A stretch of 64,000 nt of DNA, taken from assembly GCF_025370785.1 (NCBI RefSeq), contig NZ_JAMXFA010000019.1, positions 1-64,000 on the forward strand, given 5' to 3'. Below are positions 1 through 64,000 of the stretch, in pieces (the stretch's first letter is position 1; each line of letters opens with the position of its first letter). Position numbers and translations under genes: made by a program. The stretch is from Laspinema olomoucense D3b. Its GTDB lineage: Bacteria > Cyanobacteriota > Cyanobacteriia > Cyanobacteriales > Laspinemataceae. The notes under the pieces are model-generated. The model was not told the DNA's origin. It did not search any database and saw only the letters and a program-made list of their open reading frames with translations.

Positions 1-260
<260 letters not shown>

Positions 261-337
261 TAAAAAATGGGTGGCTTTTCAGGTAAAATTCCCTCAGCGC
301 AGAGCTACTTGGAACAGCGTTGTAGGAGGTGTTCTCA

Positions 338-1468
338 ATGTCGATGGTCAGTCTTCCCGGACTCCGATCGCTGCTTGATACGATGAGTCAACAGCGCTCT
401 TTACCGCCACTTGCGGTCCAGGCAGCGCTGAAAGCTGCTTTGCTGAAGGGATATGAGCGCTATCGTCGGACCCAAGTCCGCAACGATGAGGATTTTCCCG
501 AAGACTACTTTGAAAATTTTGCGGTCAAACTTGACCTGAAGGCGGAAGGGTTTCGGGTGATTGCGACGAAGACGGTGGTGGAGACGGTGGAGGATAGCGA
601 TCGCGAAATTCCCCTAGATTTGGCGATTAAAAAGGGGGCAAAAGTCAAACTCGGCGATCGCGTGATTGTGGATGTCACCCCCAATCAAGGAGATTTTGGG
701 CGTCTGGCTGCCTTGCAAACCAAAACGGTTCTCACTCAAAAATTGCAAGAACAGCAGTGCAAATACATTCAAGAGACGTTTGCCGATCGCAAGGGGACTG
801 TTCTTGTGGGTAAGGTCCTCAAAAGTGATGCTCGTGGGGTCGTTTTGGGGGTCAGCGGAGGTGCGGGTCACCCCCTGGTAGAAGCGGAACTTCCCAAATA
901 TGAGAAGTTGCCGAATGATGACTATCAAGAGGGTGCTCAATTCAAGGTTTATCTGAAAAAAGTCTTTGATCGCCCCAGTTCTAAACCCATGTTACGGGTT
1001 TCCCGCGCTACGAGTTATCTAGTTTCCGGTTTGTTTAGCGATCGCGTTCCGGAAATTCGACAGGCACGGGTTGAAATTAAAGGCGTGGCGCGGGATTCCA
1101 TCCCCACGAAACCAGAAATCACCCCCCGCACTAAAATTGCGGTCCATTCTCTGGATCCGGAAATCGATCCAGTGGCTGCTTGTATCGGTAAGCTAGGGGA
1201 ACATCTCAATGCGATCGCCCAGGAAATTCCTGGGGAAAAAATCGAAGTGATACCCTGGTCCGAGGACCCCGCTACCTATATTGCCAATGCCTTAGCTCCA
1301 GCACAAGTGGAAGGGGCGATCGCCCTCGATGTGGAGAATCAATCCGCTGAAGTGTTTGTTACTGCGGATCAGTTGGCAGTCGCCCTGGGGCCCGAGGACC
1401 AAAACCTCCAACTCGCCTCCCGTCTCACAGAGTGGAAAATCACCCTCAAAACCCCCCCAGAGACCTAG
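338..1468 (+). CDS. NusA-like transcription factor (divergent, stand-alone paralog)
   Basis: A 376-residue protein with the NusA domain order: an N-terminal domain beginning MSMVSLPGL as in cyanobacterial NusA, an S1 RNA-binding region around residues 145-225, and two KH regions at the C-terminus. NusA binds RNA polymerase and controls pausing, termination and antitermination. KH1 keeps a GxxG loop (GKLG near residue 285). In KH2 the usual GKEGQN is GPEDQN, so the second GxxG glycine is lost and RNA binding there is probably weakened. The ATG at 338 is chosen because a perfect AGGAGG lies eight bases upstream; a GTG at 329 overlaps that site. In cyanobacteria the main nusA normally sits in rimP-nusA-ylxR-infB. 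Here an amylase follows, which suggests a second, diverged copy, although the upstream side is not visible. Confidence 0.85.
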   Translation: MSMVSLPGLRSLLDTMSQQRSLPPLAVQAALKAALLKGYERYRRTQVRNDEDFPEDYFENFAVKLDLKAEGFRVIATKTVVETVEDSDREIPLDLAIKKGAKVKLGDRVIVDVTPNQGDFGRLAALQTKTVLTQKLQEQQCKYIQETFADRKGTVLVGKVLKSDARGVVLGVSGGAGHPLVEAELPKYEKLPNDDYQEGAQFKVYLKKVFDRPSSKPMLRVSRATSYLVSGLFSDRVPEIRQARVEIKGVARDSIPTKPEITPRTKIAVHSLDPEIDPVAACIGKLGEHLNAIAQEIPGEKIEVIPWSEDPATYIANALAPAQVEGAIALDVENQSAEVFVTADQLAVALGPEDQNLQLASRLTEWKITLKTPPET

Positions 1469-1633
1469 GGGTTCATCCACTCTAGCCAGTCGCCCCCCGA
1501 GGCATAGTTGTAGCGTCAGTTTTTGTTCCTTCAGATAGATGACTGACCTGATTTCGGGGGGTATGATTCAGGTGGTATTCAGGTACTTATACACTTAATT
1601 TTCTACCTTTTTAAACCCAGTCTCACAAAAATT

Positions 1634-3589
1634 ATGCAGCCGACTTCCAGTTCCAAAGAAGAATCTCTCACATTTGGCTTCGGCCCCTCGAATATTGACG
1701 CCTCCACCGGGGCTGAAATGACGATTCAAAAAGACGAAGAAGGAAACGAATTTGAGTTTCTATTCACCCGGGCCATTGAATTTCGTCAAGAAACCATTTA
1801 TTTTATCGTCGTAGACCGATTTTATGATGGCGACCCCACCAACAGCGAAGGCCCAAATCCTGAACTCTACGACCCCTCGGGAGAAGATTGGGGCAAATAC
1901 TGGGGGGGCGATTTACAAGGCATCATTGACAAATTAGACTATCTCAAATCCCTCGGTATCACCGCCATTTGGTTAACTCCTCTATTTGAACAAGTTGAAG
2001 CCTTATTCGTCCAACAAGCAGCCATTCACGGCTACTGGACCCGCGATTTTAAACGCCTCAATCCCCGCTTTATTGCCCCAGATGATAACCCATCTCTCAA
2101 CGCCACCCAAGACAGTCGCGATACAGTTTTTGACAAACTGATTGATGAGTTACACAAACGAGATATGAAACTAATTCTCGATATTGTCTGTAACCATAGT
2201 AACCCCGATTTTAGTGGTGTTAAAGGGGAGCTTTACGATGATGGGGTAAAAATTGCCGATTTCAATGATGATAAAGAAAACTGGTATCACCATTACGGGG
2301 AAGTCACTAACTGGGAAGATGAATGGCAGGTGCAGAACTGCGAATTAGCGGGTTTGGCTACCTTTAACGAAAATAATATCACCTATCGAAACTACATCAA
2401 ATCTGCCATTAAACAATGGCTAGATCGCGGCGTCGATGCCTTGCGAGTGGATACCATCAAACATATGCCGATCTGGTTTTGGCAGGAGTTTAACGCCGAT
2501 ATTCAGTCTCACAAGCCCGATGTATTTATCTTTGGAGAATGGATTTATAACCACCCCAATGACGAGCGATCGGTCAGCTTTGCCAATGAATCGGGAATGA
2601 CCATTCTGGACTTTGGTTTAGCCACAGCAATTCGAGAAGTATTGGCAGTTGGTGCAGAACCGGGGTTTCAAATGATCCAGTCTATTTTTGACCAGGATTA
2701 TCGCTATAATACCGCCACGGAACTGATTACCTTTATTGATAATCACGATATGCATCGGTTCCAAACCTTGAACCCGGACCCGGATCTCCTCCGTTTGGGG
2801 ATTAATTTAATTATGACCTGCCGGGGAATTCCCTGTATCTATTACGGGACCGAGCAGTATCTGCACAATGATACCAATGGGGATAATAATCCCTACGGCA
2901 ACAACGACCCCTACAACCGTCCCATGATGGAAAGCTGGGATACAGATACCCCGATTTATCGGGATATTCGTTTACTGTCGGGGGTGCGTCGTCTGAATCC
3001 TGCGGTTTCCCTAGGCAGTCAATGGAGTAAATATCTCACCGCTGATGTGTATGCCTATGTGCGCCGGTATCGGGATTCGGTGTGCTTCGTGGCGATGAAT
3101 CGTGGGGAAGCAACCACCATCGATGTTCATACTGACTTACCCGATGGGGAACATAGCTGCATTTTAACCCGCCGCAAACTGGAAGTACAGGGGGGGATGT
3201 TACATCAATTAGAACTGGGTGCTAAAGAGGCAGTCGTAATTAGTCACGTCGGGGAACGGATTAAAGGCACCGTTTTAGTGCGTGCACTTTTGAATGGACT
3301 TTCCACCAGCGTGGGTCAATATGTGGTGGTCACCGGAGATTGTCCAGAATTGGGGAATTGGGATATTACCAAAGCCTATCCTTTGGAGTATATTAACTCG
3401 AATACCTGGTTTGCGGAAATCCCCTTTGAGGAAAGTGCCGGAAAGGCGATCGCCTATAAATATGTGATTCTGTATAAAGACGAACATGGCAACGATGCCG
3501 CACTCCCCACCCGGGAAAACATCGTCTGTCGTCGCTGGTTATTAGCTGACGAAGGCACAGTGAAATGGGTTGACAAGTGGGCGAGTTGA
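1634..3589 (+). CDS. GH13 alpha-amylase/CGTase-like enzyme with C-terminal CBM20
   Basis: A 651-residue enzyme acting on alpha-1,4-glucans. The (beta/alpha)8 domain carries the GH13 motifs: DIVCNH at 183-188, GVDALRVD ending at nucleophile D273, FGEW with acid/base E302, and DNHD with stabiliser D372. The opening of the barrel (VVDRFYDGD, then YWGGDLQGI) resembles cyclodextrin glucanotransferases and maltogenic amylases (GH13_2-like). Residues from about 540 to the end look like a CBM20 starch-binding domain (VTGDCPELGNWD and a terminal W-rich strand). There is no signal peptide, so the enzyme is probably cytoplasmic and works on glycogen or maltodextrins. Whether it hydrolyses or transglycosylates cannot be read from sequence. 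It stands alone, with 165 bases before it and a convergent gene after. Confidence 0.93.
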   Translation: MQPTSSSKEESLTFGFGPSNIDASTGAEMTIQKDEEGNEFEFLFTRAIEFRQETIYFIVVDRFYDGDPTNSEGPNPELYDPSGEDWGKYWGGDLQGIIDKLDYLKSLGITAIWLTPLFEQVEALFVQQAAIHGYWTRDFKRLNPRFIAPDDNPSLNATQDSRDTVFDKLIDELHKRDMKLILDIVCNHSNPDFSGVKGELYDDGVKIADFNDDKENWYHHYGEVTNWEDEWQVQNCELAGLATFNENNITYRNYIKSAIKQWLDRGVDALRVDTIKHMPIWFWQEFNADIQSHKPDVFIFGEWIYNHPNDERSVSFANESGMTILDFGLATAIREVLAVGAEPGFQMIQSIFDQDYRYNTATELITFIDNHDMHRFQTLNPDPDLLRLGINLIMTCRGIPCIYYGTEQYLHNDTNGDNNPYGNNDPYNRPMMESWDTDTPIYRDIRLLSGVRRLNPAVSLGSQWSKYLTADVYAYVRRYRDSVCFVAMNRGEATTIDVHTDLPDGEHSCILTRRKLEVQGGMLHQLELGAKEAVVISHVGERIKGTVLVRALLNGLSTSVGQYVVVTGDCPELGNWDITKAYPLEYINSNTWFAEIPFEESAGKAIAYKYVILYKDEHGNDAALPTRENIVCRRWLLADEGTVKWVDKWAS

Positions 3590-3709
3590 GGGAATAGAGG
3601 GGCCAATTAGCTGGGGATACTGTATGGATAAGAAAACCAGTTACTTGGCCCTTGAATCTCATCAGGTACTAATCTTGTGGTGTTTTTAAATCACCGCTTG
3701 TTATTGCTC

Positions 3710-4153
3710 CTACAAAATCGTTAAATAGGTTTCGGTAGGGCTAATTGGCAAGGGTTTGAGAGTTTGATTTTTTAAGTCTATTTCTAATCCCAAAGATTCT
3801 AGGGGGATCACGCCTAAAAGGGCGTCTCCTCCTCCGGGTAACTCCAAGCATTCAAAGGTTCCTTCTCGGTCAAACATAGACAGGGTGGCATCTCGAAATA
3901 TTCGCGCTTTGCCAATGCCCATTGCGGTAGCAACGTCTACTTCTTTGAGGAGTTTTAGTCCCAGTTTGGCAATGGCCTGGGGGGGTAAACACAAGGTTGT
4001 TGCCCCAGTATCTACTAAAACATTGGGCAGAGTGATGGACCGAACTTGGTCTGGGGTAATTGTTCCATCTTCGGCTCGAATTTGGTCGGCGCGATTGATA
4101 ATTGTTAAAGTGGCAAAAACTTTTCCCATGTTCTTTTGATTGGCTTCAGACAT
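3710..4153 (-). CDS. retropepsin-like (clan AA) aspartic protease domain protein
   Basis: A 147-residue protein with the signature LVDTGATTLCLP near residues 46-57; the Asp-Thr-Gly is the catalytic triad of retroviral-type aspartic proteases, which act as dimers. A second family motif, an LLGxxxLxxxxLxID-like stretch, is present as LLGVIPLESLGLEID near 111-125. Such single-domain proteins are common and mostly uncharacterised in cyanobacteria. No signal peptide or membrane segment is seen. It is convergent with the amylase and has no evident operon partner. Target unknown. Confidence 0.82.
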   Translation of the reverse strand: MSEANQKNMGKVFATLTIINRADQIRAEDGTITPDQVRSITLPNVLVDTGATTLCLPPQAIAKLGLKLLKEVDVATAMGIGKARIFRDATLSMFDREGTFECLELPGGGDALLGVIPLESLGLEIDLKNQTLKPLPISPTETYLTIL

Positions 4154-4286
4154 TTAGATCTCCCCCTAAATAGTTGGAGTAATTTATTGATTTATTATAG
4201 CTTGAAAATCATAAATTTTATTTCATAAAAATTAGAGCTATTTACTGCTTTTATCGCATCGAACTTATGGCAGTACAGTAGGGGCT

Positions 4287-4444
4287 AGAAACCGGTTTTT
4301 TTGCAGAGTCTTTGGTAAAGTTGGTTAAATTTTGGCAAAAACCCGGTTTCTGGTAGCTTGGAGTTGGATTGTGGGGGTTAGAAACCGGGTTTTTTGCAGA
4401 GTCTTTGGTAAAGTTGGTTAAATTTTGGTAAAAACCCGGTTTCT
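4287..4444. repeat. two direct copies of a 65-bp AGAAACCGG hairpin element
   Basis: Copies at 4287-4351 and 4380-4444 are nearly identical. Each begins AGAAACCGG(G)TTTTTT and ends AAAACCCGGTTTCT, so each can fold into a hairpin with about 15-bp arms. The 463-base gap 4154-4616 contains these two copies and AT-rich sequence before the first; I see no gene in it. Related AGAAACC/GGTTTCT inverted repeats occur at 34640-34706 and 63573-63641. Confidence 0.8.
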
Positions 4445-4616
4445 GGGTTGGGGGATTTTTAGTCTTTCTCTGTAAAAGCGCCCTACTGTTCCCACATCTG
4501 TTCTAATTGCTGGGGTGTTCCAGTTGGCAAACTGTCCCCCTGGACCCATACCGGATCAAACCGACCCATCAATATTAAACTCTTAGAGACATCTTTATTT
4601 TTAGAGGTTAATAGCG

Positions 4617-6623
4617 ATGAGTCAGATTGCTTATTCAACCGATACCACTATCAGCGATCGCGAACGGGGGTATTTACAGCTACCCCCGGATTATAAGGCG
4701 ATTCAATCGATGCCGGAAGTGTGGCCCCTGGCCCGATCGCAGTTTGGCAATACCCTGGCATTATGTGACCCTCATGCTAAACCCGTGATTGAGTTGACGT
4801 TTGGTCAATTATGCGAGCAAATTCAACAGTTTGCCGCTGGGGTGCAATCCTTGGGATTACCGGCGATCGCCGACAATCTCCCCCCCCGAGTCGCCCTCTT
4901 TTCTAACGATAGTCCCCGCTGGATGATTGCGGACCAAGGACTACTCACAGCAGGTGCAGCGGATGTGGTGCGCGGTTCCGATGCCGATCGCGAGGAACTG
5001 CTGTTTATTCTCCAAAATAGCGGTAGTATGGGTTTGGTGGTGGAAAATCTCGCCTTACTCAAAAAACTCCGCCCACAACTCGATGACTTACCCATCCAGT
5101 GGATTATCTATCTCTCCGATGAACCCCTGCCTACGGATGATACTTTGCCGGTAAAAATTTTATCCTTTCAACAGGTGATGGCAAAAGGGGCCGGTTTTAC
5201 ATTGCAACCCGTCACCCTCACCCGGGAGACTCTGGCAACCTTAATCTACACCTCCGGGACCACGGGTAAACCCAAAGGTGTGATGCTGAGTCACGGGAAT
5301 CTGTTGCATCAAATCGAGAACCTGCCGACAATTTTGCAACCGGAACCCGGCGATCGCATCATTACCATTCTCCCGACTTGGCACAGTTTCGGACGCATGG
5401 GGCAATACTTTCTCCTCTCCCGAGGTTGCAGTCAATTTTACACGAATATTCGTTATCTCAAAGCCGATTTAAAAGAATATCACCCCAAATATACTTTTGG
5501 TGTTCCCCGCCTCTGGGAATCGATTTATGAAGGGGTACAGAAGCAATTTCGGGAACAACCCGCCAATCGCCAAAAACTGGTTAAAACCTTTTTTGGTTTC
5601 TCTCAAAACTATATAGAAGCGGGTCGGGTTTTGCAGGGATTGCAGTTGCAACTCGAACCCGCTTCCGGGAGTGAAAAACTCCGGGCAGCAATTAAACGGG
5701 CGGTGTTTTGGCCCCTCCACGCCTTGGGCGATCGCCTCGTTTATAATAAAGTCCGCCAAGCAACCGGGGGTCAACTCAAATATGTGATTAGTGGCGGCGG
5801 GTCCCTCGCCATGCATATCGAAAATTTCTTTGAAATTATTGGCATTGATGTACTGGTGGGGTATGGGTTAACCGAAACCACCCCAGTCTTGACAGCGCGC
5901 AGGCATTGGCAGAATCTGCGGGGTTCTGCGGGTCGTCCCATTCCCTACACCGAACTGCTAATTGTCCACCCTGAAACCCGCAAACCCCTACAAACCGGGG
6001 AACGAGGGTTAGTCTTGGCGCGGGGTCCTCAAATTATGCAGGGGTATTACCAAAATCCTGAAGCGACAAGCAAGGCGATCGACCCCGACGGATGGTTTGA
6101 TACCGGGGATTTGGGGTGGTTGACTCCCGGCAATGATTTAGTCCTCACGGGTCGCGCTAAAGATACCATTGTCTTAACCAACGGGGAAAATATCGAACCC
6201 CAACCGATTGAAGATGCCTGTATCCGCAGTCCTTATATTGACCAAATGATGCTCGTGGGTCAGGACCAAAAGTGCCTCGGGGCCTTGATTGTGCCGAATT
6301 TTGAAGCCCTGCAACAGTGGGCCTTGTCCCAAAACCTCTCCCTGCGTCTGCCGGAGAATGTTTCCCCAGGCAATCCGCCTGCAGCATCCGGAACCACAGA
6401 AATTGACCTCTCCAGTCCCGAGGTTGAGAACCTGTTCCGCCAGGAGTTAAATCGGGAGGTGAAAAACCGTCCAGGATTTCGTCCTGATGACCGCATTGGA
6501 CCCTTCTCCCTGTTGAGTGAACCGTTTTCGATGGACAATGGAATGCTCACCCAAACCCTTAAAATTAAACGGCCCGTGATTACTGAACGTTACGGCGATC
6601 GCATTGACAAAATGTTCGTTTAA
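4617..6623 (+). CDS. aas: acyl-ACP synthetase / long-chain fatty acid ligase (AMP-forming)
   Basis: A 668-residue ANL-superfamily adenylating enzyme. The P-loop motif YTSGTTGKPKGVMLSHGN is near residues 211-228, the YGLTET motif near 419-424, and the GWFDTGD and TGRAKD hinge motifs near 491-514. The overall sequence follows the cyanobacterial family typified by Synechocystis slr1609, which activates free fatty acids to acyl-ACP for recycling or elongation at membranes. CoA rather than ACP use cannot be excluded. The length fits the family. The start at 4617 has only a weak ribosome-binding site (AGAGGTTA). The family also carries a large insertion between motifs, as seen here. A hairpin terminator follows at 6631-6662. 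Confidence 0.92.
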   Translation: MSQIAYSTDTTISDRERGYLQLPPDYKAIQSMPEVWPLARSQFGNTLALCDPHAKPVIELTFGQLCEQIQQFAAGVQSLGLPAIADNLPPRVALFSNDSPRWMIADQGLLTAGAADVVRGSDADREELLFILQNSGSMGLVVENLALLKKLRPQLDDLPIQWIIYLSDEPLPTDDTLPVKILSFQQVMAKGAGFTLQPVTLTRETLATLIYTSGTTGKPKGVMLSHGNLLHQIENLPTILQPEPGDRIITILPTWHSFGRMGQYFLLSRGCSQFYTNIRYLKADLKEYHPKYTFGVPRLWESIYEGVQKQFREQPANRQKLVKTFFGFSQNYIEAGRVLQGLQLQLEPASGSEKLRAAIKRAVFWPLHALGDRLVYNKVRQATGGQLKYVISGGGSLAMHIENFFEIIGIDVLVGYGLTETTPVLTARRHWQNLRGSAGRPIPYTELLIVHPETRKPLQTGERGLVLARGPQIMQGYYQNPEATSKAIDPDGWFDTGDLGWLTPGNDLVLTGRAKDTIVLTNGENIEPQPIEDACIRSPYIDQMMLVGQDQKCLGALIVPNFEALQQWALSQNLSLRLPENVSPGNPPAASGTTEIDLSSPEVENLFRQELNREVKNRPGFRPDDRIGPFSLLSEPFSMDNGMLTQTLKIKRPVITERYGDRIDKMFV

Positions 6624-6630
6624 GCCCGAT

Positions 6631-6662
6631 TAGCCCCGTGGTATGGTAGCATAACGGGGCTA
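6631..6662 (+). terminator. hairpin terminator after aas
   Basis: TAGCCCCGT (6631-6639) pairs with ACGGGGCTA (6654-6662) around a 14-base loop and is followed by a short ATTTTA stretch, starting eight bases after the aas stop codon. The T-run is short, so termination may be partial. Confidence 0.6.
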
Positions 6663-6708
6663 ATTTTAGGCCAATTTTCCACTTAAACCTTTATTTAGGT
6701 CACCTAAT

Positions 6709-7158
6709 ATGGATGTCTCTAACTCGAAATTACTTCTGAAGCGCAATACCATTATCAAAGCGATCGTTACCCCGCGCTGGAAAGAAGAAGTCCAGCAGCA
6801 ACTCCAAGGACAAATCAATCAAATTGATACGCAACTCCAGCAGCTTGAAATGCAAGCCCAGCAGATGATTTTTGAGATCCAAAAGCAGAGCATTCAACCC
6901 CCCGGGCCGCAAGTCCAGCAACAAATCGAATCAGTGAAAATGCAGGCCAATCAACGACAAAGAGAAATGCTGGATCAGAAAAATCAAATTCTCCAAAATT
7001 TGCAACAAGTCCAGACTTTGGAAATGGGTCAAGAAGTTGCCAGCGGACAAATGGATAGTTTTTTCTATCTGGAACGCGGCGAGGATTTAATCAAAAAAAT
7101 GCAGGTAGAAGTCGTGTTGCGCGATGGCGTTGTTGAGGAAATTCGCGGCGACTTGTAG
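6709..7158 (+). CDS. YlqD family protein
   Basis: A 149-residue, glutamine-rich, largely coiled-coil protein (residues about 20-115) with the conserved start LLLKRNTIIKAIVTPRWKEE and conserved end EVVLRDGVVEEIRGDL of the YlqD family. The family is widespread in cyanobacteria and Firmicutes, but its function is unknown. There is no signal peptide or membrane segment. It lies 85 bases downstream of aas, separated by a hairpin, so co-transcription is uncertain. A heptamer repeat array begins directly at its stop codon. Confidence 0.88.
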   Translation: MDVSNSKLLLKRNTIIKAIVTPRWKEEVQQQLQGQINQIDTQLQQLEMQAQQMIFEIQKQSIQPPGPQVQQQIESVKMQANQRQREMLDQKNQILQNLQQVQTLEMGQEVASGQMDSFFYLERGEDLIKKMQVEVVLRDGVVEEIRGDL

Positions 7159-7210
7159 TTGGTCATTGGTCATTGGTCATTGGTCTTTTATCCTTGGATC
7201 ATTGGTCATT
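7159..7210. repeat. TTGGTCA heptamer array
   Basis: Several copies of TTGGTCA / TTGGATC-type heptamers follow immediately after the ylqD stop codon. The same heptamer recurs after yggT at 39176-39235 and in inverted form before the accC stop at 39373-39420. Cyanobacteria are known for short tandemly repeated heptamers of this kind. Confidence 0.8.
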
Positions 7211-7211
7211 T

Positions 7212-7386
7212 ATCCTCGTGACGTGGCTGAAGCCGCGTCATGTACTCTTGGCGGCTCTGCCGCCTGTAGCTTTGGTAAGGAGTTGAAGCTGTTACAGGGA
7301 CAATAGGCAGTTTAAGCGCCTGATGATCGGGGACTGGAGGCAGAGCCTCCAGAATGCGTGACGCAGCAGAGCAACGTCACGAGGAT
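7212..7386. mobile_element. 175-bp MITE-like element with perfect 13-bp terminal inverted repeats
   Basis: ATCCTCGTGACGT (7212-7224) and ACGTCACGAGGAT (7374-7386) are perfect inverted repeats bounding 175 bases. Inside lie further hairpins: TGACG..CGTCA around 7219-7240, GGCGGCTCTGCCGCC around 7251-7265, CTGGAGGCAGAGCCTCCAG around 7334-7352, and TGCGTGACGCA around 7355-7365. There is no coding capacity. The structure suggests a non-autonomous element or a mobile RNA-like repeat. The rest of the 386-base gap 7159-7544 is the heptamer array before it and a G-rich stretch plus the E2 promoter region after it. Confidence 0.6.
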
Positions 7387-7544
7387 GAGGGTATAGGGAG
7401 GATGGGGAGGATGGGGGTGGAGGGAAATATAGTAGATGCTGTATCCTCTCGGGTGCAAATCAGGGGAGATTTTCGCGGGGGACGGATCAAGGTAGAATAA
7501 AAACTTGCTTTATTTTAGTTTTGAGCGTCGAAAAGAAGCTACCT

Positions 7545-8819
7545 ATGATTAACGAAGTGTTCATGCCTGCTCTGAGTTCCACGATGACCGAAGGCAAAAT
7601 TGTCTCTTGGGAAAAAGCGCCGGGGGACAAAGTGGAGAAGGGCGAAACAGTGGTGGTGGTGGAGTCTGACAAAGCAGACATGGACGTAGAGTCCTTCTAT
7701 GAAGGCTATCTCGCTACGATCCTCGTCCCCGCCGGGGAAGCGGCCCCCGTGGGTGCGCCGATCGCTTTGTTAGCTGAAACGGAAGCGGAAATCGAACAGG
7801 CAAAGCAGCAAGGGGCGAACCTCAGCAATAAATCGGCTCAACCGGCAGCCCCGGCTGAGTCTACCCCATCCCCTACACCCGAACCGGCAATGGCTACGGC
7901 TGCTGCGACTACCAGTCGTCAAAATGGTCGGGCGGTTGCCTCTCCTCGGGCCAAAAAATTAGCCAAGGAATACAAAGTGGACTTGGCAACCCTCTCCGGC
8001 AGTGGTCCTTTTGGTCGGATTGTGGCGGAAGATGTAGAAGCGGCTGCAGGTAAGGCCCCAGCAGCGATCGCCACCCCACCCCAACCCACGGTAGCAGCCC
8101 CCCCCAGAATTCCCACCCAGGCAGTCCAGGCGGCCCCGGCAGCCTCGGGAGATGTGGTCCCCTTCAATACCCTGCAAAATGCGGTAGTCCGGAATATGGT
8201 GGCGTCATTACAGGTGCCGATTTTCCATGTGGGCTATACGATTACAACGGATCAGTTAGACAAGCTCTACAAACAGATTAAGTCAAAAGGGGTGACCATG
8301 ACTGCCCTGCTGGCAAAAGCAGTGGCCCTCACTTTACAGAAACATCCCTTAGTCAATGCCAGTTGTGTGGAGGGAGGCATCCAACATCATGGCAATATCA
8401 ATATTGCGGTTGCGGTGGCAATGGGAGATGGCGGTTTAATTACGCCGGTTCTGCAAAATGCCGACCAAATGGATATTTACTCCCTGTCTCGCGCTTGGAA
8501 GGATTTGGTGGAACGCGCCCGAGTTAAACAGTTACAACCGGCGGAGTATAATAGCGGGACTTTTACCCTGTCTAATTTGGGAATGTATGGGGTCGATAGC
8601 TTTGATGCAATTCTGCCTCCGGGTCAGGGTGCAATTCTCGCCATTGGTGGGGCAAAAAATCAGGTGGTTGCCACGGAAGATGGCATGATGGGGGTCCGGC
8701 GACAAATGCGGGTCAATATTACCTGTGACCACCGGATTATCTATGGTGCGGATGCTGCCGCCTTCCTACAAGATTTAGCGAAGTTGATTGAAACGAATAC
8801 TCAATCTCTCACAATGTAG
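7545..8819 (+). CDS. pdhC: pyruvate dehydrogenase E2, dihydrolipoamide acetyltransferase
   Basis: A 424-residue E2 subunit that transfers the acetyl group from E1-bound hydroxyethyl-TPP via lipoate to CoA. The lipoyl domain spans residues 1-80 with lipoylated K43 in ESDKADMDVES. A flexible Ala/Pro linker precedes an E3-binding domain (about 129-165, SPRAKKLAKEY) and a catalytic domain from about 205. The active-site motif is DHRIIYGAD, as in plastid and cyanobacterial E2, rather than the DHRxxDG of mitochondrial E2. The ATG at 7545 is chosen because family members start MIxEVFMPALSSTMTEG; an upstream TTG at 7521 would add eight unconserved residues. The gene is monocistronic here, apart from E1 and E3 genes, as is common in cyanobacteria. 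Confidence 0.93.
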   Translation: MINEVFMPALSSTMTEGKIVSWEKAPGDKVEKGETVVVVESDKADMDVESFYEGYLATILVPAGEAAPVGAPIALLAETEAEIEQAKQQGANLSNKSAQPAAPAESTPSPTPEPAMATAAATTSRQNGRAVASPRAKKLAKEYKVDLATLSGSGPFGRIVAEDVEAAAGKAPAAIATPPQPTVAAPPRIPTQAVQAAPAASGDVVPFNTLQNAVVRNMVASLQVPIFHVGYTITTDQLDKLYKQIKSKGVTMTALLAKAVALTLQKHPLVNASCVEGGIQHHGNINIAVAVAMGDGGLITPVLQNADQMDIYSLSRAWKDLVERARVKQLQPAEYNSGTFTLSNLGMYGVDSFDAILPPGQGAILAIGGAKNQVVATEDGMMGVRRQMRVNITCDHRIIYGADAAAFLQDLAKLIETNTQSLTM

Positions 8820-8849
8820 GGATTGATTGAGGGAAGAGTTGCAACAACC

Positions 8850-8975
8850 GGCGGGGGATCAATCCCCCGCCTAACAGAATAAAGTCGTCTAAAGACGACT
8901 AAAAGTCTTCTTCAGTGGGGTTTTTAGTCGGGTTTAACCGACTTTAGCTATGAGGTGGGGGATTTATCCCCCGCC
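8850..8975. repeat. 126-bp element of four consecutive palindromes
   Basis: Four perfect or near-perfect hairpins follow each other: GGCGGGGGAT/ATCCCCCGCC (8850-8871), AGTCGTCT/AGACGACT (8883-8900), AGTCGG/CCGACT (8926-8943) and GGTGGGGGAT/ATCCCCCGCC (8954-8975). The outer two are copies of each other, so the whole element is nearly symmetrical. It lies between pdhC and the ROK kinase and could form a cruciform or act as transcript-end hairpins. No coding capacity. Confidence 0.75.
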
Positions 8976-9035
8976 GGAGTTGAGAAGGGTGCAAGATGTC
9001 AGTGAGAGTTCTTCATTCCTCATCCTAATAGTGCA

Positions 9036-9791
9036 ATGGTGAATCAAGTGGAATCCATAAAAACGCTAGCGGTTGATATTGGCGGTAGTGGCACAAAGAC
9101 AATTGTTTTAGATGCAGCAGGGGAAGCGGTGACAACACGTAACCGCGTTCCCACTCCGAATCCTGCTAAACCGCAACCTGTGATTGAGGCGATCGCGGCT
9201 TTAGCGAAAGAACAAGGTGAGTTTGATCGGGTTTCTGTCGGTTTTCCTGGGGTGGTTCGTAATGGAATCATCTACACTGCGGTGAACCTGGACCCGGATT
9301 GGGTGGAGTTTAATCTCGCCGAAGCGCTGACGAATGTCTTGGAAAAACCTGTTCGGGTTTGCAATGATGCAGATATCCAAGGTTTAGGTGCAATTTCTGG
9401 AATAGGAGTCGAACTCACGATCACCCTGGGGACTGGGTTTGGTAGTGCCTTATTTGTGAATGGCGCACTGGTGCCAAATTTGGAACTGGGACATCATCCT
9501 TTCCGCAAAAGTCAAACCTACGAGGAACAATTGGGACGTGCGGCATTGGATAAAGTGGGTGATAGACGGTGGAATCGCCGCTTACAAAAAGCGATCGCCA
9601 ATTTAGAACATTTGTTTAATTACGATCGCCTCTACATTGGTGGCGGTGAAGCTAAAAAAATCACCTTGGATTTACCCGCTAATGTCACCATTGTTCCTAA
9701 TATCACCGGGTTACTAGGGGGGATTGCCTTATGGCGGGAACTACCCAGTGAGGTAATCAGGCGATCGCCTTCTCCCTCTCCCTACATTTAG
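9036..9791 (+). CDS. ppgK: ROK-family glucokinase, polyphosphate-glucokinase-like
   Basis: A 251-residue sugar kinase of the ROK family. The first phosphate-binding motif is DIGGSGTKT at residues 14-22; the sugar-contacting CNDAD and ELGHHPF segments and the second phosphate motif LGTGFGSALF are present. The short length, the lack of a ROK zinc-binding CxCGxxGC motif and the DIGGSGxK form match polyphosphate glucokinases, which phosphorylate glucose with polyphosphate and/or ATP. The donor cannot be proven from sequence. A second, unrelated glucokinase (Glk family) lies at 47026-48042. The ATG at 9036 has no strong ribosome-binding site. A hairpin follows at 9842-9871. Confidence 0.8.
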   Translation: MVNQVESIKTLAVDIGGSGTKTIVLDAAGEAVTTRNRVPTPNPAKPQPVIEAIAALAKEQGEFDRVSVGFPGVVRNGIIYTAVNLDPDWVEFNLAEALTNVLEKPVRVCNDADIQGLGAISGIGVELTITLGTGFGSALFVNGALVPNLELGHHPFRKSQTYEEQLGRAALDKVGDRRWNRRLQKAIANLEHLFNYDRLYIGGGEAKKITLDLPANVTIVPNITGLLGGIALWRELPSEVIRRSPSPSPYI

Positions 9792-9841
9792 GTCAAAATT
9801 TGGAAATTAGGCCGAATGTAAATCAAGTGAGAAAGCGGTCA

Positions 9842-9871
9842 GTAGGGTAAGTCATCTTCATCTTACCCTAC
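9842..9871. terminator. hairpin after ROK kinase
   Basis: GTAGGGTAAG (9842-9851) pairs perfectly with CTTACCCTAC (9862-9871) around a ten-base loop. There is no T-run, so it may be a transcript-end stabiliser or a dispersed repeat instead of an intrinsic terminator. Confidence 0.45.
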
Positions 9872-9934
9872 CGTTACACTCTAGCCGAGACAAAGTGTCA
9901 GACAGTTGATAAAACAAACTCTTGAGGAAAGACT

Positions 9935-10942
9935 ATGAAAGCAGTTATCATGACCGGATTAGGCGCAGCGGCGGATGTCTTGAAAGTGCAAGATATTCCG
10001 GGTCCGCAATTAGAAGGCGATCGGGATATTTTAGTCCGCCTTCATGCTGCTGGGGTCAATCCCATCGATACTAAAATCCGCAAACGCGGAACCTTTCATC
10101 CAGATCTCACCCCGGATATCCTGGGATGTGATGGCGCCGGAGTCGTAGAGGCGATCGCCTCCGGCGTCCAAACCCTCAACGTGGGAGATGAAGTATATTT
10201 TTGTAATGGCGGATTGGGTGGACCTCACGGCAACTATGCCGAATATATTGCGATCGACGAACGATTTGTCGCCAAAAAACCCTCGTCTCTCAGCTTTGTA
10301 GAAGCTGCTGCTGCACCCCTCGTCCTGATTACTGCCTGGGAAGCACTCTACGATCGCGCGGGTCTACAACCGGGCCAAAAAGTGCTAATTCAGGCCGGTG
10401 CAGGGGGTGTCGGCCATGTCGCCATCCAATTGGCTAAACTCAAAGGTGCTGAAGTTGCCACCACCGTCAGTACCCCCGAAAAAGCCGAATTTGTCCGCCA
10501 ATTGGGTGCTGATTTAGTCATTTTATATAAAGAACAAAATGTCATTGAGACCGTGATGAACTGGACAAATGGGGAAGGTGCAGACATCGGATTTGATACC
10601 GTCGGTGACAAAACCTTTTTTGAAACCGCTGAAGCGGTGCGCTTATATGGGGATGTGGTTACCATTTTAGAACCCAATCCAGAACAGGGGACGTTAAAAA
10701 CCTCGCGACTCCGCAATCATCGCATCAGTTTTGAATTGATGCTGACTCCGATGTTACAAAATCGAATTACGGAGCAAGAAGATCAAGCCAAGATGTTACA
10801 GCAATGTGGGCGGCTATTTGATGAAGGCAAGTTAAAGATTCATCTGGGTAAAACATTCCCCTTAGAGCAAGCAGTTGCTGCACATGAGTTGTTAGAAACT
10901 GGGTCGATGCAAGGTAAAATTGTTCTAACAATGGGCCATTAA
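9935..10942 (+). CDS. NADPH:quinone oxidoreductase-like MDR protein
   Basis: A 335-residue medium-chain dehydrogenase/reductase of the zinc-independent quinone oxidoreductase type. The N-terminal GroES-like domain (GVNPIDTKIRKRG, GCDGAGVV) is followed by a Rossmann domain with AGAGGVGHVAIQLAK near residues 152-166. The zinc-ligand cysteines of alcohol dehydrogenases are absent. The likely reaction is NADPH-dependent reduction of quinones or alpha,beta-unsaturated carbonyls, but the substrate is unknown. The start at 9935 has GAGGAAAG upstream. It is flanked by hairpins on both sides and appears monocistronic. Confidence 0.88.
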   Translation: MKAVIMTGLGAAADVLKVQDIPGPQLEGDRDILVRLHAAGVNPIDTKIRKRGTFHPDLTPDILGCDGAGVVEAIASGVQTLNVGDEVYFCNGGLGGPHGNYAEYIAIDERFVAKKPSSLSFVEAAAAPLVLITAWEALYDRAGLQPGQKVLIQAGAGGVGHVAIQLAKLKGAEVATTVSTPEKAEFVRQLGADLVILYKEQNVIETVMNWTNGEGADIGFDTVGDKTFFETAEAVRLYGDVVTILEPNPEQGTLKTSRLRNHRISFELMLTPMLQNRITEQEDQAKMLQQCGRLFDEGKLKIHLGKTFPLEQAVAAHELLETGSMQGKIVLTMGH

Positions 10943-10946
10943 TACC

Positions 10947-10981
10947 CTTGGTAGTAATGACTTGCTGTCGTTACTACCAAG
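10947..10981. repeat. GTAACGACTTGC-type hairpin repeat
   Basis: CTTGGTAGTAA (10947-10957) pairs with TTACTACCAAG (10971-10981), with a TGACTTGCTGTCG loop. It lies five bases after the oxidoreductase stop. The same core (TAACGACTTGCTGTCGTTA or TAACGACTTCAGTCGTTA) recurs near 35985-36055, 39256-39316 and 41171-41243, so it is a dispersed family and may also help end transcripts. Confidence 0.7.
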
Positions 10982-11028
10982 CAAAAATAAATATATACCA
11001 TTTATTTTTAATATCAAGCTGAATTGGC

Positions 11029-13200
11029 ATGAAAAAGCGACTAATTTTATTTTTGATAATTATTTTAAATTTAATCTTTAACCCGATAAGTGACCTCCCC
11101 GCTCATGCAGCAATTACCCCTTTAAATCCCAACCCAGGGACGCGGGAACGCCTAACCCTAGAGCAATTACAACAGCGAATTAACTCCCCGATTATCTCCG
11201 AAGGAGTGCGGACCATTGATTTGCGGGAGTTGGTAATTGATTTAACCCCCAGTAATGCAGAATTTAGAGACCGATTTTACCCGTTGTTACAAAATCAACT
11301 AAATCGGTCCGGAACCCCCATTGCTTTGGATTTATCCTATTCCATCATTCAAGGAGACTTTGCGGGAAATGAGTTGGGATTAAGAGCACCGCTTTATGGG
11401 GAGGCGTTTTTACCCTTATTCTCCGAACAAGAGCGATCGCAACTGCAACGCGATCGCACAAGGTTGGCGCGGTTGAGTCAACTTTCGCGATCGCTCTTGG
11501 GGGTTCCTCCGAATCAAGTAGAAATTACCCTCTTTCAAGAACCCATTAAACTGGTTCACACTCATTTCATGGGAGAGGTCCATTTTAACCATAGTTTCTT
11601 CCTCAATCGCGTTGAAGCAATGGGAGCAATTTTTGATAAATTAGCCGATTGGTCCGACGCTCGGTTTAGTAAACTCAGCAGTTTTGCCGGAGCCAATTTT
11701 GTGGCAGAAGCCCGATTTCAGGGAAGCATATTTTTTCAAGATATAAGATTTAATCAGGGGTTATTTCAAGGAACGGCTAATTTTAAAGCAAGTCGGTTTG
11801 AAGGGTCGGGGAACTTTAATCAAGTCCAGTTTAACCAAGGGTCAAATTTTACGCGATCGCAATGGAATCGCAATGCCGATTTTAGTGGCTGTCACTGGGA
11901 GAACACCGCTTTATTTGACCGCGCCAAGTTTGCAGAAGCTCTGTTTTTAACCGAAACAGCTTTCCGCAATTTAGCCAGTTTTCGAGAAACTGCCTTTAAT
12001 CAGTCTATCAATTTTCGGGAAGCGAGTCTGCGCGATCGCGTTGCCTTTAGTGATACAACTTTTGCCAATTCTGCTTCTATCAATGTCGCCGGATTACGCT
12101 TCGATTCAGAATCCGCTAGAATTACCGGCGACCCGGGACAAATTGGGAAAAAACTGTCTCTCCCCAGTCTCCCGGGAAATGAAACCCTCTTGCGTCAGTT
12201 AGTGCGAAATTTCCGCCAACAAGAACAAATTGCCGATGCCAATCAGATGGAATATCTGACCGAAAACCTCCGACAAGAGAATCTGTTTCATCAATTAATC
12301 AAAATTAATATTAATACCGCCTCCCGACATCAATTACTCAAACTAGGATTGTCAGAAAATCAAGCCGATGCCATCATCCGTAATCAAGAAGAGCGCATTT
12401 TTGGCAGTCTCAGCGAAGTCCTAAATTTACCAGAAATTGACCTAGCAACTTATATCCAGTTACGCGATCGCGCCGTTGCTGGCGAACCCCTTTCCCTCCC
12501 GGGATGGTTGCGAAGCGCCATCCATTGGTTAGGGTTAAGTGCATTGTTACTACTGACACGCTACGGGACCAGTTTTTGGCTTATTTTTGGCGTAGGATTA
12601 GTGGCAATCGCCTATTTCAGTATCTTATTTTGGTTCGTCGATCGCTATCGGCGCATCCTTCCCAAACCCATCATTCCCACCGCCTTTGAAACCACTTGGA
12701 TGCTATCCAGTTCCCTCGGATTAACCAGTATCGGACTATTTGCCATTATTCGCACCAGTAGCGAACCCTTATTAACCCTAACCTGCTTAGGAATTCTGAT
12801 TATCCCCATCCCCACCCTTTTAATCATCATCCTCTACAAAAAAGGTCGCTATCATAACCTCATCGACTCCAGCTATTTTGTAGAAGATACCGGAATGCGT
12901 CAACTCCGCTTGGCGATCGGACGCTTACCCATTATTCCCCGCTTTCCTACCATGAGAGAACGCTATCTCCCCCTCCTTTGGAACCGCCGCTGGAGTTGGC
13001 TAAATTATTACGATTTCAGCCTCAATAATCTCCTAAAATTTGGCTTCAATGACATCCGCCTGCGAGACGAACATCTCCCCGGCATCATCTCCAGTTTAGT
13101 CTGGTATCAATGGACCCTCGGCCTACTTTATCTCAGCCTTTTACTCTGGACCCTCTCCCGAACCATCCCCGGCTTAAACCTCCTAATTTATCTAAAATAA
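11029..13200 (+). CDS. membrane protein with pentapeptide repeats and a helix-hairpin-helix domain
   Basis: A 723-residue protein with an N-terminal signal peptide (MKKRLILFLIIILNLIF, cleavage near AHA-A at about residue 28). Residues about 190-365 contain degenerate pentapeptide repeats (A/F-x-F periodicity, as in SFAGANFVAEARFQGSIF) forming a right-handed quadrilateral beta-helix. Residues about 425-475 match a ComEA-like helix-hairpin-helix (ININTASRHQLLKLGL, then NQEERIFGSLSEVLNL), normally a non-specific DNA-binding fold. Four or five hydrophobic segments follow between residues 495 and 620 and at the C-terminus. The soluble repeat and HhH portion is predicted to be outside the cytoplasm. 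I know of no assigned function. An extracytoplasmic DNA-binding or structural role is inference. Confidence 0.8.
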   Translation: MKKRLILFLIIILNLIFNPISDLPAHAAITPLNPNPGTRERLTLEQLQQRINSPIISEGVRTIDLRELVIDLTPSNAEFRDRFYPLLQNQLNRSGTPIALDLSYSIIQGDFAGNELGLRAPLYGEAFLPLFSEQERSQLQRDRTRLARLSQLSRSLLGVPPNQVEITLFQEPIKLVHTHFMGEVHFNHSFFLNRVEAMGAIFDKLADWSDARFSKLSSFAGANFVAEARFQGSIFFQDIRFNQGLFQGTANFKASRFEGSGNFNQVQFNQGSNFTRSQWNRNADFSGCHWENTALFDRAKFAEALFLTETAFRNLASFRETAFNQSINFREASLRDRVAFSDTTFANSASINVAGLRFDSESARITGDPGQIGKKLSLPSLPGNETLLRQLVRNFRQQEQIADANQMEYLTENLRQENLFHQLIKININTASRHQLLKLGLSENQADAIIRNQEERIFGSLSEVLNLPEIDLATYIQLRDRAVAGEPLSLPGWLRSAIHWLGLSALLLLTRYGTSFWLIFGVGLVAIAYFSILFWFVDRYRRILPKPIIPTAFETTWMLSSSLGLTSIGLFAIIRTSSEPLLTLTCLGILIIPIPTLLIIILYKKGRYHNLIDSSYFVEDTGMRQLRLAIGRLPIIPRFPTMRERYLPLLWNRRWSWLNYYDFSLNNLLKFGFNDIRLRDEHLPGIISSLVWYQWTLGLLYLSLLLWTLSRTIPGLNLLIYLK

Positions 13201-13258
13201 TCTCCCTCCCAACCCCTCTCTTTCTTCCGTGAAAATCAGTGAAATCAGTGGTTAAACA

Positions 13259-14452
13259 ATGAACCTCTCTCCCCTCTTTGAACTCGCGCAAGTCTTCCTC
13301 AAACTCGGCATCATTGGATTTGGAGGTCCAGCAGCACATATTGCCATGATGGAAGATGAAGTGGTCCATCGGCGGCAATGGTTAACCCAGGAACAATTTC
13401 TGGACCTCGTAGGTGCGACTAACTTAATCCCCGGTCCCAATTCCACAGAAATGGCGATTCATATTGGTTATATCTATGCCGGTGGGTTGGGATTAATTGT
13501 TGCCGGAACTTGTTTTGTCGTCCCTGCCGTATTAATGACCGCTGCTTTGGCGTGGGGATATGTGCAATTTGGAGAATTACCCCAAGTTTATCCCTTGTTA
13601 TATGGCATCAAACCGGCAGTTTTAGCAGTTATTTTTACCGCATTGTGGCGCTTGGGGAAAAAGGCGGTGAAGTCTCGGGAATTGCTGATGATTGCGATCG
13701 CCACTGCGATGGCAGTCTGGTTCGGTGTGAATGAAGTGTTCGCCTTGTTGTTAGGTGGAATATTGGGTGCAGTTTGGCTAAATTGGCGGACTCAACCGAC
13801 TTTAAGCGCATGGCTTTTCGGTTTCACTTTATCCCAAACTCCAAATAGTTTATCTCCCGTTCCCGCTGTAACTTCCGAAACCGTTCCTTTGTGGAAATTG
13901 GGGTTATTTTTCCTCAAAGTTGGTAGCGTTTTATATGGCAGTGGTTATGTATTAATTGCTTTCTTACAGGGACAATTAGTGGATGAATTTGGATGGTTGA
14001 CTCAGCAACAGTTATTAGATGCGGTAGCAATGGGTCAAGTCACTCCGGGTCCTTTGCTGACCACGGCAACTTTTATCGGTTATGTGATAGGAGGATTTCC
14101 TGGTGCAATTGTCTCGACTTTGGGGATTACTTTGCCATCGTTCCTGTTTGTATTAATTCTGAATCCTTGGATTCCGCGCTTGCGATCGCGTAAATGGACT
14201 TCAGCGTTTTTAGATGCGATTAATGTTAGTGCCGTGGCACTTATGGCGGTGGTGACGGTTCAATTAGCGGTGAGCACTTTGCAGATTAATTTTATCGGAT
14301 TACCGCTATGGACTGCACTGCTCCAGATTGATTGGATTGCGGCTTTGATTGCAGCGATCGCCGCTATTTTTGCCTTAGTTTGGCGCATCAATGCCGCCTG
14401 GTTAGTCTTAGGCGGTGCGATCGCAGGTTGGCTGGTGAATCGTCTTTTATAG
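13259..14452 (+). CDS. chrA: chromate transporter, CHR family
   Basis: A 397-residue polytopic membrane protein with the two homologous halves of long-chain ChrA proteins. Each half carries the family signature: GFGGPAAHIAMMEDEVV and LVGATNLIPGPNSTEMA in the first, SVLYGSGYVLIAFLQ and DAVAMGQVTPGPLLTTATFIGY in the second. ChrA exports chromate by proton-coupled antiport. The start at 13259 lies directly downstream of a 27-bp dispersed repeat (13227-13253), which occupies the ribosome-binding region. Only 58 bases separate it from the pentapeptide/HhH gene, so co-transcription is possible. A strong hairpin ends the gene. Confidence 0.92.
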   Translation: MNLSPLFELAQVFLKLGIIGFGGPAAHIAMMEDEVVHRRQWLTQEQFLDLVGATNLIPGPNSTEMAIHIGYIYAGGLGLIVAGTCFVVPAVLMTAALAWGYVQFGELPQVYPLLYGIKPAVLAVIFTALWRLGKKAVKSRELLMIAIATAMAVWFGVNEVFALLLGGILGAVWLNWRTQPTLSAWLFGFTLSQTPNSLSPVPAVTSETVPLWKLGLFFLKVGSVLYGSGYVLIAFLQGQLVDEFGWLTQQQLLDAVAMGQVTPGPLLTTATFIGYVIGGFPGAIVSTLGITLPSFLFVLILNPWIPRLRSRKWTSAFLDAINVSAVALMAVVTVQLAVSTLQINFIGLPLWTALLQIDWIAALIAAIAAIFALVWRINAAWLVLGGAIAGWLVNRLL

Positions 14453-14467
14453 CCGATTTGAACCCAA

Positions 14468-14511
14468 TTAAACGATTAGGCGAGGGTGAAAAACCCCGCC
14501 TAATCGTTTAA
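14468..14511. terminator. bidirectional terminator between chrA and ugd
   Basis: TTAAACGATTAGGCG (14468-14482) pairs perfectly over 15 bases with CGCCTAATCGTTTAA (14497-14511). It sits in the 69-base space between two convergent genes and can serve both strands. Confidence 0.75.
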
Positions 14512-14521
14512 TCCCTAAGAC

Positions 14522-15901
14522 TTAAGACCGGCCAATTCCCACATAGCGGAACCCTGCTTTTTGCAGCATTTCGCGATCGAGGAAATTACGACCATCAATC
14601 ATCACCGCATGGTTCATCAATTGCGCCATTTTCTCATAGTTCAAACTTTGGAATTGCTTCCAATCCGTGACCAGAACTAAGGCATCGCAACCATCCGCCA
14701 AGCGTTCCGGGTCGGTTTCGACCAACACCCCACTCAAGCCTTGACCAATCCCAGTTTGAGAAACAATGGGGTCATAGGCTTTCACTTTAGCACCGAGACG
14801 GTTGAGTTGTTCGATTAAATTCAAGGCTGGTGCATCGCGCATATCGTCCGTATCGGGTTTGAAGGTTAACCCTAACAATCCAACGGTTTTGCCTTTGAGA
14901 ATTTTCAGTTCATGCTGCAATTTTTCAATGGCAATCTGACGCTGACGTTTGTTAACTTCGATCGCCGCTTTCAGTAACTGAGCATCATAGCCATAGTCAT
15001 CGGCAGTATGCACCATTGCAGACACATCTTTGGGGAAACAGGAACCCCCCCAACCGATGCCAGCTTGCAGGAATTTCGTGCCAATTCGGGAGTCGAGACC
15101 CATGCCTTTGGAGACTTGCACCACATCCGCACCGACGCGATCGCAAACGTTGGCGATTTCGTTGATAAAGCTAATTTTAGTCGCTAAGAAGGCATTAGCG
15201 GCATATTTAATCATTTCTGCCGAACTAATGTCCGTCAAAACCACCGGAACTGGGGGTAAAGAAGCATCTTCGGCAAACTTGCGCTGGATGATGGGTTGAT
15301 AGAGTTCTTCCATCAATTTGAGTGCGCGGGGGTTGTTGCTCCCCAGGACGATGCGATCGGGATTAAAAGTATCATAAACCGCTGACCCTTCCCGCAGGAA
15401 TTCAGGATTACTGACTACATCAAATTCCACACCCAGTTGTTTGGCAGTTTCGTCTTTAGTGCCACCATTTTGATGCCGTTCCGTGACGCCATCGAGGACA
15501 ATCATCCGCACCCAGTCACCGGAACCGATAGGAACAGTAGATTTATTGACGATGACTTTATACCCTTTCTGCAGATGAGCACCGATGCCTCGTGCTACGG
15601 CTTCTACATAGCGGGTATCACTTTCTCCCGTGGGGAGGGGAGGAGTACCCACCGCAATGAATAAAATCTCACCGTGGGAGACGCCATATTCTAAGTCCGT
15701 GGTAAATTCTAACCGTCCGGCTTCCGAGGCTTCTTGCATGATTTCAGACAGTCCCGGTTCATAAATTGGGGACCGTCCGGATTTCATGACTTTGACTTTT
15801 TCTTCGTTATTGTCCACACAGATCACATGATGACCCGTGTATGCTAAACAAGCTCCTGTTACTAGGCCAACGTATCCTGTACCAATAACACAAACGCGCA
15901 T
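14522..15901 (-). CDS. ugd: UDP-glucose 6-dehydrogenase
   Basis: A 459-residue enzyme oxidising UDP-glucose to UDP-glucuronate with two NAD+. The N-terminal Rossmann motif GTGYVGLVTGACLAYTG begins at about residue 6, the catalytic cysteine is in GWGGSCFPKD, and the C-terminal UDP-binding domain carries GLTFKPDTDDMRDAP. The ATG at 15901 is chosen because AGGAGA lies eight bases upstream and the family starts MRVCVIGTGYVG; an upstream start at 15940 would add 13 unconserved residues. It lies downstream of uxs on the same strand with a 290-base gap, so the two form a nucleotide-sugar module that may have separate promoters. Products feed exopolysaccharide or glycolipid synthesis. Confidence 0.96.
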   Translation of the reverse strand: MRVCVIGTGYVGLVTGACLAYTGHHVICVDNNEEKVKVMKSGRSPIYEPGLSEIMQEASEAGRLEFTTDLEYGVSHGEILFIAVGTPPLPTGESDTRYVEAVARGIGAHLQKGYKVIVNKSTVPIGSGDWVRMIVLDGVTERHQNGGTKDETAKQLGVEFDVVSNPEFLREGSAVYDTFNPDRIVLGSNNPRALKLMEELYQPIIQRKFAEDASLPPVPVVLTDISSAEMIKYAANAFLATKISFINEIANVCDRVGADVVQVSKGMGLDSRIGTKFLQAGIGWGGSCFPKDVSAMVHTADDYGYDAQLLKAAIEVNKRQRQIAIEKLQHELKILKGKTVGLLGLTFKPDTDDMRDAPALNLIEQLNRLGAKVKAYDPIVSQTGIGQGLSGVLVETDPERLADGCDALVLVTDWKQFQSLNYEKMAQLMNHAVMIDGRNFLDREMLQKAGFRYVGIGRS

Positions 15902-16191
15902 ATAAGGTATCTCCTGCAAATTTATAGAAGTCGGTCCCATGAAGAAGGGGGAAAATCTTTAGAAATGGATGGGGGGAGAAATACTCAGGAATCTCTCATT
16001 TTGTCCCCCTTTGATTTCGTCCTAACTTTCTATTTTAGGCGATCGCTGATTTTAGCTTCCCTGCTCCTTCATCCCGTCCAATTTTTGTATGCTGCACCCT
16101 GAAGTAATCGCGATTATACTCTATCCCATGCGGGGGAATATTTCCACTCCCTAGCTAGATTATTCTCCTACTGAAAGATTACCCCGCATGG

Positions 16192-17124
16192 TTATGGAGA
16201 TATCAGGCGATCGCGAAAATCTTCTATGGTCAACCTTAATCCTTCATCCACATGAACTTGTGGCTCCCATCCCAGCCAAGTCTTCGCCAGGGTGATATCA
16301 GGTTGGCGTTGACGAGGATCATCTTGGGGAAGGGGCTTAAATTGAATCGGCGCATCGGGATTCACCATTTTCTGGATTTTTTCAGCCAGTTGTAAAATGG
16401 TGTATTCATCCGGATTCCCCAAATTCATGGGACCGATATGTTCTCCATTCATCAACCGGATTAACCCTTCTACTAAGTCAGAAACATAGCAGAAACTCCG
16501 GGTTTGGGAACCATCTCCATACACGGTTAAAGGAATTCCTCGCAACGCTTGCACCACAAAATTGCTCACCACTCGTCCATCATTTTCTAACATTCTGGAC
16601 CCGAAGGTGTTAAAAATTCGAGCGACCCGAATATCTACATGATTTTGACGGTGGTAATCAAAACAGAGCGTTTCTGCCACTCGTTTTCCTTCGTCGTAAC
16701 AGCTCCGAATTCCAATCGTATTGACATTTCCCCGATAGTCTTCAGTTTGAGGATGCACGTCTGGGTCCCCATAGACTTCGGAGGTAGAAGCCATTAAAAG
16801 TCGCGCCTTAACTCGCTTGGCGAGTCCCAACATATTCATGGTGCCAATGACGTTTGTTTTAATGGTTTTTACTGGATTGTACTGATAGTGAACCGGCGAT
16901 GCAGGACAAGCTAAATGATAGATTTGCTGAACTTCTAACCGAATCGGTTCGGTTACATCGTGGCGAATCAGTTCAAAAGAGGGGTTTCCCAACCATTTGC
17001 TGATATTTCGCTTATCTCCGGTAAAAAAGTTATCTAGGCATAAAACATCATGCCCTTGTTCCATTAACCGATCAATGAGGTGGGAACCGATAAAACCAGC
17101 ACCACCCGTAACCAATATTCTCAT
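16192..17124 (-). CDS. uxs: UDP-glucuronate decarboxylase (UDP-xylose synthase)
   Basis: A 310-residue extended short-chain dehydrogenase that converts UDP-glucuronate to UDP-xylose. The NAD-binding GGAGFIGSH is at residues 7-15, the catalytic STSEVYG serine/threonine segment and the YDEGK (Tyr-x-x-x-Lys) pair are present, and [10 protein letters not shown] and [16 protein letters not shown] match UXS proteins. Together with ugd it gives the two-step route from UDP-glucose to UDP-xylose, suggesting a xylose-containing surface polysaccharide. No glycosyltransferase is next to it. A hairpin at 17210-17233 lies upstream of the gene. Confidence 0.93.
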
Positions 17125-17209
17125 ACTTTTAAGCTACTTAGAGTTAGAACAGACAGAGCCATCGGCTCAAAACCTGGCATCCCGTTAATTTCTTTCTTAA
17201 AATAACAAA

Positions 17210-17233
17210 AAAAGCGCCCTTTTTGGCGCTTTT
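17210..17233. terminator. intrinsic terminator between lepA and uxs
   Basis: AAAAGCGCC (17210-17218) pairs with GGCGCTTTT (17225-17233), loop CTTTTT. With A-rich and T-rich flanks it could terminate in both directions; on the minus strand it lies about 230 bases after lepA and just upstream of uxs. Confidence 0.65.
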
Positions 17234-17303
17234 GAAGCAAAGTTAATTAAAACTTTACGTTTTGTTATATGGCCTTTCTCTTGTGGGTCAATTCCAGTCA
17301 GGA

Positions 17304-17404
17304 TCCCCCTAAATCCCCCTTATCAAGGGGGACTTTCTGGGTTTCCCCCCTGGAACAGGGGGACTTTCTCAGGTTTCCCTCTTTCCAAGGGGGGCTAGGG
17401 GGGA
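17304..17404. mobile_element. about 100-bp CCCCCT-bounded MITE-like repeat
   Basis: TCCCCCTAAATCCCCCTT (17304-17321) and AAGGGGGGCTAGGGGGGA (17387-17404) are imperfect inverted termini. Between them AAGGGGGACTTTC-type blocks recur three times. There is no ORF. A shorter relative is embedded at about 36688-36720. The 339-base gap 17125-17463 contains only this element and the terminator at 17210-17233. Confidence 0.6.
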
Positions 17405-17463
17405 GCGAATAGACGTATTTCATGAATGTGAAAATTGCTATATAACCCTTAAAACTCCCTGTT

Positions 17464-19275
17464 TTAACTCCGATCAAGCTTGAGGACAGCCATAAATGCT
17501 TCCTGGGGGACATCCACGGTCCCGATCGCCTTGAGGCGTTTCTTACCCTTAGCTTGCTTTTTCAGCAGTTTCTTCTTCCGGGAAATATCCCCCCCATAAC
17601 ATTTGGCTAACACATCCTTCCGCAGGGCGGGAATATTTTCACTGGCAATCACCCGAGACCCAATCGAGGCTTGGAGTGGGACCTTAAATTGATGGCGGGG
17701 GATCAGTTCCTTGAGTTTTTCCACCAAGGCGCGGCCCATGACATAGGCTTTGTCGCGATGGACAATCATCGCTAGGGCATCCACCAGGTCATTTTTAATC
17801 AAAATATCCATCCGCACCAACGGATTCTCCCGGTAGCCGATGACGTGATATTCCATGCTGGCATACCCGCGCGATCGCGACTTCATCTGGTCAAAAAAGT
17901 CCGTCACCACCTCCGCCAACGGCAACTCATACACCAACGTGGTCCGGTCCGGGGTCAGGTACTTCATATCCGTAAACTCCCCACGGCGAGTTTGACAGAG
18001 TTCCATCAAAGCCCCAACGTAGGTTTCTGGGGTAATCATCTCCACCCGCACATAAGGCTCCTCGATTTTTTCCCGTTCTTGAGGACCGGGCAAAAGACTG
18101 GGATTATCAACGTAAACCTTTTCCCCGTTGATTTTGGTCACCAGATAAACCACCGAGGGAGCAGTGGTAATTAAATCCAGGTCATACTCCCGTTCTAGGC
18201 GTTCCTGGACGATTTCCATGTGCAGCAGTCCCAGGAATCCGCAGCGGAACCCAAACCCCATCGCGCTGGAGGTTTCCGGTTCATAAGAGAGGGCGGCATC
18301 GTTGAGTTTGAGGCGTTGCAGGGCTTCGCGCAGGTCCTCAAATTGGTCTGCATCCGTGGGAAATAGGCCACAGAAGACCATCGGGTTCGCTTCGGTGTAG
18401 CCCGGTAGGGGGGTTTCTGCCGGTTCTTTAGCCAAGGTGATGGTATCCCCAACCCGGGCATCTTCTACAGTTTTGATGGCGGCGGCGAGATAGCCCACTT
18501 CCCCGGCGTGAAGTTCGTCTAGGGGTTGTTGGGTGGGGGAGAGGACGCCGATTTCATCGGCATCGTATTCCTTCCCGGCGACCATGAGTCGGACGCGATC
18601 GCCTTTTTTGAGAGTCCCATCCATCACCCTAAAATAGGCGATCGCCCCGCGATAGGCATCGTAATAACTATCGAAAATCAAGGCGCGCAAGGGAGCATTC
18701 ACCGTATCTTTGGGCGCGGGGATCCGATTGACGATCGCCTCCAAAATCTCATCCACCCCGATCCCCTCTTTCGCCGAAGCGAGAATGGCATTGGAGCAAT
18801 CGAGACCTATGATTTGTTCAATTTCATTTTTAACCCGTTCCGGTTCTGCTCCGGGCAGGTCAATTTTATTCAAAACTGGAATAATTGCTAAATCGTATTC
18901 CAGGGCCAAATACAGGTTAGCTAGGGTTTGGGCCTCTACCCCTTGGGAAGCATCCACCACCAACAGCGCCCCTTCACAAGCGGCCAAGGACCGGGAGACT
19001 TCGTAGGAAAAATCCACGTGACCCGGGGTATCGATTAAATTGAGGACGTATTTTTCCCCATCTTTTGCCTGATAGTTCATCCGGGCCGCTTGCAGCTTAA
19101 TCGTGATGCCGCGCTCCCGTTCCAGTTCCATGTTATCGAGGAACTGTTGCTTCATGGCCCGTTTTTCCACTGTGCCGGTCACCTGGAGGAGACGGTCGGC
19201 CAAGGTGGATTTTCCGTGGTCGATATGAGCAATGATTGAAAAGTTACGAATGCGAGATACAGGAACGTCGGTCAT
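17464..19275 (-). CDS. lepA: elongation factor 4 (LepA GTPase)
   Basis: A 603-residue translational GTPase. G1 is AHIDHGKST at about residues 17-25, the G2 threonine lies in RGITIK, G3 is DTPGH and G4 is [13 protein letters not shown]-like domains II, III and V and the LepA-specific C-terminal domain ([16 protein letters not shown]) are complete. EF4 acts on stalled or mistranslocated ribosomes and influences assembly. Length is normal for the family. It is monocistronic, with a long gene-free region on its upstream side. Confidence 0.97.
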
Positions 19276-19944
19276 ACGCTTTTGTCAGTTATCGGCGCGA
19301 TAGGCTTCGGATGCAATGGGCAAGATGGTTTAAACAAGGGTTGTCACCCCCGGTCACTTAGACCCCGGCGATTCCCTTGCCCTCACCCTATTTCTTAACA
19401 CATTTTAATACTTTTCGGGTCCAGACGGTCCCCCTTTGAGCAGTTTCCCCATTGGCGATCGGACGATCGCATTTGCGCCGTGATTATTAACAGAATTTAA
19501 TTCTGTGATAGCATCGAGGCTCTAAACCCACTACCGCCCATTGCAACCCGGTTGGCTGGAAAAACAACTCAACCGCTCAAGGGTGAGCCGCCAAGATGCT
19601 GGTTAGGGACTTTAAGAGAGCCTAACCCTTGCTCAAGTTCGCTACAAACCCGGTGTTAGCTAGGAGTGATTGCTGGCGATCGCGCTAACGCTAACGACCC
19701 ACGGGAATCATCCCGTTATCCCCCAAGATGGCTCAATCTCAGTAGATAGATTGGAAGCAGCATCGTACAATAGATAGGATGACATCGCAGGGATTCTCCG
19801 GTACTGATCTACCTGAGTTCTCCTGCGGTTCTTCACTGCCGACTCACCAGAGCCGTATTGAGTGCGCGGAACTTGAATTTTGAACTGGCACTCTTTCCCC
19901 AGAGACCTGTCACCTTATACCTCAGTTAAGAAATTTAGAACTGT
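19276..19944. other. 669-bp gene-free region with a palindrome and serial hairpins
   Basis: The region separates divergent lepA and a small RHH gene. A perfect 17-base palindrome ACAGAATTTAATTCTGT lies at 19490-19506. Downstream of it are several short hairpins: CTCAAGGGTGAG near 19577, GGTTAGG..CCTAACC near 19602-19628, GCTA..TAGC near 19642-19661 and ACGGGAATCATCCCGT near 19702-19717, the last followed by TATCCCCC. A TACAAT (about 19766) could be a -10 element. The hairpin series may be an RNA leader or small RNA, but I could not match it to any RNA family I know. Confidence 0.45.
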
Positions 19945-20175
19945 ATGAACGATCAGGCTGTGCAATATAGTCGCAACCCCGAAAAAGTAGAGATTTCGAT
20001 CCATATCGATCCCGAACTGCTCGATCGCGTCAGTCATTTGACCAACGATCCGAGCAAAGTCATTGAAACCGCCCTGCGACAATGGTTACGGGGGGACGCC
20101 AGTCGCGATGATGAATTAACGCGCAATTTGACCCGCAATCCTCCGGTTCCCCCCCGTGGAGAGTGGAATGATTGA
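19945..20175 (+). CDS. small ribbon-helix-helix-like protein
   Basis: A 76-residue protein. Residues about 14-50 (VEISIHIDPELLDRVSHLTN, then an amphipathic helix ending ALRQWLRG) fit a CopG/MetJ-type ribbon-helix-helix DNA-binding fold. Such proteins are often antitoxins or autoregulated repressors. No toxin gene adjoins it: the next gene, 115 bases downstream on the same strand, is a histidine kinase. The ATG at 19945 follows a gene-free upstream region of unusual length for such a small gene. Function is not known. Confidence 0.7.
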   Translation: MNDQAVQYSRNPEKVEISIHIDPELLDRVSHLTNDPSKVIETALRQWLRGDASRDDELTRNLTRNPPVPPRGEWND

Positions 20176-20290
20176 GATTCCATGCCGGTTCTAGTCGGGG
20201 CATTTATGAATTGCCTCAGCTCAGGATGTGCAAAAATAAGGGGTTTTGAAACCCTAGTGATGCCCTTTCGGTGATGATTTTTCCCGTGCC

Positions 20291-22129
20291 GTGAATGACT
20301 CTACACCCCCTGCTTATCCTGCGGAAAATGATTCTAGTTGGTTGCGATCGCTAGGAGCACAACTGGCATTTACTCAAGATGCCTCGGGTTTATATCGAGG
20401 ATTTTATTGGTCAAATGCTGAAAATTACGGGTTAAATTCCCAGGAAATCGTCGGCACTTTCGTGGGAGAGCGTTTTAAACCCTTAAGCATCACCCCTTAT
20501 TTAGAACGGGTGGAGCGGGTGTTAAACTCCCGAATTCCTGAGCGGTTTAGCTATCCGTTTCGCTATGGCGATCAATACTTCTTATTTGAACTGGCAATCA
20601 GTCCGATTTTTCCGCCTCAAGGAGAACCGCTCGAAGTGCTGGTGATCGGACGGTTACTGCCCAATGCGCTCCTGTGGGGGCAGCAGGAGCAATCCAGCAA
20701 TTCCCAGGCGATCGCGCTGAATCACTTAGATCGGCATCACAAATTCCTCAATAGCATTTTAGGCAGTATTCGCCGGACTTTGCCTCCGGGTTCGGAACTC
20801 TATCAAAAACTTCTGGGGGAAATGGCGCGCAAGATCCGCCGCACCCTGGACCTCAATACGATCTGGAACGAAACCGTCCAGGGTTTGGGGTTAGCATTGG
20901 GGGTCAGTCGTTGTATTATCTGTCCCTACCAACTGGGAAACCCAAAAGTGCGGGTGGTGGCAGAGTACATCACTCCACCCTTACTGCCCCTCCAAGGGCA
21001 GGACCTCTATCTGGCGGAGCATCCTTCTCTGAACCAGGTTTTGCTGACTCAAGGGGCAGTGATTGTGGGTCATGAGGAGGCGATCGCCTCGGGTCCTGAG
21101 TCTATGTTAGTCGTGGCGACGAGCTACCAAGATCGCCCCAATGGCTTAATTTGTCTCGATCGCCCAGGCATCCTCACCGCTCAACAGTTGGATGCACATC
21201 CGGCGGAATCCCCCAAAACCACCCCCGCGCGTCCCTGGAGTATGGGCGAAATTGAGTTAGTCCAGGAACTCGCCGAACAAGTCGGCACGGCGATCGCCCA
21301 TGCCACCCTCTATGAAGAATTAGAAGAAGCTCGTCAAAAAGCCGAAGAAATTTCCCAGATCAAAAGTCAGTTTCTTGCCAATACCTCCCACGAACTGCGG
21401 ACTCCCCTCAATGGCATTATCGGGTTCCTCAAATTAATTGTGGATGATATGGCCGAAGATGAAGAAGAAAAGCAAGAATTTATTAAAGAAGCCTATCGCA
21501 GTGCCGTCCATTTGCTCAATTTAATTAATGATGTTTTGGATATTGCCAAAATTGAAGCAGGCAAGATGGAACTCGATTTAGTTCCGGTGAAACTTGATGA
21601 ACTTTTAAGCGGAATTGAAAATCATGCTCGCGCTCACGGACAGCAAAAGAATTTAAGTTTCCAGGTTTATAAACCCCGCACGGAAGATGAAATTATTCTC
21701 TATGGAAACTATCAACGGTTGTTACAGGTTCTGTTTAATTTAGTCGGAAATGCCATTAAGTTTACCCATGAAGGGGGAATCACGATTACCGCTGAAATTA
21801 TCGAATACCCGGTATTTTTTCAAGACCAAGAATTTCCAGGAATGGTCTCTATAGCCGTTGCTGACACCGGCATCGGCGTTTCTCTGGATCAACAAGATAA
21901 ACTGTTTCAATCGTTTTCTCAAGTGGATGGTGAACGAACCCGACGATATGGGGGGACCGGATTAGGACTGGCGATTTCCCAAAGGTTGATTGAAGCAATG
22001 GGGGGAGAAGTCAATTTTTATAGCATGGGTGAAGGACTCGGTTCGACGGTGACTTTTACAGTCTTGCTCTATCAAAAACCCGTGATGATTTTTACTCCAA
22101 ACTCCGAGTCCATTGATTTATTGCTTTAA
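20291..22129 (+). CDS. PAS-GAF sensor histidine kinase (orphan)
   Basis: A 612-residue cytoplasmic sensor kinase with no membrane segment. Residues about 15-125 look PAS-like, and a GAF domain covers about 175-350 (LDLNTIWNETVQGLGLALGVSR). A HisKA domain carries phospho-acceptor H367 in SHELRTPLNGIIGF. A HATPase_c domain has the N box (LFNLVGNAIKF), G1 (ADTGIGV), F box and G2 (GGTGLGLAI). There is no receiver domain and no response regulator nearby, so the partner is elsewhere. The start is a GTG at 20291; the ribosome-binding site is poor and the exact start uncertain. The GAF and kinase domains are paralogous to the kinase at 22627. Confidence 0.92.
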   Translation: MNDSTPPAYPAENDSSWLRSLGAQLAFTQDASGLYRGFYWSNAENYGLNSQEIVGTFVGERFKPLSITPYLERVERVLNSRIPERFSYPFRYGDQYFLFELAISPIFPPQGEPLEVLVIGRLLPNALLWGQQEQSSNSQAIALNHLDRHHKFLNSILGSIRRTLPPGSELYQKLLGEMARKIRRTLDLNTIWNETVQGLGLALGVSRCIICPYQLGNPKVRVVAEYITPPLLPLQGQDLYLAEHPSLNQVLLTQGAVIVGHEEAIASGPESMLVVATSYQDRPNGLICLDRPGILTAQQLDAHPAESPKTTPARPWSMGEIELVQELAEQVGTAIAHATLYEELEEARQKAEEISQIKSQFLANTSHELRTPLNGIIGFLKLIVDDMAEDEEEKQEFIKEAYRSAVHLLNLINDVLDIAKIEAGKMELDLVPVKLDELLSGIENHARAHGQQKNLSFQVYKPRTEDEIILYGNYQRLLQVLFNLVGNAIKFTHEGGITITAEIIEYPVFFQDQEFPGMVSIAVADTGIGVSLDQQDKLFQSFSQVDGERTRRYGGTGLGLAISQRLIEAMGGEVNFYSMGEGLGSTVTFTVLLYQKPVMIFTPNSESIDLLL

Positions 22130-22345
22130 GGGGTTCCTCCCAGGATTCCCGGAAAAAACAAGACTGTAAATTAGGGCAGGAATTTCCGGGGATTGGGATG
22201 GAATATTGTCCCGAAAGACGAATGGGTTTTTGGATGGCGAGATGGGCGATCGCGCCAGACCCGAGGTAGGGAGCTTCACGATATCTTTACATGATCGCCC
22301 TCGGGTTAAATCGCCTCAACCCTAATCAATTCCGTAATTATACGG

Positions 22346-22374
22346 TTGACAGAAGATTATTCTTAAATTATCCT
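22346..22374 (+). promoter_or_regulatory. sigma70-type promoter upstream of second kinase
   Basis: TTGACA (22346-22351) and TATCCT (22369-22374) are separated by 17 bases. A start near 22381 would leave a leader of about 245 bases before the kinase at 22627. The remaining sequence of the 497-base gap 22130-22626 holds no gene I can recognise. Confidence 0.5.
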
Positions 22375-22626
22375 TCCTAAAGATTTTATAAAGATACCGC
22401 AAGACACTGGTCATGGAGAGAAAGATCGTGCAAAAATTCCAGTGGACTTGAATATATACCGCTTTCGGGTAGCCAGTTTGCAGGTTGACTCTCCGGCGCT
22501 TCTTTCTCAGGGATTTGACTGAATAATCCTCCCAAAGCGATTAGAATCAATACTGACGAGTCTTTAATGATGATAAAAAATATTATGCAACGTTCGGCAA
22601 ATTGAGCCGATTAGGGGAAGGGTGTC

Positions 22627-23988
22627 ATGTCTGAGAAACAATCCAAAAAATCACAACAGCTCCTACTACAAATTGCTAAAAGTATTCATCGCACGTCTAA
22701 CTTGGAGCGAATTTGGCAGCAAACTGCCCGCGATTTAGGGAGTGGACTGGGTGCAAGCCGTTGTATTATTTATTCTTATCAGGACGAGAATCGGCCCTTA
22801 AAGGTGGTAGCTGAGTATCAGCAACAGGCAATGCCTTCGATGTTGGGATGGGAAGTCAGACTAGAGGAATGTCCAGAAATTGGCAGGGCGATCGCCACCC
22901 TTGAACCTGTCCTCGTGGATACAACTCTACCCCAAGAAAATGGCGATCGCTATTCTACTTTGATTGTTCCCACAGCCTATGAAGATCGACCCAATGGCGC
23001 GATCGTCTTGTATCATCAAGTCCATAAATCCAGGATTCATCGAGAGCATTGTCCCCTCCTGTGGCGTGAGGCAGAAATCGAATTAGTGCAAGACGTTGCC
23101 AAACAAGCAGGCAGTGCGATCGCCTCCGCTACCCTCTATCACCAACTCCAAGAAGCCCGACAACAAGCCCAAGAAGCCGCCCGCCTCAAACATGATTTTT
23201 TGGGCAAAATTTCCCACGAATTCCGCACTCCCCTCAACCATATCATCGGATTTCTGCAACTCATTCTCGATGATATGGTAGACGATACCGAAGAACAACG
23301 GGAATTTATCCATGAAGCTCACCATAGCGCCCTCCACTTCCTCCACATGATTAATGACGTTTTGGATTTCAATAAACCCAAAACCATTCCCATCCTAGAA
23401 CTAGAACTCACTCCCATTAATTTACATAAGCTTTTACAAAACATTGAGCGCTGTGCCTTCAATCAAATTGAATCTAAACAGCTCACTTTTAAAATTACTC
23501 AGCCCTCTAATTCCCGCAATATTTTCTTACAAGGAAATGAAAAACAGTTGCTTCAAGTCATGTTAAATCTAGTGGGCAATGCGATTAAATTTACCCACCA
23601 AGGTGGCATAACTATCGAAGCCGAAACCTTCACTCACAAAGTGCTGAACGACGAGGGAGACCATCCCAATCGGGTAGAAATTCGCATTTCCGATACGGGA
23701 ATCGGCGTTCCCCTAGAATATCAATCGCGACTCTTTGAACCGTTTTTTCGAGTTCATGAAGCCTATACCAGTCCCTACCCCGGCACAGGTCTAGGTCTAT
23801 CCCTATCCAAAAAAATTATCGAAGGTATGGGCGGTGAGATTCACTTTTATAGTATGGGGGAAGGACTCGGCTCAACCGTCACCGTGAATCTGCCCCTAGC
23901 TGCCCCCTGCTTAAGTTCTAAATCCTCCCCGGAGATTAGCCCCTCCCTCAACCTCCATTCCACTCCTATCCGAGAAGAACGCCGATAG
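22627..23988 (+). CDS. GAF sensor histidine kinase (orphan, paralog of upstream kinase)
   Basis: A 453-residue kinase. A GAF domain covers about residues 10-180 (TSNLERIWQQTARDLGSGLGASRC), HisKA has phospho-acceptor H197 in SHEFRTPLNHIIGF, and HATPase_c has LNLVGNAIKF, SDTGIGV and GTGLGLSL. It shares the domain layout and several motifs (YSMGEGLGSTV near the end) with the kinase ending at 22129 but lacks the N-terminal PAS region. This suggests tandem duplication followed by divergence or domain loss. It is soluble, with no receiver domain or regulator beside it. The GAF ligand is unknown. Confidence 0.92.
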   Translation: MSEKQSKKSQQLLLQIAKSIHRTSNLERIWQQTARDLGSGLGASRCIIYSYQDENRPLKVVAEYQQQAMPSMLGWEVRLEECPEIGRAIATLEPVLVDTTLPQENGDRYSTLIVPTAYEDRPNGAIVLYHQVHKSRIHREHCPLLWREAEIELVQDVAKQAGSAIASATLYHQLQEARQQAQEAARLKHDFLGKISHEFRTPLNHIIGFLQLILDDMVDDTEEQREFIHEAHHSALHFLHMINDVLDFNKPKTIPILELELTPINLHKLLQNIERCAFNQIESKQLTFKITQPSNSRNIFLQGNEKQLLQVMLNLVGNAIKFTHQGGITIEAETFTHKVLNDEGDHPNRVEIRISDTGIGVPLEYQSRLFEPFFRVHEAYTSPYPGTGLGLSLSKKIIEGMGGEIHFYSMGEGLGSTVTVNLPLAAPCLSSKSSPEISPSLNLHSTPIREERR

Positions 23989-24166
23989 TGCAGGTCTTCA
24001 GGGACACAAATGCAGAAATTTGGTAAAAAACTTAGTTTGTCTTCCCTGGGCTTTACCCCCGGACTCGGTAAACCCCAGACGGCGATTCCCTCTACACCGA
24101 TACCACAACCAGCCCAGTCAGCTTGTACCCTAAAAGAAGGTCAACATTGAGAAACTAAGGGCAAAC

Positions 24167-24817
24167 ATGACAGAACAAGCTAACCCCCGTGATTTATTTC
24201 GGGCAGCCTACGAAAACCGTTACACATGGGACTCTAACTTTCCCGGATATCGGGCCGAACTCCAAGTCAAACAGGCAGAAGAAACCTATACCGGCCAAAT
24301 TCACATTAAAGGTGACCTCACCGTAGAAGTCAGCGGAATCGACAACGAAGAAGTGCAACAAAGCGTCTATACCCAATTGCGGGATATCGTCACCCACCGC
24401 AAACGGAGCCAATTTGAGGACGCCCACGGCAAAAACAGCTTTAGCGCTGGGGAATCCGATGACACCGATGCCATAGAAATCCTGGTCAAAGGGGATGCGA
24501 TGGGGTCTAACTACAAAATCCGAGGGACCGAAATCTGCCAAGTCAGCCGAGTCATGGGCCGCATGGCGTTTACGATTGATACCGCAGAAAGTCTGGATAC
24601 TGGCGAAGGCTATGTTGCCACCCGCTATCATGTCGTATTCCGCAATGCTCAAACGAACGACCTGATCCGAGAACTCGACTTTGAGGATACCTACGACAAA
24701 TTTGGAGATTATTACCTGATGACCCATCAAGTCATCCACTCCAAAGAAAATGACACCGTAACTACTACTGAGTTCAAATTCTCCAGCATTAAACTCTTAG
24801 AACCCGCAATGGTTTAA
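24167..24817 (+). CDS. DUF3386 family protein
   Basis: A 216-residue protein matching the cyanobacterial DUF3386 family: the opening PRDLFRAAYENRYTWD, the FPGYRAEL segment and the closing TTTEFKFSSIKLLEPA are characteristic. The family is beta-rich with no signal peptide or membrane segment. Function is unknown; some relatives occur next to photosynthesis or lipid-binding genes, but here the neighbours are a kinase and Nfu. AAGG lies about eight bases before the ATG at 24167. Confidence 0.85.
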   Translation: MTEQANPRDLFRAAYENRYTWDSNFPGYRAELQVKQAEETYTGQIHIKGDLTVEVSGIDNEEVQQSVYTQLRDIVTHRKRSQFEDAHGKNSFSAGESDDTDAIEILVKGDAMGSNYKIRGTEICQVSRVMGRMAFTIDTAESLDTGEGYVATRYHVVFRNAQTNDLIRELDFEDTYDKFGDYYLMTHQVIHSKENDTVTTTEFKFSSIKLLEPAMV

Positions 24818-25022
24818 GGCAGCAACAGGGTCTGGGGTGGCCCGAATTCTTGGACCCCCCAGACGTTGCGAACCTCTCCCCTCCGTGAAAATCCGTGAAA
24901 TCTGTGGTTCACCTCCAAAATTCCTCCTCTTCCTAAACGCGATCGCCCCTTACCCTATCCCGGCTTTTACCCAGAACCGTTAAAATGTGCACAGGACCGT
25001 AAACCTAGAACCAGGAGAATTT

Positions 25023-25265
25023 ATGTCTGAAACAATGGCACTAACTTCGGAAAATGTCGAATCTGTATTAGATGGACTGCGCCCCTACTTGATGGCGGAT
25101 GGCGGAAATGTCGAACTGGTAGAACTGGAGGGTCCAATTGTCAAGCTGCGACTCCAAGGCGCCTGCGGATCCTGCCCGAGTTCTGCCATGACTTTAAGAA
25201 TGGGGATCGAACGCAAATTGCGCGAATGCATCCCTGAGATTGCTGAAGTGGAACAAGTGCTGTAA
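25023..25265 (+). CDS. nfu: Nfu-type iron-sulfur cluster scaffold
   Basis: An 80-residue protein equal to a single NifU C-terminal domain. GACGSCPSS carries cysteines C48 and C51, which form a CxxC that binds a [4Fe-4S] cluster at a dimer interface and passes it to apo-proteins such as photosystem I. The ATG at 25023 is preferred over an upstream alternative at 24987 because AGGAG lies six bases upstream and the family starts near here. In cyanobacteria this short Nfu is the main essential Fe-S scaffold. Confidence 0.95.
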
Positions 25266-25386
25266 GTTCAGAAGGAATTGACGATCGCCCGAGGGTAAAG
25301 AATGTTCACAGCAAGCAGTCTGTGCGAAGAACTACTCAACCCTAACGGGCGATCGCCATCTCCTGTCCTCATCACTTCTTCTTACT

Positions 25387-27621
25387 ATGCCTCACCCGCT
25401 CTATGTAGCCTTTATTTGGCATCAGCATCAGCCCCTCTATAAAAGCCGAATTGGGGGGCAGTATCGATTGCCTTGGGTGCGTCTGCACGGCACAAAAGAT
25501 TATTTAGATTTAGTGCTGATCTTGAGTCGGTATCCTAAACTCCGTCAAACCGTGAACTTAGTACCGTCCTTAATTTTACAGCTAGAAGACTATATCGAAG
25601 GCACGGCATTTGATCCTTACCTGACTGCCGCCCTCACTCCAGAAAACCAGCTTACCCTGGAACAAAAACATTTTATTGTTGAGCATTTCTTTGATGGGAA
25701 CCATCGCACCTTAGTCGATCCCCATCCCCGGTATGCTGAATTGTACGCTCAACGGCAGCACGAGGGCCGGGGATGGTGTTTGGAACATTGGGGCGATCGC
25801 GACTATGGCGATTTGCTGGCATGGCACAATCTCGCCTGGATTGACCCGATCTTTTGGGATGACCCCGAGATTGAAGGATGGTTAAAACAAGGCCGGAATT
25901 TCACCCTGAGCGATCGCCAGCGCATCTATTCCAAGCAGCGTGAGATTATCAGCAAAATTATCCCCCAACATCGTCAGATGCAGGAAGCGGGCCAGTTGGA
26001 GGTGATTACTTCCCCTTATACTCATCCAATTTTACCCTTACTGGCCGATACTAATGCCGGTCGGGTGGCGATTCCCAATATGGAATTACCCCAGCATCGC
26101 TTCCAGTGGTCGGAAGATATTCCCCGTCACTTAAGCAAAGCTTGGACAATGTATCAAGAGCGATTCGGACAAAATCCCCGGGGGTTATGGCCTTCGGAAC
26201 AGGCGGTCAGTCCTGAGATTTTACCCTATATTGCTGAACAAGGGTTTAAATGGATCTGTTCCGATGAAGCAGTTTTAGGCTGGACTTTGCAGCACTTTTT
26301 CCATCGGGATGGCGCGGGGAATCTGTTTGAACCGGAATATTTGTATCGTCCTTATCGGTTAGAAACACCCCAAGGGGATTTATCGATTGTATTCCGGGAC
26401 CATCGCTTATCGGATTTGATTGGGTTTACTTATGGTGCGATGGAACCGAGGCGGGCGGCATCGGATTTGGTGGGGCATTTAGAGGCGATCGCTTATTCCC
26501 TGAAACAGCGACAAGCAGCCGGTCCAGAAACTGGGTTAGAACAGCCTTGGTTAGTCACCATCGCCCTGGATGGAGAAAACTGCTGGGAATTTTATCAGCG
26601 AGATGGTGAACCGTTCTTAAATTCCCTCTATGAGAAGCTGAGTCATCATCAGGGGATTGAGTTAGTCACCGTGGCGGAGTTTATCGAGAAATTCCCTCCC
26701 ACGGCGGCCCTACCCAGCAATCGTCTACATAGTGGCTCTTGGGTTGATGGCAGTCTCACAACCTGGATCGGCGACCAGGCAAAAAATAAAGCCTGGGATT
26801 TGTTACAACCGGCGCGGCAGATGCTGGCCCAACATCCAGAAGCAACGGAAGAAGCTAATCCGGAAGCCTGGGAAGCGTTGTATGCGGCTGAGGGTTCGGA
26901 TTGGTTCTGGTGGTTTGGCGAAGGTCATTCCTCTAACCAAGATGCGATGTTCGATCAGTTGTTCCGGGAACATCTAGCGGCGATTTATCAGGCACTTGGT
27001 GAGCCAGTTCCCGAGAATGTCCTATCCCCGGTGGAAGACCATGAACGAGAAGGCGATCGCCGTCCACAAAGTTTCATCCATCCGATTATTGATGGCATCG
27101 GAGACGAACAGGACTGGGATAAAGCCGGTCGGATCGAAATCGGCGGTGCCCGGGGGACCATGCATCGCAGCAGTGCCATTCAGCGGGTGTGGTATGGGGT
27201 CGATCACCTGCATTTCTATCTGCGAATTGATTTTAAAACCGGGACAGAAATCGGCAAAGATTGCCCCCCGGAATTAAATTTGTTGTGGTACTATCCCGAT
27301 CGCCCGATGAGTATCAGTCCCATGCCTTTATCACAAAGACCCGATCGCGAACCCTTTAACTACCTCTTCCATCACCATCTCGGCATTAACTTAGTGAGTC
27401 AATCGGTATCGTTCCAACAAGCCCGGGACCATCATCAGTGGCATCCCCGCAAGGGTCGCGCCCAAGTCGCCTTAAATAAATGCCTAGAAATCGCCATTCC
27501 CTGGGCCGATTTACCCACGGATCCCGATTGGACCATCCACTTAATGCTGGTCTTATCTAATGGAGGTCAATTCCAAGATGGGGTCACCGAGGATCATTTA
27601 ATTCCCCTTCAAATGCCGTAA
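25387..27621 (+). CDS. GH57 alpha-glucan-active enzyme
   Basis: A 744-residue glycoside hydrolase family 57 protein. The N-terminus (YVAFIWHQHQPLY) carries the conserved HQHQP motif. The putative nucleophile is E271 in GLWPSEQAVS, and the FRDHRLSDLIGF motif with D338 and D343 supplies the second catalytic acid. Residues about 570-740 form a separate C-terminal beta domain (DGIGDEQDWDKAGRI, WYGVDHLHFYLRIDF) like those of glucodextranase and amylopullulanase. There is no signal peptide, so cytoplasmic action on glycogen or maltodextrin is likely. Whether it is an amylase, pullulanase or glucanotransferase cannot be decided from sequence. A hairpin follows. Confidence 0.9.
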   Translation: MPHPLYVAFIWHQHQPLYKSRIGGQYRLPWVRLHGTKDYLDLVLILSRYPKLRQTVNLVPSLILQLEDYIEGTAFDPYLTAALTPENQLTLEQKHFIVEHFFDGNHRTLVDPHPRYAELYAQRQHEGRGWCLEHWGDRDYGDLLAWHNLAWIDPIFWDDPEIEGWLKQGRNFTLSDRQRIYSKQREIISKIIPQHRQMQEAGQLEVITSPYTHPILPLLADTNAGRVAIPNMELPQHRFQWSEDIPRHLSKAWTMYQERFGQNPRGLWPSEQAVSPEILPYIAEQGFKWICSDEAVLGWTLQHFFHRDGAGNLFEPEYLYRPYRLETPQGDLSIVFRDHRLSDLIGFTYGAMEPRRAASDLVGHLEAIAYSLKQRQAAGPETGLEQPWLVTIALDGENCWEFYQRDGEPFLNSLYEKLSHHQGIELVTVAEFIEKFPPTAALPSNRLHSGSWVDGSLTTWIGDQAKNKAWDLLQPARQMLAQHPEATEEANPEAWEALYAAEGSDWFWWFGEGHSSNQDAMFDQLFREHLAAIYQALGEPVPENVLSPVEDHEREGDRRPQSFIHPIIDGIGDEQDWDKAGRIEIGGARGTMHRSSAIQRVWYGVDHLHFYLRIDFKTGTEIGKDCPPELNLLWYYPDRPMSISPMPLSQRPDREPFNYLFHHHLGINLVSQSVSFQQARDHHQWHPRKGRAQVALNKCLEIAIPWADLPTDPDWTIHLMLVLSNGGQFQDGVTEDHLIPLQMP

Positions 27622-27671
27622 TTGCGATCGCTAGTCTAAATGAATTTGACAATTCCGGAGACAATTCCGGA

Positions 27672-27730
27672 AAGGAGTGAGAGCCTTTTTCTTCCGTTCA
27701 GCTATAGGGAGAAAGATGCTCCCACTCCTT
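27672..27730. terminator. long hairpin between convergent GH57 and DUF2993 genes
   Basis: AAGGAGTGAGAGC (27672-27684) pairs with GCTCCCACTCCTT (27718-27730) with one mismatch. A closely similar hairpin sequence recurs at 45777-45803 after htrA, so this is a shared repeat acting at transcript ends. Confidence 0.6.
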
Positions 27731-27742
27731 AATTTTAAGCAT

Positions 27743-28486
27743 TTAACCCTGGGGAATTTCCTCAATATAAGCGTGAGCATCTAGGTGAACTTGACCCGGA
27801 ACAATCCTCAATCCTCGCAGCCGGACCGACATTCCCGAGGATAGCTCAAAATTAGAAATATTGAGCAGATATTCGCATTTTTTCAATAACGCCTGGGTCA
27901 TTTCTGGGGAGAGTTCATTGCCATCCAGGTACTCAATTTCCCGTAAACGCGCCCCAGTTCCATCGGCTTGGACCTCCGGTATGGCAGTAAATTCTACCTG
28001 ACGAGTTTCTCCGGTTTCCCGGAACAAGACGCCGATACTGAGTCGGACTTTACCCTCACCGGGAAGGCTAAAATCAACCTGTTGAGCGTCCAAAGTCAGG
28101 GGTTTGCCATCAACGGTGATGGCAAAATTCTGAAGTTTTTCTTGAATAAAATCTGAATCAAAGGCTCCCTTAATATCCTCTTCATTCAAAACCACTGCAA
28201 CCGTGGCTTCTGTGGGTTCTTCTAATTGAATATTTCCGAGGGCGGCCAAGAAAGGATTGACGGATATTTTTCCGGTTTTTATATCCAGCTTTTCCATTCT
28301 TAACTCTTGTTTCATCACCATCCCTTCCCCGGAAATTTCCACGGTTTCTAACTCGCCGCTCAATAACTTAGCGGGGTCAGACTGCACCGAAACATCCAGG
28401 GTTTTAAAATCATCAACTTGACTGGAAATCGCTAATTTGGCGGCGGCATTAATAGCGCGATCCTGTAGGGACTCTTCTTGAATCAT
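27743..28486 (-). CDS. DUF2993 (LmeA-like) lipid-binding-type protein
   Basis: A 247-residue protein of the DUF2993 family, common in cyanobacteria and related to actinobacterial LmeA, which binds phospholipids. Alternating beta strands dominate (VSVQSDPAKLLSGELETVEISGEGMVM). Unlike LmeA there is no N-terminal signal or anchor; it starts MIQEESLQDRAINAAAKLAI, an amphipathic helix that may touch membranes. Its role is unknown. It is convergent with the GH57 gene and stands alone on its strand, 224 bases downstream of the next leftward gene. Confidence 0.8.
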   Translation of the reverse strand: MIQEESLQDRAINAAAKLAISSQVDDFKTLDVSVQSDPAKLLSGELETVEISGEGMVMKQELRMEKLDIKTGKISVNPFLAALGNIQLEEPTEATVAVVLNEEDIKGAFDSDFIQEKLQNFAITVDGKPLTLDAQQVDFSLPGEGKVRLSIGVLFRETGETRQVEFTAIPEVQADGTGARLREIEYLDGNELSPEMTQALLKKCEYLLNISNFELSSGMSVRLRGLRIVPGQVHLDAHAYIEEIPQG

Positions 28487-28637
28487 CGGGGTGAGTTCTC
28501 AGTAATTATAGGGTGTATATTCACCATAAGCGATCGCCTCTGTTCTGAGTTCTGTCTATTGGGTTAATTTAACGTTAATTTTAAATCTCTCCGCAGAGTT
28601 AGGTCAAATTTAGCTAAACTCACTCAGAATCGCTCTC

Positions 28638-28684
28638 ATCTCAAGAAGACCTCTAGCAAAATACTGCAAGAGGTCTCTTGAGAT
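28638..28684. repeat. AGACCTCTTGCA palindrome
   Basis: ATCTCAAG-A-AGACCTCTaGCA and TGCaAGAGGTCTCTTGAGAT form an almost complete 47-base palindrome 27 bases beyond the stop of the leftward gene at 28711. Its AGACCTCTTGCA core is the same as the ends of the element nested at 36662-36745. Confidence 0.65.
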
Positions 28685-28710
28685 TTACCTCAGTTTAGCT
28701 AGACGTGATC

Positions 28711-29556
28711 TTAATCTTCCTCCCCAACCTGATAAACGTTTTCAGCCAACATCACGGGACGGTTTTCAAACTCCTCAGATAAGAGTCTTTGCATCTCGGG
28801 AGTCCACCCTCTGATATCCAAATCTCTCTCTATGTCTGCCATGACAAAGGGACGAACTTCACCCGTCACAACGATATCTTCTCCGGCATTAATCCGGTTA
28901 GCTTCTGGGGGAAGTAACACCAGAACATCTCCGCCACCAATTAACTTATCTTGTTGTAATAACATGGCATTGAAGTTAAAATACTCATTGAGTTCCCCTT
29001 CTACCGCAATGGTTCGCCCGTAAAACTCTTCTGGATTGTCTGCAATCTGGCTCGGATCCGGGGCTAAGGCAATGGATTCGGCGACAATTACAGGTCTCTG
29101 GTCATATTCGACATACTGATCCGGATTCCAAAAATCCCAGCCAAAATCTTTCTCAAGTTCCGCAACTCGCATTTGTCGGACTTCACCTGTCACCTGAAGG
29201 GAAATATTTTCATTCTCAGGGGGGACAAGGGGTTGTCCAGTATTGTTAACGACTAAGACTTCTGAGCCGCCAAAGAATAAAAATCCACCCCGAGTAAGTT
29301 TAAAAGCATTATCGTCGATGCTTTCTTTGAAATCGCCTCGAATGGTCACCGTCTGTCCATAAAATTCTTCCGGGGAACCGGCAACATTTTCGAGGGTAAG
29401 TACGGAAGAATTGGCGGGTTCAGTTCCCATTTGGGCTGCGGCTTTTCTAGGTAAACCGGGAACCAAGGTAGCGGTCATCAAGGCTAAGGCGATCGCCACT
29501 CCCATCTTATTTCCCATGCGGGTTTTATTTTTGAGCGGGGTTAAATTATTAAGCAT
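28711..29556 (-). CDS. exported protein with a duplicated small domain (paralog A)
   Basis: A 281-residue protein with a signal peptide (VAIALALMTATLVPGLPRKAAAQ, cleavage after about residue 42). Two copies of a roughly 100-residue module follow. Each begins with an ENVAGSPEEFYGQTVTIRGD- or ADNPEEFYGRTIAVEGEL-like line, continues with a short strand ending in VLVV/VLVL, then a VTGEVRxxxxAxxExD line, and ends ...RPVIVAESIAL or RPVMLAENVYQ. The strand pattern suggests an OB-like or small beta-barrel fold, but I do not recognise the family. It is paralogous to the lipoprotein at 29933-30838 on the same strand. AGAGG lies about ten bases before the ATG. Confidence 0.72.
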   Translation of the reverse strand: MLNNLTPLKNKTRMGNKMGVAIALALMTATLVPGLPRKAAAQMGTEPANSSVLTLENVAGSPEEFYGQTVTIRGDFKESIDDNAFKLTRGGFLFFGGSEVLVVNNTGQPLVPPENENISLQVTGEVRQMRVAELEKDFGWDFWNPDQYVEYDQRPVIVAESIALAPDPSQIADNPEEFYGRTIAVEGELNEYFNFNAMLLQQDKLIGGGDVLVLLPPEANRINAGEDIVVTGEVRPFVMADIERDLDIRGWTPEMQRLLSEEFENRPVMLAENVYQVGEED

Positions 29557-29932
29557 ATTGAGGTAACCTCTAGTTGACTGATTATTTAAAATGAGTCCTC
29601 CGGTTTGGGATCTTCATTTTGAAAAAACCGGCCTGTTTATTTAAACTGGACTTCATTTCTATTGTGTTCACTAACTAGGAGATTCTTCCTCTATCTTTAG
29701 AAGAGTTTTCATCCTCTTTCTAAAAGAGTAGATGTGATGATCGACTCCCACATGAACCGCCTTTGGGAGAGGGGGTTGGGTCCCGGGCCAAAGGCCGGGA
29801 TTTGACTTGAACCGAGTTATCCAAACCGAACAGAATCCTGAAGCCGATCGCCTAGTAGGGGCGATGTGTTCAGGATTGATTGAGACTCCTAGGAGGGGGC
29901 GATCGCTCCCCCTGATGAGCCCGAGGGTCAAT
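29557..29932. other. gene-free spacer between two paralogs
   Basis: The 376 bases contain imperfect inverted repeats around 29690-29730 (TCTTTAGAAGAG / CTCTTTCTAAAAGAG) and two HIP1-related sites, but no recognisable gene. A 95-codon leftward reading frame across it has no coding character. Promoter elements for the downstream paralog are probably in its left part. Confidence 0.5.
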
Positions 29933-30838
29933 TTATTGAGCCGTAGGATAGAACCCATCGGCTACTAATACAAGGCGATCGCTATACTCAGACTGGATGC
30001 GTTGTTGCATTTCAGCATCCCAGTTTAAATTATACTCACTTTGCAACGCCGCCATATCCAAGGGGCGCAGTTCCCCAGTGACCACAATATCGCGATTTTC
30101 TGGGATGATCTGCCCTTGGTCAGCATTGATCACAATCACCTTGTCACCCTCGAAACTAAAGGTATTAGGCGCTAACATTTCACCCACTTGGCCCTCCATC
30201 GCAACCGAGCGATTCAAGAAGGCATCGGGATTGTCAGACACTTGGTCCGCGTTCGGAGACAGGGCCATAGACTTAGCCACGATCGCCGGTTGATCCTCAT
30301 ACTCACTATACAACTGCGGATCTAAGTTAAATCCGAACTCTGAATTGATCTCCTCCCTGCGGAATTGACGGACTTCTCCAGTCACTTGGACCCGCATATC
30401 ATCAGCATCAGGAATTGCAAAGGGCGCGCCGGTAGAATTGATGACCAGAATCCCATTCCCCCCTACAGCGCGGTCATCACTCATTAAAAAGGTGTCACGA
30501 GAGGTACCCATTTCGGCCACATCTCCACGCACATTCACGGTTTGACCGATAAAGTTTTCTGGATTAGAGGAGATATTTTCGGTGGTAGCCGCCAGTTTAT
30601 CCCCCTCCATTGCCGTCGAGCCTTCTCCCGTGGTCATTCCCGGTTGTCCCGGACTCGTCCCTATCGGTTCTTTTCCCGGCGCTGGGGGTCTCGACTCTTC
30701 GTATTCGGTGGTTGTAGGTTGCTGCTCGGTCTCATTGTAGCCTTGGTTATCTTGCTGACAAGCTGGTAACAACAGGGCAAATAGTCCCAACGCTAGAACA
30801 CTGGTGCGAAGGCCGCCTTTTATTCCCTTAATAATCAT
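29933..30838 (-). CDS. lipoprotein with a duplicated small domain (paralog B)
   Basis: A 301-residue predicted lipoprotein. The signal peptide ends in the lipobox LLPAC (Cys at about residue 27), followed by an acidic, Gln/Glu/Pro-rich linker and two copies of the module seen in the neighbour at 28711. The first copy opens with SSNPENFIGQTVNVRGDVAE and the second with SDNPDAFLNRSVAMEGQVGE; each has a VTGEVRQF or VTGELRPL strand and ends in PAIVAKSMAL or RLVLVADGFY. The start at 30838 is chosen because it gives a proper lipoprotein signal and has AGGAG upstream; an in-frame start at 30907 would add 23 residues ahead of the signal. Function unknown. Confidence 0.75.
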   Translation of the reverse strand: MIIKGIKGGLRTSVLALGLFALLLPACQQDNQGYNETEQQPTTTEYEESRPPAPGKEPIGTSPGQPGMTTGEGSTAMEGDKLAATTENISSNPENFIGQTVNVRGDVAEMGTSRDTFLMSDDRAVGGNGILVINSTGAPFAIPDADDMRVQVTGEVRQFRREEINSEFGFNLDPQLYSEYEDQPAIVAKSMALSPNADQVSDNPDAFLNRSVAMEGQVGEMLAPNTFSFEGDKVIVINADQGQIIPENRDIVVTGELRPLDMAALQSEYNLNWDAEMQQRIQSEYSDRLVLVADGFYPTAQ

Positions 30839-31116
30839 AATTTTCTGGGCTCCTAATTTACTGTTATAACCCCTGGCTCGTAGAAGGGCCGAATTAATTT
30901 CTGGCAATTCCTACGTTGAGGGTCGGCTACTGAGTATTTATTTGTTAGGTAAATTTATAATAGGAAGAATAACCCGGGGATCGCCTCTATCCACAGAGGA
31001 GTTTTAGCCTCTCTCCAATTAGGTATCCAAATGAGGGGAAATGAATCTTGAGCCTTTACCTGGGCGAACCCGGTTGAAATAGTTTAAATAAAACTGGCTA
31101 GATTTAGACCTATCTC

Positions 31117-31238
31117 ATACCAAATCCGCTTGTTAAAAGTCGTTTTTATCCCATAGCGGGCTGAGGCAGGCTTTGTCCCTGTAGACCCACCCTTGAGGGT
31201 GTGGGTTTTTATAGGTCTTTGAAAACCGGATTCCGTAT
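31117..31238. mobile_element. 122-bp MITE-like element, family M copy 1
   Basis: The element is bounded by ATACCAAATCCG (31117-31128) and CGGATTCCGTAT (31227-31238), an inverted pair, with inner GTTAAAAG and CTTTGAAAAC segments continuing the match. Its centre holds the hairpin ACCCACCCTTGAGGGTGTGGGT followed by TTTTTATA, which resembles an intrinsic terminator. Copies occur at 36630-36825 (interrupted) and 59287-59409. The remainder of the gap 30839-31328 is AT-rich and holds no gene I can see. Confidence 0.7.
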
Positions 31239-31328
31239 CAGTTCGGGAAAGCAATATTGCAAAAATTTTATAAAATAAAAAGATGCTCTAGAGTTTGCTT
31301 AGTTCTTTGAATTTTGAATTAAATTAAT

Positions 31329-33686
31329 ATGCCCCAATATTTTGGAAAACTTCCCACAACAGAACAGCCTTGGACCAGCCTCCCATCGGTGCAAACGGTC
31401 AAGGAACTTGAAAACCACATTTACTTTAATTGTGGGAGTCAAACCCTTGTGATTAACGCAGTGGCCCCGAATTTAATCCGCGTGCGAATGTCCCCAACTG
31501 GAGCACTGTCTCACCCGCGATCGTGGGCCGTGACTCAGGAGGAGGACTGGCCTCCAGTGGCGTTAACGGTACAGCAGCATCCCGATTCTACAGAAATTAT
31601 CACGGACCGAATACGGGTGGCAGTCGCTCACAATCCCTGTCGCCTCACTTGTTTTGACCGCCAGGACCAACCCTTTGCCCGAGATATGGACCCGGGGATA
31701 AGCTGGCGGCAAGGGGCCGTTGCTAACTGGAAACAAATCGAAGCAGGGGAACATTTCTATGGGTTTGGGGAACGCACGGGATTGTTAGATCAGCGATCGC
31801 AAGTCCGAACCAACTGGACCACCGATGCCCTAGATTATGATATCCTCACCGATGAAATGTATCAGGCCATTCCCTTCTTCATGGCGCTGCGTCCCGGCGT
31901 CGGATATGGCATCTTTTTCAACACCACCTTTTGGAGCCAATTTGATTTAGGTGCATCCCAACCCGGGGTCTGGAGTATGGAAACCCGAGGCGGTGAGCTG
32001 GACTATTATATCATCTACGGTCCTGAACCCGCAGAAATTCTAGCAACTTATACTCAGCTTACGGGCCGGATGCCGATGCCGCCCAAATGGGCGCTGGGAT
32101 ATCACCAATGCCGCTGGAGTTACGACTCCGAAACCGAAGTGCGAGAGTTGGCCCAAACCTTTCGCGATCGCCGAATTCCCTGCGATGTCATTCACTTAGA
32201 TATCGACTATATGCGCGGATATCGCGTCTTTACCTGGAGTCCGAAACGCTTCCCAGACGCGGCGAAACTGATTGCCGAGTTGCGTGAGAATGGGTTCAAA
32301 ACCGTCACCATTATCGATCCGGGGGTGAAATATGAACCCGAGGGAGATTACCCAGTCTTCGACGAAGGACGCGATCGCGACTATTTCGTTCGCAACCCTG
32401 ATGGTTCAATCTTTCACGGGTATGTGTGGCCCGATAAAGCCGTGTTTCCCGATTTCCTGAATCCGGATGTCCAACAGTGGTGGGGAGACTGGCACAAAAC
32501 CCTCACCGATATCGGGATTGCCGGAATTTGGAATGATATGAACGAACCGGCGATCGAAAACCGTCCCTTTGGAGATGACGGCCATAAAATTTGGTTTCCC
32601 TTAGATGCACTACAAGGACCGCCAGAAGACCGCGCCACCCATTTAGAAGTGCATAATCTCTATGGTCAGATGATGGCAAAGTCCTGCTATCAAGGATTGC
32701 GACGACATCGACCGAATCAGCGATCGTTTGTGCTAACGCGATCGGGATTTGCAGGAATTCAACGCTGGTCCTCAGTCTGGATGGGGGATAATCAATCCCT
32801 CTGGGAACATTTGGAAATGTCCCTGCCAATGTTATGTAATATGGGCTTATCCGGCGTCGCTTTCGTCGGTTGTGATATTGGCGGATTTGCCGGAAATGCC
32901 ACCGCTGAACTGTTTGCCCGATGGATGCAGGTGGGAATGCTCTATCCCTTAATGCGGGCGCATTCCGCGTTAAATACAGCCCGTCATGAACCCTGGGTTT
33001 TTGGCGATCGCGTGGAACGGATCTGTCGCGAATACATCGAATTACGCTATCAGTTGCTTCCTTACTTGTATAGCTTGTTCTGGGAAGCGGCAACCACCGG
33101 AGCACCGATTTTGCGGCCTTTACTGTATCATTTCCCCAATGAACCTCAAACTTATCAAATTCAAGACCAGGTAATGCTGGGACCGTCCCTGATGGCCGCC
33201 CCAGTGTATCGTCCCGGCGTCCAATGTCGGGCGGTTTATTTACCTTCGGGAGTTTGGTATAATTGGTGGACCGGAGAGCAACACCAAGGACCGGGATATA
33301 TTTTAGCCGATGCACCATTGGAACGAATGCCCCTGTTTGTTCCCGCCGGGGCAATTATACCACTGGGTCCGGTGATGCAATATGCCGACGAACGTCCCCT
33401 AGAGCGTCTTACAGTTCGAGTCTGGCCGGTGACGGGGCTGGAAACCTTGCACAAAACCTTTGTCCTCTATGAAGATGATGGTCATAGCTTAGACTATGAA
33501 ACCGGCAGTCAAGTGATGACCACCTATACATTACAGCAGTCTGCACAAGAACTGGTATTCAATATCTCCGCCCGCACAGGAAATTGGACCCCACCCCCCC
33601 GAGAGGTAGTGATTGAAGTCCTAGGATTTGGGGAACAGCGCTTTATGGATGATGAAGGCGATCGGCAATTACGATTCCTACTCTAA
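31329..33686 (+). CDS. GH31 alpha-glucosidase
   Basis: A 785-residue family 31 glycoside hydrolase. The N-terminal beta-sandwich (GEHFYGFGERTGLLDQR) is followed by a barrel with nucleophile D403 in GIWNDMNEPAI and the acid/base region (FVGCDIGGFAGNATAELFARW); C-terminal beta domains follow (LPYLYSLFWEAATTGAPILRPL). It should release glucose from the non-reducing ends of maltodextrins or related alpha-glucans. No signal peptide is present, so action is intracellular. It complements the GH13 and GH57 enzymes and the two glucokinases in this window. It is monocistronic, 90 bases after a MITE-like element. Confidence 0.95.
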   Translation: MPQYFGKLPTTEQPWTSLPSVQTVKELENHIYFNCGSQTLVINAVAPNLIRVRMSPTGALSHPRSWAVTQEEDWPPVALTVQQHPDSTEIITDRIRVAVAHNPCRLTCFDRQDQPFARDMDPGISWRQGAVANWKQIEAGEHFYGFGERTGLLDQRSQVRTNWTTDALDYDILTDEMYQAIPFFMALRPGVGYGIFFNTTFWSQFDLGASQPGVWSMETRGGELDYYIIYGPEPAEILATYTQLTGRMPMPPKWALGYHQCRWSYDSETEVRELAQTFRDRRIPCDVIHLDIDYMRGYRVFTWSPKRFPDAAKLIAELRENGFKTVTIIDPGVKYEPEGDYPVFDEGRDRDYFVRNPDGSIFHGYVWPDKAVFPDFLNPDVQQWWGDWHKTLTDIGIAGIWNDMNEPAIENRPFGDDGHKIWFPLDALQGPPEDRATHLEVHNLYGQMMAKSCYQGLRRHRPNQRSFVLTRSGFAGIQRWSSVWMGDNQSLWEHLEMSLPMLCNMGLSGVAFVGCDIGGFAGNATAELFARWMQVGMLYPLMRAHSALNTARHEPWVFGDRVERICREYIELRYQLLPYLYSLFWEAATTGAPILRPLLYHFPNEPQTYQIQDQVMLGPSLMAAPVYRPGVQCRAVYLPSGVWYNWWTGEQHQGPGYILADAPLERMPLFVPAGAIIPLGPVMQYADERPLERLTVRVWPVTGLETLHKTFVLYEDDGHSLDYETGSQVMTTYTLQQSAQELVFNISARTGNWTPPPREVVIEVLGFGEQRFMDDEGDRQLRFLL

Positions 33687-33824
33687 CAGCATTGATCCAT
33701 CCCCAGTTAGAGGGGCCGTAGATTAATGGCCCCTACATTCAGAACCCGAGATTAAAAGAACATTTGGGGATTAGATAGCCTTAAAATTTTAATAACAGTC
33801 TCAATTTGCCGTTCTCAATTTACC

Positions 33825-34586
33825 ATGTCTGACTTACCCCATCCCCCTTTGGTCCTTCCCGGGATAGAACTGCTAGAACCAAAAATTAGCCGATTGCCGA
33901 TTAAAAAATTTAAGTGGGACCCGACGAATTCCCTCGGGTCTTATTTAGAAATGTCCGTGGATATGGTGAATATCGAGGAGGTGATGAAGCTGAGTAAAGC
34001 TTTTATTTTAGATAAAAACCTCGGGGGAATCACGGTGCTTTTCCAACGGTTTTGGCAACGGTTTGAGGGAGAAATTAATCAGTTGCCGACGAAAAATTTT
34101 AAAATTGACCCGTTTCATGGGTTTAATCAATCGGCGACTTTATTTGTTCAAGAAGTTTATGTGGAATTAAAGGATATCCAGACCACGATTCGGAAGTTAG
34201 GACCCGTCTGGACCGCGATAGAACAGGCCACCTCTGTTTTATTATCCGAGGTTATTCTGACCAAAGAACGGCAAGTTTTGGAAGTTATGGATAGTCCCAT
34301 CCAGGAAACTTTACCGTTGCCACCGTTGATGGGGAAGAAAGATGAAATTAAAAGAGGGAGGGAAATTCGGGACCAAGCGATCGCTTATTTTCAGGGGTCG
34401 GAGTTATGCACAGATTGGTCACCGTTCTTGCGATCGCGCTTGGATACGGCGATTTCCCAGGTAGATAACGCTTCCTGGTGGATTGAGAATGAACATCGTC
34501 TAGTGCGCGGGATTTTGTTGAAAGTTAGTCTGTCTTTGGATGAATTGTACTGTCATCATTTAGAGCCGATACAGTTGGCACATTAA
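33825..34586 (+). CDS. hypothetical protein, unrecognised
   Basis: A 253-residue protein I do not recognise. It has no signal peptide or membrane segment. Its first half holds a loosely repeated line: ISRLPIKKFKWDPTNSLGSY near residue 20 and INQLPTKNFKIDPFHGFNQS near residue 85, which suggests an internal duplication of about 65 residues. The second half is mainly helical (AIEQATSVLLSEVILTKERQ, then RGREIRDQAIAYFQGSE). Codon use and HIP1 content match its neighbours, so it is probably a native gene. It is 138 bases after GH31 on the same strand. No function can be proposed. Confidence 0.65.
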   Translation: MSDLPHPPLVLPGIELLEPKISRLPIKKFKWDPTNSLGSYLEMSVDMVNIEEVMKLSKAFILDKNLGGITVLFQRFWQRFEGEINQLPTKNFKIDPFHGFNQSATLFVQEVYVELKDIQTTIRKLGPVWTAIEQATSVLLSEVILTKERQVLEVMDSPIQETLPLPPLMGKKDEIKRGREIRDQAIAYFQGSELCTDWSPFLRSRLDTAISQVDNASWWIENEHRLVRGILLKVSLSLDELYCHHLEPIQLAH

Positions 34587-34639
34587 ACTTAGACCAATCT
34601 CCTCTCCAAGGCAACATCATTATTAAAGAAGCTAGGACA

Positions 34640-34706
34640 AGAAAGCAGGTTTCTTAAGCCAAATGTGGGTAATTAGCAACAAATTAGGTTAAGAAACCTG
34701 GTTTCT
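34640..34706. repeat. AGAAACC inverted repeat
   Basis: AGAAAGCAGGTTTCTTAA (from 34640) and TTAAGAAACCTGGTTTCT (ending 34706) are inverted copies with one mismatch, separated by about 32 bases. This belongs to the same family as the elements at 4287-4444 and 63573-63641. The 327-base gap 34587-34913 contains this and, apart from HIP1 sites, nothing I can identify. Confidence 0.65.
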
Positions 34707-34913
34707 AACCTTTACTGTACCCCCGGACTAGGCGATCGCTCCTTGAAAGCGTCCACCCAGTCCGTATGTTACCCTATATTTAGTCGCCAGCCCTTCCGTT
34801 AATCAACTCGGGATTGGCGATGTCTGACAGTTCAGCCTTTCCGGGGAGTTGGGCGATCGCTCGTCCCGGATTCCCCCTAAAAGAACTTTAAGGAATTCAT
34901 AGAGAGGTATGCA

Positions 34914-35933
34914 ATGGTTGTCAACCTATTTGACCCCCAATTTTATCGAGCTAACTCCTCAGATTTACAAAATTTAGATGAGACTCAACTCAGGGAACAC
35001 TGGCTAAATTTTGGGCTAGATGAGGAACGGGCATTTTCTCCCTGGGTCGATCTCAACGTTTATCGTCGGAACAATCCCGACTTAGAATCAGCAGGTTTAA
35101 CGACCAACCGGCAATTATTGGAACATTTGCAGGGTGTAGGGGTAAGCGAGGGACGGCAGTTTTCACAACAGTTTGATGCGGCTTTTTATCAAAATGCTCA
35201 TCCCGACTTAAGTGCCGCCGGAATTGAGACAAACGAACAACTATTTGAACATTTCCGGACCTTTGGATTCCAGGAAGGACGCCCGGGAATTGCCACGATA
35301 GAACCGATGGCGATCGCACCCCCTCCCTCAGCATCTGGTGAAATCCTACCCCTGCCTCCTAATCTTGATCCCTTAATGGATTCCCCAGTGGTTGGCAATT
35401 TAACCTCCCCGGTGCAAACCTCTTTGCCAGCCCCCCCAATATGGCCAGGGGGCGGCACTGCGGAACCCCCCAGACCTCTGCCGGAAATTCCCCCCTTGGA
35501 TGAACCTGTGTCCTTTGAACCCCTCTCTCCCGACACTGGGGATACCCTGAATGCTGACATGGGAATGGCTTTGAGCAACTTTAACATCACTTATAATGAT
35601 GTAGTAGGGTCTCCCGATGACCTGAATGATTACTATCGGTTTCATGTGAATCAGAACATCAGTTTCAACGGGTCTATCTCGGGCTGGCAAGTGGGTTTAG
35701 AAGTTTACCGGGATGCTAATCAAGATGGAATTCTTCAGCCGGAAGAAGTCTTTATGGCTGGGGCCAATGGATTGAGAGGGCCAAGCGGTTTTGGAGGACC
35801 CAACACCTCACTCAGTGGCAATTTAGTGGAAGGGAGTTATTATATCCGCGTTTTCGCCGCCAATGAAAATACCAACTATGCCCTTACCTTCTCTGCTTAT
35901 TCTAACTTTGGAGGTGTTTATCCCTTGATTTAA
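34914..35933 (+). CDS. repeat-containing surface-type protein with a PPC-like C-terminal domain
   Basis: A 339-residue protein. Residues about 5-125 hold three copies of a roughly 45-residue repeat (FYRANSSDLQ..., VYRRNNPDLESAGL..., FYQNAHPDLSAAGI...), each ending in G(L/V/F)xEGR or GLDEER. The repeat is often found in secreted calcium-binding cyanobacterial proteins. A proline-rich linker (about 130-205) follows. The C-terminal 120 residues resemble a bacterial pre-peptidase C-terminal domain (NDYYRFHV, LEVYRDANQDGIL, LVEGSYYIRVFA, NTNYALTFS), a beta-sandwich of exported proteins. No classical signal peptide is present, so any export route is unclear. GAGAGG lies before the ATG. Confidence 0.75.
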   Translation: MVVNLFDPQFYRANSSDLQNLDETQLREHWLNFGLDEERAFSPWVDLNVYRRNNPDLESAGLTTNRQLLEHLQGVGVSEGRQFSQQFDAAFYQNAHPDLSAAGIETNEQLFEHFRTFGFQEGRPGIATIEPMAIAPPPSASGEILPLPPNLDPLMDSPVVGNLTSPVQTSLPAPPIWPGGGTAEPPRPLPEIPPLDEPVSFEPLSPDTGDTLNADMGMALSNFNITYNDVVGSPDDLNDYYRFHVNQNISFNGSISGWQVGLEVYRDANQDGILQPEEVFMAGANGLRGPSGFGGPNTSLSGNLVEGSYYIRVFAANENTNYALTFSAYSNFGGVYPLI

Positions 35934-35984
35934 CTGCTGTCATCATGGCAATAAAACCCGGAATGACTCGGCTAGGATGCAATA

Positions 35985-36055
35985 ACCCGGAAACGACAGC
36001 AAGTCGTTACTCCAAACTAAGAGGGATAACGACAGCAAGTGGTTACTACTAACTG
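35985..36055. repeat. two GACAGCAAGTCGTTAC repeats
   Basis: AAACGACAGCAAGTCGTTACTCC and AACGACAGCAAGTGGTTACTAC occur in direct orientation between two convergent genes. They belong to the TAACGACTTGC dispersed family. Confidence 0.6.
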
Positions 36056-36069
36056 GGGAATGATGTGGG

Positions 36070-36600
36070 TTAGCGGGGAGAGATCGGGATGTCGAGGGGT
36101 TGACCCGATCGCGCATCGATAATCATGAGATCCCATTGTCCATTAGCGCTGGATTCAAAGGCAATGGTACTGCCATCAGCGCTGATGGCGGGATTCCGAA
36201 CTTCGGCTTTGAGATTTTCTGTGAGGTTGCGTAACTGTCGGGTTTCGCGATCGTGGAGGTAGATATCGGATTGTCCCTGACGGGTTCCGGCAAAGACGAT
36301 ATAGCGCCCATCTTCGGAGATGCCTGGGTGGGAGGCGAGGATATCCAGTTGGTTTAATCCAGGGATATCGACGAGGCGGCGATTGTTACCATCGAAGAGG
36401 TAGACATCTTGTCGTCCCTGGCGATCGGAAACAAAGGTGATAAAACGTCCCGAGATTTGCGGGGTGATATCATCACTGGGACTATTTAAACTCCGTCCTG
36501 CGGGATCGAAGGTAAAGTTAAGCAGACGCGGATAGGTGGTGCAGCTACTCAAAAGACTGACCAGAGAAACCATTGGAATGAACAGAAAGCGCTTCAGCAT
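36070..36600 (-). CDS. TolB-like PD40 beta-propeller lipoprotein (paralog 1)
   Basis: A 176-residue predicted lipoprotein with lipobox LLSSC (Cys at about residue 20). It carries about three PD40/WD40-like beta-propeller repeats, as in TolB: FITFVSDRQGRQDVYLFDGN, YIVFAGTRQGQSDIYLHDRE and TIAFESSANGQWDLMIIDAR. This is too few blades for a full propeller, so it may oligomerise or pack with the paralog at 36842. The start at 36600 is chosen to place a normal lipoprotein signal at the N-terminus; an in-frame start at 36636 would add 12 residues. The function of these small PD40 lipoproteins is unknown. Confidence 0.78.
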   Translation of the reverse strand: MLKRFLFIPMVSLVSLLSSCTTYPRLLNFTFDPAGRSLNSPSDDITPQISGRFITFVSDRQGRQDVYLFDGNNRRLVDIPGLNQLDILASHPGISEDGRYIVFAGTRQGQSDIYLHDRETRQLRNLTENLKAEVRNPAISADGSTIAFESSANGQWDLMIIDARSGQPLDIPISPR

Positions 36601-36629
36601 TTCACGGTTTTTTAAGGGGAATGACCCTG

Positions 36630-36825
36630 ATACCAAATCCGATTCTCAAAGACCTACTTTATTAGACCTCTTGCAAAAATCCGGATTGATCCCCCCAAAC
36701 CCCCCTTAATAAGGGGGGCTTAAGAGAATTTTGCAAGAAGTCTATTCTTTAGCCCGCGCAGGCGGGCTTTGTCTGTATAGCCCCACCCTTGAGGGTGCGG
36801 GTTTGTGCAATATGAGATTCCAAAT
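36630..36825. mobile_element. MITE-like family M copy 2, interrupted
   Basis: It begins ATACCAAATCCGATTCTCAAAGACCT at 36630 like copy 1 and contains the same core (AGGCGGGCTTTGTCTGTATAG, CCACCCTTGAGGGTGCGGGTTT) at 36760-36805. The right end, near 36815-36825, is degraded (GAGATTCCAAAT). It is longer than the other copies because a second palindromic element sits inside it at about 36662-36745. Confidence 0.65.
36662..36745. mobile_element. palindromic element nested inside family M copy 2
   Basis: TAGACCTCTTGCAAAA on the left and TTTTGCAAGAAGTCTA on the right are inverted ends of an approximately 84-base insertion. Its middle holds CCCCCCTTAATAAGGGGGG, like the element at 17304-17404. The flanks read TTTAT|TA...TA|TTCTTT, compatible with a TA target duplication. 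The element is absent from family M copies 1 and 3. Confidence 0.6.
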
Positions 36826-36841
36826 GAGATAAAATTTAAAA

Positions 36842-37414
36842 TTACTGCGGTCCACTGAGGGAGAAACCGGAGGGAACGCCATCAATGAGGTCTAATTCAA
36901 TATTGGGTCCGCGATCGAGAACTTCGATATCCCATTGACCACGACCGCCATTTTCAAAGACGATATAACGACCGTCGGGGCTAATTTTGGGATTGCGAAT
37001 CCACCCTTGATAGGGTTGGTAAAGGACTTGAGAACCTCGGGTGATGCGATCGTATAAAATCACTGAGGACCGGCCTTGATTGTTGGTGAGGTAGACGATA
37101 TAACGGGCGGTGTTGCTGATGCTGGGACTATCCGCGATCGCATTTTGCCGGTTCAACCCCGGTAAATCGGCAAACTGTCGATTTTGTAAGTCATACAGCA
37201 AGATATTTCGGCTGCCATTGCGATTGGAAACAAAGGCTAAAAAGCGCCCATTAGCACTCAAGGACGGCTGTTCGTCGGTATAGCGACTATTGATAGAAGT
37301 TGGCCCGATCGGGAGACTGGTGGGGTTGCACCCGACTAAAAAGCTGCCCAAACTTAACCCAAAAACTAGGGTTAGGCCGTGGCGGATGAGGTTTTTCGGA
37401 GCGAATCTGTTCAC
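36842..37414 (-). CDS. TolB-like PD40 beta-propeller lipoprotein (paralog 2)
   Basis: A predicted lipoprotein of about 190 residues with lipobox FLVGC and three PD40-type repeats (FLAFVSNRNGSRNILLYDLQ, YIVYLTNNQGRSSVILYDRI, YIVFENGGRGQWDIEVLDRG). It shares order and motifs with the 36070-36600 protein, so the two are tandem paralogs separated by the nested repeat. The start is uncertain: a GTG at 37414 gives a normal n-region (MNRFAPKNLIRHG), whereas a GTG at 37468 would add 18 residues. Neither has a convincing ribosome-binding site. TolB proper acts in the periplasm with Pal; a similar role here is only inference. Confidence 0.75.
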   Translation of the reverse strand: MNRFAPKNLIRHGLTLVFGLSLGSFLVGCNPTSLPIGPTSINSRYTDEQPSLSANGRFLAFVSNRNGSRNILLYDLQNRQFADLPGLNRQNAIADSPSISNTARYIVYLTNNQGRSSVILYDRITRGSQVLYQPYQGWIRNPKISPDGRYIVFENGGRGQWDIEVLDRGPNIELDLIDGVPSGFSLSGPQ

Positions 37415-37549
37415 CTTGGTTTTTCCCAGTTGAGGACAGGGACGCCACAATTTGGGGGGGAATGGCACCGACGGAATTAATTAACATCAATTAACAAAGG
37501 GGCGATCGCCATCAATTGCCCCTGATCGCCCGTTTCTGTCCCCGGTTGT

Positions 37550-38353
37550 TTAATAATCGAAATTCCCCGAATTATCTTGCTCGCGATCGTCATCTTCTAA
37601 GGGGTCGATCGGCTGATAATCTACATAATCACTGGGTGCTGGTTCTTCTGATGGAGCCGGTCTGCGGGTCCGTTCCTCTGGGGGAGCCGTCCGCGAGGGG
37701 CGTGCACCTGGGGGTTTTCTACTCCCCGAACTTCCCGCACTTGATGGGGGACGTCGAGAGGTGCGTTCCTCCGTGGTATCCACCGATGCTTCCCATTCCG
37801 GATAGGAAGGACCTGTGGGGGGGCGTTCCGTTGAGCTGGGACGACGCGCACGGGTACTGGGATTGGCGCGATCGGCAGGGGACCGGCGACTGGGTGGACG
37901 TCTGGGGGCCTCATCCGCATAATAGGAATTGCGAGCCGCTCTTGGGTCCTGAGTGCCTTTGATTCGGCGTCGGGTGGGATTTTCCTCGTAAGATTCGATT
38001 TCGTCGAGTTCCGCATCCACTCGGTAGACACTACTCACGGGACGCTCATCATCTACAATGCGCCCAGATTGCCGCTTCGCCTGGTTGGTGGTGACACCAC
38101 GCAACCGAATATTGTCAAAGGCAAAGTAGATTGCCGACCCTCCCAGCAGAATCTGACCAAACTGCATAATCGGGTCAAAGCGCCATCCGTAAAAGAACAG
38201 AATGCCGCCACAAAGTAACCCCACTGCTGCAAAAAATAGATCAGTATCTCGCGATAGTTCCGGACGCCATGAGCGGACGGCATAGAGTCCGGCCCCACCG
38301 ATGGCGATCGCGATTCCGACGATACTCGCTAAGTTGAGACTAAAATTTACCAT
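37550..38353 (-). CDS. ycf66: Ycf66 family protein
   Basis: A 267-residue membrane protein of the Ycf66 family found in cyanobacteria and some plastids. The N-terminal 90 residues hold two or three hydrophobic segments (IVGIAIAIGGAGLYAV, LFFAAVGLLCGGILFFYGW, IMQFGQILLGGSAIYFAF), followed by the conserved DNIRLRG line. The C-terminal 150 residues are a low-complexity Arg/Pro/Ser/Glu-rich tail. Function is unknown. It lies downstream of psbX on the same strand, a common cyanobacterial arrangement. The tail produces a long open frame on the opposite strand, which I regard as spurious. Confidence 0.9.
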   Translation of the reverse strand: MVNFSLNLASIVGIAIAIGGAGLYAVRSWRPELSRDTDLFFAAVGLLCGGILFFYGWRFDPIMQFGQILLGGSAIYFAFDNIRLRGVTTNQAKRQSGRIVDDERPVSSVYRVDAELDEIESYEENPTRRRIKGTQDPRAARNSYYADEAPRRPPSRRSPADRANPSTRARRPSSTERPPTGPSYPEWEASVDTTEERTSRRPPSSAGSSGSRKPPGARPSRTAPPEERTRRPAPSEEPAPSDYVDYQPIDPLEDDDREQDNSGNFDY

Positions 38354-38569
38354 CTGCTCTCTCCTTCATCTTTTTTATGTTAGCGAGTATCCCGCTAAAT
38401 CTCCACCTGCTCCTGATTCGCTTGGATTGTGATGAGCATAAGTTGGGCTTTTCTCTGGGACCCTGGCCCTTCCGGGTAAGCGAAGAAACCTCAGCGTAGA
38501 GAGATCGCCTAACCTTTATAGATGGAGTGGCGATCGCTGTGAGCTGAGGTTTCCATCGAGCTCACCTGT

Positions 38570-38689
38570 TTAGAACCGTTGCACTTTATCTTTCTGGCTG
38601 ATGAAGATCAGGGCAGCAGTGGCGGGGATCACGATCAGGACTGCACCCCAGAAGAGGCTCCAAAAAAGGTTGGCGAGTGATGGCGTCAT
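38570..38689 (-). CDS. psbX: photosystem II reaction centre protein PsbX
   Basis: A 39-residue single-span thylakoid protein, found by translating the gap upstream of ycf66: MTPSLANLFWSLFWGAV..., then IPATAALIFISQKDKVQRF. The N-terminal MTPSLANF/LxWSL and the C-terminal SQKDK are diagnostic of PsbX, which sits near cytochrome b559 and the QB pocket. The ATG at 38689 has AAGGAG five bases upstream. The psbX-ycf66 order (216-base gap) is conserved in cyanobacteria. The gene is too short for ordinary ORF filters. Confidence 0.95.
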   Translation of the reverse strand: MTPSLANLFWSLFWGAVLIVIPATAALIFISQKDKVQRF

Positions 38690-38888
38690 AGGATCTCCTT
38701 AAACAAGATTTACATTTCTATCATTTTATTAAACCGTTACCGCGTTGAGAAGTCCAGTTTATTGAAATTCCCAAACTCTATGACTTAGGGGTTCAGGGGT
38801 AGAACCAACAGCAAGGGGCTACACCAGGGGGCAGGGATTGAAATACAATGGAGTTAACAAGGTTGTAACAAAACTTAAATTTTTACTC

Positions 38889-39176
38889 ATGATGACATCG
38901 GTAGCGATCGCCAGTTGGATCATTGGCCCCCTCTTAGTCATAATGACCTTATGCTTCATTTTCCGGATTATCCTAACCTGGTATCCTCAAATCGAACTCA
39001 CTAAATTTCCCTGGATCCTGATTGCCCTCCCCACCGAACCCTTCTTAGCCCCCACCCGCAAAATCATCCCCCCCCTAGGCGGTGTAGACATTACCCCCAT
39101 TATCTGGGTCGGCATCATCAGTCTCCTGCGAGAAATCCTGCTGGGTCAGCAAGGGTTGTTGAGGATGATGATGTAG
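38889..39176 (+). CDS. YggT family membrane protein (Ycf19-like)
   Basis: A YggT family protein of about 95 residues with two hydrophobic segments (IIGPLLVIMTLCFIFRIILTW and PIIWVGIISLLREILL) and the conserved WYPQ and PTEPFLAPTRKIIPPLGGVDITPI lines. Relatives are Ycf19 of plastids and proteins linked to thylakoid or nucleoid organisation. Family members begin around MTSVA, so one of the two adjacent ATGs at 38889/38892 is preferred over a TTG at 38838. There is no clear ribosome-binding site at either. A heptamer array follows immediately. Confidence 0.85.
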   Translation: MMTSVAIASWIIGPLLVIMTLCFIFRIILTWYPQIELTKFPWILIALPTEPFLAPTRKIIPPLGGVDITPIIWVGIISLLREILLGQQGLLRMMM

Positions 39177-39420
39177 GTCATTGGTCATTGGTCATTTGTC
39201 ATTGGTCATTGGTCATTTGTTATTGGTCATTGGTCTTATGTTGATGAGGGAGATTTTCGTAGTAACGACTTCAGTCGTTCTCTTCAATTGTTCGTAGTAA
39301 CGACTTCAGTCGTTACCGCGTGACTTGGCGTCAGCCAAGTCACGCTCAACTTCCCCAACTCCCCATCCACCAAGGACAAATGACAAATGACAAATGACCA
39401 ATGACCAACGACCAATAACC
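39176..39420. repeat. inverted TTGGTCA heptamer arrays flanking hairpins
   Basis: TTGGTCA/TTTGTCA heptamers run from 39176 to 39235 directly after yggT. At 39373-39420 the complementary TGACCAA/TGACAAA heptamers run up to the accC stop codon. Between them lie two TAACGACTTCAGTCGTTA palindromes (39262-39278 and 39299-39315) and a perfect 12-bp hairpin GCGTGACTTGGC/GCCAAGTCACGC (39318-39345). The two arrays could pair over about 45 bases. The genes on either side are convergent, so the structure may act as a bidirectional transcript end. Confidence 0.75.
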
Positions 39421-40770
39421 TCACCCCTTCGACATCATCTGTTCCACAAAATTGGTATAAACATCCCCTTTAATAAAATCGGGATGTTCCAAAATCTTCT
39501 GATGAAAGGGAATCGTAGTGGGGACCCCGGTGATGGCGCATTCACGGAGGGCGCGTCTCATGCGTTTGAGGGCCGAAGGGCGATCGCAACCCCAGACAAT
39601 CAACTTGCCAATGAGGGAATCATAATAGGCGGGAATATCGTAATCGGTGTAAACATGGGAATCCATCCGCACACCGGGACCGCCTGGGGGTAAAAATCCG
39701 TTAATCCGTCCGGGACAGGGGCGAAAATTGCGATCGGGGTCTTCCGCATTAATCCGACATTCGATCGCATGACCCCGTAACTGCACTTGGTCCTGACTCA
39801 GCCGCAGTTTTTCCCCTTGAGCAATCCGAATCTGTTCTGCAATCAAATCCAACCCCGTAATCATCTCCGTCACTGGGTGTTCCACCTGGATCCGAGTATT
39901 CATTTCCATAAAATAGAAGTGACCCGTGTGATCCAGCAGAAACTCAATCGTTCCAGCACCCGTATAATTAATCGACTTCGCCGCCTTCACCGCTGCCTTG
40001 CCCATTTTTTGGCGCAAGCTAGGCGTTAGAGCCGGACTGGGAGCTTCTTCCAGCAGTTTTTGGTGACGGCGCTGAATCGAGCATTCCCGTTCTCCCAAAT
40101 GGATCACATTACCATGAGCATCCGCCAGGATTTGGAACTCGATATGGCGAGGGCGTTCGATAAATTTTTCTAAATAGACCCCGGGATTCCCAAATGCCGC
40201 TTCGGCTTCCCCTTGCGCTGCTGCAAACAGTTTCCCCAGTTCACCGTCTTCCCGGACTAGCCGCATTCCTCGTCCGCCACCCCCAGCGGTTGCCTTAATC
40301 ATCACCGGATAGCCGATTTTCTGGGCAATTTCCCGGGCATCTTTTTCCGTGGTAATTAACCCATCGCTTCCCGGAACCGTCGGCACTCCAGCCTTTTGCA
40401 TGGTTTCCTTCGCCGTAGACTTATCCCCCATTGCGCGCATCGCCTCGGGAGTCGGTCCGATAAAACTAATCTGATGATCCGCGCAGATTTCGGCAAACCG
40501 AGCATTTTCCGAGAGGAAGCCATAACCCGGGTGAATTGCCGTGGCGTTCATGGTTAAAGCAGCAGAGATGATATTGGGAATATTCAGATAGCTTTTGGCA
40601 CTGGGAGGTTCGCCAATACAAACCGCTTCATCTGCCAGTTGGACATGGAGAGCATGACGGTCTATGGTGGAGTGTACCGCAACCGTGGCAATCCCCATCT
40701 CTTCACAGGTCCGGAGAATCCGAAGGGCGATTTCGCCGCGATTGGCAATGAGAACTTTGGAGAATTGCAT
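39421..40770 (-). CDS. accC: acetyl-CoA carboxylase, biotin carboxylase subunit
   Basis: A 449-residue biotin carboxylase, which carboxylates biotin on AccB with ATP and bicarbonate in the first step of fatty acid synthesis. The start [18 protein letters not shown], the glycine loop [28 protein letters not shown] and the Biotin_carb_C region ([14 protein letters not shown]) are all intact. The ATG at 40770 is preferred to an upstream frame start at 40788 because it matches family starts. The gene stands alone, away from accB, as is usual in cyanobacteria. Confidence 0.97.
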
Positions 40771-40968
40771 GGGCCTGCGGTTGCTCAACTCGTAAAAATC
40801 AATAAGGGATGACCGAATCCTGTGGGTGTCCCGGATTCAGCCGCATAAATATGCCAACTCCAAATCCTATCATGTATCGGATAATACGAGTTTGCCTGGA
40901 AAGAATCAAGAGCCTGAAACCCTTGACCGTGGGGCAACTCAGATAATTTTGAAAAAAATATTTCAAAA

Positions 40969-40996
40969 TTGTGAAAATTTTTGAGAAAAGTATGGT
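40969..40996 (+). promoter_or_regulatory. putative tRNA-Leu promoter
   Basis: TTGTGA (40969-40974) and TATGGT (40991-40996) are 16 bases apart in an AT-rich stretch, which would place the start about 32 bases before the tRNA. The match is moderate. Confidence 0.4.
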
Positions 40997-41034
40997 AAGT
41001 TAATCTACAGATGAGCTAAGATAGTTCATTGCGT

Positions 41035-41115
41035 GCGGATGTGGCGGAATTGGTATACGCGCACGTTTGAGGGGCGTGTGGCTTTGCCTTGCGAGTTCGA
41101 GTCTCGCCATCCGCA
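41035..41115 (+). tRNA. tRNA-Leu (anticodon GAG)
   Basis: An 81-base class II tRNA. The acceptor stem GCGGATG (41035-41041) pairs with CATCCGC (41108-41114), with discriminator A. The anticodon loop TTGAGGG, closed by CACGT/GCGTG, contains anticodon GAG, which reads CUC and CUU leucine codons. A short variable arm and a T arm with GTTCGAGTC are present. CCA is not encoded. A strong terminator follows. Confidence 0.95.
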
Positions 41116-41124
41116 TTAAATTGG

Positions 41125-41160
41125 AAAAGGGGTTACAGCATTCATGTTGTAACCCCTTTT
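41125..41160 (+). terminator. intrinsic terminator after tRNA-Leu
   Basis: AAAAGGGGTTACA (41125-41137) pairs perfectly with TGTAACCCCTTTT (41148-41160), loop of ten bases, and the 3' arm ends in the T-run. Confidence 0.85.
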
Positions 41161-41170
41161 GCTTTATGAC

Positions 41171-41243
41171 CGAAAACCACAGCAAGTCACTACGAACAAA
41201 AAAAGGTGTTTCGCGTTTTGGAGTAATGACTTGCTGTGGTTTC
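41171..41243. repeat. GAAACCACAGCAAGTCA inverted repeat
   Basis: GAAAACCACAGCAAGTCA (from 41171) and TGACTTGCTGTGGTTTC (ending 41243) are inverted copies about 38 bases apart, between tRNA-Leu and convergent dnaN. The GACTTGCTGT core ties it to the TAACGACTTGC family. Confidence 0.65.
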
Positions 41244-41306
41244 TGTTCTTAATCCTAGCAATTCACCTGAGAGAACAAGTCAACCTAATCGCGCCCTAAA
41301 AATAAA

Positions 41307-42494
41307 TTACCCCCGCATCTGAACTGGCATGATTAAATGGGTCATTTTTACGCCGGTTAGGGGGGATAAGACTACGGGGGATGTGGCTGAATTGAGCTTG
41401 ATGATAATCTCGGTGGCGCTGATATTTTTCAAGGATTCCATTGCATATTTGACGTTAAATGCAATGTCTAAACTTTCCCCAGTAATTTGAGCGGACATGG
41501 ATTCTCGTCCGCTGCCGACATCGGCAGCTTCGACAGAAAGAGAAAGCATTTGTTTTTCTTGGTCGATGGAGAATTTGACGATATTATTTTTGCGATCGGC
41601 TAAGACTCCAATGCGTTCTAATGCGCTTAAAAGTTGGCGACGTTCTACGGTGACTTGGCGTTCAAAGGACCGGGGAACTAATTGACTATAGGCGGGATAT
41701 TGACCTTCTAGGGTGCGACTGGTGAGGCGAAATCCTCCCAGTTCTAAGACGATTTGTCCGGGGTCAAAGTTGAGGGAAATGGGTTCATGTCCTTCATGCA
41801 TTCCCACGATGCGATCGAGTTCTCTTAAGGCACGCGCTGGGACGGTGACTTCTAGTTCCTCGGCATCTTCATCGGGTTCTGCTTCGTCGTCGCTGTCTTC
41901 TGTTTCGTTGATGGTTTCCACGATCGCCAAGCGATGTCCATCGGTGGCAGCAAATTCTAAGCTATCGGCATGGACGATTAAATGAACGCCGGTTAACACT
42001 TGTTTAGTTTCATCGCCAGAGGTGGCGAATAGGGTCCCGTGCAATCCTTGCATCAGGGCCTCCGCAGGCAGTTGCACGGTTTGTCCTTCGGAAATTGTCG
42101 GTAGTGCAGGAAATTCTTCGGCACTCATTCCTCGGACTTCGTAACGTCCCGAGGTGGAGGTGATGGTGGCTAAAATTCCTGCTTCAGTAGCGCTATCTTC
42201 CCCGGTGGAGGGTCTTTCATCATCAAGGGTGACTTCTCCCTCCGGCAGACGAGAGATGATGTCGTTAAAGAGTTTGGCGGGGAGGGTGAGGGTCCCGCTA
42301 GTTTCGACTTTGGCGGCAAAACTGGTTTTGATCCCCAGGGATAAATCAAAGGCGGTTAAGCTGACTTGCTGCTGTTCCTCATCGGCACTAAGTAGCACGT
42401 TGGCGAGTACCGGATGAGTCGGACGAGAGGGGACTGCACGACTGATCAGGGATAGGTTGGTGGCGAGTTCGTTTTGAGCGCAAATAAATTTCAT
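41307..42494 (-). CDS. dnaN: DNA polymerase III beta subunit (sliding clamp)
   Basis: A 395-residue sliding clamp. It begins MKFICAQNELATNLSLISRAVPSRPTHPVLANVLL and contains three clamp domains, with the GRYEVRGMSAEEFPALP and TDGHRLAI lines and the C-terminal LIMPVQMRG typical of cyanobacterial DnaN. An acidic insertion (EDSDDEAEPDEDAEE, near residues 195-210) lies in the middle domain and is variable among cyanobacteria. It lies downstream of dnaA on the same strand, across a 326-base gap that holds probable DnaA boxes. Confidence 0.97.
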   Translation of the reverse strand: MKFICAQNELATNLSLISRAVPSRPTHPVLANVLLSADEEQQQVSLTAFDLSLGIKTSFAAKVETSGTLTLPAKLFNDIISRLPEGEVTLDDERPSTGEDSATEAGILATITSTSGRYEVRGMSAEEFPALPTISEGQTVQLPAEALMQGLHGTLFATSGDETKQVLTGVHLIVHADSLEFAATDGHRLAIVETINETEDSDDEAEPDEDAEELEVTVPARALRELDRIVGMHEGHEPISLNFDPGQIVLELGGFRLTSRTLEGQYPAYSQLVPRSFERQVTVERRQLLSALERIGVLADRKNNIVKFSIDQEKQMLSLSVEAADVGSGRESMSAQITGESLDIAFNVKYAMESLKNISATEIIIKLNSATSPVVLSPLTGVKMTHLIMPVQMRG

Positions 42495-42632
42495 GAGTCT
42501 TCAGAGGTGCCTTGTTTGGAGTCAGTGGGCGATCGGTGCAATTTTGGCCCGATCGCCCATCGTACCACTGCTTGCTTCTTTCCTCTATCCAGTGGCGAAG
42601 GTGCGATCGCCTTTTTTCTCCTCCTCTCCCCC

Positions 42633-42748
42633 TGTGGAAAACTTGTGGAAAACTTTATGGATTTTTCCACAAAGTATTTTTACTTAATCTTTAATTTTCT
42701 TTGAGGAGCCAGAGTTTTTTCCCCGGGTTTTCCCCAGTGTTTTCCACA
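42633..42748. other. oriC: probable chromosomal replication origin (DnaA-box cluster)
   Basis: Four exact copies of TTTTCCACA, the box reported for cyanobacterial DnaA, lie within 116 bases: reverse orientation at 42633-42641 and 42644-42652, forward at 42663-42671 and 42740-42748. Between them, 42656-42706 is very AT-rich and could be the unwinding element. The cluster sits in the dnaA-dnaN intergenic region (42495-42820), a usual origin position. No other gene is visible in the gap. Confidence 0.7.
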
Positions 42749-42820
42749 ATTTAAAGCAATTTTCCCCAGGCGATCGCCCCCTGGGAAGGAAGGGAATGGG
42801 GAGGGAACCCTTACCAATGC

Positions 42821-44197
42821 TTACTCTGGGGATTTACTCGCAAAGTGAATGCGATCGCTCAACTGCCGCAGTAAATTCCGCATTTCCACATCATTATCCT
42901 TGAGTGCTGCAATTTTTTCACAACTGTACAACACCGTGGTGTGGTCTTTTCCTCCAAACTCTTCCCCTATCTTCGGTAAACTCAAATCCGTATGCTGACG
43001 GATCAGATACATGGCAATCTGACGCGCTTGGCTAATTTCTCGCCGTCGCGAATTCCCCTTCAAATCCTCTAGGGAAATTCCCAATATCTCTACTACCGCC
43101 GCAATCACCGATTCTACTGTGGCCTTGACTGGCTCGGTTTGGGGATTTAAAATTGGTGCAATATTTTCCACCGTCATCGGCAATCCGGAAATAGACAAAT
43201 AAGCCACAACCCGAATTAATGCTCCTTCTAATTCTCGAATATTTGAGGTAAAATGAGAGGCAATATATTCAATCACATCCCGAGGCAAGCGCATCTTTTC
43301 ATATTCGGCTTTCTTTTGCAAAATGGCCATGCGTGTTTCCAAGTCCGGGGTTTGAATATCGGCAATTAATCCCATTGAAAAGCGCGAACATAAGCGCTCT
43401 TGCAGCCGGGGGATTTGGTTGGGTGGTCGGTCGGAGGCTAAGACTACTTGTTTCCCGGCTTCATGGAGGGTATTAAAAGTATAAAAAAATTCTTCTTGGG
43501 TGTATTCTTTGCCTTCAATAAATTGAATATCATCGACTAATAAAACATCTGCCGCTCGATAATGTTCCCGGAAACTCTGCATACTATCCTTGCGAATGGC
43601 GGCAATTAAATCGTTAGTAAATTGTTCGGTAGAAACATAAAATATCTTACAATCGGGAGAGATTTCTAAGCGATAATGACCGATCGCCTGCATCAGGTGA
43701 GTTTTTCCCAATCCGACACCGCCACAGAGAAACAACGGATTAAACTCCCTTCCAGGAGATTCCGCAACGGCGAGGGAGGCAGCATGAGCCATGCGGTTGT
43801 TTGCACCCACCACAAATCGGGAAAAGACATATTTGGAATTAAGTTCTGTAGGACGGTGCGCATGGGTGGGAGTGGGTTCGGGAATCTGGGTGACGACGGG
43901 AGAGGGCCACATATAGTCCTGGCGATCGCTCCCCTGGGTAGCTTCGCTGCCACTGGTGGTGATGTAAATATCTACCTGATGTCCTAGGATATCAGTAACG
44001 ACATCAGCAATGGTTTTAATGTAATACTTTTGTAACCAGTTGCGGGCAAAGGGATTGGGCGTGTCAATCACCAAGCAGTTATTTTCTAGCTGCACGGCAG
44101 TGGCGGTTTTGATCCAGGTTTCAAAGGTGGGACGGCTCAATTGCACTTGTAACCGTTCCAGTACCCGATCCCAAAGACTTTCGAGAGGAATCTCCAC
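42821..44197 (-). CDS. dnaA: chromosomal replication initiator DnaA
   Basis: A 458-residue initiator. Domain I is at the N-terminus ([20 protein letters not shown]), with a variable linker to about residue 120. The AAA+ domain has Walker [10 protein letters not shown] at about 159-167, Walker B LLVDDIQF and the [10 protein letters not shown] sensor region. Domain IV ends with the DNA-binding helix signature [15 protein letters not shown]. The GTG at 44197 is chosen because GAGG lies upstream and the family begins near this residue; another GTG at 44215 has no ribosome-binding site. It is read towards dnaN and diverges from htrA. Confidence 0.97.
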
Positions 44198-44358
44198 AAC
44201 TGACCTCGCAAGCACTAATCTTTGATGCTTTATGACTGTAGCAAAAAATTCTACCCGGAGGAGGCGATCGCCGGGTGATGCTGGTATCTAAGCTAACAAG
44301 CGGTTATCCAAGGGGGTGAGGTTCCCGAAGCACTCGCCCTTTGGATTGAGGAAGTGTT

Positions 44359-44396
44359 TATAATCAAAGGGGTTAAAGACTAATTTTTAAGTCTTT
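44359..44396 (+). promoter_or_regulatory. TATAAT box and 5' hairpin upstream of htrA
   Basis: A consensus -10 TATAAT lies at 44359-44364 without a good -35. Directly after the predicted start, AAAGACT (about 44374) and AGTCTTTTTTT (about 44389) form a small hairpin with a T-run. It could stabilise the mRNA 5' end, act as an attenuator, or end a short RNA. Confidence 0.4.
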
Positions 44397-44452
44397 TTTT
44401 ACAAACGCAAGATTGTTTAACGAGTTTTAGCAAGGACCAGAGGAAGGCAGCA

Positions 44453-45694
44453 ATGAAAAAGTCAGATGGGGATCATCAACGAGGTCATTTTTCCGGGATG
44501 CAGGTGCTACTTTACCTGTTGTTGGTGGTGGTAGGAGCCGGTGCGGCATTTATGGGCGATCGCTGGTTGCGCACCAATGGACCTTTATCCTTAAATTCGT
44601 TGGACCCCAGAACTCCCTCAGTGACGACTCCCGATGACACTCCCCTGCCTGGAGGAGTCTTATCGTTGCCGGTGAATTCTAATTTTATTGTTGAAGCAGT
44701 GGAAAAAGTGGGTCCGGCGGTGGTGCGAATTGATGCCGCACGAACCGTCACCCAGGATATTCCCGATGCCTTTCGGGACCCGTTCTTTCGGCGGTTTTTT
44801 GGACAGGGGCCGATGGAGCCACAACAACGAGTGGAACGGGGTACGGGGTCGGGATTTATTATCAGTGATGATGGTCAGATTTTGACCAATGCTCATGTGA
44901 TTAATGGTGCGGATAAGGTGAGTGTGGTCCTCAAGGATGGGCGAAGTTTTGAGGGGACGGTATTGGGAGAGGACCCGATTTCTGATGTGGCGGTGGTGAA
45001 GATTGAGGCGACGAATCTACCCAAGGCGACCCTGGGGAATTCACAACAACTGCAACCGGGGGAATGGGCGATCGCGATCGGGAATCCCCTGGGGTTAGAT
45101 AATAGTGTGACGGCAGGGATTGTCAGCGCCACGGGGCGATCGAGCCGTGATGTGGGAGTTCCCGATAAGCGGGTGGGGTTTATCCAAACCGATGCAGCAA
45201 TCAATCCCGGTAACTCTGGGGGTCCGTTGCTGAATGCCCGAGGGGAAGTGATTGGCATGAATACGGCGATTATTAGTGGTGCACAAGGGTTGGGATTTGC
45301 CATTCCCATTCAAACCGCACAAGCGATCGCCCAACAATTAATTACCACCGGCAAAGTCCAACATCCCTTTTTAGGGATTGAAATGGTGACAATTACGCCG
45401 GAATTACAACAAGAGTTGAATACCGACCCCAATAGTCCGATGCGGTTATCGGTGGATAGTGGGGTATTAATTGTGCGAGTCTCTCCCAATTCGCCTGCGG
45501 AACGCGCCGGATTGCAGGAGGGAGATGTGATTCAGCGTATGGGAGATCAGGCGATCGCCCAGTCCGATATGGTCCAGCAAATTGTTCAAGGGTCGCAAGT
45601 CGGAAATTCCTTGGAATTACAAATTAACCGCGATGGGAAAATCCTGAATGTGACTGTACAACCCGGAGAAATGCCCGTTAATCCCAGTTTTTAA
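44453..45694 (+). CDS. HtrA/Deg-family serine protease
   Basis: A 413-residue trypsin-like protease with one PDZ domain. An N-terminal hydrophobic segment (VLLYLLLVVVGAGAAFMG, about residues 22-39) anchors or exports it. The catalytic triad is H148 (TNAHV), D178 (SDVAVVK) and S255 (GNSGGP). The PDZ domain covers about 310-405 (GVLIVRVSPNSPAERAGLQEGD). Cyanobacteria have three such enzymes, HtrA, HhoA and HhoB, which degrade damaged periplasmic or thylakoid-lumen proteins; I cannot decide which this is. It diverges from dnaA and is followed by a hairpin terminator. Confidence 0.94.
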   Translation: MKKSDGDHQRGHFSGMQVLLYLLLVVVGAGAAFMGDRWLRTNGPLSLNSLDPRTPSVTTPDDTPLPGGVLSLPVNSNFIVEAVEKVGPAVVRIDAARTVTQDIPDAFRDPFFRRFFGQGPMEPQQRVERGTGSGFIISDDGQILTNAHVINGADKVSVVLKDGRSFEGTVLGEDPISDVAVVKIEATNLPKATLGNSQQLQPGEWAIAIGNPLGLDNSVTAGIVSATGRSSRDVGVPDKRVGFIQTDAAINPGNSGGPLLNARGEVIGMNTAIISGAQGLGFAIPIQTAQAIAQQLITTGKVQHPFLGIEMVTITPELQQELNTDPNSPMRLSVDSGVLIVRVSPNSPAERAGLQEGDVIQRMGDQAIAQSDMVQQIVQGSQVGNSLELQINRDGKILNVTVQPGEMPVNPSF

Positions 45695-45776
45695 GCCCAG
45701 ATTTCTAAAGTAGCTGTATTTGTATTGTTCCAAGTGTTCACTATACTAAACTTGCAGGAATTGGACTATTACTGCT

Positions 45777-45803
45777 GGAGTGGGAGAAAAATGCTCTCAC
45801 TCC
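45777..45803 (+). terminator. hairpin between htrA and def
   Basis: GGAGTGGGAG (45777-45786) pairs with CTCTCACTCC (45794-45803) with one G-T pair, loop AAAAATG. It is a near copy of the hairpin at 27672-27730. Confidence 0.65.
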
Positions 45804-45839
45804 TTAATTCAAGAGCCACACGGCTGCAAGACTCTCCTC

Positions 45840-45845
45840 TATAAT
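45840..45845 (+). promoter_or_regulatory. TATAAT box close to def start
   Basis: A perfect TATAAT lies only 14 bases before the def ATG at 45860, with no clear -35. A start near 45852 would give a leader of about eight bases and no ribosome-binding site. Confidence 0.4.
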
Positions 45846-45859
45846 ACTAGAATTGAGCT

Positions 45860-46393
45860 ATGAATAACCTTCGAGAGATTGTTCAATTAGGCAATCCTGT
45901 CTTACGGGCTAAAGCCCAACCTGTTACTAACGTTCACCTCGACTCCCTCCAGTCGCTCATTGATGAGTTGATAACTACCTTGAAACCGTCCAACGGAGTG
46001 GGAATTGCCGCTCCCCAGATTGCCGAATCCTATCGAGTCTTTATCTTAGCGTCCCGTCCCACCTTGCGCTATCCCCAGGCTCCGACAATGGAGGCGATCG
46101 CCATTATTGACCCGAAGATTATCGCCTATTCTCAGGAAAAAGTCAAAGATTGGGAAGGCTGTTTGAGCGTGCCAGGAATTCGCGGATTAGTCCCGAGACA
46201 TCAGGCGATCGAGGTCGAATATTTGGACCAGCAGGGGACCTTACACCACGAAGAATTTACCGGGTTTGTAGCCCGGATTTTCCAGCATGAATATGACCAT
46301 TTAGAGGGAAAGGTCTTTTTAGACCGAGTGGAAAGTATGCTGGATATAGTAACCGAACAAGAGTACCAAAAGCAGTTTTTACAGCAGTTGTGA
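45860..46393 (+). CDS. def: peptide deformylase
   Basis: A 177-residue metalloenzyme removing the N-formyl group from new proteins. The three family motifs are intact: GVGIAAPQ near residue 47, EGCLS with the metal-binding cysteine near 98, and QHEYDH with two metal histidines near 141. Length is normal for a type I or II bacterial enzyme. A TATAAT box close to the ATG and the lack of a Shine-Dalgarno sequence suggest a very short leader. Confidence 0.96.
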   Translation: MNNLREIVQLGNPVLRAKAQPVTNVHLDSLQSLIDELITTLKPSNGVGIAAPQIAESYRVFILASRPTLRYPQAPTMEAIAIIDPKIIAYSQEKVKDWEGCLSVPGIRGLVPRHQAIEVEYLDQQGTLHHEEFTGFVARIFQHEYDHLEGKVFLDRVESMLDIVTEQEYQKQFLQQL

Positions 46394-46525
46394 AGGGGGA
46401 AGCCGGGGGACATTTAAACTTGCCGTCTCCCTCCGTGGCCAATTTTAAATTACCTCTCTTTAGGAGGAGACTGGCGACTGGTAGTCCACACTAAACTGAA
46501 ATTGAAAACTTTAAGGGATGGATTC

Positions 46526-46825
46526 ATGGATAATAGCTTATTTAATCAAACCTTTCGGGACGATCAGGGCAATATTGTGATTGCTCAACCTCCCAATCTG
46601 CCGTTACTGTTGGCCATTACAACCACTCTACTCACATTAGTAGTTCCCAGTGGGACGCTGCATACGGGCGTAGATGCGATCGCCTTTGGGTCCTGGTTTA
46701 CTTGGGCTTGGCTGGAGATTTTCCAGGGCGTGAACTATTTTCGTCGGGCATTAGGACTATTCGTCTTGATTGCCATCATCGCTGCCCGAGTCTTCAACAC
46801 CTTTGGACTACAAACGATGTTTTAA
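46526..46825 (+). CDS. small membrane protein, unrecognised
   Basis: A 99-residue protein with two or three hydrophobic segments (LLLAITTTLLTLVVPSG, AFGSWFTWAWLEIFQGV, ALGLFVLIAIIAARVF) after a polar N-terminus (MDNSLFNQTFRDDQGNIVIA). I do not recognise the family, though similar small membrane proteins occur in cyanobacteria. The ATG at 46526 is preferred over an upstream TTG at 46502 because AAGGGATGG precedes it. It is 132 bases downstream of def on the same strand, so co-transcription is possible. A hairpin follows. Confidence 0.75.
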   Translation: MDNSLFNQTFRDDQGNIVIAQPPNLPLLLAITTTLLTLVVPSGTLHTGVDAIAFGSWFTWAWLEIFQGVNYFRRALGLFVLIAIIAARVFNTFGLQTMF

Positions 46826-46842
46826 GCGGCGGATATCCCAAC

Positions 46843-46885
46843 AGCTAAACGGGACAATTAACCCGGTTTAGGGTCCCGTTTAGCT
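46843..46885. terminator. hairpin between convergent genes
   Basis: AGCTAAACGGGAC (46843-46855) pairs perfectly with GTCCCGTTTAGCT (46873-46885). It lies 17 bases after the small membrane protein and before convergent glk. Confidence 0.7.
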
Positions 46886-47025
46886 GGTAAATTGCCGAGT
46901 TTTTGTGAAACACCCGGTTTGTCTTCCCTTGATAGAAGCCTGAAGGGGAAAGACGGGAGTCTTTTCTATCCCCGGTGTTGCACAAAGCTACCCCTCACGA
47001 AGGATAAACCCTCGGGTTGTGGCCC

Positions 47026-48042
47026 CTATAATCGCGCAGCACAGATGGCAGCACCAATCAATCCCACTTGGGGATTGAGAATGAGATGAACCGGAACTTT
47101 TTCTACCAAGGGAGTGACTCGACCTTTGTGGTTAAAGCTATTAATAAACCGATCGCCTTCTTCAATTAACGGCAGAATTTTAGCCGCAATTCCCCCAGCG
47201 AGATATAATCCCCCGTAGGGTAGTAATTTTAAAGCCAAATTTCCCGCTTCCGCACCGTAAGCTTCCACAAAAATTTCTAACGTTTGTTCGCAGATCGGGT
47301 CAGATTTGTCCAGGGCCGCTTGTGAAATCTCTGCCGGGTCTTTGTCTGCGGGGGAAACATTTTTTCCAGCAGCGATCGCGCGATCGCGCAGGAATTTATA
47401 AATAGACTCAATTCCCATCCCCGATACCACGCGTTCGACAGAAACACGGTCTATCTTCTCCCGTTGCTGCAAGTCTTGCAACAGTTCAAACTCAAGGGGG
47501 GTGCGGGGTGCAAAATCAGCATGACCCCCTTCTGAGGGATACACAAAATATTCATCCAAATGCCGGATTAAAAACCCTTGTCCTAGTCCCGTTCCTGCGC
47601 CCATCACCGCGATCGGCGCGGCAGTTTGCGTTTCCCCAGGTTGTAGGGTATGGAGGTCCGCTTTATTCATCCCCAACACTCCATAACCCACTGCTACAAA
47701 GTCATTAATTAACTTGACATGGGGAATATTGAGTTCTTTTTCTAATCGGTCCGTTGTTAAGGTCCAACTGAGGTTAGTCAGGACAGATGTATGTCCCATC
47801 ACAGGTCCGGCGATCGCAAAACAGGCCCCCTTGGGTTCGGGGACTTCTCCTAATTTCTGACTCGCTTCTTTGAGAAACTTTCCCACAATGGGTACTAAGT
47901 CAGGATATTCCTGACTGGCGTAACGCCCCTCATAGAGAGTGCCAATCTGGAATACCCCTGAAGTATCTGCTGCAGTCGGCATCTCCACCAAGCGCAAAAG
48001 GGATTTGGTACCACCGATATCTCCGGCTAATAGTAAGGTCAT
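47026..48042 (-). CDS. glk: glucokinase (Glk family)
   Basis: A 338-residue ATP-dependent glucokinase. The phosphate motif GDIGGTKSLL starts at about residue 7, INDFVAVGYG carries the sugar-contacting Asn-Asp, VMGAGTGLGQGF is the adenosine/phosphate region, and SEGGHADFAPR contains conserved glucose-binding residues. It phosphorylates glucose released from glycogen or taken up. The ROK enzyme at 9036 is from another subfamily, so the genome region carries two independent glucose kinases. It is 57 bases downstream of the histidine phosphatase on the same strand and probably co-transcribed with it. Confidence 0.95.
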   Translation of the reverse strand: MTLLLAGDIGGTKSLLRLVEMPTAADTSGVFQIGTLYEGRYASQEYPDLVPIVGKFLKEASQKLGEVPEPKGACFAIAGPVMGHTSVLTNLSWTLTTDRLEKELNIPHVKLINDFVAVGYGVLGMNKADLHTLQPGETQTAAPIAVMGAGTGLGQGFLIRHLDEYFVYPSEGGHADFAPRTPLEFELLQDLQQREKIDRVSVERVVSGMGIESIYKFLRDRAIAAGKNVSPADKDPAEISQAALDKSDPICEQTLEIFVEAYGAEAGNLALKLLPYGGLYLAGGIAAKILPLIEEGDRFINSFNHKGRVTPLVEKVPVHLILNPQVGLIGAAICAARL

Positions 48043-48099
48043 CTTGTTGATTCTGAGCGTATGGACTGTTGGATTAAATCCGGTTTCTTTTTCATCTTC

Positions 48100-48744
48100 C
48101 TAAAAAAATCGGATTTCTGCCTCAATTTCTCGCAAATGAGAGCGATCGCCCTTCAGTTCGATTTCCCAGCTTTCCCCTTGGCGTACCAGCTTGTACAAAC
48201 AGCATAATCCCGCACTCAACTCGATTTCCGCCGCCTCCACCGCTAGACCCATCGTCGCCCCAATCACCGAGGCCCCATGCCCCACCAACAAAATCTCCTC
48301 GGAAAACTCATCCGCAAGCAGTCGCGCCGTTTCTCCCGCCCGTTGTAGACAAACCGGGTCATATTCGGGATACTGTGGCATCACCCGCGAGTGATAACTT
48401 AAATCAATTCGGGGAAATTTCCGGCCTAACACCTGCGGGGGGAGGGTTTCGGGCATTTCCGTCATCCACTCGGGATTTAACCATTCACAAAGTCCCCACT
48501 CCAGTTTCAGCGGTAAGTCTAAAATTTCTGCCACCTGATTTGCAGTTTGTACGGTTCGCAGAAAAGGCGAGGTGAATATGTGACTTATACGTTCTCCCTT
48601 GAGACGTTCGGCAAGTTCTTTCGCTTGTAAAAAACCATCTGCCGACAAGGGCGGATCGTACCGACGTTCTGCTGTATTAAACCATTCAGGGTTTACGAAG
48701 TCTAAACGGTTTGCGTGTCTTGCAATCCAAACGATTTGAGACAT
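48100..48744 (-). CDS. histidine phosphatase superfamily protein
   Basis: A 214-residue protein of the histidine phosphatase (phosphoglycerate mutase-like) superfamily. The catalytic histidine is in ARHANRLDF near residue 10, an RHA variant of the RHG motif. TSPFLRTVQTA and the second histidine in LVGHGASV are also present. The superfamily includes phosphatases of sugar phosphates, proteins and small metabolites; the substrate is unknown. It probably forms a two-gene unit with glk downstream, suggesting but not proving a sugar-phosphate substrate. Confidence 0.88.
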   Translation of the reverse strand: MSQIVWIARHANRLDFVNPEWFNTAERRYDPPLSADGFLQAKELAERLKGERISHIFTSPFLRTVQTANQVAEILDLPLKLEWGLCEWLNPEWMTEMPETLPPQVLGRKFPRIDLSYHSRVMPQYPEYDPVCLQRAGETARLLADEFSEEILLVGHGASVIGATMGLAVEAAEIELSAGLCCLYKLVRQGESWEIELKGDRSHLREIEAEIRFF

Positions 48745-48889
48745 GGGTATAACTCATTCACTCATCAGCAATTTCCGTCTAAGTTGGCACAAGGATGAGT
48801 TGTCCCAACCCAGACTTCTTCCTCACTATAGTGGTTTCTGACCGCTTGGGATGTGGCTTATGTAGTGGGGGTTACAAACTGTTTTAAAA

Positions 48890-48952
48890 GTCGGGGCAGC
48901 CTAAACACCAGGGCAAGGATAGGCGATTTTCTGGCTAACTGCCAGCCCCGAC
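48890..48952 (+). promoter_or_regulatory. GC-rich stem-loop in leader of peptidase gene
   Basis: GTCGGGGC (48890-48897) pairs with GCCCCGAC (48945-48952), enclosing 47 bases that can form a further stem (GGCGATTTTCTGGCT region). It ends 46 bases before the downstream ATG. It may be a structured leader; I do not recognise it as a known riboswitch. Confidence 0.4.
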
Positions 48953-48998
48953 TCAGACAACTGGTATCGGCATTTTACTTGTTTTTGGGTTAGAAATT

Positions 48999-49802
48999 AT
49001 GACCGTAGCACAATCCGATTCAACTTCATCTACCGCGTCCACAAACCAGTCCACTGAACTAAAAATTCTTTCCGATACAATTCTCAAACAGAAACCCATT
49101 GCTTCATCTGAGTTGAGCGACTCCGAAAAACAAGCGATTCCAGCGGGAACGGTCTTAAAAGTTCAGTCTTACGCCCCAGAAAGCGATCACATTAAAGTTT
49201 GTTTTGCCCAGGACAGTTTCCAAGGTCGCAACACCTGGTATGTTTATTATAAACATGGGGTGATTCTGCACAAAGGGGCGGTGGCTTTCCCCGATCGCAT
49301 TAAACTCGCGGTTCCCTACAAGTCCCAACTGGATAATGGTAAGAATCCTTATGGAAGCTGCAACACCACTAGCATTGCTATGTGTTTGGCTTACCTCGGG
49401 ATTAAAGGGAAACAGCCTTACAAACAGTTAGAAGATGAACTGCAAGAGTGGTTAGAAAGCCGGGGTTTAAGTCGTCACGACCCCTATCATTTGGCTCAAG
49501 CTGCCGAAGCTTATGGGGCAAAAGACCGCTTTACTGAAAAAGCGACTTTTAATGAAATCAAGGAATGGCTGATTCAAGGTAACCCGATTGTTATCCACGG
49601 TTATTTTACCAGTTTCGGTCATATTGTATGCTTGATTGGCTACAATTCTCATGGCTTTATCGTTCATGACCCTTATGGTGAATATTGGTCTCATGGATAC
49701 AATACTTCTGCACCCGGTGCGGGGTTAAGCTATTCCTACGACCTCATTCACAATACCTGCAAGGCGGATGGCGATTGCTGGGTTCATTTCATCTCCCGCT
49801 AA
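48999..49802 (+). CDS. C39-like papain-fold cysteine peptidase
   Basis: A 267-residue protein. Residues about 20-95 form an SH3-like region rich in strands (AGTVLKVQSYAPESDHIKVC). From about residue 105 a peptidase C39-like fold follows, with predicted catalytic C121 in GSCNTTSIAM, H208 in FGHIVCLIG and D224 in HDPYGEY. No signal peptide or membrane segment is seen. Relatives act on peptides or the cell wall, but the substrate here is unknown. It is monocistronic, with a stem-loop in its leader and a strong terminator after it. Confidence 0.85.
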   Translation: MTVAQSDSTSSTASTNQSTELKILSDTILKQKPIASSELSDSEKQAIPAGTVLKVQSYAPESDHIKVCFAQDSFQGRNTWYVYYKHGVILHKGAVAFPDRIKLAVPYKSQLDNGKNPYGSCNTTSIAMCLAYLGIKGKQPYKQLEDELQEWLESRGLSRHDPYHLAQAAEAYGAKDRFTEKATFNEIKEWLIQGNPIVIHGYFTSFGHIVCLIGYNSHGFIVHDPYGEYWSHGYNTSAPGAGLSYSYDLIHNTCKADGDCWVHFISR

Positions 49803-49954
49803 GGCATGAATTGAAGGGGTGAGCCAGGGGAGGCAGAGGATTGCAGGAGATAAACATTCCTATTGGTAGCGAATGAGCCTAGCTTTTTCTAATCCCCCTA
49901 CTTCCTCATTAAAATGCTGTTGGGAAACATAAATAGTATTTTAGACCGTTTAGG

Positions 49955-49982
49955 AAGACGCGATCAATCGCGTCTTTTTTAT
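49955..49982 (+). terminator. intrinsic terminator after C39-like peptidase
   Basis: AAGACGCGAT (49955-49964) pairs perfectly with ATCGCGTCTT (49967-49976), followed by TTTTT. It also lies beyond the stop of the convergent PIN toxin gene. Confidence 0.8.
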
Positions 49983-50029
49983 TATATTAAATTTTTTTCT
50001 TTAACCGTTTGTTTAAAACTTTTGTTTCC

Positions 50030-50440
50030 TTACAGCAGTTGCTCAATGATCTCCCGGGGGGAGTAAGTTGGCATAGGAGCCTGGATAAATCCATCGCGAT
50101 CGCGGGATATAACTGCCTCCAGATTAGAGGCGATCGCACAAGCAATTTGCACCGCATCTTCAAAATCATTCAACTCTAAAGCCAGGGCAGATTCCAGAAT
50201 CAGGCGATCGACTTGGCAGATATGCATCAAACTCAGCAAATCCGCAATATTTTGCTTGGCCCCCTCTACTCCTTTGTACTTTCTAGCAAAATAGAAGATA
50301 TCGGTTAAGGTGGTCGCGGTTATATACCCTTCAATCTGCCCTGCTTTAATTATGTTAAATAGAGCCGTTGCATCCTCAGCAAAGGGTGCTCGTTCTAGGA
50401 GATGATCGAGAATAATATTGGTATCCAGTAACACCCTCAT
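50030..50440 (-). CDS. PIN-domain toxin (VapC-like)
   Basis: A 136-residue PIN-domain protein, probably an endoribonuclease toxin. Acidic active-site residues are D6 (VLLDTN) plus those in LNDFEDAVQIA and SRDRDGF. The closest look is the cyanobacterial PIN group with ITATTLTDIFYFARK. Its ATG overlaps the stop of the preceding gene by four bases (50437-50440), the usual coupling of antitoxin and toxin. The pair lies at the end of the nitrate cluster, separated from narB by about 115 bases. Confidence 0.88.
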   Translation of the reverse strand: MRVLLDTNIILDHLLERAPFAEDATALFNIIKAGQIEGYITATTLTDIFYFARKYKGVEGAKQNIADLLSLMHICQVDRLILESALALELNDFEDAVQIACAIASNLEAVISRDRDGFIQAPMPTYSPREIIEQLL

Positions 50441-50670
50441 TTTAGATACTTTTCCATTAATCGTTCTTCTTTAATAGCTTCAATTTCTTCATCCGTAGGC
50501 GGTGGGCCGTCGGTTTTGAGGACCCCACGCAATCGTTCTACCACGCCCGGGGGTACTGGGGGCCTGGGTCTGATTTCTTCATGCACAGAACGGACGATCG
50601 CCTCGACTAGGGCTAATCTGTCGCTAACGGATAAATTGTATGCTTCTTTCCGGAGTTCTTGCCAGTCCAT
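50437..50670 (-). CDS. antitoxin of the PIN toxin
   Basis: A 77-residue protein, MDWQELRKEAYNLSVSDRLA at the start and a charged, helical C-terminus (DEEIEAIKEERLMEKYLK). The N-terminal pattern resembles addiction-module antitoxin components found before PIN toxins in cyanobacteria. The ATG at 50670 is preferred because GAGG lies about eight bases upstream; a TTG at 50685 would add five residues. The stop overlaps the toxin start by four bases. It should neutralise the toxin and may repress the operon. Confidence 0.8.
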   Translation of the reverse strand: MDWQELRKEAYNLSVSDRLALVEAIVRSVHEEIRPRPPVPPGVVERLRGVLKTDGPPPTDEEIEAIKEERLMEKYLK

Positions 50671-50785
50671 AGGTTTTCCTCGCAATCCATTGGCTCAATT
50701 TTAACATGGCATGGCCGGGGAACGGGCGGGTTCTGGGATGGCGAAACTCCGAACTTTGAACCGTGGAAACTTCAGCTTTTTTGGA

Positions 50786-53023
50786 TTAGGAACGGGTGGC
50801 AAGCGCCGATCGCGGTGCAAAGGCGATCGCAATCGAGTCACTTTGTTCGATGGTTTCGGTTTCGCTGAGGGTTTCGTCTTCTGGCAGAGGGATTAGTTGT
50901 ACCGCACAAGCTTTTAATTCCGGTTGCAGGGAGGAGGGACAGGCTTCTGGGTGGGTGAGGGCGTTCGCTTCGGTTTGATCCCCCCAGAGTGCTCCCCAGT
51001 GCATCGGGACGAAGACGGTACCCGGGGCGATCGCCTGGGTGACTTTGGCGGGAAATCTGGCGATACCTCGGCGCGATCGCACTTCGATTCTCATCCCCTC
51101 CACAATCTCCAATTTCTTAGCATCCCGGGGATGAATCTCGATAAACGGATTGGGGTGCATTTTGACAATTTTATCGATTCTCCCGGTCCGAGTTAAAGTA
51201 TGCCAATGTCCGTAGAGACGCCCGGTTGTGAGAACAAACGGATAATTTGGGTCCGGGGGTTCCGCCAGTCCTTTGGCATGATGGGCCCCAAAGCGGGCGC
51301 GTCCGTCGGGCGTAGGAAATCTCCAGTCGGTGTAGAGGCGTTTGTTGGTCTGCGGGAGGGGTTGTCCCGCCGGATAGGGCCACTGGGTTGGTCCTTGTGC
51401 GGCGAGGCGTTCATGACTTAACCCCGTCATATCACAGACGCGATCGCGGGTAATTTGCACAAATTCCCCATAGACTTGGGCCGAATTCTCAAAAGGAAAC
51501 TGTTCAGCAAATCCCAATCTGCGTCCGACTTCAGCAAAGATTTCCCAATCGGCTTTAGCTTGTCCGGGGGGTTCCCGAAAAGCAGGACACAGAGTCACCA
51601 CTCGTTCAGAATTGGTCATCGCCCCAGTTTTTTCCCCCCATTGTGCTGCCGGTAACAAAACATGGGCGTAGGCAGCAGTTTCCGTGGGATAGTAGGCATC
51701 TTGATACACCGTAAAAGGCGATCGCCTCAAGGCCGCTTTGGTCCGTTCGATATCCGGCATACTCACCGCTGGATTAGTCGCTGCCACCCACAATAACCCG
51801 ACGTTTCCAGTTTCTAATCCCGTAATCATCTCCCAGGCGGTAAGACCGATTTCCGGGGCGATTCTGCCTTCCGGCAATCCCCAAAATTGTTCGATATCCC
51901 GGCGATGTTCGGGATTTTTGACCAGGCGGTATCCCGGGAGTAGATTGGCTAATCCTCCCGCTTCTCTGCCTCCCATTGCGTTGGGTTGTCCGGTGAGGGA
52001 AAAGGGACCGGAACCCGGTTTACCGATTTGGGCTGTCATCAGATGCAGATTAATCAAACTGCGGACTTTGGCTGTCCCTTCCGATGACTGATTCATCCCC
52101 ATTGACCACAGGGACAAGACGCGCTGGGATTCACTCCAGTAGCGGGCAGCAGTTTCGAGTTCATCGATGCGAATGCCACAGCGTTCGGCCACAATTTGCG
52201 GGGGATAGTGGCGAATCACTTCGGCATATTCGGGAAATCCCGAGGTGCATTCGTCAATAAAAACGGTATTGAGATGTCCCCATTGCATGAGTAAGTAAGC
52301 GATGCCGTTGAGGAGGTCAATATCGGTTCCGGGTCGAATGCCTAAATAGAGGTCGGCAGCTTCAGCAGTGGTCGTCCGACGGGGATCGACAACGATCAGT
52401 TTGACGTTTTTATTCTTTTTATGATACTTGCGGAGTCGGTTGAAGGCGATGGGATGACATTCGGCGGCGTTGGTGCCGATGAGAAAGGCACAGTCAGTTT
52501 GTTCGAGGTCGTCATAACAGGTGGGTGGACCATCGGAACCCAGACTCTGAATGTATCCGGCAACGGCGGAGGACATACAGAGGCGGGAGTTGGCATCAAA
52601 GTTATTAGTGCCCAGGCAGCCTTTCATGAGTTTTTGGGCGATGTAGTAGTCTTCGGTTTGGAATTGTCCAGACCCATACATACAGATGCCCTCGCTGCCG
52701 AGGGTGGACTGTACGGTTTGAATGCGATCGACGATTAAGGTAAAGGCTTCTTCCCAGGTGGCGCGGCGAAAGGGTTCGTCTAGGGAAGCGCGGACCATTG
52801 GATATTTGAGGCGGTCTTTGTCTAAGGCTTCGGCGATGGTGGCCCCTTTGACGCAAACCATGCCTTCTGAGGAAGGATGAGTGCGATCGCCCTGGACTTT
52901 CCACATCGGCTTCCCTTCACTGTCCCGATGGGTGGCTTTTCCCGGTTGTGCCGGAGGGGAAACTTCTAATCCGCAGCCAACTCCGCAGTAAGGACACAGG
53001 GTTTTGGTGGGTTGAGTAGACAT
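50786..53023 (-). CDS. narB: ferredoxin-dependent nitrate reductase
   Basis: A 745-residue assimilatory nitrate reductase reducing nitrate to nitrite with reduced ferredoxin. The N-terminal [4Fe-4S] ligands are C10, C13, C17 and C57. The molybdopterin regions follow ([24 protein letters not shown] with the probable Mo-ligand cysteine, and [12 protein letters not shown]), and the C-terminal molydopterin-dinucleotide-binding domain has [14 protein letters not shown]. The length matches cyanobacterial NarB. It is the last gene of the leftward nirA-X-Y-nrtP-narB cluster, 161 bases after nrtP. Confidence 0.97.
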
Positions 53024-53184
53024 AAAAGTTTAGTTAGCTTGTAGAGTTTAAAGTTTTTTAGAGTTTAAAGTATGAGAAAGGACGGGTTAGGGTCCGGTTA
53101 GTAAGGATTAAGTGTAACCAATTATCAGCCATTAAAGGGGGAGAGGAGTGATCGCACCTTGGGCGATCGCTCCTTTCAGGGATT

Positions 53185-54717
53185 TTAGGCTTCTCGGCCT
53201 TCTTCCACGAAATGGGGGACGGGTTGTCCTATAGCGGTTTCAGGATGTACTTCCTCTCCCTCATGATGAGCAGCGAACGATCCTTTGGGTTCTTTCAGGT
53301 AGAAGGCACAAAGGAAGGTGACGATAATGGCAGTGACGCCTAGGACCTGGAAAAAGATCTTGTTCCCGATATCACCCTCGGGGAGGAAGCTGAACAAGGT
53401 GAGATAAGCCACCGCACCGACGTTCCCATAAGCGCCCACATTTCCGGCAATTTGTCCCGTGACTCGACGTTTGAGCAGGGGAACCATTGCAAAGGTTGAC
53501 CCTTCTCCCGATTGCACGAAGAAAGAACAGAACATAGTGAGAAGAATCGCGATGGGTAGCCACCAGGTACCCTGGACCGCACTCATCATCAGATAGGAGA
53601 GACCCATCCCGGCGGTGAGGACAACCATCGTCAGCTTCCGGCTACCGAGGGTGTCAGAAATTAACCCACCCCCTGGACGTGCGGCTAAGTTCATAAAGGC
53701 ATAAGTTGCAGCAATCATCCCCGCCATGACTTTACCCAGTCCAAAAGTATGCTCGAAGAAGGCAGGCAGCATGGATACCACAGCCAGTTCAGACCCGAAG
53801 TTGACCAGATAAGTGAGTTCTAAGAGGGCAACTTGGGAAAATTCATAGCGATCGCTGGCCGGATAGCGTTTCTGACCCAAAACTAACTCTTTGTTAACCG
53901 TCCAGCACTTATAGGACTGGAAAGCATACAATCCGATGAAGAATACCCAACTTAGCCAGAGTTGAGTGTTAGTTAAAAACCCCACTTGATTCAGACGCCA
54001 AGCGAGTAAACCGAGAATAGCGCTGAGGGGAACATTCATCGCCATCATGAACCAGAAGTCGCGACGGCTGGTTACTTCTAGTCCACCGTGACGAGCAGGA
54101 CGCTGATAAACTTTACCCGGTGGGGTGTCTTGGACATTAAAGAAGTAGAAGACGCCGTAAACAGCGGCGAAAATTCCCGTCAGGGCGATCGAAAACCGCC
54201 AGTTAATTTGACCGGCAGACATGACAGCGGCAATTGTTCCCAAGGTAGGCAGGGTAAAGGCAGCCGCAGCCGAACCAAAGTTACCCCATCCCCCATAGAT
54301 CCCTTCAGCTAATCCAATTTCTTTCGGGGGGAACCACTCAGCCACCATGCGGATACCAATCACGAATCCAGCACCCACAAGCGATAACAGTAAGCGAGAA
54401 ACAACCAACTGCCCAAAGTTTTGCGCGAAGGCAAACATCAAACAGGGAATGGCTGCATAAATCAATAACAAAGAATAAGTAATACGCGGTCCATATTTAT
54501 CGAGGACCATGCCGATAATAATTCGAGCCGGAACAGTGAGGGCAACGTTACAAATAGCAAGGGTTCTAAGTTGTCCGGCTTCTAAGCCTAATGATTCTTG
54601 TACCGCCGTGGCAAAGGGGGCAAAGTTAAACCAGACGACAAAGGTGAGAAAGAAGGCAAACCAGGTTAAGTGTAGGATGCGGTATCGTCCGCGAAATGAC
54701 CAGATTTCTGTTAGCAT
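53185..54717 (-). CDS. nrtP: nitrate/nitrite transporter, MFS NNP family
   Basis: A 510-residue twelve-helix permease of the nitrate-nitrite porter family. Family signatures include FNFAPFATAV and RIIIGMVLDKYGPR near the N-terminus, GAGFVIGIRMVAEWFPPKEIGLAEGIYGGWGNFG, and the symmetrical NLAARPGGGLISDTLGSRK and GNVGAYGNVGAVAYL in the second half. It imports nitrate, and often nitrite, with protons or sodium. This organism uses NrtP here; no nrtABCD ABC genes are in the window. The ATG at 54717 lacks a strong ribosome-binding site. Confidence 0.96.
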   Translation of the reverse strand: MLTEIWSFRGRYRILHLTWFAFFLTFVVWFNFAPFATAVQESLGLEAGQLRTLAICNVALTVPARIIIGMVLDKYGPRITYSLLLIYAAIPCLMFAFAQNFGQLVVSRLLLSLVGAGFVIGIRMVAEWFPPKEIGLAEGIYGGWGNFGSAAAAFTLPTLGTIAAVMSAGQINWRFSIALTGIFAAVYGVFYFFNVQDTPPGKVYQRPARHGGLEVTSRRDFWFMMAMNVPLSAILGLLAWRLNQVGFLTNTQLWLSWVFFIGLYAFQSYKCWTVNKELVLGQKRYPASDRYEFSQVALLELTYLVNFGSELAVVSMLPAFFEHTFGLGKVMAGMIAATYAFMNLAARPGGGLISDTLGSRKLTMVVLTAGMGLSYLMMSAVQGTWWLPIAILLTMFCSFFVQSGEGSTFAMVPLLKRRVTGQIAGNVGAYGNVGAVAYLTLFSFLPEGDIGNKIFFQVLGVTAIIVTFLCAFYLKEPKGSFAAHHEGEEVHPETAIGQPVPHFVEEGREA

Positions 54718-55075
54718 GATTCCTCTATTATTGGGTTGAAGTAATTTCTCTAGGAATGGTTTGGTAAATTTTGTTGACTGGGCTAGTCGCCACCGATCCG
54801 CCGTTCTCGATCGCCTCGCCTTGTCATTAGCTACAGTGTTTATGGATTGGTTTGGATGTGATGCGATCGCACCCCAGGCTCACTTTATTTACCTACCGAG
54901 GGCAGTTGTCCAGAAATCTGTTCGTGAAGGGGTCTAGTTTCCTGTGGATCCTTGGCTGGTCGTTTCCCCTCTTCCTCCCTTGTGAGCGGTGGGAAGAGGG
55001 GTAGCTATATAATTTATAGCCCACATACCATTGTGATCACCAGCCATCATTATCCCATTACTTTAAGCGTTGTTG
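54718..55075. other. gap between TonB-like paralog 1 and nrtP
   Basis: The 358 bases contain no gene. A perfect 10-bp stem CCCCTCTTCC/GGAAGAGGGG lies at 54966-55001, followed by the palindrome GCTATATAATTTATAGC at 55004-55020. I found no GTA-N8-TAC site here, so nrtP-narB may depend on read-through from nirA or on another promoter. Confidence 0.55.
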
Positions 55076-56050
55076 TTACTGGGGAATGTCATTTTGCCAG
55101 GGATTAACCTGGAGTCCGCCAGTAGGACTAAATACAACGCGGAAGTTAGCCAAAGGTTGCGCGATCGCGCTTCCTGCGGGTTGAGTCTCACTCAAAGTCG
55201 GGAGTGGAAGCTCTTTGGTATATTGTTGAGCCACGGGATCGACTGGCTCGTAGGATACGATTTCCCCTTGTTCGTTGATTTGGACGCGATAGGCTAAATC
55301 TTGGGTAAAGGTCGGATAAGTGGTCCAGTTACTATCCAGTTTTTCATAAAGATCCTGGCTTAAAGTCTCGATGACGACTGGATCGGCGATCGCTTGGGGT
55401 TGTGTCGTGGGTGCGGGAGTCTCACCCATTGTTGCCGGAGTCTCACCCATCAGGTTAGGAGTCTCACCCATCATCTCGGGAGATTCGCCCATTGGTGCCG
55501 AAGTCTCACCCATTGGTGTGGAAGTCTCACCCAGGGCCGGGGCCGGAGCCTCACCCATTGGTGCGGGAGTCTCACCCAGGGTCGGGGCCGGGGCTTCACC
55601 CATTGGCGCGGGGGAAGTCGTTACCCCAGGAGCCTCAGCCATTGGGGCCGCAGTCGTTGGGGAAACCGCAGGCTGCTCCGTGACTATCGGCGGCTGTTGA
55701 CCCACCGGGGGCGCACTCGCCACAAATGGCGCATTATTCATCGAAGCTGGCGGGGTTTGAACTGCCCCAGGCTGCGCCTGAGTCACGGGAGGCACTTGGG
55801 TAATGATGCGCGTCTCGTCTACCTGAGTTTGGACCGGGGGTTGAGTCTCGGGCCGAGGGGTGACGCTTTCCACCACCACTGATTCTTCAGTCATGGCCTG
55901 GGGTGCAGGCTCTTGCTGAGCCCGAACGCCTCCGGAAAGCAGGTGCAGGATGCCCCCGAGGAGAAAAACTGAAAGGGTTGCGCCTAAAACCATGATGGCA
56001 TCAGTGGGAATATGGCGTTTTGGTTCGGAAGAAAATTCGTTAAAACTCAT
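55076..56050 (-). CDS. membrane-anchored protein with MGETPAP repeats and TonB-like C-terminal domain (paralog 1)
   Basis: A 324-residue protein. A short cytoplasmic N-terminus (SEPKRHIPTDA) leads to one hydrophobic segment (about residues 18-38, VLGATLSVFLLGGILHLLSGG). A long Pro/Ala/Gln-rich linker follows, containing about eight MGET(P/S)AP-like heptads at about 150-220. The C-terminal domain (about 225-324) is predicted alpha/beta with DLYEKLDSNWTTYPTFTQDL, YRVQINEQGEIVSYEPV and LPLPTL lines. This layout (anchor, Pro-rich spacer, small C-terminal domain) recalls TonB, but homology is not proven. The C-terminal domain is shared with the gene at 56339. Both lie inside the nitrate cluster; function unknown. 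Confidence 0.75.
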   Translation of the reverse strand: MSFNEFSSEPKRHIPTDAIMVLGATLSVFLLGGILHLLSGGVRAQQEPAPQAMTEESVVVESVTPRPETQPPVQTQVDETRIITQVPPVTQAQPGAVQTPPASMNNAPFVASAPPVGQQPPIVTEQPAVSPTTAAPMAEAPGVTTSPAPMGEAPAPTLGETPAPMGEAPAPALGETSTPMGETSAPMGESPEMMGETPNLMGETPATMGETPAPTTQPQAIADPVVIETLSQDLYEKLDSNWTTYPTFTQDLAYRVQINEQGEIVSYEPVDPVAQQYTKELPLPTLSETQPAGSAIAQPLANFRVVFSPTGGLQVNPWQNDIPQ

Positions 56051-56338
56051 AGTCGGTCCTCATTGTTGTTGCCCCAAGGGAGCAATTCTTGATAAAGGGG
56101 TTCGGAAAGTCAAGTCAAGTATAGAGTTTCCGGCTGGAATCTATCAAGATTGCCCTAGTCTTGACGGTACAAGTAGCATAACCGAGTTTAAAAAACAGTC
56201 AATCTCGAACAATTGGGTTTCCCTTTTATTCTTTTCCGGGGGTTGCTCAGGATGGCTACAGGGGGAAAATGACCCTGGATGATAGCCCGCCTGTAAATTC
56301 TCCACTCTGTCCCCATGCGGCTTTGAAGCCGATCCGTC

Positions 56339-57019
56339 CTATTTCCCGACCCAAGGGCTGATTTCTAAGGTCCCGCTGGGCATGAGCAAGACTAGAAACT
56401 TAGCCTGGGGCTGGGTTGAGCTTTCAGCTACAGTAGGGCTATTCGAGGTCAATTGCGCCAGGGGGGTTTCCCCGAGGTGATCTTGAGCGGGTTTGTTGAG
56501 GGAGTCATACCCGGCGATCGCCCCATCCTGTTGCACCTGGACTTGATAGACTAAATTGCTAGTAAAGGTGGGATAACTGTTCCAACTGCCATCAATTTGC
56601 TCGTACAGTTTTTGACCCAGGGTCGTCACCGTTGCGGGATCGGTAATCCCCGGGGTCAGTGCGGGTTCGGTAACCATCGGTACAGCGCCAGGGACGGTGG
56701 GGGCCACTTCTGGGGCGATCGCGGCAGTGGTTGCAGTCATGGGGGGTTGAGTCGCCGAGGGTTGCACTTGAGCCTTTACAGGAGCCATTGCGGGGGCTTC
56801 CTCAACTACGGGGGTTTCGGCTTGAGCTTGTTGGGCGAGACTATGCTGGACGAGGCTCTGATGCCAGCTACTCAACATATACCCGGAAAATCCGAGGACA
56901 CATACCCCACAGATGAGTTGCAGGGCCAGGGAATTGGAGGCTTGGGGGGTCTGCTCTTCTGTTCCCGGACCAGAAGAAACAGAGTTAGTGGGTTTGGAAG
57001 CTAATTCTTGAGAAGACAT
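56339..57019 (-). CDS. membrane-anchored protein with TonB-like C-terminal domain (paralog 2)
   Basis: A 226-residue protein directly after nirA on the same strand (83-base gap), so probably co-transcribed with it. Residues 1-28 are polar and cytoplasmic; one hydrophobic segment (LALQLICGVCVLGFSGYML) follows, then a Pro/Ala/Val-rich linker, and a C-terminal domain of about 105 residues with KLYEQIDGSWNSYPTFTSNL, YQVQVQQDGAIAGYDSL and GETPLAQL. The C-terminal domain aligns well with that of the gene at 55076, but the linker lacks the MGETPAP heptads. The cyanobacterial nirB gene, a protein needed for full nitrite reductase activity, occupies a similar place in some species. I cannot confirm homology. 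Confidence 0.75.
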   Translation of the reverse strand: MSSQELASKPTNSVSSGPGTEEQTPQASNSLALQLICGVCVLGFSGYMLSSWHQSLVQHSLAQQAQAETPVVEEAPAMAPVKAQVQPSATQPPMTATTAAIAPEVAPTVPGAVPMVTEPALTPGITDPATVTTLGQKLYEQIDGSWNSYPTFTSNLVYQVQVQQDGAIAGYDSLNKPAQDHLGETPLAQLTSNSPTVAESSTQPQAKFLVLLMPSGTLEISPWVGK

Positions 57020-57102
57020 GAATTGTTACTCCTGTGGAGATAAATTTGCTGATTTACCGAACGTGATGGGTTTAAGTCAGAATTTTTTGACAAGTGCCTC
57101 GG

Positions 57103-58983
57103 TTAGGCATCAATTTCCACGGGACCGACGGGATGGGCGCTACAGGCCAAAATATATCCTTGCTGGCGATCGCGATCGCTCAGGGCCTGGGGTTCATTTT
57201 CGTAGCGAACTTCTCCACTGAGGAGTTTTTGTTTGCAAGTCCCGCAAGTTCCACCCCGGCAACTGCTATCGAGTTCGATTCCTTCTCGTTCAGCAATCTC
57301 TAAAATCGGGGCAGCGTCGTCACAGGAAATAGTTTTACCAGACTTAACAAAGGCGATGACTGCCGGTTGAGTGGATTTGGCGACAAGGGGTTCTAGTGAC
57401 TCTGGTGATCCCCCAGGTGCATCTACAATCCCGTGAGTAATTCCCGGTTTCAGTTTGGCTTCAAACTGCTCAACGAGTAACTGCCGCAAGACGGGTTTAA
57501 GGTCCTCGCAGGGAATCCCCTTTTGAACACAGCTACCCAGGTGAGCATCCTTGCCCACTTTACCGCCCATGTAGAGGTCTACCCCTTCCACGGTTTGTCC
57601 ATTTTTGCGGGTTTTGGTGCCCATCAAGCCAATCTCGGCGACTTGGGGTTGTCCGCAGGAGTTGGGACAGCCAGTCCAGTGAATGCGCACGGTTTTAGGG
57701 ATTTCTAATTCCGCTTCCAGTTCTTGAACTAAGGCTAAGGCGCGATTTTTGGTTTCAATTAAGGCAAAGTTACAGAACTGAGCGCCGGTGCAGGAAACGA
57801 GCGATCGCGTCAGAGGTGCGGGATCAATCCTAAATTTCTCTAAAAGCGGTTCTTGCAACAATGCCTCTAACCGCGAATCGGGAATATTCGGAATGATGAC
57901 ATTTTGTTCCACGGTTAACCGGATCTCACCATTTCCATACACTTCGGCAAGTCTAGCTAACTCAAACATCTCCGGCGCAAACAAGCGACCCACGGGAACA
58001 TTGAACCCCACAAAGTTTAATCCCGCTTGTTTCTGGGGGAAAACTCCCAGATGATCCCGTTTTTCCCAGACAATCTCATCTTTCTCGGCTGCTTCTGCCA
58101 GGGGTTTTCCGACTTCTTGCTCGACTTTGGCCCGGAATTTCTCCACACCCCATTCATCGATCAGCCACATCAAACGAGACTTCTGGCGATTGGCTCTCGG
58201 TCCATGATCTCGGTAAATTTCTAAAATAGCACGGCATAACTCCACCACATCATCATTGGGGGGAACCCACATATTTAGGGGGATCGCCGCTTCACACCGT
58301 TTCGCCGAGAAAAAGCCCCCGACGAGTACGTTAAAGCCAATTTCTCCATTTTTATAAGCCGGAATGAAGGCAATATCATTGATTTCCGCGTGAATGGAAT
58401 TGTCTGGACATCCACCGATCGCAATGTTAAATTTCCTCGGTAAGTTGGAAAAAGCAGGATTACCCTCTCCGGTGTTGGTAATCATATCTTGCACCTTTTG
58501 GACTAACTCTTGAGTATCGATTAACTCATGTTTGTCAATCCCAGAAACCGGAGACCCTGTAATGTTTCTAACGTTATCCATCCCCGACTGCACCGAGGTC
58601 ATCCCCGCTGCTTTAAATCGGTTAAAAATATCGGGAATATCTTCTATTCTGATGCCCCGCAGTTGGAGATTTTGCCTAGTGGTAATATCTGCATTGCCAT
58701 CCTCTCCATACCGCTCTACTATCTCGGCTAGGACTCGCATTTGTAGACTGCTCATGACCCCATGAGGCATCCGCATCCGCACCATGAACTGACCTGGAGT
58801 CACGGGACGAAAGAAGACCCCCAGCCATTTGAGCCGGTAGTCGCGATCGCTCGCATCCATTGCCTCCCAGCCCATTTGAGCAAAATCTTCTAGCTGATTT
58901 TTTACATCAAGTCCATCTTTTTCGGCCTTGATTTTCTCAAATTTATTTAAACTCGTTGTGGGCTTTTCTGTGGCTAACGTCAT
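57103..58983 (-). CDS. nirA: ferredoxin-nitrite reductase with fused C-terminal [2Fe-2S] ferredoxin domain
   Basis: A 626-residue enzyme reducing nitrite to ammonium with six electrons. Residues about 1-530 are a standard nitrite reductase with two half-domains; siroheme/[4Fe-4S] ligand cysteines lie in VSCTGAQFCNF and HWTGCPNSCGQPQ. Residues about 537-626 form a plant-type [2Fe-2S] ferredoxin domain with CRGGTCGTC and a fourth cysteine in YILACSAHP. Most cyanobacterial NirA proteins are about 510 residues; a ferredoxin-like extension is known in some filamentous species such as Plectonema. The added domain may deliver electrons directly. It is the first gene of the nitrate cluster, behind an NtcA-type promoter. 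Confidence 0.96.
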   Translation of the reverse strand: MTLATEKPTTSLNKFEKIKAEKDGLDVKNQLEDFAQMGWEAMDASDRDYRLKWLGVFFRPVTPGQFMVRMRMPHGVMSSLQMRVLAEIVERYGEDGNADITTRQNLQLRGIRIEDIPDIFNRFKAAGMTSVQSGMDNVRNITGSPVSGIDKHELIDTQELVQKVQDMITNTGEGNPAFSNLPRKFNIAIGGCPDNSIHAEINDIAFIPAYKNGEIGFNVLVGGFFSAKRCEAAIPLNMWVPPNDDVVELCRAILEIYRDHGPRANRQKSRLMWLIDEWGVEKFRAKVEQEVGKPLAEAAEKDEIVWEKRDHLGVFPQKQAGLNFVGFNVPVGRLFAPEMFELARLAEVYGNGEIRLTVEQNVIIPNIPDSRLEALLQEPLLEKFRIDPAPLTRSLVSCTGAQFCNFALIETKNRALALVQELEAELEIPKTVRIHWTGCPNSCGQPQVAEIGLMGTKTRKNGQTVEGVDLYMGGKVGKDAHLGSCVQKGIPCEDLKPVLRQLLVEQFEAKLKPGITHGIVDAPGGSPESLEPLVAKSTQPAVIAFVKSGKTISCDDAAPILEIAEREGIELDSSCRGGTCGTCKQKLLSGEVRYENEPQALSDRDRQQGYILACSAHPVGPVEIDA

Positions 58984-59121
58984 AAAGAACCTCTTTTTAT
59001 CTGTTGCCTCTTAATCAAAATAATAACCTAGCCAATTTCTAAAAATGTCCAAACCGTATCATTGATTACCTTATTTCTTTTTAAATTCATTTTCTCCTTA
59101 ATTCCCGCTTGATTTCCCTAT

Positions 59122-59163
59122 AAGTTAGTCGCATAAACTAGGGGGATGCGTATCTAAAGTTAC
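59122..59163 (-). promoter_or_regulatory. NtcA-activated promoter of the nirA cluster
   Basis: A perfect GTA-N8-TAC NtcA site spans 59150-59163. Reading leftwards, exactly 22 bases separate it from TAACTT (59127 to 59122), which fits TAN3T. This is the canonical class II NtcA promoter layout. Transcription would start near 59115, giving a leader of about 130 bases before nirA at 58983. The wider gap 58984-59539 also holds a MITE-like element and a terminator. Confidence 0.8.
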
Positions 59164-59286
59164 AAAATATTTCTAACTATGATTTTTACGCAATTTAACA
59201 ATGCACTTTTCACATAACTAAGGGCAATAGTCCCTGAAACCCTGATTTTTCCGTACAACCCGCTCATTTGCCCGTTCAATGTCATA

Positions 59287-59409
59287 ATACTAAATCCGGT
59301 TGTCAAAGACCTGTTTTCCTCTCCAGAAAAGCGGAGGCAGGCTTAGTCCGTATAGACCCACCCTTGAGGGTGCGGGTTTTTATAGCCCTATCACAATCGG
59401 ATTCCGTAT
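59287..59409. mobile_element. MITE-like family M copy 3
   Basis: It is bounded by ATACTAAATCCG (59287-59298) and CGGATTCCGTAT (59398-59409). Inside are the same AGGCAGGCTTAGTCCGTATAGACC line and the ACCCACCCTTGAGGGTGCGGGTTTTTATA hairpin as in copy 1. It sits upstream of the NtcA site, between two leftward genes. Confidence 0.7.
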
Positions 59410-59465
59410 AACTTGCTGTCCTTCTCTTCCCCGGTTCGGTATCACGACTGGTGGGGTTGCTAAAA

Positions 59466-59501
59466 AAAGAGGGGTCTAGCACTATTGCTAGACCCCTCTT
59501 T
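59466..59501 (-). terminator. perfect intrinsic terminator after the ligase-like coiled-coil gene
   Basis: AAAGAGGGGTCTAGCA (59466-59481) pairs over 16 bases with TGCTAGACCCCTCTTT (59486-59501), loop of four. On the minus strand it is followed by a T7 run (59461-59467 region). It ends the leftward gene whose stop is at 59540. Confidence 0.88.
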
Positions 59502-59539
59502 ATACAATTGCCCTAGAATTACTGGTCAAGGATATAATG

Positions 59540-62077
59540 TTAGTAAATGGCTAAGGCTGAGAACCAGGCAATTAGGGAACCGAAGAGGAACGCTAGAACG
59601 ACTCCTGTTTTTAAGAGGGGAGTTTGCGATCGCACGAGGGCGAGTTGGGATTCTAGCTGCGATCGCTCTTTGTTGGCGGCTTCCAATTGCGATAGCACCT
59701 CCGATCGCTCTCGGTTAGCTTGGGTGACTTGGGATTGAGCGTGGGATTGCTCGTGCAAGACGCGCTGTAATTTATCTTGGGTTTCCGATAAATCCCCCTG
59801 GAGTTGGGACTGTGCTGCCTGGGATTTGCCAAGCTGAGTCTGTAAGTCGGCTCGCTGCTGTTGCGCGCGCTCGTTTTCTGCCTTGATTTGAGCAAGTTCG
59901 GTTTGCAGGTGCGATCGCAGATCTTCTACTCCCAGTAACTGGGTCCGGGTTTCAGAAAGTTGCTGTTGCAAGTCCTGCTTCTCCCCTTCCAGTTGTTGCA
60001 ATCTTTCCCCCCGTTCCTCTAGGTGGGATTGAACCTGCGATCGCTCTTGTTGCACTTGCGCTAACTCAGTTCGCACCTGACTCAGTTGAGAGTCTAATTC
60101 CCCTGAATGCTGTTGCACTTGCGCTAACTCAGTTCGCACCTGATTCAGTTGAGAGTCTAATTCCCCTGAATGCTGTTGCGATTGAGCTAATTCCGTTCGC
60201 ACCTGATTCAGTTGAGAGTCGAGTTCCCCGGAATGTTGATGAGCTTGCGCTAACTCAGTTCGCACTTGAGTCAGTTGAGAATCTAATTCCCCGGAATGCT
60301 GTTGAGCTTGCGCTAACTCAGTTCGCACCTGATTCAGTTGAGAATCTAATTCCCCGGAATGTTGTTGAGCTTGCACTAACTCAGTTCGCACCTGATTCAG
60401 TTGAGAATCTAATTCCCCGGAATGTTGTTGCGATTGCGTTAACTCAGTTCGCACCTGATTCAGTTGGGATTCTAATTTCCCTGAATTTTGATGAGCTTGC
60501 TCTAATTCAGTTCGCACCTGATTCAGTTGGGATTCTAATTTCCCTGAATTTTGATGAGCTTGCTCTAATTCAGTTCGCACCTGATTCAGTTGAGAGTCTA
60601 ATTTCCCTGAATTTTGATGAGCTTGCGTTAACTCAGTTCGCACCTGATTCAGTTGAGAGTCTAATTCCCCTGAATTTTGATGAGCTTGCGTTAACTCAGT
60701 TCGCACCTGATTCAGTTGGGATTCTAATTCCCCTGAATGTTGTTGCGATCGCCTTAACTCGGTTTGGAGTTCTTCAGTCCGGCGAGTAGAAGATTCTAAC
60801 GCAGACTGAATTTCCTGTAATTGAGCATTTAATTGAGCCGTTTGCTCCTGAGCTTGGGTGAGTTCGGTGTTCTTTTGAGCCAGTTCCGACTCCAGGGACA
60901 CTGATTGATTCGCCTGTGCCAACTGCTGCCGACTTTCTTCTAGTTCCGATTGGAGTTGCGCCGTTTGTTGTTCCGCCCGTTCTAGCTGGGTCCGAATCTC
61001 GTCTAACTCCGATTGCAATGGACCCGAAGGGGGAGTGGCTTGCTCTAAATCCGATTGTAATTGAGCCTTGGGTTCAGTGGCGGGCTGTAATTCTGGAGCA
61101 GTCGCATCCTGAGACTGTTTATAAGCGGGGGTTTCTGAGGGAGAAGGAGCAGGCATGACAACGGGTTCTTTGTCGGGGGGTGCAACGGAGGGTTGGACCT
61201 GCTGGGTCGCCGTTTCTGGGGCGACGGGGACAGCGAGGATTGCCGGTAATGCCACGGAGGGGAGTTGCAACCCGGCAGCGGATAAGCGATCAATTAAGGT
61301 TTGATTGGCCTGAATCCGGAACCAGGAATAGACAGACTGGGCGGTTTCGGGGTTAATGCCTTCAATGGCTTCTAGTTCGGCGATTTCAGCTTTGGCGAGG
61401 TCTCCGACGGTGGCAAAAGCGTGGGTGAGTAGTTGCGCGGTGGTCCGACCGACTTGGCGGATGCCCAAACTGGCGAGGACTCTGGACCAGGGGAGGGATT
61501 TGGATTTGGCGATCGCCTTGAGCAGGTTTTTCGCGGATTTTTTCCCCATCTGTTCCAGGGTGCTCAGTTGGTCGGCGTTGAGTTCGTACAAGTCGGCAAC
61601 GGATTTAACCAGTCCCTGTTGGATGAGTTCGTATGCCTGTTTTTCTCCCAATCCGCTAATTTCCATTGCATCTCGGCTGGCCCAATTGAGCAGGCTGTAG
61701 GGAAGAATGGGCGCACAGGAGGAATTAATGCAGCTCATTTCATTCTCGGCGGTCCGGATGACCGGCGATCGGCATTCTGGGCAGTGGGTGGGCATTTTAA
61801 AGGGTTGACTGCTGGAAGACCGTTCTTCTGCAATGACTCCCACGACTTCCGCCATTTTGTCGGTTCCCCCATGACACAGGAGTAGGGTATCGCCGATTTG
61901 GGGGTTTAACTCGGTGAAGCGATCGCTGCCGAGGAAGGTGGCGTATTCGATTTTAGTACCTCCTACCTCGACGGGTGCAATCTGGGCGATGGGGGTCAAA
62001 TGGCCGTTGCGTTCAACTTTAATTTTTATTGCTTCGATCTGCGCTCGGACTTCTTTTGTGGTAATATCGGTCGTCAC
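59540..62077 (-). CDS. LigA-derived OB/Zn-finger/HhH module fused to a repeat coiled coil with C-terminal membrane anchor
   Basis: An 845-residue protein with an unusual architecture. Residues about 24-85 match the OB domain of NAD-dependent DNA ligase (GHLTPIAQIAPVEVGGTKIE), 97-123 its four-cysteine zinc finger (C99, C102, C116, C121), and 130-270 its helix-hairpin-helix domain (DAMEISGLGEKQAYELI, LASLGIRQVGRTTA). The adenylation domain with the KxDG lysine is absent, so it cannot ligate DNA. After a Pro/Gln-rich linker, a coiled coil runs from about 350 to 815 and includes eleven near-identical 21-residue repeats. The final 22 residues (TGVVLAFLFGSLIAWFSALA) are hydrophobic: a tail anchor. 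The GTG start has AGAGGAGGT eight bases upstream. Linking DNA to a membrane is inference. Confidence 0.85.
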   Translation of the reverse strand: MTTDITTKEVRAQIEAIKIKVERNGHLTPIAQIAPVEVGGTKIEYATFLGSDRFTELNPQIGDTLLLCHGGTDKMAEVVGVIAEERSSSSQPFKMPTHCPECRSPVIRTAENEMSCINSSCAPILPYSLLNWASRDAMEISGLGEKQAYELIQQGLVKSVADLYELNADQLSTLEQMGKKSAKNLLKAIAKSKSLPWSRVLASLGIRQVGRTTAQLLTHAFATVGDLAKAEIAELEAIEGINPETAQSVYSWFRIQANQTLIDRLSAAGLQLPSVALPAILAVPVAPETATQQVQPSVAPPDKEPVVMPAPSPSETPAYKQSQDATAPELQPATEPKAQLQSDLEQATPPSGPLQSELDEIRTQLERAEQQTAQLQSELEESRQQLAQANQSVSLESELAQKNTELTQAQEQTAQLNAQLQEIQSALESSTRRTEELQTELRRSQQHSGELESQLNQVRTELTQAHQNSGELDSQLNQVRTELTQAHQNSGKLDSQLNQVRTELEQAHQNSGKLESQLNQVRTELEQAHQNSGKLESQLNQVRTELTQSQQHSGELDSQLNQVRTELVQAQQHSGELDSQLNQVRTELAQAQQHSGELDSQLTQVRTELAQAHQHSGELDSQLNQVRTELAQSQQHSGELDSQLNQVRTELAQVQQHSGELDSQLSQVRTELAQVQQERSQVQSHLEERGERLQQLEGEKQDLQQQLSETRTQLLGVEDLRSHLQTELAQIKAENERAQQQRADLQTQLGKSQAAQSQLQGDLSETQDKLQRVLHEQSHAQSQVTQANRERSEVLSQLEAANKERSQLESQLALVRSQTPLLKTGVVLAFLFGSLIAWFSALAIY
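60044..60736 (-). repeat. eleven 63-bp in-frame repeats in the coiled-coil gene
   Basis: Eleven consecutive copies of 63 bases encode SGELDSQLNQVRTELAQAQQ-like 21-residue units. Adjacent units differ at few positions, including silent ones, which points to recent expansion or ongoing homogenisation. The 21-residue period equals three heptads, so copy number can change without breaking the coiled-coil register. Confidence 0.9.
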
Positions 62078-62396
62078 TTCTTTTTACCTCCTCTAATCGT
62101 TTTCTTTATTGGTTAACCTTGAGGATCATCCTCGGGTGATCGGGGATCGACGCTAAACTATTAAGTTTGGCATAGAAAAAACTATTTTAATTGAAAACTG
62201 GGTGGCTTCTAAGTCCCCAAAAGAATAAAAATAGACGCCTATTCTATTTTGCCACCAACCTGCTCGCTTAAATCCACAGAAACTACAGGGGGGATAAGTG
62301 GCGATTCTGTTGGTAGGGGCGCTTATGCTGGGAAGGGGGGAAGAGGGAGAGAGGCGAGGGAGAAGGGTTTCGGGGGTTGAATCCAGGACGATCTAC
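62078..62396. other. gene-free gap upstream of the ligase-like gene
   Basis: The 319 bases hold the ribosome-binding site of the leftward gene (AGGAGGT complement at about 62086-62092), an imperfect inverted repeat around 62124-62150 (GATCATCCTCGGGTGATC region), and an AT-rich stretch at 62158-62250 that could carry its promoter. No gene is visible. Confidence 0.5.
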
Positions 62397-63308
62397 CTAC
62401 CGATCCCTCCCGAATGGATCATTCTGCTGACTTCGGGGCAGTTCCTGAACCGAGGTGAGTTCGGGTGGGGATTTTAATTGTTGCTTTAACTGGTTGATCT
62501 CGCGGGAGAGTCGGGAGATGTCTTCATAGAGGGAGGCGATCGCTTCTGTCTGTTGCATTTGATTTAAACTATCGCTCAACCGGGCGACGATGCGGCTTAA
62601 TTTAGATAGTTGGGCCATTTCCGGTCGGGAATTAAACTTTTGAGTGAGGGTATCCACCTTCCGGGTAAGAATCAGATCGGTATGTTGTAACTTTTGAATT
62701 TCCCCTTCCAATTGCTGAAGGTACGGAGAGAGGACCTCGCGGCGATCGGCTTCGACTTGCAAAATTTGACGATGCAGTTTCTCAAACTCTTGCAAATCGA
62801 TAATCGGGCGTTGCGCTAAAAATTGGACGGCTACATTCAATGAGGCAATTTTGGCTTCAAACCGGGTTAGATCAAAAGGTTCGGTAAAGTCAGAAATTTG
62901 TTTTTGCAGGGCTTCAATTTTTAAACTTAAGTTATCATAAACTTTTGAGGTCATAAAGGCTGCTTTGCCCTCAATCATGGTTACGGATTTATTCAGTTTG
63001 GATAATTCTTCATGCACTTCTGTTAAATTAATGGTAACTGGCTCAGGGAGAGCTTTTAACTGTCGGTCTAATTCTGACAATTTTAGGTCGATTTCAGAAA
63101 TAACGGAGGGGATTTTCTCTTCGTGAAGTCCCTCTCGACGTTTTTGGTTAATAAAATTTAGCCAGAGGGCAAGGGTTACTGGGGCGGCGGCGTAGGCAGC
63201 CTGTTTGGCGATCGCTGCTGCCACCGTCCCGGCCAGGGACCCAACTAATAACAGAAGTTCTGTTATTTCAAGCCAATGATGCGGTTTGACAAGTTGCCTA
63301 AATTGCAT
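62397..63308 (-). CDS. membrane-anchored coiled-coil protein, unrecognised
   Basis: A protein of about 303 residues. After MQFRQLVKPHHWLEITE come two close hydrophobic segments (LLLLVGSLAGTVAAAIA and AAAPVTLALWLNFI), then about 240 residues of predicted coiled coil and helices (SEIDLKLSELDRQLKALPEP, IEALQKQISDF) ending in a polar tail. Similar proteins, with a membrane hairpin followed by a coiled coil, occur in many cyanobacteria without assigned function. The ATG at 63308 has GGGAG about eight bases upstream; in-frame ATGs at 63332 and 63449 are possible but lack a good site. It lies upstream of, and on the same strand as, the ligase-like coiled-coil gene. Confidence 0.72.
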   Translation of the reverse strand: MQFRQLVKPHHWLEITELLLLVGSLAGTVAAAIAKQAAYAAAPVTLALWLNFINQKRREGLHEEKIPSVISEIDLKLSELDRQLKALPEPVTINLTEVHEELSKLNKSVTMIEGKAAFMTSKVYDNLSLKIEALQKQISDFTEPFDLTRFEAKIASLNVAVQFLAQRPIIDLQEFEKLHRQILQVEADRREVLSPYLQQLEGEIQKLQHTDLILTRKVDTLTQKFNSRPEMAQLSKLSRIVARLSDSLNQMQQTEAIASLYEDISRLSREINQLKQQLKSPPELTSVQELPRSQQNDPFGRDR

Positions 63309-63332
63309 GAGTAGATGCTCCCGCTTTGACAT

Positions 63333-64000
63333 GGAATGATACCCAGTAAAGTGATTAATTTGCCTAAAGTAGAGATGCCTTTTTTTTAAGTTTAAATCGA
63401 GATTTAAAATTAACCCCTTGCTCCCCATCCAGTAGAAGGTTTCTCCCAAATTAATGAGTTCTGAGAGTTTTTTCCCTTGGCTGGATAGAGGGTTGGACCC
63501 CTCAGCGATGGCGATCGCTTTTGAACCGTAGGGCGTCAGTCCCGTATGAGATCCCGATTAAATCAAGGGGACAAGAAACCAGATTTTTTATCCTCATGGT
63601 GGCAATGGAAGTATCGATGCGGTATAGAAACCCAGTTTCTACCCTTTACTGTAGTAACGCCCGAGAGTGCGAGGGAGAGGTGTTCAAAACCTCCGTTGTC
63701 CCTCACGCGGTTGTCAAGAGTGCTATCCCAGGCAACCCGTCCTCCTTTTGCATCAATTCTCCTGGATCTCCCTCCCCTTGTTTGTTCTGTTTTGCTGTGA
63801 TGATTGTAGCGAAAATAGGCTCAAGTCTCCATAGATAAGGTTCCGAACCCTCTCCCCCTTCGGAATCCCCCGTTCCCGTCACCGGGGAAGTAGACTCAAC
63901 TCCCTCTGGATTCCCCTGTTGTACCCTCCAGGCGATCGCTTACCCTGGGGCGATCGCTACTCATCCCTAAAACCATTTGGTAGACTATAAGAATACTTCC
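63333..64000. other. gene-free right end of window with an AGAAACC repeat
   Basis: No convincing gene is visible. AAGAAACCAGATTTTTT (from 63573) and AGAAACCCAGTTTCT (63626-63640) belong to the AGAAACC repeat family, and the following CCTTTACTGTA also follows the family member at 34640-34706. Several HIP1 sites are present. A 105-codon rightward frame at 63521-63838 overlaps the repeat and lacks family features. Confidence 0.5.

Follow-up and report, generated by a model that had tools for sequence, protein, structure and literature searches.

The 64,000-nucleotide stretch of Laspinema olomoucense D3b DNA that was analysed (the window) contains a gene for an 845-aa protein in which the OB, zinc-finger and HhH domains of NAD-dependent DNA ligase (LigA), without the adenylation domain, are joined to a long predicted coiled-coil rod and a C-terminal hydrophobic tail. 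We give an even chance to the reading that this half of a ligase has been domesticated as the DNA-binding head of a tail-anchored rod, which would tether DNA to a membrane. The parts of this reading that rest on computation, namely the fold, the layout, the grouping of all copies in one clade, the purifying selection and the conservation of the hydrophobic tail, are supported by the results below.

Layout of the gene and its product

The gene is an open reading frame on the minus strand (59540..62077) with a GTG start codon, 8 nt ahead of which a Shine-Dalgarno-like GAGGAGGT could be read off the sequence (62086..62093, minus strand). A terminator-like hairpin with a T run lies 38 nt past the stop codon (59462..59501, minus strand); folding of the RNA from 59455-59515 gave -29.5 kcal/mol (z -5.9), and the hairpin is absent from the list of the consensus scan. 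On the same strand, the protein divides into an OB-fold domain (residues 12-89; 61811..62044), a four-cysteine zinc finger (residues 99-121; 61715..61783), an HhH domain (residues 125-267; 61277..61705, from Pfam, residue mapping and the model), a proline-rich linker (residues ~275-353; 61019..61255, with 14 prolines within residues 276-345), a proline-free coiled-coil rod (residues 354-819; 59621..61018) and a transmembrane tail, assigned by hydropathy and conservation (residues 824-845; 59543..59608).

For the head, Pfam matched DNA_ligase_OB (PF03120) at residues 12-89 (E 1.4e-18), HHH_5 at 135-190 and HHH_2 at 199-262, all above curated cut-offs. The 25 of 60 Pfam matches listed for the protein are mostly coiled-coil families, and neither the adenylation (NTase) domain PF01653 nor DUF536 is among them. 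The NCBIfam LigA models match residues 7-334 solely via their second half (model positions ~304-579 of 652-664), and phmmer against the PDB aligned LigA structures over residues 7-274, with E values down to 6.6e-44. An AlphaFold2 model of residues 1-278, made with 41 aligned sequences, had a pLDDT of 89.3. Foldseek matched it to LigA of E. coli (5tt5, TMq 0.90, 2.0 A) and of D. radiodurans (8ak4, TMq 0.86), the DNA-bound structure 2owo being matched more weakly as a single rigid body (TMq 0.56, 7.6 A). Cysteines 99, 102, 116 and 121 are invariant in all nine heads found and in the 41 rows of alignment A2. Ligase families of PHROGs match the head as well, the PHROG 'NAD-dependent DNA ligase' (256 positions) covering its zinc-finger and HhH part; PADLOC gave no match for it. 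By Pfam, NCBIfam, PDB, model and Foldseek, the OB fold, Cys4 zinc finger and HhH motifs are all present in LigA order. An earlier note on this DNA had recognised these three LigA domains in 59540-62077, on which Pfam, PDB and Foldseek agree, and had proposed a comparison with LigA structures, where PDB sequence matches and Foldseek both returned LigA.

The 466 residues of the rod contain no proline. In a heptad scan, their mean core contrast was 0.71, against 0.32 +/- 0.02 in 200 shuffles, and a single register runs from ~386 to 806, save for one scan position (715) preferring another phase. Within the rod lie eleven units of 21 aa (63 bp), each made of three heptads (residues 448-678; 60044..60736, minus strand, from repeat analyses); TRF counted 11.1 copies of the 63-bp unit. 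The final 22 residues of the protein are hydrophobic, with a Kyte-Doolittle peak of 2.38 over 19 residues, for which the usual threshold is 1.6. Heptads and hydropathy together predict a coiled-coil spacer and a C-terminal membrane anchor, and the long repeat coiled coil with a hydrophobic tail that the earlier note described was recovered by heptad scan, TRF and hydropathy alike. A second hydrophobic stretch occurs here at residues 265-283 (1.69 over 19 residues); in G009, a carrier from another genus, the best value outside the tail is only 0.86, and this stretch is not kept.

With a looser motif, the unit counts in G000 (this genome), G003, G007, G004 and G002 were 11, 11, 11, 11 and 10, in unbroken 21-aa spacing and omitting one stray match in G004; with a stricter motif they were 11, 9, 11, 10 and 10. 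Units are more alike within G000 (0.88) and G004 (0.90) than are units of the same index across genomes (0.80 to 0.86), while in G003 and G007 the within-genome likeness is not so clearly above that between genomes (these four genomes were compared, the ten-unit G002 being left out). That the repeat number is under length selection is only a suggestion.

Missing half, retained residues and origin of the head

The earlier note held that the adenylation domain is missing. This agrees with the Pfam matches listed and with a tblastn search in which the N-terminal part of the genome's own LigA revealed no relic nearby: the best E value against the window region and the neighbourhoods of eight relatives was only 1.1. 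The single PF01653 match of this genome lies in an intact LigA encoded on contig C18, the complete ligA that the note had hoped to find elsewhere. PF01653 was matched exactly once in every one of the nine carrier genomes, in a frame of LigA length, and a separate adenylation subunit was therefore found in none of them. All 14 genomes of the family have one LigA frame with PF01653, reported for G011 and G012 as two pieces of one frame. As judged from its sequence, the 845-aa protein would not qualify as an active NAD-dependent ligase, for which PF01653 and its active-site lysine are diagnostic. The open frame of the genome's own LigA (locus L001, near 14196-14951 on C18) opens with tandem PPFPRGAFQ-like repeats, which probably lie upstream of the true LigA start.

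Of the 67 columns conserved at 95% or more in LigA, all nine copies retain 40 and have lost 12; the other 15 are mixed. Eight of the 12 lost columns belong to the OB domain, where they fall within GRTG and RATLHN or just ahead of RATLHN. GRTG has lost its first G and its T, most of RATLHN has changed, and R379 has become H or A. Of the OB residues that we take to be important in LigA, R333 survives in eight of the nine heads and I384 in one; T334, R379 and V383 are gone from all nine. The OB domain has probably given up its role in ligation, and given that eight of the 12 losses are located there, DNA binding would have to come from the HhH part.

In E. coli LigA, the HhH residues R446, G455, R487, G489, G521 and G553 are reported to be essential, R446 for contact with the NTase domain and the other five for DNA binding (PMC8123306). 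The glycines of hairpins 1 to 3 (G455, G489 and G521, mapped by PDB alignment) are kept in all nine heads, as is R446; R487 is kept in eight and is a Q in this genome, and G553, the essential glycine of hairpin 4, is kept in none. For the D. radiodurans enzyme, the catalytic site and the HhH DNA-binding site, which is the non-catalytic one, are described as acting independently, the HhH motifs gripping both strands in the minor groove and the OB domain binding the strand opposite the nick (PMC10504179). Read residue by residue, most of the non-catalytic grip is retained in the heads and the catalytic face has been left to drift. The net charge of the heads is -3 to -7 (mean of LigA heads -1.7, sd 2.8; this genome's own LigA module, -3), and that of the protein outside the head is -26 to -53, three incomplete copies included.

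In a tree of the nine heads and 115 LigA modules, the heads form a single clade (100/99) inside cyanobacterial LigA; its exact place there is less certain, the stem being long, the neighbouring forks weak, and the program warning that long branches meet. The tree argues for descent of the head from a cyanobacterial LigA, and the shared layout is independent support for a single origin. The dN/dS ratio was 0.07 to 0.44 for the head (28 pairs, codons 2-275) and 0.17 to 0.27 for the C-terminal 140 codons (10 pairs); over the last 26 codons, any two of the five complete genes differ by at most one amino acid. By these sequence comparisons, the gene is under purifying selection and maintained. A decayed ligA pseudogene was considered and ruled out, dN/dS being below 0.45 in all 38 comparisons and no adenylation relic being present.

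Distribution and neighbouring gene

The head is found as a second copy beside LigA in nine of the 14 family genomes, that is, in all eight of the genus Laspinema and in G009; the remaining five are without it. The gene is complete in five genus genomes, where it encodes 845, 846, 846, 846 and 825 aa, the 825-aa protein having one unit fewer (for G004, with a listed ORF of 881 aa, the inner start aligning with the others was used, giving 846 aa). Incomplete copies either run off contig ends (G001 and G005) or hold a stretch of N (G006). The G009 protein has 834 aa and an identity of 38% along its entire length down to the tail; its rod is devoid of the 21-aa repeat. Independent genomes carry the same layout, which rules out an assembly or annotation artefact: the false join near codon 275 that worried the earlier note is not borne out, and the layout, which according to that note might have been absent from all relatives, is present among them.

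From a scan of 238 relatives the 80 best were retained, and five of these matched at 88 to 92%: Laspinema palackyanum D2a, Laspinema sp. D2d, Phormidium pseudopriestleyi FRX01, Oscillatoria sp. HE19RPO and an Oscillatoria MAG. The other 75 loci reached at most 52%, with a LigA-like length upstream except at L106 (split) and L111 (contig end). Eighteen of 142 loci retrieved had fewer than 250 aa upstream of the match; 15 of these are the present gene (some genomes being counted repeatedly), L025 and L106 are split-like and L111 is cut at a contig end, while the other 124 loci were called LigA on length. At L025 and L106 the adenylation part adjoins the OB-HhH part in separate open frames, and both look like split LigA.

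In a sample of 386 genomes from the phylum, 368 gave matches at E <= 1e-20, with two matches each in this genome and in the distant G083 and G185. The gene itself was seen only in this genome of the 386, in a search that scored at most the six best first-look candidates per genome and listed none below that E value, so that weak copies could be missed. The last 131 residues, searched against 148 genomes of the order, matched strongly in five genus members and weakly in three further genomes (E 2e-10 to 9e-6). As far as sampled, the layout appears to be confined to one cyanobacterial family.

Upstream of the rod gene lies a gene for a 311-aa protein (62397..63332, minus strand) with a hydrophobic hairpin, seen by eye, and predicted helices, which is a possible partner. 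The neighbourhoods compared within the genus say little about this, because they are syntenic; the gap between the two genes is 317 to 319 bp in seven of the eight genus genomes and 658 bp in G001. No promoter-like site was found in the gap by the consensus scan, which gave one site overall against 3.9 in shuffles. In G009 too a homologue (36% identity), that genome's best match to the 311-aa protein, is located upstream of the rod gene, and no other reference gene was found near the rod gene there. The 311-aa family occurs in 53 of the 148 order genomes (E <= 1e-8), and homologues are found in the five family genomes lacking the rod gene, so the link to the rod gene is suggestive only; by eye, a rod-like ORF is absent from the neighbourhoods of four homologues (G008, G010, G012 and G013, that of G010 running off the contig). 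A partnership of the two proteins is plausible from this arrangement. The model of the 311-aa protein is of low confidence (pLDDT 55.3), none of the Pfam matches listed for it (25 of 28) is above cut-off, and PADLOC gave one weak MukB-like coiled-coil match. Its paralogous family is large, with up to seven matches per genome and some open frames above 1000 aa, and in two related genomes a homologue is broken by one TAA (G012:C1:2194244-2195109 and G011:C159:79617-80470). The window also holds, at 57103-58983, a ferredoxin-nitrite reductase to which a C-terminal 2Fe-2S ferredoxin domain is fused (Fer2 548-618).

A possible membrane-DNA tether and its rivals

As a tether, the protein would have arisen when a cyanobacterial ligA copy shed its NAD-binding and adenylation half and its BRCT end, and the remaining OB-Zn-HhH half gained a proline-rich hinge followed by a long coiled coil and a tail anchor. 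The tail would insert in the plasma or thylakoid membrane, the head remaining cytoplasmic. The rod may dimerise, making of its 466 residues a spacer of ~70 nm at the coiled-coil rise of 0.1485 nm per residue, and the paired heads would hold duplex DNA via the minor groove through hairpins 1 to 3, showing little if any preference for sequence. Nucleoid and membrane would in this way be flexibly linked, perhaps in concert with the adjacent membrane coiled-coil protein.

Such a tether had been proposed in the earlier note. Its layout proved right and the gene is maintained, which makes a tether the most natural reading; the DNA grip that it requires fares less well, the OB domain being eroded and the hairpin 4 glycine lost in all nine heads. 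The predicted fold and homology, the three glycines kept and the retention of the non-catalytic DNA-binding half support the tether, as does the fact that head, rod and tail are kept together in G009; by analogy, so does RocS, which has the same order of parts. Against it stand the hairpin 4 loss and the Q at R487 in this genome, the slightly acidic head with its strongly acidic remainder, and the narrow distribution. The head charge would be no help to DNA binding, though the genome's own LigA module has the same -3. The retention of R446 also counts against a tether, as in LigA this residue contacts the NTase domain missing here, and a pure DNA grip would not explain it. Four ParB_N matches were found in this genome, and lack of ParB is therefore no argument for a tether.

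The strongest rival makes of the protein a cytoskeletal or scaffold element anchored in the membrane. Its head would have become a protein-docking module and ceased to bind DNA, and its rod would form filaments or a mesh at the cell cortex, perhaps jointly with the neighbour. The eroded OB face and hairpin 4, the acidity of head and rod and the linked membrane coiled-coil gene in G009 would all fit, and cyanobacteria are reported to have coiled-coil-rich proteins that form filaments (PMC7766704); however, docking alone would not obviously need the hairpin 1 to 3 glycines of all nine heads or the mostly kept zinc-finger and HhH columns, and we regard this rival as possible but rather unlikely. 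The retention of OB, zinc finger and HhH as one module, from an enzyme that grips nicked duplex, would suit a membrane-located sensor or recruiter for DNA with nicks or gaps, or else a regulator competing with LigA for nicks. This seems improbable, since the OB domain, which binds the strand opposite the nick in LigA (PMC10504179), is precisely the most eroded part.

An HhH domain with a membrane anchor could also belong to a receptor for DNA uptake or export at the envelope, and in this genome the hydrophobic stretch at residues 265-283 might be counted in its favour. The comparison would be with ComEA, another membrane-anchored HhH protein. We consider it very improbable: the N-terminus is without a hydrophobic signal, residues 265-283 span the junction of HhH part and linker and are not kept in G009, and with an anchor at the C-terminal tail the head should be cytoplasmic. 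Scarcely credible is a non-catalytic subunit of a two-part ligase with its adenylation subunit in trans. Split ligases do exist, as in the heterodimeric ligase of phage PR1 (PDB 9hu3 and 9i5i), the subunit B of which is likewise Zn-HhH-like and encoded apart from the adenylation part, according to the PDB titles, and the 256-position PHROG matches just this part of the head; but subunit B belongs to a two-subunit enzyme, whereas no second NTase domain was found in the genome of the rod protein, the sole PF01653 match of every carrier lies in a LigA-length frame, and the OB residues are lost.

To return to the tether, the rod protein would be a membrane-DNA linker of a known kind but of unusual parentage, in a narrow lineage, a view that is partly supported. 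We put forward more tentatively, as somewhat doubtful, a new manner of fixing chromosomes to membranes, in which a ligase stripped of catalysis would grip the DNA from the end of a rod whose length hardly varies (four of the five complete genus genes have eleven 21-aa units and the fifth has ten), in a two-gene unit with the membrane coiled-coil protein, perhaps at the thylakoid. To our knowledge, the holding and distribution of chromosomes in filamentous cyanobacteria are poorly known. If true, the tether would be a single-gene candidate whose DNA contacts are predictable residue by residue from LigA structures, making anchoring testable, and a clear case of a replication enzyme stripped of catalysis and recycled as a structural part.

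A search of the open-access literature, subscription papers being outside its scope, turned up no description of this layout, and no paper on sll1583, an annotated Synechocystis ligase homologue. Over residues 7-274, the head resembles the OB-Zn-HhH part of LigA in sequence, predicted fold and domain order; the whole protein differs from LigA in the absence of the Ia/NTase half and of BRCT, in the erosion of the OB domain and hairpin 4, and in the added rod and tail. RocS of Streptococcus pneumoniae is described as having an N-terminal DNA-binding domain, a coiled coil and a C-terminal membrane helix, as binding membrane and nucleoid, and as tolerating a swapped membrane anchor (PMC11500499). 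Likened by that description, the two proteins share the order of parts, but RocS combines a winged-HTH head with a DUF and an amphipathic helix (PMC11500499), and no winged-HTH head was found in the rod protein, whose head is that of LigA by Pfam, model and Foldseek. In plant plastids, MFP1, which is filament-like, and PEND are likewise proposed as nucleoid anchors, to the thylakoid and the envelope membrane respectively; the likeness is again one of description, the DNA-binding part of PEND being a bZIP and both proteins being listed for flowering plants (PMC4154389).
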